A stretch of 64,000 nucleotides of DNA, taken from Polytrichum commune. Its lineage: Eukaryota; Streptophyta; Polytrichopsida; Polytrichales; Polytrichaceae. This document shows, piece by piece, positions 1 to 64,000 of this stretch. Each line of letters begins with the position of its first letter. Position 1 is the first letter of the stretch. The stretch covers positions 5,890,001-5,954,000 of the forward strand of contig OX485806.1 of assembly GCA_950295325.1 (NCBI GenBank), in the 5' to 3' direction. The position numbers and the translations under genes were made by a program. The notes below the pieces were generated by a model. That model saw nothing but the letters and a program-made list of their open reading frames with translations. It did not search any database and was not told where the DNA came from.

Positions 1-1202
1 TGTGTTGCCATGGGTTTAGTGAGGTGAGGTGTCATTGCATGATTTGTTGACATGTAGACCAATGCGAGTTTGAGCACATGACCTGACCAAACAATGCAAC
101 TCCCTTCCCACATTCAAAATAATATTTAAATAATAATAAAATCACTCTCATGCTAATTAAATATACTACTTAATTAATACTCAAATACTCCAAAAAAAAT
201 GACGGGGGAAGATAACTGGGATTTAAGTATATTTGGATTCCAACCGCCGATATGATATACACTAGATCGCAAAACTACACAAATATGATGGTTGGAAAAC
301 ATGAAATACAAACATTTGAAGTTGTGGTTGTTGTGTTGTTGCTTTTGTTGTTGTCGTTTGATGTTTGATGTTTTTGTGCCCACAAGTGCACATCCCCTAT
401 TATTTATAGACAAGTGACTTCTCCAAATATACTTAAATATCAATTAGATGCTTCATTATCATTTGTAACTTTTGACCAAAATTCATACAATTTTGGATAG
501 ATCAACTATATGACACAAAATTCATAAGAAACTTGGAGTCATATCTAACCCCAAATGCATTTAGGGCTTAAGAATAGACACCAAAAAGACATGTGTTATG
601 CCTATACATGTGTTATGTGCACATGTATAGGCACCATCATGATTTCCAAAGGTGAAGGCAATTGGGAGCGACAATTCTAAAGAGCAAGAGAATCTTCACT
701 TTGGACTTTTCTAACATTTGCATCTCCATTCCGATTATAAAAGTTTCAAAATGACAATCTCCATGATTCAAAATTGTTGAATGGATGACACAAAACATGA
801 CCTAATCCAATGGTCATAATATATGTGGAGTTGGAAGTGCCCACAATTAGATTCACAAACCATGATATAAGGGTATATGAGTCTTATGTGGTCACTCTTC
901 TTAATTCAACACCTATGTTTTAAGTAGTACACGGCCAGGCTTGTAGTCAAGAATGTACACCGAAAAGACATGTGTTAGGATGAGGTTGGACTTTGCGCTT
1001 AGGAAATAGACATTGTTCTAGGTGCAATAAAGAACACAAAGGGGAGGGCCAATGTGATCATTAAAGGGAAGGAGAATTTTCCACTTTGGCCATTTATTAC
1101 TTGTGCATCTTAACTCCAATAAAATGTCCATGTTACACTCATTTTAACACTTGAAATTTGTGAGGCTTCTAGTTAAAGATGGACAATTTCCCATCTAATT
1201 CC
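1..1202. other. AT-rich intergenic DNA with decayed dispersed repeats
   Basis: No gene is visible. Two diverged, same-strand copies of one repeat lie at about 566-720 and 945-1110. Both carry a stretch close to AGACACCAAAAAGACATGTG followed by a block resembling AGAATCTTCACTTTGG. Further pieces of the family appear near 6361-6520, 24075-24200 (+) and 16290-16360 (-). The short open frames are no longer than chance would give in AT-rich DNA. Confidence 0.5.
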
Positions 1203-2535
1203 AAAGGGTGAAGTGTTTCTCATTCAAGCCATCCCCAAGTTGGTGCAATTTGTTATCTTTCTAGAATGCATTTTGACATTGATGATCTAAAATTTGGGAA
1301 CAAAGTGATCTCTCTCTCTCTCTCTTAAACTATATAAATAGCAAATTGTGAGACTCCTAACAAATTGATTAAAGGTCCTACAAAGTTTGAAATATTTAGT
1401 AGACCAAATTTGTTAGACACTACATTGTACTTAATCATGAGTATACTAACCATGATCAAAGAAGTTACCAAGCTCCATGATTTAGGGTTTTCATGACGTA
1501 AAGCAACCATTGCACCTTACTAAACTAATACTTCAACCCTAAACACCTTCATGTGAAGACTCTTTTACATGCTTGGGGGGAGAGATTACTTGGCTTAATT
1601 TATTCATTGAGGCTCAATAGATATGCGCTAAGTGTGGAAGCGCATGGTGTTTGGTGTACACAAGGTTTTTACTTACTACTCAAGAAAGTTACACAATATG
1701 GCAAAAGAGCATATTTGTATACTCAATATTATTTATTGAAGGTAAATGTTTGCAACCTCTCAGTGAATTTGATAGGTGATATAAATGTGTGATATGATAT
1801 ATAATTGATCCTAGTTGAAGACAACTAACACATGCCTTTTTAATGTACAAATGTATGTTTGGGTTGGCACGGGTACAAGTGATGCTAGCTCTTCACCTTT
1901 TGAACACCATCAATAGTGCATTGCTCATGTTTGAATGATATTTTAGTCTTGAAACATTACACTAGTGAAAGTTATTCTTTTGCTTTGACTAGTGATTTGA
2001 TGTGTACACAAATTCCAGTATAGTAGTTGAGACATTGAGAATACCTTCTAGGATATAGCAAATAAAGTATGTAAGCCCACATATCGCATCCTTGCTTTAT
2101 TCCTTGCTTGTAACAATATTCATTGAGCAAAATATAATCATGTGTTGGACTATCTTTTGAACTTAGTTGCCATAAGAGATGGATACTGGATACCAACGCA
2201 TGTATCATAACACTATAGTACTTGATTTTACCTTTATGCCAACCCTTACTACTAAGCTTTTATTTAAAAGCAAGAAAACATAACATGGCATCTAGTTACT
2301 TTGATAAGCATACATACTCCTTGTTGAAATTCCAATCAACATACTAGATGTGTAGAACATAGCACTACACCCATGTATTGGATACTATGTTTAGTGATGT
2401 AATAGACTTGTGATGAAGAAAAATCCCACCCACCCACCCTTCCTTCATTTTGACGAAGCATAAAAAGGAAAAGGCCAATAAAAAGAGGAGGATCAAGCTT
2501 TCAGTTTGAAAAGCTATGAAAAAAGACAATTCTCT
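1203..2535 (+). repeat. 1.33-kb dispersed repeat, copy 1 (uninterrupted)
   Basis: This stretch aligns end to end, by eye at roughly 80% identity, with 33574-34474 joined to 44619-45006. Shared landmarks include the start (CTCATTCAAGCC), a CT microsatellite, TTTGGGTTGGCACGGGT and the end near GATCAAGCTTT. No coding capacity or clear terminal repeats were found, so its class is unknown; an old non-autonomous transposon or a decayed LTR fragment would both fit. Its value is that TATC at 2151-2154 preserves the empty target site of the retroelement inserted in copy 2. Confidence 0.75.
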
Positions 2536-5500
2536 CATGTCAACTATTGAACCTATAATTGTTGAAATGTTTTGAGCACATAGATAATCTCATTGTAACA
2601 CATGTTATGTTACATTTTTTTTATTTTTTATTTTTTTGGTTTGGATCTATTGCCATAAACCACTTGATTGTCTGCATAGAGATTCTTGGAGGTCCTAGAT
2701 TAGGACTCTAGAATGATTTAGCCCCTTCATTTCTTTGAGTAGCCATAGGTTCTGAAGTTGTTGGTGTTACATTGACCTACATTTGGTTCAAGACAACTCT
2801 ACTCACTTGGATGAGCTCGAATGTAGCCCCGGATTCCTTTAACTATTGTGTCCCGCTAAACGAAAATCAAAGTCTCGGATCCCGCTTTTAAGGTTGAATA
2901 TGTTGAAAGCAAAACACCCATTATTAAAGCTATATACAATGTTTGTATGTGTTTTCACCTTTCTCCATGGTAGGTGTAGATAAGCTTTTTGGTTTGGGTT
3001 CAATTGAACAAAACACACATGGAAAGCTAAATAAGTTTCAGTTTGGGGTTTTAGGTGTCATAATTGGGTTAATTGATAAGTCACAATGACTTTTAAGTAA
3101 GAATTGGGTATTAAAACCTATGTTAGACTCAGTTTGGGTGTTTTCGATGGGGTAAAGTGAGATTAAAAGGTGGATTACAAAGGTAACCCAATATAGTAAA
3201 TGCGATTGTGCGCAATCTCTCCCTTTACAACCAACTATAGTCCAATAATAACGACTCGCTATACTATGAAATGCAAGGAGTCAGAATTCATCAATTGTCT
3301 TTTGAGTGTCATATGATGAAGGCTAAAGGCGCCCCAATATGAACCACAATCCTTCTTTGATTGAGTGACAATCACGGGTAGATCACTCCATTGTCAAGTT
3401 GAACACCACGTGCGACCAAAAAAAATCTTCTTTTGGTAAGTTGCACCACCAAAATCGGTCAAAATTTTATCAAATTTTTTTCATGAGTAGATATACACAA
3501 TACCTATGACATAGTCAAAAGTGGTAACTATATTTGATGATTTTTTTTTTCATAAAACATACCATTTCTAACTAGAATGACACAGAATTGAACTAAAACA
3601 ATTACTAAAAAAAGAAAGATGACTAAAAATTTCAAAAAGTATACAAAAGATACTATCAATGCTCATGTATATGCAGAAAAAATATCATAGATTTTAAAAT
3701 TATATATGGCATGTAATATAGGGGTAGCAAACTTTGTCCGCACGTGGTGTCAACTTGACAATGAAGTGACCTCCCTGTGGTGACAATCTAATGGATCGTG
3801 AAATGTTGTAGTGAAAACCAAACGGGTTACCGGGTTAATTGATTTATCTTGAATTTAATGAGTCCATCCGGCCATTGTTTTTACATGGACCGATTGAAGG
3901 ACGTCTATATGTAAGTTTCTAGAACTATTGTCCAGAACAAGTTAGGTAGGTGCCAAAACAATTGTCCAGTCCTTGAATTTTACATGATTTTAATTACAAT
4001 TTATGAGTGGTCGCAAATTATTTAGATAATATTAATATTCAGTTATGGCAATAATCCAAACCACAATCTTGGACTATAATATGGAACAATTTTATGGTAC
4101 CTTAAAAAATTGATTCATAATCCAAATATAGTGATTAATGTCCACCCCTATGATTATTCTATCCCATTTGTGAGTTCAATTATTCATCTTATATCAATTC
4201 CATAACTAATCATTGCTTCCTTAGTTGTTATAAATTTGACTAAGATTACAGTTGGCCCTTATATGTGGATCGTGCCTTCGGATTAGTCGACCTCGTAGCT
4301 TCTCTTGCAACTCTAGGTGGTTGCTAAGAATTTCCCAGTTTAGTCTTGCAAACATGGCCGATGGTCCTTTCACCTACTCGGTCACTCGTATAGACAATTG
4401 TCATGGATAAAGTCCAACTCTTTGTCATCAAGTCATGATCTCCCAAGGGACAATTTGTTCATCTCAAGCTATGTCTTTTATTAACCATTCCAACTCCAGG
4501 CTATGGTCTTCCACATATTCATAACTTGACATGGAGATGAATAAACTAGACACCCCTGGTGTAATGCATTACAATGGAAATCATCGTCCATCAAATAACA
4601 ATTTTCAATGATTTGGGGATTTAAGAGTTCAATCTAGAAACCTATATTGTTGATCAGGACAATGGTCTTCACTCCAATTGCCTATGGGCAATTCACTTTA
4701 GTGTAGGAGGGGATTGATTCCCACCTTATCTTCTTAAGGTTGGTTTTTCTTCTCTCAAACGATCAAGTTAGGGATGGATTGGCCTCTTTTGTTTACTTAT
4801 GGCAAGGATTTTTCATGTGGGAAGTTAGACAATTCACTCCCCTCTTCTCATTCTCTCACCCTTATAGCACATAGCTTCACACCCTTTCTCCTCATACTAT
4901 TGCCTCAACCAATTTAGCTTGAAAAGTTTTAGTCACCCTCTCACATGAATGTTAACATATAAACTTCACCAAAAAAATTGCCATAAACACTTTTAATCCT
5001 TAACAAGCTAATTTTCATGCACAACCTTAATTTGAAAACTTCTCTTTAGTTGGCAAGGACTTCACACCTTGATGTTTACTTAATCAATCATAATAATTAG
5101 AGGTTTGATGTAATTCAATCACTCATTCCACATGAATCAACACATTCAACCATACATAAGTATTGAGTAAACTATTAAAATCACTTTTTGGTCAACAACT
5201 TCAATTTCACAAATCATACATGGGCGTCCTATCCAAGAACCTCAATTAGACCATAGCATTAACCCAATATATCAACATAAATACACTCACTCTTTCAAAA
5301 AGAAAATGCATAACACTAGCAAGCACAAGCACGAAATACTTCTTTGCAAAACCAGGCTTCACCCCCAACCATTTGGATTAGACTATGGCCCTTGGCCAAT
5401 TTTTACAACAATAAATAGTTGCTCTCCTCTCGAGAGACGATCGTAAAGTTGAGTCCGTCAAATGACACGATATACTAAGCTCCTATATATCTCAATAAAC

Positions 5501-8500
5501 TTTATTTAATCAGCCAAAAGGTTTCACACTTGATAACTTCACTCAAACTGAGATTCATATGACATTCACAATACAAACCATCCACCCCTTTACACATAGG
5601 GTTGCTCAATTCAGATGAGACAATTTACCCATCATAAACACAATGTGCAACCGCCAAATGGCCATGCACAATCTCCACTTAGAACCAACCTCATTAGTTT
5701 TAGGGTTTCACACCCAGATCACATACTATGGTAATAATCCACTTTCCAATGCAAGCTATCCTCTTGTCTCTCAAGGACAAACAAGCCTTCAAGACTATTT
5801 GTCAACCCAACCATAATTCAAAAGACTCTACTGCACCAACCCTGGGCTTCAAAGTTCACACACATGGTATTCACTCATACAATAATAAGACTCCAACTTT
5901 CAAGTCAATTCCTCTACTCCCTTCCTGAGAGTCACGACAAAAGTGTAGGCAAATATATTGAGCAAATGGTCACAACCGGATAAAATTCATAAGAGATCAA
6001 TTCTTGCTTAAAAAAAATTGTATGACTGTAGGTATCACAAAAAACTTTTAAAGCCTTAAAAAGCTTTCAAATTGTGCATTGGTCAGCCAATCTCACACGT
6101 CTTGTTTGAAGGCACCTTGTGAGTGCTCAAAACACGAGGAGTACCTTAGTTACTATGTCCATGGGTAGTAGAGATTCTTGCTACTTAACTTATACGAAAG
6201 TGCTCAAGAAACGTTGAAGCATACGACGTGTGTAGAAACTTCCCGAAGACATTCCAAAACATGGTTAAGGTTTGGATTGGCTAAGGATTGGTGTGTCTAA
6301 TTCGGTTACCTATCTCAATCGGACACATGTATTTGAGTGGTATGTGGTGAGGTGTGGCTTCAAGAATAGATACCAAAAAAACGGTGTTAAAAAGAGATTG
6401 GGTTGCGTGTTCAAAATATGATAACCATTATGGGCTCAATAAATAACACAATAAGGGGGGGGGGTATTATATGATCATTTAATGCGCACAAGAATCTTCT
6501 CTTTGACCATGGATAAGATATTCATATGAGCTCCAGAAAGTATGAGGAAAGCGGCTATGGTATCAATTTGGATTTGTGCATCAACTCATAATGATTACAT
6601 GTTGCGTATCCTAAGAGAAGTGGGTTGGTTGGAGAAAAATAACCATTTAAGACCCATCTGCCTTAGAGAGAGGAAATTATGGCCAAGGTTGGGTCCCCCC
6701 CTACGCCACCATGACCAAGGAAAGCTTAACCTCCATAAATTAATGGTTTATATATCTCGAGTGGGTTTCTTCTATACTAACCATGGATCTCTGGTGTTAA
6801 TTTCAAGGTCAATTTATCTTTATATATATATATATATATATGATTGCGTTTTCACTTTGAGTAATGTTGGTGGGTACCCAACTCGAAGAGGTGTGTGTCT
6901 AAACCCTGGCCATGAATTATCGCATACGAGTGTACCTCTTTATCCATCCAACGTGAAACTTTGACCCATACACCTTTATTAGGCAATTTGTCTCAAATGA
7001 CTTGGAATGGACTAATTGGAGGTCTTTAAAACTAGTTCCGGTATCAATTCAACTAGAAATTCTAATCTCCAAGTTGTATATTAATATAAATATAGATTTA
7101 ATATTTGTATGTGCCCCAACTTCACAGATTGTTAAATTGTGTTAGGACATTTTGATAGTGGCTATTATATGTGTTATTAGTGATTTGTTTGGGTGGTTAT
7201 ATTGGGATGAAGGGTGTTTGACATAGTAAAAAAAAAAGGTATATGTTGTTAAGGCTATCCATGAAAATAAGTTAATGTATTGAGATTCTTGGTGTGTTCT
7301 ATTGCTAGGAGTAGTGCATAGAATTTTGCATAGGGTAGGTTTGGGTAGCTAGGGAGTTTGACCGCTATTTGACCGCTATTTTTTGGAATTATAGTGTGAT
7401 GTTGAAGACACCAACGCCGACTTTGTTACCATTTTTTTCATTATCAAGGGGTGTGATTGAGCAATCAATATAATATGACTAAGAGGGGGTATTGTAGTAG
7501 GTGTATGTTGGTGATTTGTGATGGTAGCATGGGAGTGCTACATGTGTTCCTAATTGGGGGGGGGGGAGTGGAGGTAGTGTTTTCCTCTAGGGTTTTAGTG
7601 TTTTGATGATTTGTGCATGTAATTGAGTGAGGTCTGGGATGGGGTGCCAAGGTGGACATATCTGTGGGGCCAACAATGGGAATGGCCAACAAGAAGGGGT
7701 GGGCATTTGGCCTATCATAGTTGGCTACGCTAACGACTTTGGTTGGCAGTTGCCTTCCCACATTGGGTTTGATGTTGAGTACACAATAATGGGATAATAC
7801 ATTAAGAAGGACAATCAAAATGTACTTCGGGGGTGTAATTCATGTCCGTTAGTGTGGGAGTGACAAGTTTCATTAATTTTCCATGTGATGTCATTAGTAT
7901 GGGTCATCTTTGGGCACCTTCATGTAGAATTTATAGGTAACTTCTCCTATAATTATTCAACACAACGTAAGTATATGTACGTAAAGAAGTTTAAAGTTTC
8001 ACATATTAGAAAGAGCTCACCAATCCATCCAAGCTAATCGTACAAATGATACGATCACAAAGGCCAAATTTGGATACATACACACTTAGTTTGATATCAA
8101 TGTAAATCACAAGTTGATGCCTTGGCCCCACAATTTTGGGAGACTGCAACGATATGACACTCGTTCATGTGTTTATTATTGATTTAGGCTATGGGACCCA
8201 TTTGTTTCACCTAATGCAATGGAATAAATATGGTCAACAACCAACCTCCAAACCTTACATTATAATAAAGTTTCTCATTTCAAGTTGGTTTAATTAAAAT
8301 ACTTGAAATATGGATGGCATCTTTTGGGAAGGGGATGGATGGACGCCTCTTCAAGGGTTTTCATCTTACTCCATTCCATCGTCATCCAAATTCATAGCTC
8401 TACGGAGGTCATTTTGCCTCGCATAGAGAACCTAATTTGAAAAGTAATGGGCATTGAGTTGAATTTGCTTTTGGGACGTAACTTAAAGTTAGCAGCTTTT

Positions 8501-9999
8501 GGCAAAAAAAAATGCGAGAAAGGGGTGGAGTTGCACTACCATGACCCCTCGCAAATGAATTTGTGCGTCAAGGGTTAGAATTTTCAGACAAGGTGGTGGT
8601 TCAATCATTTTAACCAAAATTGATTAATTAATAACAAAAGGCTAACGAAGAAGCATTCGAAGCCATAATAATTACACGTGATTTGCGCAAGGATATATGA
8701 TAAGTCCATTTATATTCGCGGTTATATAGCGTGGTGGATCGCGCAAAAATGTAAAGGATATGAATTAGCGGCAATCAATGTTAAAAAAATTAACCATTTG
8801 GACATCCAAGTCTAAACAATCTATATGGAGGAAGACATTCATTTAATGGCCGCGATTCATAAATAAACTGCAACGTGGTTGAGACTGAAGTTTGACATCT
8901 ATAAATACGTATGCTAAATATGAAAGTTAATTTGACAATGAAGATTGTTCACCTATGAATAAGAAACATGAATTGCGTTTAGACCATTATGAGACATGTT
9001 ATACCCATTTTATTAATGTTTGTTGTACTAAGGGTTTTTGGGAGTAAGAGACATAAGGTCTAGAGAAAATTAAATTTTAAAAAATTTATATTAAATAGAA
9101 ATAAAACATCATTAAAGTATTGAAATTTTTAATAGAAATTGTGTACCAACTATCCACACTTATTTACCAAGTCTTAAATTAGCTATCTTGAATTTATAAC
9201 AATGAATGAAAATTTATAAAATGTATAAGTTTCTAATGATGATTAATATATATTTAGAATTTAGAATATTGTATATTCTTTTATAATTCAAACTCCTAGA
9301 GCTACAAACATAGTCTTTGTTATTCCACAAGATATAGAGGCAACCCGTAGAGAATTTAACATTAGTTGTCTTTAAAATAATATTTTTTAACATAGAATTA
9401 AATAATCAATGTACTTTAATGAGTACTGCAAACAATGAATAAACGAAGCGAGCATTATGAGAGGTATTCTAAATTTTCATTTTGAAGACTGGTAGCTACA
9501 TCTTCCCAACTAATTTTTTGAAAATTTGTGCCTATGACAAATAAACTATTAATTTTTTATTTTCAAATAAATAACTTTGAAAGAATTATGTACATTTTGT
9601 AAACGTAAAGTGTCATTGCCAATTAAGATTTATGATACAATAACTATATGATAATAGACATGTTATCATGCAAAAAATTTGTATGATGATTCATTTTAGT
9701 CGTAAGCAGACTACCAACCGTGCACATTTGACTTTGATGTTTTATTTTTTGAGGTGGGTAGCAAAATTTTCCAAATTTGCTATTTGAATTAAATTGATGG
9801 CTCACTTAATATTAGTGTTGAGAAGTAGAATGGAAATTTTTATTGAAAAATCATGACCTTTTCATAGTTCTTTATACAATTGTGTTGGGCATTGGAAATT
9901 AACTACCTTAACCACTAACCGTGCACTATCAATGTTCATTCAACTTTTGCTAGAGGCGTTACAAAAGAAGCTCTTTTTTTTGGCAAACACGACTTTTGG
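2536..9999. other. Intergenic DNA, no supported gene
   Basis: This 7.4-kb stretch is AT-rich with short homopolymers and a TA microsatellite (about 6822-6842). The longest frames (for example 6542-6964 on + and 7465-7818 on -) show no recognisable motif and run through simple-sequence DNA (TA or poly-G/C), so I treat them as chance. The one structured item is the inverted repeat at 3381-3771, listed separately. A decayed copy of the AAGAATAGA repeat lies at about 6361-6520. Confidence 0.5.
3381..3771. repeat. Inverted-repeat (MITE-like) element
   Basis: The arm at 3381-3414 (GATCACTCCATTGTCAAGTT, then a stretch containing CACCACGTGCG) is matched in reverse complement at 3739-3771 with few mismatches. 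Weaker inverted similarity continues outward to about 3330 and 3815. About 325 bp of AT-rich sequence lies between the arms. This is the layout of a miniature inverted-repeat transposable element. Outer ends and a target duplication could not be fixed, so the family is unassigned. Confidence 0.5.
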
Positions 10000-10042
10000 A
10001 CGTTGTTGGCTTTTAAGCCTCGTTTCTTGTTTTTTCTCAACC

Positions 10043-10880
10043 TTATTTTCTGTTGGGCATTCTTGTTTTTCTTTCTTCTTCAGTTTTGCTACCTAAGTTC
10101 TCCTTTTCAAGCTCCTTCCGGATTTTTACATCATTCTTCACTTTTGCAAGGTCTGCTCTTCTTTGCTTCTTCTTTTCTTGCTTGTTCAACTCATCTTCCA
10201 ACTTGTTTGCAACTCTTTGCCTTTCCAAAGTATATGTTTGTGAAGGTAAGCATTTTCCATGAGGATTCAATCTTTTGGGATTCTTAGGCCATGTGAGAGA
10301 GTGTGGTGACGTTCACTCGGTCAAGACACATTAATTAGTGGCGAACTTGAGCCGCCTAATTTCTTTTAGAGCATATCCAGGCTACGAGAAACCTCTATCA
10401 ATATGTACTGGACAATGAAAATTTGACCTCTAGTATAAGAAGAAACGAACCTGATTTGAAAGCAACAATCTCAACCACAGTATGCTTGATTTCCCTGCAC
10501 TGGCTAGCTACTTTGAAATACACACAGATGAGACCGCAAGTGACCTCAAATACGAGGAAATTTTAAAACCATAAAGGATGCCATATTTGTCTTCAGATAA
10601 ATATGGCGACCCCAGCTAGCCTCCTTCATTCGTTGTTGTCAAATGTGCGAGATGTATGGCAATGTGCCTCCTTCACATCCCACTCAAGCAACTGGTATGG
10701 CCTGCAAGTGGCCGCATCATACAACAAACTAAGTTAGCTAATTGGACCAGGAGGCTTGATTCGAGGAAGTTTGCTACAACAACCAGAAGTGACGGAGGAA
10801 GATGAAGACAAGAAGCGAAACAGAAAGAGACACACAGAAAGAAAGAAAGAGGTAGGGTTTCCCTACAGTCCCGAAAACAG
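10043..10880 (-). pseudogene. Possible minus-strand gene remnant
   Basis: I do not recognise this gene. Read on the minus strand, 10880-10780 looks like a plant 5' leader: pyrimidine-rich, with AAACCCTAC. Downstream, a lysine/glutamate-rich open frame (about 10280-10043, ending MPNRK-stop) resembles a charged coiled-coil exon, with stretches such as RQRVANKLEDELNKQEKKKQ. The frame between them is not open, and base composition is more GC-rich than the flanks. A decayed host gene or captured gene fragment is possible. Equally, the charged frame may simply reflect a purine-rich strand. No function is proposed. Confidence 0.2.
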
Positions 10881-13800
10881 GGTCGAGATTAAAAATGAAC
10901 GGTGAAGTGCACGGTAAAGTGCACGATCAGTGGCTGTAAGCGGTAAGTGGCCTATGTACGATATTGATTACTGATGTTATCATATATTTCAATCAATATG
11001 TTATTTTTAATTTTTAAAATCATTTTAAGATACATATGTATTTCAATTTCCTTACTAAAGATCATTGTACAACGTGTGGTGTCAATATTTGAATTTCTTT
11101 AGTCAAAATTAGTTTAAATTGTAAATAATAATATTCTTGAACTCCAAAAGTGTAAATAAAAAGGTATGAAAAAAGCTATGGACTAAAATTTCATGAAATA
11201 ATTTGAAAAAGGTTATGGCCTAATTCTAGTAGGTTCAATGAGGATATAGAGGCCATTGCTTGGAAAAAAAGAGGAGGATTTTCAAGTATAAATTTAGAGA
11301 AATAGTAGCTAAAAGAGGACAAAGATTTTTTAAGTATTCTTAATAAGTACAATCTCAACTCTGTGAGAGTGTTGCAGATCTACCGAGCAGTGATTTTTCG
11401 ATATTCTCATGCTAAGGTTTGATTTATTTTAAAATTTGTTTCCTAAACCCACGCCTAAACCAAGGTATGTAACATGATTGTAGAATATAATTTGCTAGGC
11501 CATAATCTGCGGAAAATGATTTTACTTGTTGGCCGATATTTGAATAGATTATTTTCAGAATATATTGATTATTGAATGTGTCATGATTGAATCACTGAGT
11601 TACATGCCAATTGGAAGTGGAAGGGAATGTGTTCCAGATCAATTGGATGTATGTAGTGTGTATGTTTGACAAATGTCATGTGATGTTTAACTTTAAATCC
11701 AAAGTGTCACATCAGGTTTTCAAAACAAAATATGAATTAACATATCTATCTTCTTTTAAAATGTCACCTCAAAGTCACATGCTTAGTAGTACATGCCATT
11801 TCAATTTCTAAAGTGTCAATTGACGTGTAGTTTATTTTTGTACAAATTATCGTATGTAAAATTTCAACAACTTGCATTTTTTTTGGTCAAACATATACAT
11901 TGGTTGTTTGTATGAGTGTGTATGCATGTGTAATGGCTTGTAAAAGTCTGATTTTATCGCCAAATAAACAAATATTAATTCCAATTGTGATCTGAAATGT
12001 TCTCCCATGAGAAATTGAGTTATTATTATTGATCAATGTGTGTGAGCTGATCTCATGAAATTTGTATTAAGTAAGAAAAATGAGTTTGCATGCATGAACA
12101 ACGAGTTGTCGATGTGTATAAGTGGGTTTGGCAGATAATAAATTTCATATTATGATGTCAAATTGTATATTAGATTGAAGTTGTATGATTAAATTTGCAT
12201 ATTGTAACTAAATCAGAAAATCATGAGAGGAGTTTCTCAATAGAAATGATTGGAAAATGATTAAATTAGTTACTCGCAAAGACTATGTCCTCAATAGTGG
12301 GAAATGTGCAAATTGGTTATCTTCTAATGCTTGGCAGAAAAGAAGTCGAAAGGACAACTACGTAAGGTCATAAGTAACGAAGGGAAAGCGTACAACCCAA
12401 GTGTTATTATCGATGGTACCGAGTCAACGAAGCAGCAAAAAAGACAAATAGGCATGGTAGTTCACCTAATAGTAAGTCTTTATTTAATTTAAGTTTGTGA
12501 TGATTCTATAAACGTATATTAGAGTGGTGGTTTGGAACTAAGTGAGGTACAATATTTAATCATGCTAGTCTATTGTCTTCCGATATAGCAAATAGATGAA
12601 ACAAATCAAATGTGTTATGATTAAGGGGATAAATATATAGAATGAATTTCCAACTAAATCAAATAAATCAATGAATCATGTCACAACATATCAACCTTCG
12701 TGTGTGGTTCGGCTTATTGCTACAATTTATGAATACACTAGTTACCTTGGCCAAGACAAGGTAAAAGACTATTGTTAGACAGTGTAATTAAGATTGTATT
12801 TAATCAACGAAGACTAAAATTTCTTGAAAGGATGAGAACACTTTAATTTGAAGTTCCACTAAAATAAAATTAATCAATGAAAGACTATTGACTACACAAA
12901 AATGCCCTTGGCTTTGTTAATGAGACAAAAATGAAATACTTTACGCAAGATAATTGACTATGAATGTGCCTATGCTTGTGCACCGCACTTGGTCCAATTA
13001 AAATGAACTCACTGCCATATTATTGTCTGGGTAATTAGAATGAGATAAGGGACTGTCACAATGACATGTACGGTGCACGAGTGATTTTATTAAAAAAATC
13101 CAAATATAAACCAATATTTCTTATTAAATATGAAATAATATATTCTAATTATGTGATTGTCCTAATAAAACTTAGTTATGACACCTAGATGTTATATGAA
13201 TCACCTTTTGAGTCTTCCCCAATCGTTCCCTAGTTATTTGTCATAACCAAAATCTAAACTACACGATGGATAAATTAATATCAAAATCTACCTATAATTA
13301 CAAAAACGCATCATTCGGATTTTGTATTGAATATTATAAAGTCACAAACACATAATTATATTTTCTTATCTTAAAACTCATTCTATAAATAAAATAATAA
13401 TAATTTGCAAGTTTAATACCAAAAATTAAATGATAATAATTTTCATTATTGGCAAGTTACAAAGAAAAACAAAACAACAAAAAAAACATGATCATTTTCA
13501 TTTAAAAGAACATATTTTAAATTTGATAAGATTTAAGATCCCTGAATAAATATCATACTAAGAATGTAAACAATGGTATCACCAATCAATCTTTTTGAAT
13601 ACTATCATGCCTACAAACCTATGAATCTCAACTGGAGCAACCTGCCGGATATTAAAATACAAGTCACTTATTCAAAGAAGAATTTCATATAATATGGACA
13701 GAAATGAATTCGGTAGTCAAATACCTGCTCATATTCATGTGAATCCTCAAGAATGTTATCATACTAACCGTATATAATTAAAGTAACTACTACAAATCCA

Positions 13801-16800
13801 ACTAGGTTCCGCAATGGATCCCTCACACACATTAACAAGAACCATGAAGAATTTTGCATTAATGTCAAAAATATAAGTTGTTTCCTATACGTTGAACCTT
13901 ACGATCCAAAGATAATAACAAAATACAAGAAATGAGAAAAAAAATTATTTCTATGTTTTTATCCGCATTAGATATCTTACCAAGAGAAGACATCACATTA
14001 CTACATGAAGCAAGACAACAACATTAGAATTTAATCGTGATTTTTTAAATTGAAAAAAATATAATTCTTTGTAAAATTATAACCAAGACAGTACAAGGCT
14101 TTATGACCAATTGGTACTCTACATTAATTGACACATTGTGGGCATATTATGGTATGTATAAAATTATAACTAAATTCTCACATTTTCAATTCATATATGA
14201 TAAGAAATCCATTTACCCATTCAATTAAATTACCTTCGTTGATGATTGCAATTGACAAGTGTTTAAGAGAGGTTGAATATTTTAAACTTAATCTGATGAA
14301 ATTAATCTCCTTAAGAAATTTGATGAAATCCAAAGTCAAGCTTATTTAAATACAATCGCCAAAAATGACGTAAATCTTATTATGATGGTAAAATGGAACA
14401 TAAATGTAAGACCTACCAACCTAGTACTACTTCATGATAGTTGATTTCAAAAGCTTCTATTAAAATTTAGATTACACTAGTTAGGACCATACAAAATACA
14501 TGTAATTCATGAAAATGGTTACTTTGACCTAAAAGATTTTGCATGCAATATCCTTCCTACCCGCCTTCATGGCAATCACCTAAAGGTATATTGTAGAAAT
14601 TATGACAATTACCAATATTAAAGTGGGGGGGGGCAAAGATCTTTATTAAATTATATCATATAATTAAATTTATTAACAAATTAAGAAGAAAAACATTTTT
14701 TAAATTTCAAATGATTATTAATTTAAAAATTACCCATACTTTATAAATCTAAAATTCTTAAAGTAATATGTGATTAAACAAATTTAGTCCAATATTGGCA
14801 TTGGTAGCTTAACACATTGTCCTTATGAATTATCTAGATATAAGAGGCCAATGGACTAACCAGACCATAAGCTCCTAATATGGGTGAACTAACCAAAGTC
14901 AATAAAAACCTTTTATTGGAATATAACCAGAAGAACAAAATTATCCCTAAAGCCCGTACGACGGTCAGGCCATGGCTTGTGAGAGACTCACCTACGTTGG
15001 TTGCACAACACAAATGCAATAGCTCCACTATTGAGGTGAGTTCCGATTTGAAGTTGTTACGTATACGGGGTAATTATTTATGTGAGGGAGTTCACATGGA
15101 TTAGATAGTGTGTACTTCCCCTGAGTCAATGTGGATCGCCCCCTGTCAAAACCTACTTTTCAAAAGTTGTATAGTATGTGCCTTGGGCGGTCACTATAAA
15201 ATTGGATTGAGATGGCAAGGCATGGGCTGAGAATTGTTTGTGTGTAGTGGTGGGCAAGATGTGGAATGAAGTGAAATTCATGTTGGTGGAAGGGTTGAAT
15301 GGGAGAAGATTTGTGTATGCAGTAGGTGTGCAGCAAGGAAATAAAAGTGGAGAAGATGTAGATGTGGAAAAATGGGCAGGTTCTCAATACTCATGAAATG
15401 GGTGCGCAATGAGGTGCAAGGAATGGATGTGAAAGGGACTCTTGTGGATGGGAGGGATGGGAGCAATGTACTTCTCCTTACTATTTGTCATCCAATTTTT
15501 TGGATGAAAACCATTTACTTTTGAAAAATAGTTAATGTTTAGCTTGCATCTTCTTTATCAACTATGATTTAGTTAGAAAACAGTGCAATTACTAATCTTA
15601 AGGTGAAACATAGGATTAGTGAGTTGAGGGGAAAAATGTTTCCAACCATTGGTGAGAGATAGCAAGAGTGTTTATTAAAGGCTATACAAAATGTGAGAAC
15701 TAAAGAGCCCTTATCAAGCTTGGCCATAAACTTACACATGACCACATACAATTGTAGTGTGGGCAATGTATTCTACACCCATGGGGCAGGTAGTAAGAGA
15801 GGAAGGCAAAATAAAGTTGTATGTGTAGGATTGTTGAAGTGCATACTACACGTGGACTACGTGAACACCCCTAAAATTTGAATGCAATGTGCATGGGTCC
15901 GCGAAGGTATGGGTATTGATATATTTGTATCCAAAGGCATCCATGCTATGAATTTGAGCTTAATTCTTCAATAACATCATGGTATCTGACCAATTTCAAA
16001 ATTGTATTTGAAAAACAAGTTAGTATCATACAAGGCCACTTTTGAAATAATCAACAAAGTATATATGGAAACATGTAGCTCAATCACACGTTTTTGTGCA
16101 CAAAGAGGCCCAATGTGGACCTTTTGGGTGTTTAAGGGTTGCCGTATGTGGAGGTCTACAATTCTATGTAGGGTCCATCATAGTCAAGAGAGTACAACGA
16201 AGTTGTGGGAAAATTCACTCTCTCCCCATAAGGCATCACACATGTCATCTCAATTGTGTATATTGTTGAACCTAAATTGATGTCCATAAATTGAGCACAT
16301 AGTCCAATCTCATCGTAATACATGTCTTTTGGTGTCTATTCTTAGGTACAAGCCAACTTACCGCCTAATGTAGGTGTCAAGCAAAAACACGTTACTTACT
16401 ATGTGTCCAAATTAGAAGAGTGACCCACATAGAAGAGCAAATCACTTAAGGCTCACATACCTAAACCCATATATGCCTACCTTGTTGGCCGCCCTGAAAT
16501 GGCCTCGAAGGCCTTTTGTCAATAGCTAACGTTTTGAGCAATTTTATTTCCTTATCTAGACATTGAATGCCAATCCAACCATGTAAAGGTTTAGTGTGTG
16601 TAGGTGGAGAGTACGTCACAAATGTGTTAGCTATCAAGTATCTATAGTTAAACACCCTAAACCAACCAATTTAGGAGGTGCGAGGCCGGAGGGGGGGGGG
16701 GTCAAGTACACTATCTTATAACACCTTCCATACTAAAATGTAAGAATAAATAAATTAAATTCAATCAACAAAACCCACAAAAAAACAAAATTCACATCGG

Positions 16801-16999
16801 CACATTTGAGCTTCTTAGGGCCACTTCACACACAAGGCTGAAGGCCCTTGACCATGGCGATGTAAGAGCTCACATTGGTCGAAAAGGCGGAGACCGTCCA
16901 AGTTCACTTCACACTAGGAGGTGAAGGGCTAAATGCCCAAAGAAAAGTTCGTGGATGAAAATTCTACATAGAGTCCTACATGGTTGGTTGTGAATAAGG
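10881..16999. other. AT-rich intergenic DNA
   Basis: No supported gene. The region is strongly AT-rich from 11.0 to 14.8 kb. One exon-like block at 12338-12471 is listed separately. A G-run lies at 16691-16701. The frame at 14880-15104 (+) is open over 74 codons without any motif I know. The stretch 15220-15470 is purine-rich on the plus strand, which accounts for the open minus-strand frames there. Confidence 0.45.
12338..12471 (+). other. Orphan exon-like block
   Basis: A 134-nt block of balanced base composition sits in AT-rich DNA. It is preceded by an acceptor-like TTGGCAG and followed by a donor-like GTAAGT. One frame is open throughout and reads about 44 residues, lysine/glutamine-rich, including KGQLRKVISNEGKAYNPS. 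No flanking exons were found and the protein is not recognised. It may be a stray exon of a decayed gene or chance. Confidence 0.2.
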
Positions 17000-17011
17000 G
17001 TACATGGTCTA

Positions 17012-17064
17012 CCGGAATTTGCGTCAGACCCACCTCCAAGAGGTGGGCTTGACGCGAATTCCGG
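17012..17064. repeat. Near-perfect 25-bp inverted repeat with 3-nt loop
   Basis: Arms 17012-17036 and 17040-17064 (CCGGAATT...CCCACCTC and its reverse complement) pair at 22 of 25 positions around a CAA loop. Such a tight hairpin is unusual for this AT-rich stretch. It might be the core of a foldback element, a hairpin RNA, or the junction of two head-to-head repeat copies. Confidence 0.6.
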
Positions 17065-17905
17065 GAGACTGTGACTTTTTTAATAAATTTTCCCAGCATG
17101 ACAAATTTCAGGACATACTGCATGGCATATTCCAAGACAAATTCCAAGACAGACAAACACCACCAAGTAATTATCTTAAATTGATAAACTTGGAGACATA
17201 CTATATTTAACCAAATCCTCCCCTCTTTTTTCCGCCAACAAAATATGCAATAGTCCCGCAACATGGTTCATTCTCACTTCACACTATGCTTGAGGGCCCA
17301 AGACTACATAAAAGGGCTTTCCCAACACCCATGGTACGGCTTTTGGATGAGAGTCAAGGGTCCTCACCATTACAAGGTCACGGCTCTTGGCTCATGTGTG
17401 AAGTGGCCCTTAGGCATCGGGGGGTTAAGGTGTGCACATCTAGCCTTGCAAAGTTTCACAACAAGGCACGGTGAAGAAGAAGCCACGAGACTAGTGACCA
17501 TTCAAGGTCAAGTCTCGTCGATCTCATGTGACATGATTTCGAAGGTCAAAACCACAACTATTTCGATCAAATATTACTAGCACTTGGTACCTCATCTAGG
17601 AACTAGACTATACTAGTTTAGTTCTTACCTTTGGGTAGGCTATTTGGTTTGTTTAGTTTGTTACTTTGGATTTCCGCGCAAGGATTATTAGTTGCTAGGG
17701 AGCATTCATCCAGTTAGGAATCTCATTTCCATGGAAGTTAGTGTATTTGCCATGTATGTGGGGTTAGAGCAGCTTGACTAGAGCAAGTTATGCTAAATAG
17801 TGTTTATTTTATTTTTGTATAAGACCCTAAAGTCTTAAATCCTACACCATGCCTAACCCCTAACCCAAGGGTCAAGAATTAGGGTTTTATTTATTTAATA
17901 TTGTT

Positions 17906-18955
17906 TTAATACCATTGGAGTATGTATAATGAGGATTCACATTATTTTGATGCCAATAGAGCATGGATATGTGACAAAATATGTGTTTTTGATATCATTC
18001 ATGTCTACATATTATGCAAGAACCTTCGGTCATAGGTAAAATTGTGCTAGTATCAATGTGCTTTAGAAAAATATTGACTCGATTAATACTGCGGCCACAC
18101 AAATACCATGTCGGCTTGACACCCATCAAATATCAACATTGGACTGGTATTGTGATTTTAATACCCACGGGTAGGGTTCTTTGATACCATGATCAATATC
18201 GATGATTGATACTAGACATTCACATGTATACCAAGCCAACATTGGTTTCTAAAACCAAGAGGATTGTTTTCTTGAGTGGGCACCTCCAAGATTTGGTGGG
18301 GTAGTGATGGCACATTTAACCCCATTTCATTTTTTGCATACCTTGTACTCGGACCCTAGTGTACACCTATGTTGGTATGGTATCATTTTTATACCATTCA
18401 AGTATCTATAATAAGATTTGGAAGTTTTTGATACCAATAAGATATGGTTATTGACAATTTTTTTGTGTTTGATACCATTTGGATCCATACACCATGCAAG
18501 GGTCTTCACACCTAAACAAAACTGCTCTAGTATCAACATGGTTTAGAATCATTTGACCCAACTAATAATTTGGATATAGAAAGATTCTCTCATTTTGACA
18601 TACCCACCATTGTCTAGGGAGAACTGCCAGTTAGTTACAGATGAACTGGTTGAGTTTGAAAAACAACCGGTTGAAGTTCAAGACTTTAGAAGAATTACCG
18701 ATCATTTTAGAGGAATATGAGGAATCTACCTCAAATGAATAAAGCAAAACGGGAAGATGTCAACATGTAACCGACTGTATTTAGAATCACTAAGATTTTG
18801 ACTGACTATGCCTGGAAATTTCATGGGCATTGATTCTCACTCAATATAAACATTTGACTAGTATTACAATATTGATACCCACATGTAGGTTCTTTGATAC
18901 CATTTCCATCGATGTTGATTATTGATACCCATGCATTAACCTATGTACCAAACCA
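17906..18955. repeat. Decayed tandem duplication upstream of HisRS
   Basis: Two direct, diverged copies lie side by side: about 17906-18249 and 18386-18955. Shared blocks include ATACCATT..AGTAT.TATAAT, TGTGTTTGATA, CTAGTATCAA, CAT.TGACTAGTATT and CCAA.CCAACATTGGT. The second copy carries about 200-250 extra bases in the middle (about 18575-18825). The duplication ends some 235 bases before the HisRS start codon. No coding content was seen. Confidence 0.5.
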
Positions 18956-19079
18956 ACATTGGTGCGACCTCCTTGCTCTAAAATCTTCTTGCTCTCGAGT
19001 GTGGAACCAGTTTTCTTAAGTCCCGGACCCGACCTAGTGTGAACGCACCCTTGTGCGGAGACGATGTCATCGCAGTAGC

Positions 19080-19088
19080 AAACCCTAA
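19080..19088 (+). promoter_or_regulatory. telo-box (AAACCCTAA) upstream of HisRS
   Basis: AAACCCTAA lies 105 bases before the HisRS ATG, in the probable 5' leader or proximal promoter. In flowering plants this motif is common near the transcription start of translation-related genes (eEF1A, ribosomal proteins). Its position before a tRNA synthetase gene fits that pattern. A regulatory role here is inference. Confidence 0.4.
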
Positions 19089-19192
19089 ACCATCCCCTGC
19101 CTCCGAGCAGCTCAAAGTGATCTTCACGCAGTCTGCTTTCACGTCGCTTCACTGGAACGCATCTATTCAATAACTGTTTTTTACTTAGAGCC

Positions 19193-22100
19193 ATGGAAGA
19201 AGAGAGTGTAAGAGCTATCGAAGAGAGTGTGAAAGCCATGGAAGTAGAGAGCGTGGCACCAATTCCAGTACCAGCAGCTGCAACTACAGCAACTGGAACA
19301 ACAGGGAAAGCAAACAAAGGAAATTCGAAGAAGTCTGCTCACCCTACCACAAAGGTCATGGCGGAAACAGCCGAAAGAGAAAGGTCAGCTAAAGCTTCTG
19401 GGAAACATCAAAAGGAAAGCGGGAAACCGATGGCTGCTGAGGCCGCCACTACCACTGCTGCCCTAATCGATGTCAATCCGCCTAAAGGAACCCGGGATTT
19501 TCCACCCGAGGGCATGCGCCTGCAGAAATGGCTTTTCGACCACTTCAGAGAGGTGAACATTTTTGTTTGCAGCCCTTTTTTCTTTCTTTGCCCACAGATG
19601 ATGTTGTAAGCTGTTGACACTGTTGGTGAGCTGAAATTCTAATTTCACTTTCTGTGGCATGGTGTGTGGTGGGTTATGGTTTATGGTTTAGGTTTCCAAG
19701 CTCTGCGCATTTGAGGAAGTTGACTTCCCGATGTTGGAGTCAGAAGAGCTTTACATTCGGAAAGCCGGTGAAGAGATTGTGGATCAGGTACAAGTTCAGG
19801 CTTTGAATCGATTCCTCCTTCCTTCCTTCCTTCCTACCTACCTACACGGCTCTTTAAATCTGTGGACGCAGAGGGGTAATTCTCAGAGCCTGGATTATGT
19901 GTACTGGAGGATCGAAGGAAGAACGAGCCTAATACCGAGTTGTGTCTTTACATCTGTGCTTCAATTGATGTTTTGATGTTAGTAATATTGAATGTGGGGG
20001 CTTCTGTTGGAAGTAGCACACATGTTTGAGTGGATAGGTGGACCCAACTTGATTGGTTCTGACTGGGGTGCAGCTCTATAATTTTGAAGATAAGGGCCAA
20101 AGGAGGGTGGCATTGCGACCTGAGCTTACACCTTCTTTGGCTCGACTTGTATTGCAAAAAAGGTGAGTAATCTGCAAGCAGAGTCAAATTGTTCTCCCCC
20201 TCTAGCTTTTCCAGGATTGTGTTTTAGGATTTAGGGTTTAGGGTTTCTGTAGTTTTTTTGTTTTCTGATGCCTTTTATTTATTAATGCTGCAGGCAAGAG
20301 CTGTCATTTCCCTTGAAGTGGTTTGCAATTGGTCAGTGCTGGCGGTATGAGAACACAACTCGAGGACGCCGCCGGGAGCACTACCAATGGAACATGGATA
20401 TCCTAGGTGTCCCAGGAGTTGAGGCAAGTTTGTGGTTGCATTCATCTTATAATATTGGTCTCTTGATGGTGGAATTTCTTTTCTGTTGGTGTCTATCTCT
20501 GAGAGACAGGGCATAGTGGTATGAATTTGATATAGTTCATTCATGCTGAACGGTCAAGGAGCCCATAGATAACAGTCTGCTTAGTGATTGTTGTGACTCA
20601 AGTGGCGTCCTTGAGTGCCATTGTAGGATCTGTCAATACGTAATCATCAAGGACTAATGTCTTCTCTTTGGGGTTTCTTGTGGTTCTTTCACTAATCCAC
20701 ATGTATTGTTCTTACAGGCTGAAGCCGAACTCCTTTCAGCCATTGTAATGTTCTTCACCAGAGTTGGCATCACATCTGATGATGTGGGGATTAAAGTTTC
20801 AAATCGGAAGGTATTGCCCCCTTCTTTTATATGCTTCACCTAGATAGCCTCGGAATGGTTCCTTACAGATAATTATCAAAGGAGGAACTGTCTGCCATCC
20901 ATTTTAAACGAACTTTAACCTAAGGGAGTTTGTTGCCTCTACCCTCAAGCAGTTCCTGCCTGTTTTACTGCAGGTGTTGCAAGCAGTGCTGGAGAAGTAT
21001 GACATTCCCAAGGAATCATTTGCACCTGTCTGTGTGATTGTTGATAAGGTACTTTCTACATTTACATATCAACAATGGTGTATTGGATTGCCTGCAATAC
21101 ATCTTGCTTTGGATTTTGGACATTGTTTAGACATTGGGAAGTGAACTTTAACCCTCAGTTCAATTAGAACGAATCTATTTCAACGAGCTCTGACTATAAA
21201 ATATTTAGGGTTGCGTGGAATAATATCTTGGATGCATAGTACATTTACAGAGTCCTTTCCAGGGAAGTTCCTGATTTGTGTTAGTGTATGTATGTGTCAG
21301 CTGGATAAAATTACTCGGAAAGAGATGGAAAGTGATCTGCAAAAAGTTAACGTCCCCATTGAGGCCATTGAGGGGATTTTGCATGCGCTTACTCTACAAT
21401 CTTTTGATGATCTAGAAGGTTAGTCCCCTCACTTAAGAAAATTTTGATGTGATGAAATTGTAGATATTATATCCAACAAATTCGAAATGGTAGGATTTGG
21501 TGATGTGGGCAGTGTCTGATTCATAAGCCTGCTTCTTTTAGTTGTAGTTGTGTTTTAAATTAAAATAATAATGATAATAGAAGCAATAATTACTACTGAT
21601 AATGGTGATGGTGATCATCATCATTTTATCTGTAAGTGATTACTGAAACATGATACTTACAAGGAGACTCTCTTAGTTGGTAGTACTTATACATGTTCAT
21701 GGTGTTCTTATGGTAATATTGAAGCATGTGCACTAATAGTTTGGAAATGGTGGTGCAGCCTTAATAGGTGCAGGGAGTGGTGCAGTAGCAGAACTGAAGC
21801 AACTATTTGCTCTGGCTGAAGGTTATGGAATTGCTGACTGGCTCCGATTTGATGCCTCTGTGGTTAGGGGTCTTGCGTACTATACTGGGACTGTTTTTGA
21901 GGTGTGTTTCTATTCATGTTTTCTGCTTACTTCGATAATGATTGGTTGACTGACCTCTTCAATTGATCTATTAGGTTCCAAGTGCTACACAGAAAGTGCT
22001 GACCTTGCCATGTTCAGGCAGGATCACACAGATTTGTAACTGTTGGATCAGTTCAGAAGTACTAGATCATTGTGTGTATTCTGCAATGTAATGCTTGGAA

Positions 22101-23207
22101 TTTTTATTTAGATCTTGTCTCCATTCTGGGTCATTGTCCAGGCCTTTGACAAAGACAGGAAACTGCGAGCAATTTGTGGAGGGGGTCGTTATGACAGGCT
22201 TCTTTCTACATATGGAGGTGTTGACACCCCTGCATGTGGTTTTGGCTTTGGAGATGCAGTGATTATTGAGGTCAGTGCATTCATTCTTTGGTGATTGAGA
22301 GGTTATCCAAACACTGATGTGTAGGTCTTTAGCATGTATAAAGCATGATTAAGTGATTCTTTATATCTACATGTCTACAACGGGCCTGGTGTGCTTGGGT
22401 TGAGTAGACAACCTTTACTACTTTATTATCTACTGAAGCACTGCACCTTATTTATTGAATTGAATACTTGGGAATATCTGCAGCTGCTGAAAGAGAAAAA
22501 TATTCGACCTGAAATTAGCCAGAGAGTGGACGATGTTGTCGTTGCCTTGGAAGATCAGCTTCGTATACCTGCAGCAGGTGTGGCTGCAAAGTTGCGCAAA
22601 TGTGGCCGTGTTGTGGAACTTGTCCTTGAGAGTAAACGCCTCAAGTGGTAAGAGTGATCTCTTTACTCTCTGTTGTACATTCATTCTTAGACAGACTTGG
22701 AGGATGGGGAATTATTAGTTGGTTCTGTTTCTTAGGCTTCCTGGACACTATAGCTCGAGTTGAGAGCTCAAATCTGCAGTTTTCAGAGGTTTGATACTTG
22801 AAGTTGACAAGCTTCCATCCAAAACTAAATCTATTGAGAGCTTGACCAGTCTTCAAGCTCTCAATGGTTTGAGCAAGTGTAATCGATCAATGTCGTCTGC
22901 AATAATTTCAAAGTAGAGATTTGGCATGGGTTGAAAATTAACATGGCTTCTAATCTATTACTGTGGCCCACACTAATGTTTTTGGGAAGTGACCTGTGCA
23001 ACTCTCTGGTTTGTTGTTTTTGGAAGAACAATTCTAACAAATCGTTTGGTTCACAGGGTATTTAAACATGCAGAAAGGCTGAACGCCAAGCGCTTGGTGC
23101 TGCTTGGAACTACTGAATGGGAGCAAGGGAAAGTGAGTGTGAAGGACCTGAGTGCGCGAGAGCAGTCAAACCTCACTGTTGATGAGCTTATTGAGAAGTC
23201 CCAATAA
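19193..23207 (+). CDS. Histidyl-tRNA synthetase, plant organellar (bacterial-like) type
   Basis: Charges tRNA-His with histidine; plant proteins of this branch serve plastids and mitochondria. Exons by splice sites and phase: 19193-19552, 19692-19787, 20074-20162, 20294-20423, 20718-20810, 20974-21048, 21301-21418, 21759-21901, 22142-22270, 22484-22647, 23057-23207 (515 residues; the Arabidopsis organellar enzyme is slightly shorter). Order: low-complexity N-terminal extension (1-90); [19 protein letters not shown] (about 95-113); class II motif 1 region (about 125-140); LRPELTP (about 166-172); motif 2 [17 protein letters not shown] (about 197-213); His motifs VRGLAYYTG (356-364) and [12 protein letters not shown] (378-389); motif 3 ACGFGFGD (399-406), as in the plant organellar branch; C-terminal anticodon-binding domain (about 425-515). 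The ATG is the first after an in-frame stop at 19118-19120. Oddities: the N-terminus begins [11 protein letters not shown], acidic and unlike a transit peptide; intron 4 is GC-AG. No break was seen, so the gene looks functional. Confidence 0.95.
20230..20246 (+). repeat. Short telomere-like repeat in HisRS intron 3
   Basis: Two complete TTTAGGG units plus TTT lie inside intron 3 of the HisRS gene. This is the Arabidopsis-type telomere unit. At this length it is more likely a chance or telo-box-like element than a relic telomere. Confidence 0.5.
20424..20717 (+). other. GC-AG intron (HisRS intron 4)
   Basis: Exon 4 must end at ...GGA GTT GAG to keep the conserved GVPGVEAEAELL reading. The donor is therefore GAG|GCAAGT, with acceptor TTACAG at 20712-20717. 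GCAAGT after AG is the strong consensus of the rare GC-AG class. The nearest GT alternatives drop residues or shift frame. All nine other introns of the gene are GT-AG. Confidence 0.85.
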
Positions 23208-25373
23208 TTTGTTTGGAGTTTAACATACTTCAATCTTTGTTGGTATTCTAGCGGACATGCAACATGCATTCATTTGAGGGGGTCCCTCAAGGTTGCACGA
23301 GTACGTAAGTGGGAAACATTCTTTGGAAGCTTGAACAGTTTTGAAGTGTCCATCTTTAAAACCCCCCATTTCATAGGTATACAAGGTGGTTGCCACAATA
23401 TTTGATCAACCCATAACAGAGAGTTGCTCACCCAAATGATGTTGTGAATACTGGTGAACACAAAAATAATGTTTTCAATCAGGTATTTGGTTGAAATTTC
23501 TGTTAGGGAAACCCTGGCTCCATGATATTGGAAAAACTGTGATAAATCATATTTTATTATCTGTTATCTTATATGTACATACACTTTGACTCTAATTCGG
23601 TAACGTTAACATGTTTTTGTTCCTGGTGTGGGAGCCCCTGCCAGACATGGTGCTTAGAACCTCTGAGGTATCTTAAAATATGGCAGGAACTTAGTAATAT
23701 AAACCTATGATACATCTATGAAATTGTCAGGGAATCTTTCCTCCATTTGGATGGGATAGTTACTCCAAGAGGTCTAGTTTGGGTTTTTAAGATCACAAGA
23801 CTCTCGAATCCTAGTCAAGTATCAAGGTTAGGTACCATGGATAAGAACCTGTTTAATTTCGTTAATTCTCAAATTTTTGAGAAATTCAAAATGAACCTGA
23901 TGACCCTTAGTGTAGGCAATGAAGTAATTATTTCGTTATCCTTGTGATGAACTATATATCCAGTAACCTACTGTATGAGGGAGTGTGGGAACTCCATCCA
24001 ATGCATGTGGGTCTTGTTCACACTTCTCAATTTAACACCTACACCTAAGTTGATACCTATATGACAAGGAATTAGAAATGAACACAAAATACTCATGTGT
24101 TGTAATGAGATTGGACTATTGCTCAACATATATCAACCCTTCTAGGTTTATCAGATATACACAATTGCATCCATCAAACAAAAATGGGAATCTTCACTCT
24201 GATCTTCAACAAGTTTTTCATTTTATCTGCAGTTCAAAAACCTGCAATGAAAAGAAATGAAAGGAGATGCCATGATAACTTACGTGAATTGTTGTGTACA
24301 AGCATATGTTCAGGTTTGTGATTGATTCATCTCAATTTTAGCACGAGATTCAATTCTGATGTCAAAATGAATTCAAAATATCTGGAATGCATACCATTTC
24401 AGTGCTTTTATGTTGGATGAATGAAGGGTACGCTTGTATGCAATACTTCCCAATTTCCACTTGCAATTGCTAACTAGATGAGATAGTTCCCAATTTAATC
24501 TAACTATTGAGATTGTTTGTGGAGTTGGAAGTGCCACCTTTGATTGACATTTTGTACATCAATAGAAAGTGAGTACTTTTAATGTATTCTAGATTATAGA
24601 TATAAAATTATGAAATACTATATTATCACGATTTTTGGGGTTTGAAAAAAAAAATTATCTTAAAATTTGTTGAAAGCATTCACAATTTTTCCCTTTCAGT
24701 AACCACCTTGCCGATGTTGTATGAATTGATCATAGCATTGACTATCTCAAATATTGTTGATGCATCTCATCTTATTGGACACAAGCACGATGAATATAAG
24801 CCTTAGCACGCTACCCTCTTGAAATGGTCCACACAATGTTTGATATTGTATACATGTTGCCCTAACATGTGTTTGTAACACAAGGATGCATTGCTACGGT
24901 TCGTACGGCTCCTTGTGTGCAATATCTAGTACACATTGCATCACCATATCAAGCAACCTAGTTGACACCGTAACTCTTAACCCTTTTTAAAAAAATGGTC
25001 TCATGTTTGACCTATATAAATAAATTTTATCAAGCTCATCGAGTCTAATTGAACCTCATCCACAAAGAAGTCGAATGGTTATGGACAATATTTATTATCA
25101 TGGAGATAATAAAGTATTCTCAAATGCGACATTAGTGATCAAAGTACTAAGCACGTATTTGCATCCAAGGGCACTCAAGATGCTAATTTGAACCCCAAAT
25201 TTGCAATATTATGAAGGAATTCTACAAATATGTAAAATGATCTTCAAGAATGTTAGGTTTGCATTTGACACAACCTAATTTCAGATTGTAGCTCTAAAAT
25301 GTAGACATGTAAAATGCTTGGGGATTAAATGTCTAAGACCTCTATGTATGTCCCACCATGTTTTGAAAGTGTG

Positions 25374-25380
<7 letters not shown>

Positions 25381-25447
<67 letters not shown>
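25381..25447. repeat. Compound (AT)n(GT)n microsatellite
   Basis: About 14 AT units run directly into about 19 GT units. This alternating purine-pyrimidine tract is likely length-variable. Confidence 0.95.
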
Positions 25448-25448
<1 letters not shown>

Positions 25449-27389
25449 TAAAAACAATCATTTGTGTAATTGACGATTGATATGTTTAGAATGTATTTTC
25501 ATCAAATGCCATCCACACCCTGTATATCTAGACCCAAATCTTCACAATTGCATTGCGTACTCAATTATTTAGATCATACACTTGATCAATGAGTTTATTT
25601 TAAGAGAGGTCGTTTTTGGCACAGTTAACCTTCATCAAAATATGTATCCCACATACATGTTCTTATTTATTTATGTTGAGATTCATAGACAACCGTTCAT
25701 ACAGTTGGGAGATAAGGATTGCATTATGATTGCATTATTGATGATACAGACTTGAAGAGGGCTCACATGCACAGGCAACGAGTGCCGCCGCCGTGATTCC
25801 GTTTTCATTTAAATTTATGGAAGGAGCAATGATACATGGAACCCAACCCACATCCCGCTTTGCATTTTCAAAATAAACTTTTCTCGCTTTAGGTTTTGTC
25901 TACAAGTGGGAGGTTATGAGGACACACATGATGGTGATACCTTAGCTTTTCTCCATTGAGAAATTTGGACACTTGTGGAGCATGGTGCCAAACTCATGAT
26001 ATTGCACCAACTTATGAGTTCCATATTCTACTCTCGGATATATTGGCAATCGTTGAATTCATAAAGAGGTTGAAGTTAACAAGATTCTTTGCATTGGTGT
26101 TGCGGTAGGCCCCCAAGGATACATAATAATATCCTAGTATGGAGGAAAGGAGCGTCCAACTAAGAACACTTAACTTATACAAAGAAGATGTATACCTACG
26201 CATGAGTCTAGACTCGAGAGTCACATTTTGGAGCCACATGAGCCGAGGATGCATTTAAGACCTTAGGCACATATAATGTGAGAATGCATCCACTTGGCAT
26301 TGGCAATTTTAAGGTTGTTTGTTGCCCTTAATGGTTTGGAGACTTGAGAATGATTTTGGGAAATGAGTGCCGCAACTTTGGTTGTTGGAAGGGTGAAAAG
26401 TTTGAAGTAAAAGCTTGAGAGCGGATGGTCAATGATAGAAGGGATGAAGGTGATAAGGCTATTAAAGAATTGCATAGTCACATGGTTTGTAACCCTTGGC
26501 ATGGTGCCAAAGGTGGCAAAAGCCAATGTGATTTCGGGAACGGAAGTGGACGCTTGTCGACTAGGTTCGTGAGGATGCACATGGACTTCAAATTTACACG
26601 ATTCAAAAACATTGGATGGGACGGTTAGAGTCTAATGAATGTGTCAAAATCAACCAACTAGAAAAGGGGGCAGTAGCATGAGGACAATAATGTTAGGTTT
26701 CATTCATTCTTGTGTCAATAGGAAGTCAATGTTTATATATATATATATATATATGTCAAACTCAGCCATCATGAATTGCAAACCAAGAGGGGGGGGGGGG
26801 CATGCATGACCCAAAGTGCATCAAAATTTACTTTTCTAATTATATTTCACATTAAAATTTTGACCCATACTTACAATACTTGGATAACATTCATGATACA
26901 CAACTATTTCTCCACTCACTTGTATCGTACTACTAAGATAGATGATGCTACAACCAACATCCTAAATTTTTGCACCATAAGCGCATAATGATTCTAAGAA
27001 TGTCCACCACCTTAACATTTGGTGTTGGGTCATCTAATTATTATTTTTAAATAAAAAAGAAATCATGTGCAACTTTTGCATACATAATTCAAATAAGGAT
27101 ACTTTGGTACGTCCAAATGAACAAGCATAGACAACTACAAGGCCCGTTCGATGAGAACAATGCTCTAAAGTGATTTTGATGCTTGTAGAAGGTCACTTAG
27201 ACTAGAATGGGGAGGCAAATTCTTTTGCATGTGGGTGTTGCCCATTGTAAACACATACATCATAAGTAGTGTGGGGAACACCTCAAACCAAACTACCTCA
27301 AATTCAAGCTCTAGAGTCACTTATCATTTGGTCATCGAACGCCTCTAAAATCGGCATATGGGCTCCAAATTTGAAATTCAAATGATCAC

Positions 27390-27393
<4 letters not shown>

Positions 27394-27426
<33 letters not shown>

Positions 27427-27444
27427 TATGTATGTATGTATGTA
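27394..27444. repeat. (CA)n microsatellite followed by (TATG)n
   Basis: About 15 CA units (27394-27424) are followed after a short break by several TATG units. Confidence 0.95.
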
Positions 27445-28613
27445 TAATTTAAGCATGTATAGTTATGTTAAATATTTTAAAATCTTCTTGAAATGATTTT
27501 TTTTTCCTTTTTTTTTTCCTCTTGGATTTTTAAAATGGAGTTGGTTTCCACATTCAAACAACTAATCATGAAGTACGTTGGTGATAGTGAGTTGAATTTC
27601 CCTTGACATCAAGGATGGTATGAAACCCCCCCCCTCCCTCCTCCAAATCTAGCAAAGATAACATGGGCATGCTCACTAAATCCAACCATGGGACATCATC
27701 AACCCTTATTGTTTGCAGAATGTCCTCCAATCCAAGTTCATCTCAAAAGTGTAAGTTACAGGCTTAATTTCATAAACTTTAGGAAGCAATATCATTGATA
27801 AAAGTCATAAATCACATTCGTGTTGTTGAACATTTTATTCATACTCTATGAGATTCATTTTAGCATATTCAAAGTACTTGAAAGAGGGAAAAAAAAAACC
27901 AATCTACTTAAGATGGATATTACATTACTTTTTAAATGAAATTGTGTGAGCATGTCCATCATGTGTAGACTTATGACATACTTAAAATGTATAGAATAAA
28001 TTTGATCATATGCACACAAGTTCATTAACATTTATTAATTGTCTATTTGGTTAGTATTGATTTGTGAGAAAAATGGTTCTGAAACAATTTTGGTGAAGTT
28101 TGTTGAGTAGTTTTTTAAGGTTGCTAATATGGACACAGTCTACAATGACCATTACTCATTACTGTTAGTTTTATATAACCCCTAAAATCATATGTAAGAC
28201 ACAATTAATTTGAGATGGACCCCTGGCGTTGGAGTCTTCAATCTTTGAGGAACGAGGTTCATATGTTTGTCAAAAACGTGTTCCCTCCATTAGTACAAAT
28301 TTAATATCCTAAAAACGCAATTATCTAACGCACATTGACCAAAATGACACATCCGCCTATCAGCTTGATCATTACGTGCTAGATGGTCTTGTCATGCAAC
28401 TGCCACTATTTGTATTTGTGCGCCTGTGTTCTAAGGTAATTAAGATATAGCATGACAACAATCAAAATTTGAAATAGATGTTAGTAAAAAAGTAATTAAT
28501 TTGAAGACCAGTAGATTTGATGGATTAAAAAACATTTAAAAAAAATCCTTGTTCAAGTTCTTTACTGAGCCTTAAAAATGTTATTGATGGAATGTTGGGA
28601 TAGAGGTGCAATA

Positions 28614-30342
28614 CACCCTAACCTTGATAATGTCACACCCTCCGTTTCACCAAAAAGTGTGATATAAACAAGGTGTGACATACTTGATAATGTCACATTT
28701 TGTGCATAATGTGATATTATTAAAAAATATGTATAAAATCAAAATATAATTACAATTTTTTTTTTAAATAACAAATACGAGACTTCAATTTTTACCAATG
28801 TAAAATCTAATTCAAAATTGTGAATAACAACAAGAGCACATCATAATGTGTCATTGAGATCAGGTAAAGACCTCTCACTAGAGACAAAGAAGCTTCTAAT
28901 GTCACATTGTTTTGTTGATGTTAAATGTGCAACACCAATTCTAATGAGTTTGTCATGGATTTTTTCCATTTCTAACAACTCATGAGTGCTTAAAATCTGA
29001 GAACCTTGGCTAGCCATAAAATTCAAAACATCTTTAGCATATTTTTGTGCATCGCTTAGCTTCACTACTTTAGACTCATCATCACTGCTATCAACAATCA
29101 ATGGGTCCACTTCCATGGAATCAAGAACCTGTTCGCCATCTTGCACTAATTGCACAAGCTCCTCATTAGAAAATTCCACCTCAAAATCATCTTCACCTTC
29201 CATGTTTATGTACTCCAAAGGACAAAGCTTTTCTACAGGCTTGCCTTCAACATCCAAACCCAAATTTAATGCGGCGATGAGTCTACCCAATTCCAAAGTT
29301 GCTTCCTCCATTTTGGACTTCATACGTTCATCAAGATTGTTTATATCTGCATTCCACTCTGCATGCAATATGGCGGACTTTCTCCAACAATTTCTAATGG
29401 TTTGATCATCTAATTCATGCCATGCCGCCACACACCATAGCATAGCTTGAAATACATCAACATTCAATTTCCCCAAATCTTCATTTGAGTTGTTATCAAT
29501 TTGTTGCAAAGTCCAGGCAACAAGCTTGCGCTTATAGCACATTTTGAATGCTGCAATCACTCCTTGATCCAAAGGCTGAACAACTGAAGTCACATTTGGT
29601 GGAAGGAACAAGATAGTGATATGGGAGAGTACAAAAGCATGAAACCCATCTATAACTTTCTTGACCTCACCATGAATATCATGGCTTCCTGCATTATCCA
29701 TAATAATGCAAATCTTTTTGTCTTTCAATGCCATTCTTCGGTTCTCACTCTTCACCCAATGTGTAAAAACATCACCATTCATCCAGGCTGAATTGTTAAA
29801 ATTATAGTGTACTGTCCTATTTGGATCAAAATTCCGAGGAAAGCATCTGGGACGCGAATGAAAACAAGCTTCAATTGCTCCTTCCCTGAGATATTAGTGC
29901 AAAGCCCCAATGTCACACGGTCCTTCTTTTTCTTATTTCCTTTCGCCTTCCCAATATTCAAAGTCTTATAAGGAGAGGCTCTATAATACAAACTTGTCTC
30001 ATCATACGATGCATACGATGCAGGCGGAGCTGCGAGAAGTTGATCTGCGAGAGAAACCGTTGCTTCTTCGGCACATGAGATTCAAGAACCCAAGATTCAA
30101 GCGGAAGCAGGTGAAGATGCCGACGTCATCCATAGAATTTGTTGTCCATCCGGCCTTTTTTCATCCATGTTACTTGTTATTATCACACTTACACTACAAA
30201 TTTTGAAAAACAAATGTGACATTATCAAGGGTGATAGTGATAATAACGAGGGAGTTTTACACTATGGAAATCGGTTTCAAACTTTTAGGTGACAATATCA
30301 AGGTGTTCTATTAACAAGTGTGATATTATCAAGGTTAGGGTG
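28614..30342 (-). mobile_element. pogo/Tigger-like DNA transposon (Tc1-mariner superfamily)
   Basis: The ends are 24-bp inverted repeats, CACCCTAACCTTGATAATGT then CACA at 28614-28637 and its reverse complement at 30319-30342, with one mismatch. A TA target duplication flanks them (28612-28613 and 30343-30344), as expected for Tc1/mariner. A 14-bp motif near TTGATAATGTCACA recurs inside each end: 28624-28637 and 28684-28697 on the left; 30215-30228, 30289-30302 and 30319-30332, inverted, on the right. These are probably transposase-binding sites. The 1,729-bp interior holds a minus-strand transposase remnant with a frameshift and no DNA-binding domain, so the copy is non-autonomous. Confidence 0.9.
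28841..30030 (-). pseudogene. Broken pogo-type (DDE_1) transposase
   Basis: The coding strand is minus. The 5' part reads YDETSLYYRASPYKTL, giving the first catalytic Asp in its usual DET context, then KDRVTLGLCTN. The 3' part, open for 313 codons from 29782 to 28841, gives IIMDNAGSHD (second Asp) and LPPNVTSVVQPLDQGVIAAF (third Asp), diagnostic of the pogo/Tigger/CENP-B DDE_1 family. An acidic tail follows and ends SLPDLNDTL. The two parts lie in different frames; the shift falls near 29850-29857, where RPRCFPRNFDPNR appears in the second frame. Upstream of YDET only about 200 bases remain and they do not encode the CENP-B-like helix-turn-helix domain of about 150 residues seen in complete members. 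Frameshift and truncation argue against domestication. Confidence 0.85.
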
Positions 30343-31409
30343 TACACAATTTGCATCGAAAACTTCAAGCATCTAGTCGGTTTACGAGGTTTGACCCAAA
30401 AGCGACCCAATTTGGGTTGATTAGTCCTTTAAGGGTTTAATGAACCCCCCCCCCCCCCACCCCCACCCCCACATGCCCCATGGCAAAAATCAACCGTACC
30501 ACCTACTAGATTCTAAAATTTCAACGTCAACACACTTGGTGCATAGATGTCATGTTCCCAACTTAGCCTCAAAATGTACCCCCTACGAACATGTCCGGCT
30601 TGAAATCGGATGATTCTTGTAGGGGGTTGGACTTTACACGAAATGCTTGGCTGTTGATGGTTAGTTGACCAAACTCGGGTTAGTTGAACCTAACCCAATC
30701 CAATCCAACCGGAACCAAGATTTTAGGTCATTTTGACCCCCAAAAGCCTCCCAAGACCCAACTTCACCTGGAGGCCCGCCCGTGTTAGAAAGGCTTATCA
30801 TCGTAACTACACCTATAGGTACCTTTTAATCATCCTTTAAAGCATTCAAGCATCGTTGTTTATGATTATTAGTATTATTAGCATTAGTATTGAATTACCT
30901 ATCATTATTGTTGGGTGTTGTTAGTGAGTGAAAGAGGAATAAAAACACATCTTAGCAAGTACTTTTTGGACACCACATAAATGAGCTATGAAATCTCAAA
31001 GTGTTGATTCTAGGTTTGTACAAAGCGGACCCGAAGCTCGTCTCGTCAACATGCTCATTTGAAGTGGGCAAGAATTCATAGAGGCTCTTTTGGGTAAAGG
31101 TACAAAATGAGGTGTCCCAATTATAACCAATGTTGGTTTGAATGCATACATAAGAGGTGAATGCATGGCTTCAATAACGAACACTAATGATGTTTATTTA
31201 CCCAAAGAACCTACCCATGGGCTTTAGAATTGTAATATAGGTCGAATATGGATATTTAGTGAGTATTTCAAGGTGAGAGAATCTTTACATACCCGAGTTA
31301 TTAGTTGGGTCAATATGTCTATTCTAAACCATGTTGACACCAAGGAGAGTTTGTCTAAGTATGAAGATAATTGCATGATATATAGACCCGAATGATAACA
31401 AAAACAAAA

Positions 31410-31539
31410 GCAGTGGATGAGTGGTGGCAGGAACAGAGGAGATCTTACATCGGTGAAATCCAACGGTCGAGAAAGCACATGCAACGTGGCCTCACCAGAA
31501 GCCAGAAGTTGCTTTCATCGCCCATAGACTTCTTCTCGA
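31410..31539 (+). repeat. 130-bp dispersed repeat, copy 1
   Basis: GCAGTGGATGAGTGGTGGCA at the start, GCAACGTGGCCTCACCAGAA in the middle and CCCATAGACTTCTTCTCGA at the end all recur in reverse orientation at 63761-63900, with about 90% identity by eye and a small indel. No terminal repeats were seen, so it may be a fragment of a larger element. Confidence 0.7.
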
Positions 31540-32499
31540 TAAAAAAACACACTATGAAAATACCGATACTCTACCGATATATTAAAAAAAAAAAAAAACG
31601 TGAAACCCTCATTATAGATAACCCGAATGTTCTAATGATAAGAAGTGGATGATACGAAACCAACACCAGTTACAACCACAATGTAAGTTGGACCAAAAAC
31701 TTGGGAACCCTTTGAATGTCAACCCTTTGGTCGGTCCAATTTTTGATACTTTTTCCCCCTTTTGACCAGCCCGAAATAAAATTGTACTACTCTTAAATTT
31801 TGGTCGAACGTACTTGAGGGGGTTTAATGACCCCTCCACTTAATTAGTGCTAAATAATGGGCGTATTATTGCCGTGTGACCCTTTTCTTAGTGGGCGGGA
31901 ACTGTGCCTTTGGTTTGCTACCCACCCCCGATTCTTGGAGAGCTTTTAATGTGAAAATTTCCCCCAAACCAAGACGGTGGGTTAATTGCGAAAGTAGATT
32001 TACTCCCAATTAATTTATTTACGTAATTATATAAAATTACGTAAATTTCTCGTCGTAGTACTTGCGCTTCGTCGCCTATATTAAGGGGGCACACACTATT
32101 TTAGAAACTCGAACCCGATTGGTGTGTGGGGTGGACACGAGTGGAGGGATTCTCCTTGCCATTAATGGGGGTTTGACATTCGGGTATCCAAGTGCAATCT
32201 CCTCGAATTGCTCCCTAGAAAAGTACGTATGAAGACGATTCTATTGTTAATTTCCGACCATGAAAAGCTCTATGCATGTCCTTGTGGGTTGACTATGAAT
32301 GATGGCAACCGGATGAACGTTACCCTTTGCTTTGGCCCCGAGGGTACGTAAATCACACAATGACGGCCACACGTCTCATACCACATTTAAAATCCAAAAG
32401 AACGTGGTATATAAGGGAGGGTTAACTTTCAATGGGGGTGTGGGCTAGAGATTGCAATAGCGAGTGTTCATACTATAGCTTGTCAAACTATTGAAGTTA

Positions 32500-32940
32500 T
32501 ATTACACCTAGCAAATGTCAACTACACTAAATTTGGTAGATCGTATGATTTTCATTTTCACATTGTTCATGATATTTAGTGTCCTGGCTCGCTGATCTAA
32601 TAATGTCACTTGCCTTGTTACGAAGCCTATGTTTAGGTTATGATGATGGTCAACAAGTTGACCATTAGTATAGTCACTGACACTTGACAATAGTGTGCTC
32701 AATAATATCTTCATCTTCCATATTGAAACGTAGAATCAATATCACAAGTACTCCAATGTACTACGCTAAATGTCATGTTGCAAAAAATAAAAATAAAAAC
32801 TTAAGATTTACTTATATTAACAAATATTGTCATGTGGACATTTAGCAAATTTTAAATTCTAGATTTCGTGTAACCCTTCACAAACAATGTACGTGACGCT
32901 ATCAACCATAAATAATGTTTTGCTAGTCATAAAATTAAGC
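32500..32940 (+). repeat. Non-autonomous repeat family B, copy 1
   Basis: Shares ordered blocks with 50020-50440 (+) and, inverted, 54580-54950 (-): TGCTCAATAATATCTTC, an ACAAGTACTCCAATGTACTA-like block, CGCTAAATGTCAT and TGTACGTGAC. Nothing coding. It begins near AACTACACTAAAT, resembling the ends of the small MITE family in the right half of the window. Confidence 0.55.
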
Positions 32941-33373
32941 ATGTGGGTAGAATTTAGGAAATTTATCCACCACATCTTCCAAGAAAATGTCTCCACTTGC
33001 ATATTACATGGTAACGTCACGTTTTGAAATAGAAAAAAAAGGATTTTTGTGTTGTGGATATATGTTATTCTTCTAAATGGATCAACACTTTCAAGAGGAG
33101 AGTTTTTATTGGTTTGTTGGTAAATGTGTTAATCTCACTCAAAATAAGAGTTGCATCGTAAACATAGAGAAAATATTCACTACAATATTATATATTCTCT
33201 CGAGGAAATGCACACACCTCTTAGACCTTTCGTAATAAATGTTATTGCATTGATCAAAATTTGTTGCATATTTCAATTGGAAACTTCTTCACATATAAAC
33301 TTATGTTGTATCCAAATGAAACCCATTTATTTGAATGTGATAGATTACTTGAGCCCCCAATCACATCGACAAT

Positions 33374-33410
33374 CCCCCCCCCCTCCCCCCCCCCCCCTCC
33401 CCCCCCCCCC
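33374..33410. repeat. Poly-C tract (interrupted)
   Basis: Thirty-seven bases of almost pure C with two T interruptions. One of several long C or G runs in the window (also 16691-16701, 26789-26800, 30445-30458, 45600-45613, 59888-59900). Confidence 0.95.
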
Positions 33411-33573
33411 AAAATGTTGATAGAACTCATTGTCTTTTCTTTCCTACCCAAATTGGAACTAAAAACATCATCATGATGAGCAAATTGTGTAAGGTAAATT
33501 TTTATTTGAATTTTATGTTTTTCAATTCATTTGATTCAATATTACATATTCCACATGAACCTAAGTCTATGTC

Positions 33574-33668
33574 CGAGGGTGTAGTGTCTCTCATTCAAGC
33601 CAACCCCAAGTTGGTGTCATCTATCAACTTTCTAGAATGCATTTGACATTGATGATCTACGTTTTGGG

Positions 33669-33710
<42 letters not shown>

Positions 33711-34474
33711 TTAAGCTATGTAAATAATAAAGTCTGAAACTCTTGACAAATTTATTCACCTCCTATAAACTTTGGAATACTTAGTAGAATCTACACCAAT
33801 CTTAGACACAACATTGTGCTTATCCATGAGTTAAGTAACAATAGTCAAGGACGTTACCACGGTCCACGATTAGAGACTCCATGACCTAAGGTAGCCATTG
33901 CACCACTTAACCAATACTTAAACCCTAATACTAAACACCTCCATATGAAGACTCTTTTATATGCTTGGGGGAGAGAATACTTGGCTTAGTTTATTCACCG
34001 AGGCTCAATAGACATGTGCTAAGTGAGGAAGCGCATGGTGTTTGGTGTATAAGAGGTTCTTACTAAGTTCAAGAAAGTTACACAATATGGCAAAAGAACA
34101 TGTTTGTATACACAATATTTTTGTATTGAGTGTAAATGTTGGCAGCCTCTCAATGAACTCGATATAGGTGAGATAAATGTGTGACATGATTGCAACTAAG
34201 CTTAGCTAAAGTCACCTGACATGTGCCTTTCTAACACACAATTATATGTTTGGGTTGGCACGGGTGTATGTTAGATTGACTCTTCCCAATTTGAACACCA
34301 TCAATAATGCATTGCTCATGTTTGAATGGTCTTTTACTCTTTGCAAATTACAGTAGTGCAAGTTAATATGTTGCTTGGACTAGTGATTTGATGTATACCC
34401 AAATTTCATAATAGTCATTGACATATTGAAAATACCTTCTATCAAACAGCAAATGAGAAGTGTATTGAACTATC
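33574..34474 (+). repeat. 1.33-kb dispersed repeat, copy 2, left part
   Basis: Homologous to 1203-2154 of copy 1, including an expanded CT microsatellite (33671-33708). It is cut at TATC by the retroelement and resumes at 44615-45006. Confidence 0.75.
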
Positions 34475-34808
34475 TGTCACGGTATGCGGCATCGAAGGCC
34501 GCACCGTATCCGTTGGGTTTCATCCATCTAGATTTGGATGGATGAATCTAGATGTGGAGAGGAAGGCTCCTAAGTGAGGAGCCTCCTCCTTGGCTTGGCA
34601 TTCTTGCCAAGTCAAGTCTTGTGAGTTAGTGTGTGGAGAGAGCTTGTGTGAGGTGTTGATTGCATGATTTTGCAATAAATCTTGAGTTCTTCTTCCTCTA
34701 CTTACACTCTTGGATTCTCCCTTGGTGAAGTGAGAGATAGCTTGACTAATTATGTGCATTTGAAGAGAGATTTAGAGCTCTTATGAGTGTTCTATTCTTT
34801 TCCTTCTC
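34475..34808 (+). repeat. Retroelement 5' terminal repeat
   Basis: Begins TGTCACGG directly after TATC. It is 98.8% identical by count to 44175-44508. Similarity stops after TTCCTTCTC; beyond this the 5' side runs into the leader, whereas the 3' side runs into a 106-bp repeat. The two termini are therefore not simple equal LTRs. Confidence 0.85.
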
Positions 34809-35117
34809 ACTTGGCAAGAATGCTTCATCTTTGATGTTTTCTTCTTCATTTTTGAGATGTAACGCGCAAGGGAGGGCGTGAAGACAAGGAGTGACAATGT
34901 TGTGAAGTTCCGGAGTGAGAACACCACGGATTTGTGAAGCAACATGAAGAATGCTTGCTTGTGAAGGTCACTTGAAGGTGAATTGTGGTGATAAGGTGTT
35001 GAATTCTCCACAGAATTTTATGTCAATTGATTGTCTGCAAGCTTGAATTCACAGCATTGAGTTGTGAGGAACTATTCTTGTTTGTATTTGAAAACATTTC
35101 ATTCATTCAAAAACAAA

Positions 35118-35350
35118 AATTTAAAAAAAAAAAAAAAAAAAAAAGTTTAGAAGAAGAAGCCAAGAGCCGGCTCCGGGAGCTGGAGCTCCTGGCCGGCCCC
35201 TGGCCGCCTCTGCTCTGTGTTCGTCGGTCGCTGCCAAGCCTCGCTGCCCGCCCCGCTACCCGGCCGCCTGCCCCGTTACCCGTCCGAGACCGGGTTCGAA
35301 CCGGGGACTTCGGCGATAACGGCTAAAGGTGCTAACCGCCTACGCCACCT
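35118..35350 (-). repeat. tRNA-derived SINE-like segment in the leader
   Basis: On the minus strand TGGCGTAGGCGGTTAGCACC (35328-35347) fits an A box and GGTTCGAACCC (35292-35302) a B box, about 30 bases apart as in a tRNA. A GC-rich body follows and ends in a T-run on that strand (about 35121-35143). This is the plan of a tRNA-derived SINE, oriented against the retroelement. The T-rich tail recalls plant Au-type SINEs, but no target duplication was identified. It could instead be an inherent part of the leader. Confidence 0.5.
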
Positions 35351-35369
35351 CACCTTGGTGGTAGGCAAG

Positions 35370-35700
35370 GAGCAGGGAGACTTTTGGGCATAACCGTTTG
35401 AGGACCTGGCCGCCTCCCTGGCAGCCAGGTATCGGGGAGACTTTTGGGCATAATCGTTGAGGACCTGGCAGCAGGTATCGAGGAGTTTTTTTGGGCACAA
35501 GGTTGAGGCCCTGGCTGCCTCCATCGCAGCCAGGAGAGCAGGAAGATTTGTGAGCATTATCGGTTGAGGGGCTGCCTCCCTGGCAGCCAGGGGATCGGGT
35601 TGATTTTTGGGCATAAGGGGTCGAGGTTGCCTCCCCGATCGGGGAGCTTGTTGGGCATAATTGATTGGGACCCAGGTGCTTGCAAGTCCAACCGGTTACA
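35370..35700 (+). repeat. Imperfect tandem repeat units in the leader
   Basis: About five degenerate units of roughly 60-70 bp share GGGAGACTTTTGGGCATAAT, then TTGAGGACCTGGC and a GCCTCCCTGGCAGCCAGG palindrome. The last unit ends AAGTCCAACCGGTTACAT. Closely related single units occur outside the retroelement at about 54097-54155 and 55065-55120. Confidence 0.65.
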
Positions 35701-36553
35701 TTTTATTTTTGTTTTGTTTTTGTGTTTGTTTTAATTAATTAATGCCTTAATTAATTAAAACCGGATTTTTTTATTTTAATTAATTAATTAATTACTTTAA
35801 ATTTCCTTACAACTTCTAATCCTTTCTCTTCTCTCTAAGAGGTTAATTTCTTGGGCTCATTAATCAAGGATACAAGGAATAAAACTTAAGCTCTTATGAA
35901 GTATTAAACATACTTGGGATTTCTTTTAGGAGTTGTGTTGTACAAAATTTCCGAGAGGAGTGTCATTGGGAATTGGATGGCATGTGCAATTTTCGTTCGG
36001 CCTACAATAAATTGTTATTAGGGTCGAATTGTGTTTATCAACACATATTCCTGGCATTGTTGTGAGGAGAGATTCTTAGGTAGTGGTGGGAAAAATGAGA
36101 GATGTGCATTCTCTTTTCCTAAGCAACAGGGGCTCTTCGTTTTGACCACCAACCGCAGGCGGGTGCCGGTTGGTCGCGGTCATTTTTATTTTTGTTTAAG
36201 TGTTGTTTTGGGGAAGAGGATCCAGTGCTGTTCTTGCATTGTTCCTTGTATTTTGTTGTGGTACCTTCCCCCTGTGGTGGGCTTGTTGTGTTGGAGTCTT
36301 CCAACATTGCCCCAATTTGTTTGTCCTAGATTGTGATAGGGTATTGTGGGGGTGAGGTCGGATTAATGACCGACGAGACCCTTGTGTGTGCACCAAGTGG
36401 GCGGTGCTTGTTTTCCTTATGGTGAGGCTGGGTTGATGACCAGCAGACCATAAGTTTGGTGGTGTTTGTAGGTGCAGGTTGCCTTTTACCCTTTACCTTT
36501 ACACCACATTAGTTTAGATTGTTGGCTCCAGTGACCGAACCCATTGCGGGTTT

Positions 36554-37900
36554 ATGGTTACAACGAGGAGCCAACATTATCGTTCGCCGTCTCCAACATC
36601 ATCACAAGGTCGATTCTCAGACCTTTTGGACAGTGAACCAGTGGTAGCACCCGACGAGGCTTTTAAGCCTACTTCGGCGTGGGGGACTGCCACTCGGTCT
36701 TACGTCCATTGGGTGGGATCCTTCGACGAGATGGAGGAGGAGTCAAGAGGCGGCATTCGAGACCGATTTTCTGGTCGAGCAGGGACCATTTCCTTGCAAG
36801 ATTGGAAAATCCGGTTCAGGACATGGATGAGGGAGAAACGTCAACGCAATACCAACTTCAACGATTGGTACGTGTTCGAGCTTCTACCACAACATTTAGA
36901 GCACGAAGCTCTCCAGACCTATGAGCAATGGACGGATGTTCATTGGATGGAGTTGCGCCAAGTGGAGCGGTACTGGGAGACTCGGGTTGAGTTGGTATCC
37001 GCTTTGAAGGAAGGCGCAGCTTCCAGTATGATGGCCGTTCCTGAGGTTAAGACGGAGGTACAGGAGGGAGTATACGAGGTGGATGTGGAGGGAGCTTTTC
37101 CTATCAATCCCACGGCTCAGGGCCAAGCTCCCGCAGCGGCGAGTACCTCGAGCCCCATTCTTCCACTGTCACGTTATGCCCAGGCTACCCAGGCGGCATT
37201 AGCTTCTTTAGGAGCTCCGCCGGGTTTTGATCCTCTACAGGAATTCCAACTCCATTTGGAGGAGGAATATGGAGGCTTCCGCCGCGATTAAATGCAGCGT
37301 ATCCAGGACTTCCGACGGGAGAAAGATGACACACCTCGTACCATGTACACGAGGTTGGCGAGGTTTGCCAAGGAATCTGGAGGTGTTTTCGCCGAGAGCC
37401 AGTTGGTAAAGGTGTTTTTGTCAAAAATTAACAAACGCCTCATTGACTTAGTTTTACCCAGGATCATCATGGATCATGGTGGCCGAGCGACACTTGCGGA
37501 AGCTTTCGCCATTGTTGAGCAGTGTGACCGTGCCTTGTGTCAGCACGACGCCACTGACTTGGTGTCCATGCTAGTGGATTCTAGCAAATCCCGGAAGGTT
37601 CCGGTTGCGGCTGCGGGGTTGGCGGAGGCAGAGGTAGACAAGATCTTGCATTGTTGGTCTTGTGGACAGGCGGGCCATGCTAAGAAGGATTGTCCTTCGA
37701 AGCATAGGCAAGCCCAGACCGTCACTACTCCGAAGCGGAAACCATTTGTTCCCGCTAAGGGCTCGACGAAGGGGACGGGTAATCAGTTACCCAAACAATT
37801 GAAGTGTTCTCATTGTGGGCGAAACAATCACGCGGTGGAGAACTGCTTCGCTCTCCATCCTGAGAAACGTCCTTCTTCCGACCGGGAGAAGACGTTGGAG
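36554..37900 (+). other. gag region with two CCHC zinc knuckles
   Basis: The N-terminal part is a helical, charged capsid-like region without a distinctive motif. Two CX2CX4HX4C knuckles follow: CWSCGQAGHAKKDC (37652-37693) and CSHCGRNNHAVENC (37805-37846). In retroelements such knuckles bind the packaged RNA. A serine/alanine-rich spacer follows and leads to the protease. Confidence 0.85.
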
Positions 37901-38639
37901 GCGAAGATTGGAGCCATGGAGGAGAGGTTCAAAAGCTTGGCTTCATCCGGCCAAATTTTGGCCTCACCGTCTTCCTCCGCAGCTCAGGCTAGTTCTTCCA
38001 CTCCGGATTACTATATGTTCGGAGCCTCGGGCGAGGTGGTGAGTTCTGCAGCTGTGACACGTGCTCAAACCGTGTCACGAGCCACGCCTTCGACCACAGG
38101 AGAGTCTGTGGACAGCTTACGAGCTCGGCACAATGGTCCCGCGGATCAGATTGGTCAGGCACGCCTTCCATTGTCTTTTGGATTGGCTGATGCTGCCCAA
38201 TCTGTCAGTGGTCGCAATTCGAGCTTGGAGGCTTCGAGTCCGTCGACCGACGTGTTGCACACTTTGGCATCCAAAGTGTTGCACACGCCTTTGTTCACAG
38301 CAATGGATTGGTCGTCATCCGATATCCAACTAGCTAAGGTTTTTTACCTAGCAGGTAGGATATTGGAGGGGAAGGCAACCCCGTCTTCTCTTACTGTGGC
38401 TCAAGCAACCGCAGACCTTCCTACCACGGAGGATCCCGAGGAAGCCGCCAAACGGCGAGCGAGGCTTGCGGAGGAGGCCATTGCGTCTTTTGACGCACAC
38501 ACCTTGGATGGCCAGGAGCCAACCACATCTTATCATTCACCAACCTCTGCAGGCGCAGCTTATCTATCCGATGTAGCTGCTCGACCTGCTCGCGAGCGTC
38601 AAGGCATTCGACCTGGCGTTGTACGGATGGTGAATGATA

Positions 38640-39010
38640 CCGGCATTTTGGTGGTCAGTCGTACTGGGAGCAATGCTACCCGGGTTGCTCCCCGTTGTGT
38701 GATGATGGATTCAGGGGCACAACCGGTTATGCTCGGCAAGAGGCTTGCCCAAGAGTTGGGGTTGAAGGCCGAGGATTTGACTCCCTGTCCATTCACCATT
38801 GTCACATCCATTGGTCACGTGGAGCGGGCCATGGGTTATACTCGGGAGCCATTAGATCTTAGCTTCCGAGTGAAGCCTGGAGATTCACCCGCACCTCTTC
38901 TTCTTAGGTGTGCGGTGACGGATGCGACCAACTATGACATTTTAGTTGGTCAGCAAGCACTTTACCCTCTTGGTTTTGGTTTGGACAACTGGACTGAGGA
39001 GGCGTTGATC
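38640..39010 (+). other. Retropepsin-like aspartic protease domain
   Basis: MMDSGAQPVMLGKRLAQELG carries the DSGA active-site motif (Asp at 38708). A downstream hydrophobic stretch, YDILVGQQALYPLGF, matches the ILG-type flap-distal segment of retroelement proteases. It sits between gag and the methyltransferase. Confidence 0.8.
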
Positions 39011-39369
39011 CGACCAGGTTGGTCGGCTGGGGATGGCCGCAGAGAACTTATTCCCGTGGCTTTTGCGGCGGCCGCGACCATAGCACCATTATCTATGGTT
39101 TTTGGATGTGGTGCTATGGTGGACACATTGCCTTATGGTTCTGCATTGTTGGAGGAGTCATTGGCATTCATGGGGAGTACAAACGATCAACGGGATATGG
39201 CACCTAAGGGTGCACTGGTGCGCCATCCCAAGGATCCCCTTCCTCCTTGGCGTGATTCCGCCGAGCTATTTCGGAGGTGCGAGGATATTGTTCACTCTCT
39301 CACTCCTAGGACACCGGTCATACCCGGTGTCCTCTCGGCATTGGCACATCCCATTTTATGGCAGCCGCC

Positions 39370-40350
39370 AGACACGGGAATTACTTTGGTGGAACTGTTT
39401 GGGGGCATCGGCACAGGCTTAGCGGCCGTATTGGAGGCTGGCCTCACGGTTAGACGGTATGTCTATGTGGACAACTCTCAAGTGTCCACCCGTGTGGCTC
39501 GTCACCATCTTCACCAATTGATGGTATTGTACCCCCAACAGTTACCTCCAACTGCCATTCGTGGGTGTTTTTCACGTCTCCCTCGTGATGTCACACTCAT
39601 CAGTGAGGCCGATTTACGACATTTAGGTCCGGTGGATATGGTGATTGCGGGATGGCCATGCCAGGGCCATTCACGTGCTGGAGCCGGCCGAGGTGTAGAG
39701 GATCCCAGGTCTAATTTGTTTTGGGACCTCATCCGCCTCATGCAGTGGTGGTTTTCCCACCAACATACTCCTCCAGGGTATATATTCGAGAATGTACCAT
39801 TGTTGGGCGACTCCCGGGATAAGGTGTTGGAAGGTGATCATTATGTTCGTCAACACCTTGGAGATCCCATTTTTGTGGATGCCGCGAGCATTGGTTCTTA
39901 TGCCCACCGGCCTCGGTGGATTTGGACCAACCTCGCACCGTCATCTACTTTAGCTGCAGCATTTTCTGCAGTACCTCTACCTTTGGATCAGAAGGTGGAT
40001 GACATCTTGGATGCAAACCGGACCTCTTTGCCGGTTGTTCGAGATGATTTACCCCCGTTGGCATTGGTTAACAAAGCGGGGACACCACGGAAAGCATTTC
40101 CTACCTTTATGACGTTTCCACAGTCATTCGCCTTCCGCGATCGGGGGCCGGGTATGGTGTGGGATGTTCACACCAAAACCCACACCGAACCATTGGCTGA
40201 CGAACGGGAACGTGCCATGGGATTCCGCACTGGCACCACCGCAGCTCCCGGCCTTTCTGAGGGCCAGCGACGCTTCGTGTTGGGCCAAGCTATGGATCTT
40301 CATACTATGGTGTGGACTGTTGCTTTATGCCTTTCATTGCAAAGGCATCG
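39370..40350 (+). other. Cytosine-C5 DNA methyltransferase domain, DNMT3-like
   Basis: About 325 residues read: VELFGGIGTG (motif I, AdoMet binding; FGGIGTG at 39398-39418), VDMVIAGWPCQGHSRAG (motif IV; PCQ with the catalytic Cys at 39656-39664), YIFENVPLLGD (motif VI; ENV at 39788-39796), SYAHRPRWIWTNL (motif VIII-like), then LADERERAMGFRTG and FVLGQAMDLHTMVWTV (motifs IX/X). Motifs run I to X in unpermuted order. The IDAKEVSAAHRARYFWGN and RQRLLGRSWSVPVIRHL segments of animal DNMT3 have clear counterparts, so DNMT3 is the closest family I can name. The known enzymes transfer methyl groups from AdoMet to cytosine in DNA. It lies between protease and reverse transcriptase; catalytic motifs look intact, activity is untested. 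Confidence 0.9.
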
Positions 40351-40829
40351 TGGTGACCAGTGCTTCTCTCTGGGGGCAGAGGACTCTGGTCAGGGGGCAC
40401 AGCGGTCCACACCCATGGAGGAGGGAATTCACGCCATGGTTGGAGAAGCCGAACGAATTTTTCAATTCGAGCAGTATGTGATGGAGGAGCTTCGAGCTCA
40501 ACATTTTTACACTGCTTCGGTTTCTTCGCCTCCGGTGGTGGCTTCATCATCACATATTAGTGGTGATGAAGAAATGTCAGACTCTAGTACTAGCACCGAG
40601 ACTGGGGGCATGGTTAATGCCCCCTCCTCTCATTAGCAATTAGAGTCTGTGCTAGCATCAGGTGGTTCTCCTTTGGTGGAGAAGGAGACTACAGAGTTTG
40701 ATGATTGGCCACTTGAATTAGGCCCTCGTCTCACTGGTGCTGAGGCACGGAAGGTACGAGCATTTATTCGCTCGTACCGTAGATGTTTTGCTTTTAGCCT
40801 TCAAGATCTTGAAGGTTATAAAGGAAAAC

Positions 40830-41640
40830 CCATCCACATACAGTTGGAGGACGACCATCCCATTTTTCGGAGACCTTACAGGCTCAGTGTTTCCGAGCGG
40901 ATTGGCGTTCAGGCTCGTTGCCGAGAGCTCTTGGCAGCAGGGCTAATCGAACTTTCCAACGGGGAGTATGCTTGTGCTACGGTTATGCCATCGAAGAAGG
41001 ATATCTTTGGCAATTGGACGGAGAAGCGGATGTGTAGGGATTACCGTCCAGTTAATCGGAAGACCAAGTCGGATCGGTATCCCATGCCGATCCCGGAGGA
41101 ATTGTTCGATGCCATCGGATTTTCTCGGGTCTTTAGCACCTTGGACTTGAGATCCGGATATCACCAACTTCCATTACTTACGGGAGATCGGGTGAAGACC
41201 GCATTTTGGGGAGTTGATCAAGATGGGAAAGATCAACTTTATCATTGGAAGTTTCTTCCATTTGGCCTGAAGAATGCACCCGCTGAGTTTCAGCGGGTGA
41301 TGGATTAAGTTCTCTCTGGCTTGCCCTTTGCTCGGTGTTACATAGACGATGTGATCATCTTCAGCACAACACCACAGGAGCATGTGAGGCATCTGCAATC
41401 CGTTTTTGAACGGTTGCAGCGGTGGGGATTGCGCTTGCACCACGGAAAATGCAAGTTTTTCCATGACCGGTTGGCATATTTGGGGCATATGATTGTTCCA
41501 GGAGGTCTTGGGATACAACAAGCTAAGGTGGACGCATTGCAGAAGATTCCGGCACCGGTAGATGTGCCGAGACTTCGTGCTTTCTTAGGCTTGGCGAATT
41601 ACTATCGGCAATTCGTCAAGAACTTTAGCTTGATTGCCAA
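40830..41640 (+). other. Reverse transcriptase domain
   Basis: RPYRLSVSERIG, MCRDYRPVNRKTKSDRYPMP, FSTLDLRSGYHQLPL, FLPFGLKNAPAEFQRVMD and YIDDVIIFS are standard Ty3/gypsy RT blocks in order. The connection segment LRAFLGLANYYRQFVKNFS follows. Confidence 0.93.
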
Positions 41641-41729
41641 GCCGCTCACCATTCTCACGAGCAAGGACCAACCTTGGACTTGGGGTCGTGACCAACAATA
41701 GGCATTTGAGACATTGAAGCAGAAACTGG

Positions 41730-42135
41730 GTACGGCTCCAGTGCTTCGACGTCCAGATGTCTCCAAATCTTTCCAGTTGCATACAGACTGGAGCTCATTG
41801 GGTTTGGGAGCAGTTCTTACTCAGAAAGATGACGTTGGCCGGGAGTATGTTGTTGCTTACGCGTCGCGAAGCAACAACACGGCGGAGGCCAATTATTCGT
41901 CCTATGAGGGAGAAGCATTGGCGGCGGTATGGGCTATTGCCCATTTTCGGCCGTATCTTTATGGTCAGCACTTTACTTTGGTGACTGACCATCAGCCGTT
42001 ACGGTGGCTCATGGAGTCGGATAAGCTTACTGGCAAGCTTGCCAGGTGGGCTTTGTTGCTCCAGGAGTATGACTTTGAGGTGGTACACCGTGCTGGGATT
42101 ACCAACATGGATGCAGATGGACTCTCACGCAATCC
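41730..42135 (+). other. RNase H domain
   Basis: QLHTDWSSLGLGAVLTQ, the YSSYEGEALAAVWAIAHFR block with its conserved Glu, LVTDHQPLRWLM and ITNMDADGLSR form the usual Ty3/gypsy RNase H series directly after RT. Confidence 0.9.
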
Positions 42136-42479
42136 AAGTCCTTCGGATGAGGACTTGACCGGGGCCAGGTGGCATGGAGATTGTGATCGAAAGGCGGTTC
42201 CAGGTTGGCACGCGGCTGCCTACCTCACTTTATTTGCTGGTGCATCTGTTGAGATTCCGATACGGGGCTCGGATGATGAGACTGATCGGCCTCAAGCTAT
42301 TGCGGATATATGGGAGGATCTTCCCGTATTGCATAAGCTTCAACAAGGTACCTTTCCTTTGTCTATTTTGGCAATGGAAAGGGATAGGATTGGACATCGA
42401 ATAACAAGGTTCCGTTGGGAAAACGGTTTGTTATTCCGATTGTGGCCGGATGGGACAAGGCGTATTGTTCCTAGGCCGG

Positions 42480-43560
42480 ATCAGAGGGCCTCCTTGGTGC
42501 GAGAAGTGCACGAGGAACTTGGCCATTTTGGCATACGCAGGACACATTCGATGTTGCGTGGCCAATATTGGTGGACTGGCATGTATCAGCAGGTGGCTGC
42601 ATATGTCGGGAGGTGTGAAGTTTGTGACCGGGTCAGGTCTAGCTTTAACACCTTATCACCTCAGTTACAGCCCTTACCTATCATGGGATTAGGCTACCGT
42701 TGGTCGCTGGACTTTGCAGGGCCGTTGGTGGTTACACCACGTGGAGCAAAGTACGTTTTTGTGATGGTCGAGCATTTTAGCAAATGGATTGAGCTTGTTG
42801 CTCTACCCCAGAACTCTGCAGAGTTGGCCGCGGCCGCCTTTTTGGATCGTGTGTTAGCACGTTTTGGAGCACCAGCTTAGGTGTTGACGGACCAAGGGAG
42901 GGAGTTCCTTGGTGTTTTTGAGGAGTTGTGCACTAAGGCTCTCATAGATCACCGCACCACCTCTCGGGATCATCCGGAGGCAGATGGCTTGGCTGAACGG
43001 GTTGTTCAGACCACCAAGCGTGGCTTGAGGAAGTATGGATTACTTCGGGGAAGCCACCGAGATTGGGACCTTATGTTGCCATGGATTGCTATGGGCTATC
43101 GATTTAGTAGGCAGGCCTCTTTGGCATCGTACAGCCCGTATCAATTATTGTATGGACGTGAGCCTATACTCCCGAGTTCTATTCGGGAAAAACTAGCTCA
43201 TGTTGTGAACTTGGATGACCCAGACCTTTGGGCAGAGTGTTTGCAAGAACGGGCTCAATTCTTCCAGAGGGCCATGCCTATGGCCATGGAGAATTTGTCC
43301 ATTGCTCAGCACCGTGACACATTGCGTTATGCACGCATTCGTAGTGGTGCTTACCGGCCTCAGTTGCGGAGATTTCGGCAAGGGGATTATGTTTATCTTC
43401 AACGTGAGGCGCCTACGACATTGGATGTCAGGGCGGGGCGCACTATCTTTCGGGTGAAGGAGGTGTTGCCAAGTGGTTTGTTGTTGTTGGAAGGCAAGGA
43501 TGGCAGGGAATGTCGCGAGCATTCCAAAAACTGTGCCCCATGTCATCTACCTATTGAGGG
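42480..43560 (+). other. Integrase: zinc-binding, catalytic core and C-terminal part
   Basis: The HHCC zinc domain is seen in HEELGHFGIRRTHSML with CEVCDRVR. The DDE core is seen in WSLDFAGPL (first Asp), TDQGREFLG (second Asp) and HPEADGLAERVVQ (Glu). A basic GPY/F-like region near RFRQGDYVYLQREA and VLPSGLLLLEGKDGRE follows. The position after RT and RNase H supports Ty3/gypsy. Confidence 0.9.
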
Positions 43561-43603
43561 TACAGTTCATCCTGAACTGGCCGTCGTACCAGAGGGTCTT
43601 CCA

Positions 43604-43738
43604 TGTTTTGTGTGTGGAGACAAGAAGAGAGCGGTTACTATGCTCTTGTGTGATCAGTGTCAACGTGGTTGGCACATGGCATGCTTGCGGCCACCCTTGA
43701 CTTCTCTACCATCTGGACAGTGGAGTTGTCTTCGCTGT
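43604..43738 (+). other. PHD finger at the integrase C-terminus
   Basis: CFVCGDKKRAVTMLLCDQC, then GWHMACLRPPLTSLPSGQW and SCLRC give the Cys4-His-Cys3 zinc pattern and the CDQC..GWH..CL..PL....P.G.W.C..C signature of PHD fingers. PHD fingers commonly bind histone H3 tails. Many Ty3/gypsy chromoviruses carry a chromodomain at this spot, so a PHD finger may play a similar targeting part; that is inference. Confidence 0.9.
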
Positions 43739-44055
43739 CGAGGATCTTCGGTACTTGGTGCTTCCACCAATCGTACTCAATGATCTTGTGTGGTTTCATC
43801 ATCTTGTGCTTGTCCAAATGGAAAATGAAGAGTTATGGCTTAGAGACGCAACCAACATGAGGCGGTGGATTTAATTCTTTGGGATCTGATGGCCAAACAT
43901 CAGAGGCGATTAAGGATGGGGCTCACCTTGCACCCAGCCTACAGTTCCTTGGAATAACGTTTACTACACTAGTTAGTTGCGGAGCAATCTTTCATGATCC
44001 ATGCCCTTTAGATTGGCATTGGTCCTAGCTGCTTGGCGGGACTCCATAGTCAGCT

Positions 44056-44064
44056 GAGGGGGGG
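44056..44064 (+). other. Polypurine tract
   Basis: GAGGGGGGG followed by CA and then TGTCGAGG. This is the expected plus-strand primer site just before the 3' terminal repeat. It abuts the 106-bp repeat, not the 334-bp one. Confidence 0.75.
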
Positions 44065-44066
44065 CA

Positions 44067-44172
44067 TGTCGAGGTGTGTTGTTTATGTGTGACTTTGCTA
44101 TGTTTTAGTTTTGTTTGTTAGTGGTGGTTGGTATTCGAGCTGCAGTGACACACGATCGTTATTTACACGACA
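44067..44172 (+). repeat. 106-bp terminal-type repeat, inner copy
   Basis: Starts TGTCG and ends CGACA, perfect inverted ends. It differs from 44509-44614 at one visible position. It follows the polypurine tract directly and is separated from the 334-bp repeat by two bases (GC). Confidence 0.85.
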
Positions 44173-44174
44173 GC

Positions 44175-44508
44175 TGTCACGGTATGCGGCATCGAAGGCC
44201 GCACCGTATCCGTTGGGTTTCATCCATCTAGATTTGGATGGATGAATCTAGATGTGGAGAGGAAGGCTCCTAAGTGAGGAGCCTCCTCCTTGGCTTGGCA
44301 TTCTTGCCAAGTCAAGTCTTGTGAGTTAGTGTGTGGAGAGAGCTTGTGTGAGGTGTTGATTGCATGATTTTGCAATAAATCTTGAGTTCTTCTTCCTCTA
44401 CTTATACTCTTGGATTCTCCCTTGGTGGAGTGAGAGATAGCTTGACTAATTATGTGCATTTGAAGAGAGATTTAGAGCTCTTATGAGTGTTCTACTCTCT
44501 TCCTTCTC
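44175..44508 (+). repeat. Retroelement 3' copy of the 334-bp terminal repeat
   Basis: Partner of 34475-34808 with four substitutions. It is sandwiched between the two 106-bp repeats. Confidence 0.85.
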
Positions 44509-44614
44509 TGTCGAGGTGTGTTGTTTATGTGTGACTTTGCTATGTTTTAGTTTTGTTTGTTAGTGGTGGTTGGTACTCGAGCTGCAGTGACACACGATCG
44601 TTATTTACACGACA
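44509..44614 (+). repeat. 106-bp terminal-type repeat, outer copy
   Basis: Forms the right end of the insertion; CGACA is followed by the TATC target duplication. Confidence 0.85.
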
Positions 44615-45006
44615 TATCTTTTGAGCTTAGTTGTCATAAGTGATGGATATTTGATACCAAGGGATATATCATAACATCATAACACTTTATTTTATAGCTT
44701 ATGCCAACCTTTGCCACTAAGCTTTGACTTGAAAAAAACATAGAAACATAGCAAGATATCTAGCTGCTTTGATAAGCATACATATTCCATGTTAACATTT
44801 CAAAGAACTTACTAGATGTGTAGAACATAGCACTAGATCCATGATTATAGTATTTTCTATATTTAGTGATGTCATAGACTTGTGATGAAGAAAACCCCAC
44901 CCTCCCACTCTTGCTTCATTTTGATGAAGAATGAGAAAGGAAAAGGCCTCTGATAGGAAGAGGATCAAGCTTTGAGTTTGAAAAGCTTAGAAAAAGACGA
45001 ATCTCA
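44615..45006 (+). repeat. 1.33-kb dispersed repeat, copy 2, right part
   Basis: Continues copy 2 after the retroelement, matching 2151-2535. It ends near GATCAAGCTTTGAGTTTG. Confidence 0.75.
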
Positions 45007-45190
45007 TTTTAATACTTGGTTACCTCAAAATATTCGCCCCAAGATACAAAATTACACCTCATGCCATACGGATGTACATGCATCAAAATTGAGAAAATGA
45101 TACCATATATACTCCTCCTATAGGCTTGGGATTTGTGGCATCTACGTAAATTCATCCAATATGGACGAAGGGGCTCTTCAAATATTACCA

Positions 45191-45385
45191 ACTATACTAA
45201 TTATCCGAATTAGTGCGTGTTATTATTCAGAGTTATGTAGTGCAATAATGTCTTACTCATGAGTCGATTTTAACTAACGAAAGTTCAACATGTTATTCGG
45301 ACATAATAGATTATGAATGACTTTGCCTGGTAAAATAATATAACTTTGAATAGTAACACACGCTAATTGGGATAGTTAGTGTACT
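45191..45385. mobile_element. MITE, TTAGTG family, member 1
   Basis: About 45-bp inverted ends: ACTATACTAATTATCCGAAT followed by a TTAGTGCGTGTTATTATTCA-like block on the left, and the reverse complement with a few changes on the right. The same end plan (CTACACTAACTAT, then TTAGTGT..CTATT.AGAGTTA) recurs in the members at 50.4, 52.5 and 63.0 kb. There is no coding capacity. A target duplication could not be defined, so the superfamily is open. Confidence 0.65.
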
Positions 45386-48080
45386 TCACACTCAACAATG
45401 AACACAATTGGGAGGACCTATGTATCCAACTAAAGAATCAAAACACACGCACTTCGGATAACCATAACTACGTTTTGTGAGGCTTGATTTTCAATCCAAA
45501 TTTTGTTGATGTCCCATTGCATATTTGCTAATGTAGCACAATTTTGTTGTCTAACTTATTTCAGTGAAAGTTGGAGAACATGAAAAACACCAAATCACAC
45601 CCCCCCCCCCCCCAAGAAAAACCTCATCCATGATAAACCACTTTACATGCACATCACAAAGGCAACGTTTCCATGCTCCTTCGCCATCCGTGCCCCATAC
45701 ATACATACATACATACATACATACACATACACATACATCACATAACGAAAGCATGGCAAATGATTGTGCCCCCTCCCGCTTCGGGCGTCCACCGTTTCCC
45801 CCCCTTCCCGTCTTTCGGCAAAGAATTTTCAATGTGTTATATGTGGGATGCTAGGTGTGGCCGGGCCTAAATAAGAAGGAGGGCGAAGAAAGAAAGAAAG
45901 GGAAAAAACAAGGGAGGGGCCAAATTAAGTTAAGGTCGAGGCACTGTTCCAATGACCTTTTGTCTCTTTCCTCACTTAGGCTTCAATGCGGAGTCCCCAT
46001 TGAGGGGAACCTGCCACGTTCCCATGGGCCTACTATTTCTTAACTTAGCCCGATTAAGCCCGCCCCCTCCCTCTTAGCCTTACGAGGCACCTCCAAGTGT
46101 CCCAATGTTATAGGCCGAAAGGTCGATGGTCAATGGATGGATGGATGGATGGACGGAGGTTGCCCCTTTGATGTTCTCCTTCGAATGTGGCGAGAACATC
46201 ATCAACATTCCGTAAGCGTGTGACATCCATCCCACTTAGTGTTTGATCACGTCATTAAGTTCTTTCTACACATGTCTTAATTAAATGGTTACGTTTCTCA
46301 GCTAGCTAGCTAGGCCCACTTGTTTGGGAATATGGAACACACACGATTAGTATGAGATGGTTGGCAAATCCAAATTTAAGACTGTAGCCACTTTCCTCAC
46401 GATTTTCGAAGCTCGCATGAATAACCTACCCTATTCAATTTCCAAGCGAAGATTCCCGCGCTCATTAAATGCTTGCATAGGTCTTCCCAATTATGTTGAC
46501 TTGTGAGTCTAAAACGACTACCATGTTTTGGACATGTGGTTCAATCTCTTCTAAACACGTGTTTGTTTGGGTGTGCAGTCTTGGAGCCCACACTAATCGC
46601 GTACTGTTGAAATGTAGGTGTGCGATTCATATAAGTAATTGAATTGGGCACATCTGTACTTTAGCGGCAATAAAAAGAAATTGGCCACTTCACTTGTACC
46701 TCGCCATAATGAAAGACGGTGGATGGGTGATACCTGAGGATGAATTCAGAACGTGGCTATGATTCAAGCGTCCATCCCCTGAAAGTTTGGAAGCATTCTT
46801 TTTTCAAACATTAAGGTATGAATCCAATCTTATATGTTAGGGTTATGTGGTTGGATTTTTTTTTTCGAGTCATAATTGGAGTTTAGGCACACATTAAATG
46901 GGTCGGATTTTGATCTTTTGTATATCATAATGCAATCAAACCATTCTAGGCGTAGTCACACAAACTCAAATAAGATGTCCACTCTCATTTGTGGAACTTC
47001 ACGTTGGCAGTTCAAAATGGAGTGAAATCACTTTGTGACCACTGCCGTATACCTAACTAGTGTGTCATAGGCAATGTTTCAAACACAAGACACATTGTTT
47101 GGTTCAATATGGCATACTATTCCTTTACACACTGGCTGACACTTGAGCGCGCACACACATGTTGTCATTTTGAGTATATATGTGAATGTTGAAATGGACC
47201 CACATGCACAACCAATTTATGAGTAAGTTTGCACCTTGATTGAAACCCCCAAGTGCATATGATCTCCAATCGCAAATCCCCACCAAACTTTGATTTCCCA
47301 AGCATAATTGCGAGGAGATGGAGTTCTTCACCTACGGTGATCCAACAACCATATTGTTATGTGGAATTGGGAGTGCCCGTAATAAACACACGTCACCTTA
47401 GACAAATTTCGAGCACCAATCTCTTCACTTTGCATCAAGTGCAAATAGTGATATAAAGTGATGACTTGATATTGAAGAATGCTTACTAGAGGTGAATTGT
47501 AGGTGGTCCCATGTTGTATGTTTAATGTGATTTTTTTGTTGTTGCCTTAATTCTAAAACCGGTTCACCATGAGATCTAAATTTCTATTTCAATTTAGTAT
47601 TAATATCACATATATTAATACACCAAAGAGAGTATAGCAACGCGTGCCATCGAATGGTAACCCACACTAATAGGACCGATCGGTGTGGATTGGACATGTC
47701 CTATCTTGACCCAATGACAATAGAGGAGTTACATAAAAAAACTAAAGTTCATTTGAGATGCTTATAGGTTATAAACATTGTTTTATCAACTATTGGCATA
47801 GTAGCAAAGTAACCGACTTTGATTTTGTGAATGTTTGAAATGCATATCCACTCACATCTAGACATGTGTGTATCAACCTCCATGACATCTTAGGGTTTTC
47901 AAAATACAATCATTTCTCACTTTCTTTCTTCCCTTTTTAGATATTTGAAACAAGTTAAATTTTAATGCGAAAAAAACACATAGAAAGGCCACCATGACAT
48001 GAGAGTGTGGTGTACGTGACAACTCTCTTAGGTGCACACAATGCAATTGCATCCCCCCAAATAAGATGAGATTGTTTTTA
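45386..48080. other. Intergenic DNA
   Basis: No supported gene. It contains a C-run (45600-45613), a (CATA)n microsatellite (45697-45740), a GATG repeat (46133-46156) and a repeat shared with 55970-56280 (at 46300-46640). The open frames around 45551-45854 are products of the simple repeats. Confidence 0.5.
46300..46640 (+). repeat. Dispersed repeat shared with 55970-56280
   Basis: Ordered matching blocks: TAGCCACTTTCCTCA, GCGAAGATTC against GTGAAGATTC, CATAGGTC, a TGGTTCAATCTC-like block and CTTGGAGCC. Identity is about 70-75% by eye. No ends were defined. Confidence 0.45.
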
Positions 48081-48082
48081 AA

Positions 48083-48185
48083 GTCCAGGATGTCGAAAAG
48101 GCTAATGGTCCGACTGAAAGTGCATCACGATGGTTTCGAACCATCTAATTCTCCATAGTGCCAGAGTGCAATAGTCTCCATGAGG
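48083..48185 (+). repeat. tRNA-like SINE fragment, copy 1
   Basis: GATGGTTTCGAACCATC (48129-48145) folds as a perfect 5-bp T-arm with a TTTCGAA loop (B-box-like). GATGTCGAAAAGGCTAATGG upstream is A-box-like. The block matches 51429-51530 (+) in order, including GGACTGAAAGTGCATCA-like and AGTG.C.GAGTG parts. The full cloverleaf does not form, so it is not a tRNA gene. Confidence 0.5.
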
Positions 48186-48289
48186 GGTTGATCACACCGG
48201 CCAATTCAGACACCATCCATCGGCATCTCCGGTTGTATAATGTGAAAAGTGGTGAGCCAACATCTATTTTCTGAACATAATCCCCAACA

Positions 48290-48970
48290 ATTTCACAGCT
48301 GGAACTGGACAGAAAGTTTGGTGTGACCGGGGCATGAGATAGAGGCTAATATCAACTCGGTGGTCCATTAAAAGAAAGACTTGAGGCTCCCTAGGATGTA
48401 CATTCTCAAATAGTGATGGGAACTTATCTCTAGTAGGGGACATTCCAACATGAGATGTGCCACATTTTCAACTATATTATAAGAGCAAAAGTGGCATTGT
48501 CTAGTATCTCTAGAGATAGGGATAGTTGACCATCACCCAATTTCAATGGCTAATCTATAGTTCAAGATACGGTCCATGATAATGATCTTGCATTGTGGTG
48601 GTGTCAATAGTTGCTTCAAGTACAATTCACAGTCATATTTGAGAAAATCCTTGAGGTGGAGGTAAACAACCTAAGCATCAAATGCTCTATGGTTCCACAC
48701 CATTTTCATGGTATTTATTCTACCCATAGAGAAGCTCATGGTCTCCCCATACTTTGTCGAAATCGTTGAGAACATCATCATAGATTGCCGCTCTATTCGT
48801 TATCTTTAATAGCTTTATCCCACACAATTCAAGTGTACTCGAAGAGGCCTTGCCAAATTGTTTGATGCACTTTTTCAAAGATCCCACCCAATGTTGTTTA
48901 ATGCGAGGTCATTTCTCTTCACCCATATGGTCCACAATGTGACATATATAAGGAATAACCAAGTTTTACA
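48290..48970 (-). pseudogene. Decayed LINE-type ORF fragment
   Basis: Minus-strand fragments in shifting frames read LWTIWVKRNDLALNN (near 48900-48950) and LAIEIG, WSTIPISRDTRQCHFC and ENVAHLMLECPPTRDKFPSL (48560-48410). The CX2C...HX4C pattern (48485-48496 and 48440-48457) matches the zinc-finger end found after reverse transcriptase in plant LINEs. Several stops and frame changes show it is long dead. The upstream RT domain was not found. Confidence 0.45.
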
Positions 48971-49944
48971 TAATTAGTTGAGGTGATTGGGAATTATCTT
49001 TCTCAAGTTCTCATGACGACAATCAAGCAATCTTCATGCGCATGTCTGACCATCCCTAGCTTTCATGGTGTCAATTATGCCAACCGAAAGAAGAATCCCA
49101 AACTCTCTAAGCAGTTCTACAACCCCAAAAACTTATGATTGAAAAATGAATGAGAGAGAGAGATTGTATTATGTGTGCTCAAAACAAACATCGACAATCT
49201 TTATGAATGTGCCATGTATCTCTTCATTCATTAATGTAAATCTAGGAGTGTCTTTCATTGGTAATTCTTTTGATGGAAGTATGTGTCATAGACTCAAACA
49301 CTTTAGACTTGCTTACATTGGTAGAAAACACACCTTGTAGTAGTCGAAATGCACATGCTAGGGATTCGTGACGTCTACGTAAACTCATCCATTGGCAAGG
49401 TCAAAACGCAACAAACTATTTCATAGTCCAAAAATGATTATTTTAAGGTCATTTGACTTTGAATGGCATCAAAGACCCATAATTTGTACGATGAACTCCG
49501 ATTATAATGAATCAGCCTTGAACCTTATTGAAGATTTATTTCTACTAGAACCCATTCATCCACGATGGATGAATTTACATAGACACCACATACCCCAAAG
49601 CCAAATGCACATGTCACTTATCACGTACGAAAAAAGCAGATTATATCATAGATATACATAAACTTTAATTTTTTCATGGAAAAAGATACTTACTCATTTG
49701 ATTCCAAGTCATGCCTAATTGCAAATACATTACATATATATATATAGAGAGAGAGAGAATAAACTTGGAAATTGGTTGCTTAATTGAAGTCGAAATGAAG
49801 TCATTTCCCAAAACACCTACCCCAAGCACGGTTCGTTCCTTCATTCCTTGACTGTGGCAATCGCATTCCACATTCATGCATCTAATTTGTTTTATAATGA
49901 ATACTAAAAAAAGTAAATAGTTAAAATGAGAACACGTAGTAGAC

Positions 49945-50640
49945 TGTTTATGGTATTTAGTGTCACATGCGTTAGTGTCACTTACCCCATTTTGAGGCAT
50001 ATGCTAGGTTACACTAATAGCCAACAACTTCATCGTTATTGTCACCTCATGACACTCGGCATTCAAGTGCACTTACTGATATCTTGGCATGAGTATGTTT
50101 AATAATGTTGTGAGTTGTTAGCATATGTTATTCAATGTTCTACAAGTTGACTAAAGTGTACACAAATGACACTCAACATTAGTATGCTCAAGAATATCTT
50201 CCTCTTGCTCACTAAAACACAAAACTATCGTCTCAAGTATCCCAATGTACTATGCTAATTGTCATAATGTGCATAATTTTCACATTAAATAATACTTATG
50301 TTGACAAATAGTATCATATTGGCAATTAGGGGATGTGGCATTGTGAAACTTGTAGGCATCTAGTTTAAGCCCTTTCGCAAATAGTGTACGTGACATTGAA
50401 TACCATAAACGGTGTATTAACATCCATGGCACTTAGTGTCACTTACTACTCGAAGTTACACACTGCTATAACATTATTGTTTATGTAACTTTTTGCCAAG
50501 TAAGGTTGTTAACGTTATGTGGTGCCCGAACAACCAATTTGACCTTTGTTGGTAGAAAATGAGATCCATAGTAGATCGTTATAGCACAATGTATCTCCAA
50601 ATAGCAAGTGACACTAAATACCATCAACAATGTTCTACTA
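49945..50640 (+). repeat. Repeat family B, copy 2, with MITE member 2 at its right
   Basis: 50020-50440 matches 32500-32940 in order. 50422-50626 has inverted ends (ATGGCACTTAGTGTCACTTA and the reverse complement of AGCAAGTGACACTAAATACC) and is a member of the TTAGTG MITE family. A lone MITE end lies at 49945-49985. Confidence 0.6.
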
Positions 50641-51199
50641 GATAGATAGAAGATAGATAGAAACTCCGGTCCCTTTTTAGCAAGGGGCCGGCGTGAATAA
50701 AGTGTCCGTTCATAATGCCAATGACCCGATGCCCACTGGACAAGGGGACATTGGGACAATTCTACTCTCCCCTTTCGAGGATGGACACTATAGTGTTCTA
50801 CTACTACTACTACTACTACTACATCGCTTTCTTTCTTTCAATGCTTATACACTATAGGTGAAGTTATGATTGGACGTGTTTTTTTATGTGATAGTTGATT
50901 TTGTAAGATTTAGAGGACCGGTGCATCTTGTGTGAAAACATTTTGTACATATTTTGTTGAAATCTTTGACACGAAAAACATGTGCATCGTCCATAGTATG
51001 TGAATTCCTTGAACCTAGTAATGTCAACTAGAAGTATATACATTTTCTTAAGTTTCATGTATTGCATGGACTGTATATTGTTCCCACTTTATGAAGACTT
51101 GTTTATATGCAATATCCTCTCAATCTTGACTTGGAGAAAAGAAAAGAAAATCCTCGAATTTTTAACATATTCAAACTTCCGAGATATGGAATACTCTAC

Positions 51200-51800
51200 G
51201 CCTAGTCGTCCCCACACCTTGATGAATGTTGACGTTGTTGATGATGTGAAAATGCTACTACACTTAACATTGCATTTAGTGTCACCAATTCCATTTATCT
51301 TGCTCAATACGCAATGTAAACTGCCCATGTAATGTCACCAACACTATATGTAAACCTGACATTATTTGTCATACATTGTAAACAGATTTGGGTATTAGAG
51401 ATTTACAATGAAATGAAATTGATTTTATAGTCCGGGAAGCTCAAAAGGTTAGTGGGACTGAAAGTGCATCAGGGTGGATTCAAACCAATTGATTCTCTAG
51501 AGTGACGGAGTGTGGTAGCCTAATGTTAACTTGTTGGTATGATCAACCTACAATGTTACAATTACTATCACTTACTGAGTGTTTTCCATCCAAATCGCAA
51601 TCATTCATGGAGACATTTCGTTGCACGCTTCCTAGGATGCAAAAATACACCGAACTTTGTTTCAATAATTGACATTGGGATGAACTAAAAATAAGTTTGG
51701 ATGACCATCCTTGTAAGCCTTTATTCATAAGAAGTGTCATACTCGAAAAAAGTTACCACGACGACATAAAATACCATATGACACCAACACACACTATTCA
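51200..51800 (+). repeat. Dispersed repeat family C, copy 1, with SINE-like piece inside
   Basis: 51230-51400 and 51545-51790 match 60265-60385 and 60405-60640 (shared: GTCACCAACACTA, CCTGACATTATTTGTCAT, ATTACTATCACTTA, CATAAGAAGTGTCAT, AAATACCATATGACAC). The extra 51405-51540 block in between is the tRNA-like SINE fragment (copy 2, AAGCTCAAAAGGTTAGTGG and GGATTCAAACC). Confidence 0.55.
51429..51530 (+). repeat. tRNA-like SINE fragment, copy 2
   Basis: Same order of A-box-like (AAGCTCAAAAGGTTAGTGG) and B-box-like (GGATTCAAACC) blocks as 48083-48185. Absent from the equivalent place in family C copy 2 (60.4 kb), which supports insertion. Confidence 0.5.
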
Positions 51801-52532
51801 ATGTGGTTACGTAGAAGAGCTTTAGCACCTTGGCTAAAGGCATGGGGTTATAAGCCAATTTGGGCAACCGATCCAATAAAGGAAAGCGGTTGAGATTCTT
51901 GCTAACATGGAACTTTCCCCCCCAAAGATGGCAACATTGGAGGGAAATATGATGTATAGGGATATGCTATACTACAGAATCATGGCCCCATGATACTTGG
52001 GGGGAGTTACTAGCTAATACTTAATTTGAGGCCGAGGTTTATTCCCAAGTTGCTTCCCATCCCAACGGTCTAGATCATGGGCCCATGGAATGGGAGAGGA
52101 AACGCATTAAACCATGTTGCTTATTAGTATTAGTGGGAGCGGGGATTAATTTAGACGCGACACCACTTGCACACACATTTAGCCTTGTGGACATGTGAGC
52201 CGACTCATTTCAAGGGGAAATTCGTTATGAGGTTCTCCGCTTATTAGAAAATTTGAGGGGCCGCAATTTGGATTAGAGGGCCTTGGGATGTGAATTGGTT
52301 CACACCTTCCGGATGTGTTGTTTGTGGTTCCGAGTGAAGGGTGTCAATTTGGCCATGCCCGATGGCGGTCATGTGTGTCGATGGGTTTTCATAGTGTTCG
52401 TTTTAGGTCCGGTGTTGGGTGTCTTTCACACACTCTAGTTAAGGTATGGCTTTGTTGCCCGGTTATCTTTGATTCAAATTGTCTTTTTAACTCGTCGCAA
52501 TCGTCCTTATAACAAGGAAACATCACTATACT

Positions 52533-52744
52533 CTTTATGGTATTTAGTCTCACTCACTATTCGGAGACACGTCGTGCTATCATTATTTATTAGGAATCTA
52601 ATAGTTTACCAAGCAAAGTCGATTATGTTTTGTAATGTCCAAACAACCTATTTTAACTTTTGTCAGTAAAATTTGAACTCGTGAGTAAGAAGTTATTGCA
52701 TCGCATAATTTTAAATAATAAGTGAGATTGAATATCATAAAACA
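52533..52744. mobile_element. MITE, TTAGTG family, member 3
   Basis: Left end TTTATGGTATTTAGTCTCAC with ACTATT following; right end, reverse-complemented, TTTATGATATTCAATCTCAC. About 210 bp and non-coding. The centre (TTTTGTAATGTCCAAACAAC) matches members at 50.5 and 63.05 kb. Confidence 0.65.
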
Positions 52745-55700
52745 ATGCAGTGTGTACACCCAATGATGTTATATTTACCGGGGGATGTGATATTACATGA
52801 GGTAACACCGATGCAACGTGGATGAGCAAGTGTTGACACACCTATTTCTAGGTTTACCTTTATATGATACCCTCAATTTAAGCCAAAAGAGACTATTCAA
52901 CCCAACCTCAATCCTATTAAGGTTGGGTTGAGGTTGGGGTGGGAATGTCAATATTGGATGTCAACCAATACCCATTTAGATTATAGTGAGATATTGGGTT
53001 ATTGACATAACAACACGATTTAATAAATACTGAATAGTAGCATAACGGTTGTGTTGCAACGTAACGTGTGCCCATGTATCCACTTGGACTAATACATGGG
53101 GGGATGCCCCGACGATACCTTCGCACCCAAATTCAACATGAACATGGGTTTTGGTGGAGTGCTAATGGGTGGAAAATGTGGGAGGTTTGGGTGCCATTCA
53201 CTTGCAAAGCCGGTTTGGGGTGGTGACCTTGATCCTCATGGAAGCCTCAAAACTGAAGTAGGATTTAGTACAAGAAGCTTAAGTAGGCTCACAAAATCAG
53301 TTGTGTAGCACATTTGCTTGATTTAGCCTTGAGCATAGGCCCTGGAACTCGATTGCATGTTGTGCTATATACCCTAGGATATCAATTGTGCATGGTTGCC
53401 CAAAACCCCTCGACCATGGTTCAGGTTCATATAGGTATGGATGCATGATGCTCCCATTTTGTTTAAAGTCACACATACGAAACGAAAACATGTATGCATT
53501 AACACAACTGGTTAATGTTATGAAATTTCGGGATTGAAGATGAGACGGTCCTCCTCCCTCCGCCCTATATAGACATATCTAGTGCCTTCCGCTTCCTTGA
53601 CGAGTTTCCCTCAAGAGGTCATGTGGCCCACGCCTCCCCCATCATGGTCCTCATGGTCATGCATAGCATGTGAAACTCGAACCAAAACAACAACACAAAA
53701 GTTGAAAACTCCTTTCCGGGCACAAACACGCACTCGACTCATCAAATCAACACGTACGCTCCCGCTATATAGAAATATATAGTATTCAATCTATCTCATG
53801 CAGCCCAATATTTTATTCCTCTTTAAAATAAGGGCCCGGTGATGTGGAAGGCCCTCTTCATTGGCTCAAATGCCACGTGGGTCCATGCGGTGTTTATGAA
53901 ATTAAAGGAGGTGTCACCATAGCGGCCTCACCACCACAATCCATCTTGTCCTTTGCCCGCCCTTTAGCTTAGCTAGCCCTCCTCCTTGCTTGTGGAGAAT
54001 GCAACCTATGCGAAGAAAACCCTAGTATGTCAAAGACCCAAGGTCATAGAGAGAGAGAGAGATTATGATGTATTTTGGGTCCGGTGTCCGGGAAGGTTTT
54101 GGGCATAGTTGGTCAAAATCCTAGTGTTTCCGATTCCAACCGGTGACATGTTATGTGTTGACCACTTTTCAAGCACCACATTTGTATTCCTTGTCACACC
54201 GCGAGGTTAGGAACCCAAAACCTTGTTAGTTGTAAGTTATGATGAATCCTTGAATTGTTGCGCTAAGTTAACGGGTTCATCGTTGCAGTGATTTTCCCAT
54301 TTAGTGTGTGTGGTACTAATTCCCAATACGCACATTACTTTATCAAATTTTGAATTAGTGAGGGTTGGAAGTTTTGGTTGAGTGATACTAAATTCATGAA
54401 TTCGTGCTTGTTTCACTTAGCACAACAAATCAAGCTAACTAAGTACGATGGGTAAGTGGTCACCAAGCACTAAGTCAATTAACAAGATGGGTAACTTGGT
54501 TAATCTCAAGTACAACTAAGTTAATGGCACAACATCACTCAACATTGTGATTTCGTTCTGCAAGCCTTGGGAATATAACCATAGGAGTTGTAGTGTCGCG
54601 TACACTATTCGTGAAGGGCCTAGAGATCTCAAAGTGTCATGTCTGTTGATTGTCACTATGATACTATTCGTCAACACAAGTACATTCTAAAGCGAAAATT
54701 TATATACATTACGACATTTAGCATAGCATATTGGGATACCTGAGATGCTAGTTTCGTGTTTTAGTGTGCAAGGGGAAGATATTATTGAGCAAACATCAAC
54801 TATCACGTGCTTACATATTAGTATACAAGAGGAAGATATTCTTGAACATACCAATGCCAAGTGTCATTTGTGTAGAATAGGCATACACCTCATAACATTA
54901 TTGAACACACGCATGCCAAGACACCAGAAAGCACACTTGAACGCCACGAGGAAACCCTAATGGTAAAGTTGTGGGTCATGAATGTAACCTCGCATATCCC
55001 TCAAAACAGGGTCAGTGATACTATCACGCATAAACACCACAAATGATGTTCAGTTGTCCAAAGAGACTTTTGGGCATAATCGGTCGAAATCCTAGTGTTC
55101 CCAAGCCGAATAGGTTACATGTGGGACGGTTTGATGGCTTTCCTTTACGAATTCGAGGCACGTTCCATAGATTACTCTAAAATGATCGGTCATCTTCCTA
55201 AGGCCTTGAACTTCAACCGGTGCATGTGTAACTAGCGGTCGGTTTTCCCCGGTCATTAGTATAGTTACGAAACCGGGATCCAAATACACATGCTTTCTAG
55301 CGTGGTTAAATAGGGGGCGGTCCCTATGGTGTCCCCCTCGTGGGCTTGTCTTTAGCTGCCTTCTCCTTTAAGGCCCTAATAATCATTGTACTTCCCCAAC
55401 ACCTGACCCATGTAGCCCAAACAAACACTATTCTAATGTTCATGTGGATTCCGAATCCTTTAAGAAAGTTGTTCTTGTCGGTTATGTAGATTTCGCTTCG
55501 TGGCCAAGCGTTTGGGGCTGGGCCGAGCGTGTATATTGATGACGTTTTGGGCTCATTACAAGGCGTGTGCCAATGCGTGTTGGGAGATACCATTTTTTTA
55601 TATCCTAAAAGAAATTGTGAAGAAAATCCCAATATACGTGTTTAGTTGTTAGACTTATGTACGTTTCGCGAACCCGATGTGGGTGGTAAGCTTTAGAAGC

Positions 55701-56867
55701 AAGGGTTAACGAAGTTTATGTATTATAAGTCGAGCGATAGTTGCCACATCTTGTAAAGATAGATAAAATGGGGAGAATGTGATTTGCATGAGAAGTATGT
55801 AGAACTCTATGTTAATTGTAGATCACGTATTCTAGGCTATACATGCAATCTAAGTATCTTGAGATTTTCATACGAAGATGTTGTATGTACGTAACCGCGT
55901 AGTTAGAATCTGCCATTGCAGGTTTTTTTAAGCCATTCTTTTATAATGACCACTTTACAATGGAGTTCCTTGGTTCCAACTAGCCCACTTCTCCTAGAAT
56001 ATGAAACACGCAATTAGTACGAAGATGGTTAGCAATTTGAAATTGAGGCCATAGCCACTTTCCTCATTGTTCTTGGAGTTCCTAAAATCATCTCACCAAA
56101 GTGAAGATTCTAGTGCTTGTTGAATGGTCACATAGGTCCTCCAATTTATGTCCATTATTAAGCTTGAAATGATGATCATATTTTGAGCAGGTTGTTCAAT
56201 TTCATTTTGAACCATGTTTTTTGGGTATCCATTCTTGGAGCCATAACTAACCACATACCACTCAAATATAGGTTCATAATTGAGAAGTTAATCAAACAAG
56301 GGTTGTGTACCTTATATATTGTTTGAAAGTGTTGAGTCATTTGAAACTCATCACATTCCAATATCAAACATTCATATTAATACTGAAGACTCACATATCT
56401 CCCACAAACTTGAGATTTTTGCAAAGTGTATCAATGGATCTACTTATAGGATTATTACAAACAAAATGTCCACAATACATTTTGGACAAGCCTATTTTTT
56501 TAAGGAAAACACTTGATATTACCTTAATAATCTAATAAGTATCAACAGTGGTCGTAGGTGCCATAACACAAGTTGGTGTTGGATCGACAAGTCACGATGT
56601 ACTTATTAGAAGGAAATAATTGTTCCTAGCAACCGAATTGAAAATACACATTTGTGTTGATTATGAATGAATTGGATTTGCTCAAGGGCTATGTGTAGGG
56701 AGAGCCATTTTGTAACATTCTCGGTGTGCTAGATGTAGACACAAATCTTCTCCAACTCTAAGATGATCGCATAGCAAATCACTCATAGGGAGCCCTTGAA
56801 GTCATGCTCTTCTCATGAAACTTGCATATACACTATCCGATCCAATAAAGCCTCACGCGACTATGAC
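52745..56867. other. Intergenic DNA with repeat fragments
   Basis: No supported gene. It includes an 11-bp-arm hairpin (52898-52908 with 52920-52930), two single copies of the TTTTGGGCATA unit (about 54097-54155 and 55065-55120), repeat family B inverted (54580-54950) and the repeat shared with 46300-46640 (55970-56280). Confidence 0.5.
54580..54950 (-). repeat. Repeat family B, copy 3 (inverted)
   Basis: Its reverse complement matches 50190-50260 closely (CTCAATAATATCTTCC, CACTAAAACACGAAACTA, GTATCCCAATATGCTATGCT) and 32695-32770 less closely. Confidence 0.6.
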
Positions 56868-57055
56868 TTAGGGCCGGTTTACACTACGGTGGAGAAGTCC
56901 ACCGGCCATGAGAAAAAGGGCGTTTCTCAATTGTGATTGGTCGAAAATGCAACTCTTGACCGGTGGGTGTTTACACTAGGTGAAGAAAACAATGGTGGTG
57001 AACTTTTCTCATGGATGATAAAATGACATGGCCGCCTACATGGCGGCACTTTTTG

Positions 57056-57119
57056 GAGTTGGGCTTCTCCGGAGGAAGAGTTTCTTGTCCGGCCTCAAGA
57101 GGCCGGAGAAGCCCAACTC
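57056..57119. repeat. 17-bp-arm hairpin inside the Harbinger-like element
   Basis: GAGTTGGGCTTCTCCGG (57056-57072) pairs perfectly with 57103-57119. The loop itself contains a smaller palindrome, GGCCTCAAGAGGCC (57091-57104). Confidence 0.8.
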
Positions 57120-57533
57120 AATAAAAAATTAAGTTTCAAAAACAGATATGGACCGTAGATTTAAGATCTGGTTTTTTTCAAAACCTAAGGTGTTGGCAAG
57201 CTTCTCTCTCTCTCTCTCTCTCTATACTTAGTTCTTGGCTTGCCATTAAGAGATCTTAACACTTTGAATAAAGACCCTATGTAAGGTTCCACCCTAGGGA
57301 TCCAGCAAAGGGAGATTAAAAAAGGCTCAGCCGTAGATTCAGAACTTGCATCTACGGTCATAGAAGTTTACCTAATCGTATAATAAGAGGAAGCCATCCT
57401 CAGTACTTCCTTTCCAAGTGTAAACAGTATTAGCAGTTTACACTTAGTAACTTCTGGGATTAGGGTAAATGTGACGTGAGTTTGGAGGAAGTGGAAGTGA
57501 CTGACTTCAAGCTTTGAACGTCAAAGGAAGCAA

Positions 57534-57820
57534 ATGGCTAAAGAACAGGTAAAATACTCATTGAAAGTACTGAGTATTGTGTATGATGGGGATACCAAAT
57601 GTATGTTTATGCTGTATAAGTTTGTGTGACATAGATAACAATTGGGTTCTGCTGTAATTCACCTCATGCACGTTACTAACCCTCTCCGTGGATTTGGTTG
57701 GTGGCATGGGCACAGGTGAGGCAGACCCTTCACAAATATGACGGCTACATTAGGTTTTGTATACCATTGGATTGCAAAATAGTGTGTGTAGATGAAGATT
57801 ATCTAAAACATATGCAATGA
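57534..57820 (+). other. Possible captured two-exon gene fragment
   Basis: ATGGCTAAAGAACAG (57534-57548) is followed by a donor-like GTAAAA. After a 167-base gap, an acceptor-like GGGCACAG leads into an open frame (57716-57820) ending TGA. Spliced in phase it would give about 39 residues, with VRQTLHKYDGYIRF in exon 2. The protein is not recognised. The composition is more gene-like than the rest of the transposon, which suggests a host gene piece picked up by the element, but chance cannot be excluded. Confidence 0.2.
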
Positions 57821-58174
57821 ACAGTTTTATTCTACATTGCAAGTTATTGAGCATATGATTGGTGTTACAAGTTTACATTTGATTTACCGGAGTTAAGTTG
57901 TAAGGAGACTTTGATAGGGTTTACATTGGAAAACCTTAGTATCATGGAATACTCCAAGGTTTTATGTGTAACAAAAATCTTTGTATGAAACTCTAAAAGT
58001 GTTATGTTTAAACATTTGTATTGCAATGGGATGAGGGAATGATCCCACCCACCCTCCCTGGTTTTGATAGATACATACATATATGGAAGAATGGTATGGC
58101 CTCTTGCTAAGAGGATGTTATTTGAAAAAAGAACTATGCTTGAAAGTAAGCTTAGCTTCTCTCAAGAAATGCCC

Positions 58175-58176
<2 letters not shown>

Positions 58177-58224
<48 letters not shown>
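58177..58224. repeat. (CT)n microsatellite
   Basis: About 24 CT units inside the Harbinger-like element. Similar tracts lie at 57202-57223, 33671-33708 and 1312-1325. Confidence 0.95.
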
Positions 58225-58227
<3 letters not shown>

Positions 58228-59303
58228 AGTAGCTCCTTAGCAAAAAAAAATTGTGCAATTTTTTTTCGCAATGGCTGGTTACTCACAATTTCAGTTTGGC
58301 ACATATCCACTTGGCCGGTCAAATTTCCACACCACCCTCTCCTTGCTCCCAAACAAAAAATATGCCATCATCATAATTGAAGCATTATGGTGATACATGA
58401 TGGTTTTTTGTATCGCCATAGTTGAAACGATAAAATACTACAAAACCATAAAGATCATAAGAGAGCACAAAATCTCTCTTCTTCGATTATCCATGATTGA
58501 AGATCAAAGATAAGAAGAGAGAAATTGATGAGGATGATTAAGAGGAGAGCATGTCTTAAATAATACCAAAGAGTGGTGCTTTGTCCAATGTGTATGGGTT
58601 TTCCCCTCTTCATTCTTAAACACCCAAGGAGACATTTATTTCCTACATGGGCCAAACTTGACAATTGGCAATTTGGCAATTTTCATTATCTTTTTAATAA
58701 AATTGAACATTATATTACACAATTATTATGAAGACAATTCTTGTTGAAATTGTTTGATACAATGTGAATGTAGAGAATTATAGTTTTTTATCACAAAAAA
58801 TCTTCACCATTAGGTGAACTTCTCTTCACCGGTGGACTTCTCCGGTGGACTTCTCCGCTAAACTTCTCCTCTAGGTGTTTAGACTTCAACCGGTCAAGAC
58901 TCCTTAAGAAATATTTTATTGCCTTTAATTCTTCTCCAGCACATCCACCATTTGCCTCATATAACCATGTCTTGGCCAAGCATTCTTGACCGACTGGAGG
59001 CCTTCTCCACCGTAGTGTAAACCGGCCCTTAATCCATTGTCGTGGATTTTGTTCTAGTGTTTTTTGAAGGGCCACGAGTCTTATAATTTGGTTCGCTTGA
59101 GATGTCAATGACCAAATTATGAATTCAAGCCTCGAACTACGTGAGTGTAGCCTAAAACTCACCCTCCACAACTTCCTTCTACATGTGAACTAAAGCTTAG
59201 ATCTTCAAGTCAATTGCCATGCAATAATTTTCGGTCATTAGATGTGAAATATTGTCTACTATGATTAACGCACCTATTTTTGTCATTCAAAAAGAGGTGA
59301 GGA

Positions 59304-59420
59304 AGTTCGAATCCCGATTGTGAAATCTCCTCTCTACTTGATGGAAAACTTGCTAGGTGGTCAACTGCCTCCTGTGCTTTGGCGCTGGCCTGTCGGCCTT
59401 CTGTCTCAAAAAAGAAAAGA
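59304..59420 (+). mobile_element. 5'-truncated tRNA-derived SINE
   Basis: The segment begins AGTTCGAATCCCGA (B-box-like, 59305-59315) and ends in an A-rich tail (TCAAAAAAGAAAAGA). It is flanked by a perfect 15-bp direct repeat, AAAAAGAGGTGAGGA, at 59289-59303 and 59421-59435. B box, A-rich tail and a long target duplication are the marks of LINE-driven SINE retroposition. The A-box half is missing, as in a 5' truncation. Confidence 0.75.
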
Positions 59421-59435
59421 AAAAAGAGGTGAGGA

Positions 59436-62400
59436 CATAAGCGACTATTGGATCAAAGTAGAATGAAGTTTATGTGAAAGACAAACACACAAGAAACCCG
59501 TACCTATCCACATGAACACTTATCAATTGAAAAAACAACCATTTCATGCGATTTTTTTCCATATAAAGCACTGTGCAACTCTGAATAGCAAGTGACACTA
59601 AACACCATAAACGGTGAACTGGCAGGATGAGTCACCAGACTTCATGGATGGATGAGAATGGATGGATGGATGTAGTATACACGGATGGATGAATTATAGA
59701 TGGATGGATGGATGAATTGGGTGTGGGGGAGTGTTTAGGGGGAGGCCATTTAATGCAACACATCCAAATTTGGGTCTGGGAGCAATAGTGGGGAAATGGC
59801 TAAACTAAACTGGTCTCCCACGACCCTGCACGTAGGCCAAGAATATGCCGCCTTATTCTCCTCATTCTAATAATATTTCTTTTTAAACCCCCCCCCCCCC
59901 TCCCCTTGGACCGGTGAAGTGTTACTGCATGTTGGGCTATGCTATGGCTCCCCATGGGCTCCCAGCTCACCTCAATCATTCTCCCCCTCTAACTTAAGTG
60001 GGGTGGGTTGTTTGCTTTCATTCTCCCTTTGAGAATATGGTGTTAGTATTAGGGAGTCTTGAGTCTTTCTCGTTTTAATTGGACTATTGGACCGACACTG
60101 GACTCTATGTCGTTCAAGTTGCCCATCGTTCTAGGGAGTAAGTTTATCCCTCGTGGAACATCACATCAACATGAACACATGAGGTTTGAAGCTTTGTAAC
60201 CATGTCACAGTAATAATGGAGTGACAATTTCTGTTACACGCACATTAACTACACTAAATGTGATAGTTAGTGTGTGTGTGTTGCCGATTCTAATTGTCTT
60301 GCTCGTCACTAATTGTAAACCGCGGTATAGTGTCACCAACACTAAATGTTAATCCGACATTATTTGTCATTCCTTTTAAATTTTAAATTTTTTTTTGGGG
60401 GGGGATTATAGTGTTACAGTGTTGCAATTACTATCACTTATCAAGTGATTTTTCATCCAAACTTTGATCATTTATGACAATATTTCATCACGAGTTGGTG
60501 GCAAGAAAAGGTAGGGGTTTGGCCAACGGATGAACTCGTCCATCATCCATGATAGTATTTGTAAACTTTATCATAAGAAGTGTCATCCAAAAAGTTACCA
60601 TAGTGATATTAAATACCATATGACACTAAATATCATATCTAGTGTACTTTAACCTCAGTGTCACCTTATTTTGTAGTTTGGGCTATTGCCTTTCATTCTA
60701 GAACTTGGAAACTCTAACATGCCTCATGTAAAAGATGATTGTTTAACCATATACTTCAAACACTTACATTTCAACATTGAGATCAACATTCCAACCTACA
60801 AGCACTCTAATCCCAACACTTTGTCTTGGCTAATGTCAATGAATACAAGCTGACATCCAATTATTGTCATGCTACTCAAAGCCTCAAAGGGTAGGCATGT
60901 GATTTTCAAGTTGCAAATCAACCCAACACCCTCTAAATCCCATCAAAAGAAACAACATGTGAGCAAGAAAATTGAAGAACCGTATTTTTGTTGAATTATT
61001 TAACATGCATCACCTAATTGCTACCTTCTTCCGACAACCCACAATCAAAGTGTTCAACTCAACTACAAGTGAGTATGTTTGACCTGAGAGCTCTAGCAAC
61101 AAAAACCATGTAGAGAACAACAAAACTCCCTCCCAAGGAATTTCCGCAAACAACCCCAAAGCCATGAACAATGTGGACAAATCATCGCCGAGTTGAACTC
61201 CACCTTACGGCAATAAAGGCTCGTATTATGTCGAGACTCTATGGATGATCATCACCACAATAAACCCCAAATGTACCTCGAATCGTCATCTTCTTTATGA
61301 CTGAAACACTAAATCAACTTCGACTCGGACACCATCTAACACCATCTAACACGGTTGCCAGGTAGGTGCATCCAGGTCAACATGTGCGGTGTTGTTTGGC
61401 CTGAAGTCACAATTAGCTAACAAAATGGGTCAGTGGACCATGGAGTGTTGCACAACCCTTAGGTGGCTTAATGTCGGAGTTTTGATAGGATCCACCCCTT
61501 TGTCTTTTTTACCTTCAACATGCACGAATGTTTCTCGAAATCCACTCAACACTACAAGAAGGGTGGAATTTCAACAAGTCGTTATAGAAAATATCGTTTA
61601 ATAAACAATCTATGTATGATTATAAGGTGAGCTACATTTCCAAATAGGATGTGCTAAACAGTTCACGAATTACTATATGTATGTTGTTGACCATCTCATT
61701 TGAACTTGATTGTTTTACTTGAGAATGACATTGTCGGTTCTAACATTGGGGGGACATATTGAGTTCATCTGTGTATTGAAGAACAAACTTCCAAAAAAAC
61801 TCGCTTTGGTTTTAAGTTTCTCACATATTGGTACTGCTAAAAGTCCATTGATGATTAGAGTTATATGTAAAGGTTGTCAAAGAGGGACAAAACCGTGGGT
61901 TTGATTCTTCTTTGTGAATATTTTCTATGAAGAGCTTGTTGGCTTGTTATGCATTGGAGCCCATTTTGAAAGTCATGTGAAAATTTTGGGACCTCTTTTT
62001 TGCAGCTCCAGTTCTTTGAAATAATTTAAGGATCTAAAATAGGGTATGCCCATGGGACCCACTATCCTAAATCCCATATCAACCTATGCAAGGCTAGCTT
62101 TGCCCACCCATCCCTAGTACAACAAGCTAGAAATCCAATTTTTTGATAAGCAAACACCACTCTTTATGTATGGTGGTATAAGCATTAACCCCTAACTTCC
62201 CACACATAATTTCCTTCAAATTTGCCCAAAAAACGTGACCTCAATTTCAACAACCATAGTTGAGGATCCGAAATTATTTTGACAAATCCAACCACATAAA
62301 TGTTTGCATGTTCGAGGTGACTACTCATAGTCTAGATTTTAAACGTTGAAGTTTTGTTATGTAGGAGATTATTTTAGGAATGCCAATAGTGGTCTTGAGG

Positions 62401-62960
62401 GACAACAATTTAGAACTTTAATTGGAGTTGGTCTTTTGATCGAACCTCCACTCAAATCATCTCCATATAACAAAATGTTACCCTCGCTCAAACGAGGGGC
62501 AATACATGTACTCAAATTAGTTCACAAATCTTGAAACCATTATTTTGTGGTCTTTTGGGAAGGTTTGCAATTTGAGGCAGCGGTGCCACAACTGCGCACC
62601 TTCTACATGGATTTACACCCACCAACACATGTCCAATTGAAAATTCTAAAAATGGATGTTTAGGATATGTTGCATTTGAGTGTCATGCAAACTTTCAAAT
62701 CAATTGGGAACCATTTGCACATATAGATCTTGAGAAAAAACATGTTTAGGACATGCTGCCCCTAAACCGTAGAGGTGACAAATGTCAAGTTTTGGTTCAT
62801 AGACTAGTTCCATAGCAAACCACTTGAGAGGACACTCTCATATTTGAATTAATCCAAAAACTAACTAACTTTGTTGAATCAAAATTATTCACGTGGCAAA
62901 ACATAGCAAACCTAAATATGAACAAGAGGAATAGCTGAAATAATCCAGAATCCATCCGAA
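59436..62960. other. Intergenic DNA
   Basis: No supported gene. It contains a lone MITE end (about 59577-59625), GATG repeats (59641-59713), a C-run (59888-59900) and family C copy 2 (60230-60660). The remainder to 62.96 kb shows nothing I can name. Confidence 0.5.
60230..60660 (+). repeat. Dispersed repeat family C, copy 2
   Basis: Matches 51200-51800 except that the SINE-like block is absent. Its start (TTAACTACACTAAATGTGAT) resembles the MITE family ends. Confidence 0.55.
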
Positions 62961-63184
62961 CTACACTAACTATGAAATTTAGTGTCACTTGCTATTTAGA
63001 GTTACACATTCCTATATATTTTTTACTATTGATGTAATAATCTACCAAATAAAAATGTTGATGTGGTCCAATGTCCAAACAACCAATTTGGCCTTTTGTT
63101 GGTAAAAACGAGATGTACAATAAACAGTTATAGCGTTGCGTAATTCCAAATAGTAAGTGATACTAAATTTCATATTTAGTGTAG
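62961..63184. mobile_element. MITE, TTAGTG family, member 4 (best preserved)
   Basis: Inverted ends of about 47 bp: CTACACTAACTATGAAATTT followed by AGTGTCACTTGCTATTTAGA on the left, matching the reverse complement of the right end (63140-63184) with few changes. It is 224 bp and non-coding. The centre, AATGTCCAAACAACCAATTT, is shared with members 2 and 3. Confidence 0.75.
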
Positions 63185-63760
63185 TGTCAAAAGGGTCAAG
63201 CGAATTATTCACGACCTAATTATGGTCTCATAGGACATTAAGGGTTAAGAAAACGTGGGTGATTTTATGTTGATTCTCACGATCTCAAAATTTGGACTAA
63301 TACCATGATTTCATCTGCTTTATTTTACAAAGAACTTTATTTTATATCTTGCCAATGCTAGATTACGTGAAGTCCACCTCAATTTGTGGGAAGGACAAAG
63401 TTTCCTAGTTCACCGTAACATTCTCACTGCTATTGCCCAACCCATTGTAGTGTTTTGTGAGTGATGTTAGCATTGTCAATGGATTTCTGGGAAAAAAATA
63501 AAAAATAAAATAAAAAATTCACAATGACACGACTTTGATTAATAAAGTCCAAGAAGCCAACATGCTTAAGTATATGACTAGGAGTACAAGGCCCAGAAAT
63601 GCTAATTTCATAGAGTATTGAATACAGACATATGCTTCAGTATGTTCTCACATAAGCATATGTCTGTGAGAACGTTACAACATGTCAATGAACATTGTGT
63701 ATGCTCCATTTTTAGAAGTTTCTAGTAATGAAAGTAAGTAACTTAAATATGTATGTTGTC
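63185..63760. other. Intergenic DNA
   Basis: AT-rich. It has a short inverted repeat around GACATATGCTTCAGTATGTT and CATAAGCATATGTCTGTGAG (about 63625-63675). No gene seen. Confidence 0.4.
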
Positions 63761-63900
63761 GAGAAGAAGTCTATGGGCAATGAAAGCAGCTTGTGGCTTC
63801 TGGTGAGGCCACGTTGCATGTGCTTTCTAGACCGTCGGATTTGACCGATGTAACCCTCCTCCCCTGATCACCTCCGTTCCTGCCACCACTCATCCACTGC
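63761..63900 (-). repeat. 130-bp dispersed repeat, copy 2 (inverted)
   Basis: The reverse complement matches 31410-31539, with about ten extra bases (CAGGGGAGGAGGG region). Confidence 0.7.
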
Positions 63901-64000
63901 GTTAGGCACCATGACAAATCTCGGTCCTTTCTAGCTTAAGAGCCGATCACAAACCAACATAGGTCTAAATAAAAATATGGAATATAGTTTAGCTTACTAT

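Follow-up and report, generated by a model that had tools for sequence, protein, structure and literature searches.

Retroelements carrying their own cytosine methyltransferase are known from algae, including KnitGypsy-Dnmt3 of the charophyte Klebsormidium nitens, with a Dnmt3-type enzyme, and SymbioDIRS-Dnmt3 and SymbioLINE-Dnmt of dinoflagellates (de Mendoza et al. 2018, PMC5890265). As far as the main text of that paper goes, de novo CG methylation was obtained in yeast with the enzymes of the dinoflagellate DIRS elements, and the authors proposed cDNA self-methylation for these elements; when the K. nitens enzyme was expressed by itself in yeast, no methylation resulted, which they call inconclusive (PMC5890265). 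In the relevant part of another paper, retroelement-borne cytosine methyltransferases were argued to have disappeared from land plants together with large DNA viruses (PMC6338049).

The window, i.e., the whole stretch of 64,000 nucleotides from the moss Polytrichum commune analyzed here, harbored an element of 10.14 kb (34475-44614) that is, judging by its sequence, a Gypsy-type retrotransposon whose polyprotein includes, on its Gag side, a DNMT3-like methyltransferase. It has in common with KnitGypsy-Dnmt3 the Gypsy domains, an intronless and unpermuted Dnmt3-type enzyme within the coding region, and purifying selection; like the moss element, KnitGypsy-Dnmt3 combines DIRS-like repeats with Gypsy domains, according to a figure legend (PMC5890265). 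The moss element differs in the position of the enzyme before a conserved UAG-CARYYA, a PHD finger, 4-bp target-site duplications, and possible self-priming, although the two elements were compared by description and these traits may be shared. A PHD finger is absent from the main text of PMC5890265. SymbioDIRS-Dnmt3 and SymbioLINE-Dnmt are DIRS or LINE elements, whereas the moss element is a Gypsy element with an integrase. Our literature search found no open-licence paper reporting such an element in bryophytes or land plants. An earlier note on this DNA had suggested a new host group if the genome was that of a land plant. The host is indeed a moss, beyond dinoflagellates and charophytes, but the family is not confined to the P. 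commune genome and also occurs in Marchantia and Calypogeia. Contig C8 of the genome has rbcL, trnR-CCG, and accD side by side (rbcL and accD by eye), and its matK was 97% like an unlabelled entry, 89% like that of Dawsonia, and 75% like that of Oedipodium, which places the host in the Polytrichum alliance; the seven large contigs fit the n = 7 of this family. For a light-harvesting protein of the host, the PDB entries 8htu and 7xqp, presumably from Physcomitrella, ranked directly after a multi-repeat chain that headed the list. Land plants are thus an extension of something so far described from algae only. The high-copy, partly intact moss family and the Marchantia homologues contradict the loss in land plants argued in PMC6338049, and mean that the purpose of DNA methylation by a mobile element can be approached in plants amenable to genetics.

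All features of the element lie on the + strand, apart from the strandless target-site duplications. The first part of gag (36518-37288), named by its position and without a match in the Pfam scan, terminates at an in-frame stop of the window copy. It is followed by an ORF of 1114 aa (37292-40636) which, based on its translation and the Pfam scan, encodes the rest of gag, a CCHC zinc knuckle (37649-37699; PF00098, E 0.003, below the Pfam cut-off), a weakly matching aspartic protease core (38699-38785; PF13650, E 0.0076, also below the cut-off), the methyltransferase, and a linker. In the same frame downstream, we found the reverse transcriptase (RT, 40637-41698; PF00078), RNaseH with the N-terminal part of integrase (41702-42877; PF17917, PF17919, PF17921, and PF00665), the rest of integrase, assigned by position, with its C-terminal part (42881-43780; ORF translation and Pfam), and a PHD finger (43604-43738; PF00628, E 1.4e-10). 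The top PDB match of the RT was Ty3 (4ol8, E 6.1e-59), and the Ty3/Gypsy domain order of protease, RT, RNaseH, and integrase is present, with a weak protease match. The placement of the enzyme between protease and RT holds as order, but a putative leaky stop separates the enzyme, on the side of Gag, from the RT, so that it is not simply inside Pol. Since extra in-frame stops occur at 37289, 41306 (within the RT), 41699, and 42878, the window copy cannot be a working element, although no stop interrupts its enzyme frame. In the 5' leader (35100-35350), an A-run is followed by a minus-strand, tRNA-derived SINE-like stretch with A-box- and B-box-like words recognized by eye; tRNA (ARAGORN) and Rfam scans of the whole window were both empty.

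The methyltransferase domain (approximately 39350-40348) was delimited by Pfam, a PDB sequence search, and fold prediction. PF00145 matched the ORF with an E value of 5.2e-12, and motifs I (LFGGIG), IV (GWPCQ), VI (ENV), VIII (AHRPRW), and X (GQAMD), named by eye, follow in this order, as expected for the C5 methyltransferase read in the earlier note; the domain start given there, 39370, is one base out of frame and has to be moved to 39350. In the PDB search, DNMT3A ranked first (E 1.6e-11), followed lower down by 3g7u (E 2e-6), which we take to be an E. coli enzyme, and HaeIII (E 2.2e-5). Among solved methyltransferases, DNMT3 is closest in both sequence and the confidently predicted fold. 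In an alignment of 26 rows from two branches, E147 and R189 never vary, and C104, the catalytic Cys of motif IV (codon 39659-39661), is at least 90% conserved. The predicted fold and these conserved catalytic residues make a catalytically active methyltransferase plausible. Motif IV reads PCQ in the window enzyme, in contrast to PCN in DNMT3A and the host DRM-like genes. Around the catalytic Cys, this motif varies in P0029, P0033, P0036, P0037, P0038, P0044, and P0046 (GWECQ, GPECK, GWPCE, and GFECQ), which is unusual for C5 methyltransferases.

Pooled dN/dS, calculated from 19 of 30 loci, some with stops in the domain, was 0.229 in the enzyme (141 pairs), 0.114 in the RT (148 pairs), and 0.885 in the short linker that joins the enzyme to the stop (87 pairs). 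The comparison of 0.229 with 0.885 indicates that the enzyme has been maintained and the linker hardly so; by this measure, the enzyme is under purifying selection. The protease values (pooled 0.80, median 0.40) are unreliable, because fixed offsets were used while some copies have indels there, and dS between the window and L008 is saturated (2.7).

Among 594 candidate places in the genome, at least 121 contained the enzyme, at 65-100% identity, on seven large contigs (C1-C7). Together with 47 homologous proteins, these places show that the domain is not a chance match. The earlier note had asked whether any other copy links the enzyme with an RT, and such copies are abundant: in 29 of the 30 loci L021-L050, the DNA alignment with the window extended across the enzyme and into the RT, reaching at least 41533, the exception being L035, whose alignment ends at 40372. 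Twenty-two of the first 30 loci listed had no stop inside the enzyme domain. The window copy is probably young, since its repeats are nearly identical (4 differences in 334 between A1 and A2, and 1 in 106 between B1 and B2). The sequences thus indicate that the family is high-copy and partly intact in the moss. A scan of viral contigs with the enzyme domain returned no match.

Instead of two plain long terminal repeats, the element has the arrangement A1-coding-B1-A2-B2, and we therefore regard it as Gypsy-type, but with aberrant ends. Repeat A1 (34475-34808, 334 bp) recurs as A2 (44175-44508), and B1 (44067-44172, 106 bp) as B2 (44509-44614), the right end of the element. Five of five other copies inspected from the subfamily, and the single divergent copy inspected, had the same arrangement; A1 of L022 lacks an inner piece. 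The element ends with TGTC...GACA, and perfect 4-bp duplications were seen by eye in seven of seven copies: TATC in the window (34471-34474 and 44615-44618), ATAA, TGTC, TACA, ACCC, GAGA, and, in the divergent copy, GAAG. Because these duplications flank the ends, the element is probably inserted by its integrase. DIRS/PAT elements share the split direct repeats A1-B1-A2-B2, but they have a tyrosine recombinase and no target duplication; no tyrosine recombinase match was obtained in the six coding pieces scanned here. Between B1 and A2, the sequence is GACA-GC-TGTC, which is what joining tail to head would give. Immediately before B1 stands a polypurine tract (44056-44064), with the same letters in six of six copies of the subfamily. 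Directly after A1, a putative self-priming site of 15 bases (34809-34823) is complementary to 34598-34612 within A. All 15 bases pair in four of six copies, whereas one of the remaining two pairs over 13 bases and the other over 9; the divergent copy has different letters on both sides, with 13 bases still pairing. From this complementarity, the element may be self-priming. In Tf1/sushi self-priming, the primer site lies next to the left repeat, is complementary to the element's own repeat, and pairs with the 5' end of the element's RNA. The putative primer site of the window element likewise adjoins the left repeat and could pair with the element's own repeat.

The enzyme ORF ends with TAG CAA TTA (40634-40642), and the RT resumes in the same frame. 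Unlike the other stops of the window copy, this stop is conserved across the family. TAG-CARYYA occurs at that place in 29 of 30 loci, the remaining one (L035) being without the region, and is out of the enzyme's frame in L041. The subfamily of approximately 65% identity has TAG CAA TCA in three of three loci, in the same alignment column in the two that were aligned. Genome-wide, the stop codon was TAG in 68 of 68 cases with the flanks fixed, and when the left flank, TAG, and a following GAG were fixed, the intervening hexamer fit CARYYA in 75 of 81, the exceptions being TAGTTA (2), TAATTA (3), and CGATTA (1); the fixed flanks favor young copies in both tests. UAG-CARYYA is presumably the TMV-type readthrough signal, and its sequence features, i.e., this context, its conservation, and an in-frame ORF behind it, are all present. 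Stop-codon readthrough in the UAG-CARYYA context occurs in SIRE1 and TMV. The moss element shares this context, and in it the stop would part an enzyme-bearing Gag from RT and integrase. Therefore, 40634 is a putative leaky stop with a nine-base context conserved in two subfamilies.

Upstream of this stop, a hairpin of 8 bp with a 5-base loop (40604-40624), ending 9 bases before the stop, was kept in both subfamilies in the folding comparison, with one compensatory pair change. Among 500 shuffles, 138 reached the count of pairs changed on both sides and 2 the number of cells paired; since the control is weak for the former, the hairpin is only suggestive. The region upstream of a stop is not the usual place for readthrough stimulators. 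A candidate 3' stimulator was rejected: the window's fold downstream of the stop has a z of -4.6 (mononucleotide shuffles) and -48 kcal/mol, and three divergent loci gave only -20 to -27. Separately, the hairpin's GGGGGCATG (40604-40612) resembles the 3' polypurine tract GGGGGGGCATG (44056-44066) and might be a central polypurine tract.

A protein search with the enzyme identified the 47 homologues mentioned above. Proteins of Marchantia polymorpha and Calypogeia fissa (among them P0020-P0022, P0024, P0026-P0028, P0030, and P0031, with 43-51% identity) belong to the same enzyme branch; their sources label them hypothetical or unnamed, and one is named "DNA (cytosine-5" in UniRef. A protease-like DSGAQ precedes the enzyme in P0021 and P0024 (by eye), and an RT follows it in P0024. 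No row labelled Klebsormidium was present among the 47 homologues or the 11 rows from a query with P0029, most rows carrying no label. In P0032, P0037, P0038, P0044, and P0046, a related enzyme sits between RNaseH and integrase; partial P0036, also with a related enzyme, ends within the start of integrase. Where present, the RT of this group falls in the same RT clade as that of the moss element (100/99). A PHD finger also follows integrase in P0038 and P0044, of the other branch, and P0169, which gave no PHD match, carries gag, protease, enzyme, and RT as a single frame. Between its methyltransferase and its integrase, P0038 has a G-patch domain.

In the enzyme tree (52 rows), 36 rows formed one clade (99/95), containing one branch of 12 rows (100/100), to which the named liverwort proteins belong, and another of 15 rows (100/99), to which the window's copies belong, both including unlabelled rows. 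Elements with the enzyme between RNaseH and integrase lay on the other side (11 rows, weak at 92/42). The tree left out 6 of 50 protein matches (four short, and P0025 and P0045 with broken matches), and its outgroup consisted of a part of DNMT3A and two DRM-like host genes. In the RT tree (25 rows; long branches flagged), ten enzyme carriers formed one clade (100/99), apart from Ty3 and a small sample of other moss Gypsy families. These control families were taken as enzyme-free by two criteria: the motif search was negative in the fetched loci (approximately 3.3 kb each), and their frame lengths (longest 2018 and 2086 aa) were absent from the PF00145 list, which scored 123 of 353 candidates. 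The simplest reading of the trees would be one capture and a later move of the enzyme within the coding region.

These features suggest a role at the level of the particle. Most ribosomes would stop at the UAG, yielding a Gag-protease-methyltransferase protein, and a minority would read through into a fusion with RT, RNaseH, integrase, and PHD finger; because most would stop, the enzyme would be packed into the particle in excess over RT. There, it would methylate the double-stranded cDNA before integration, while the PHD finger on integrase would read chromatin at the target. The pre-methylated cDNA would enter the genome already marked, and might escape recognition as foreign DNA or damp its own later expression. 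A particle-level role is favored because the leaky stop would place the enzyme with the shell proteins. Domain order, the predicted fold with its conserved active site, purifying selection, the stop context, and the split repeats with 4-bp duplications are evident from the sequence; readthrough, packaging, substrate, timing, and benefit are inferred, and the site of action, particle or nucleus, is conjectural. We assign a probability of roughly 0.5 to this reading, in which synthesis together with Gag brings an excess of the enzyme into the particle, where the cDNA of the element itself is methylated. The K. nitens yeast result, the lack of a clear CG scar, motif IV PCQ, and the bias of the fixed flanks to young copies count against it. 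The CG decay that methylation might leave behind was not clearly found in 29 copies, since C-to-T-type differences in CG (0.043) were not clearly above those in CHG (0.046) or CHH (0.034), and CpG observed/expected was 0.73 in the element against 0.45 and 0.58 in its flanks, a weaker depletion. The lack of a clear scar neither supports nor excludes cDNA self-methylation.

An origin from bacterial contamination or recent capture of a host DRM gene is barely conceivable, and nothing in the analysis spoke for it. The enzyme tree, built without bacterial rows, gave no placement within bacteria, and contamination is refuted by the genome copies on seven large contigs and by the order of the PDB matches, in which DNMT3A is closer than the non-DNMT3 enzymes. 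As for the host genes, the pattern GGSPCN(N/D)L, our sole search for an unpermuted host DNMT3 gene, found none and retrieved two loci, both PCNN and reading as DRM genes (L057 and L058). These are permuted (VI-X before I-IV) and fall outside in the enzyme tree. A simple DRM capture, which the earlier note excluded on account of the unpermuted motif order, is therefore unlikely. Action on the host genome after nuclear entry, at the chromatin of target sites or on rival elements and aimed by the integrase PHD finger rather than at the element's own cDNA, would suit the DNMT3-type predicted fold and the PHD finger behind integrase in the window element, P0038, and P0044. We regard it as unlikely, however, as the putative leaky stop would part the enzyme from the PHD finger in most molecules, and P0169 has the enzyme without a PHD match.

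The Gag-side position and the altered motif IV of some relatives (GWECQ, GPECK, and GWPCE) would also fit a domain that is retained not for catalysis but to serve Gag in binding nucleic acids or assembling the particle, but the conservation of E147, R189, and C104 over the two branches and the dN/dS of 0.23 over the domain render this rather improbable. Alternatively, 40634 could be an ordinary fixed stop, with RT and integrase made by reinitiation or splicing and the enzyme not specially at the Gag level, and the upstream position of the structure kept in both subfamilies agrees with this. Such a stop is quite improbable given that the RT is in the same frame with no Met from the stop to the RT core, and that two subfamilies retain the nine-base context next to a linker that evolves nearly neutrally. 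Returning to self-methylation of the cDNA, a wider form of this reading is offered tentatively: the lineage may have kept a working DNMT3-type enzyme since before the split of mosses and liverworts, at the Gag level via the leaky stop, methylating its own DNA inside the particle before insertion, with split repeats and self-priming reflecting a replication route between those of LTR and DIRS elements.

Elsewhere in the window, a frame of 350 aa (28841-29893, - strand) presumably encodes a DDE transposase of the Tigger/pogo kind, and another (19121-19609, + strand) is probably a histidyl-tRNA synthetase exon, both read by eye. In the genome, decayed matK copies on nuclear contigs (G000:C1:44839401 and C2:70037132) are probably plastid DNA transfers, and 14 light-harvesting gene matches with identical family scores form a striking tandem array within 95 kb (G000:C5:1751760-1846160).
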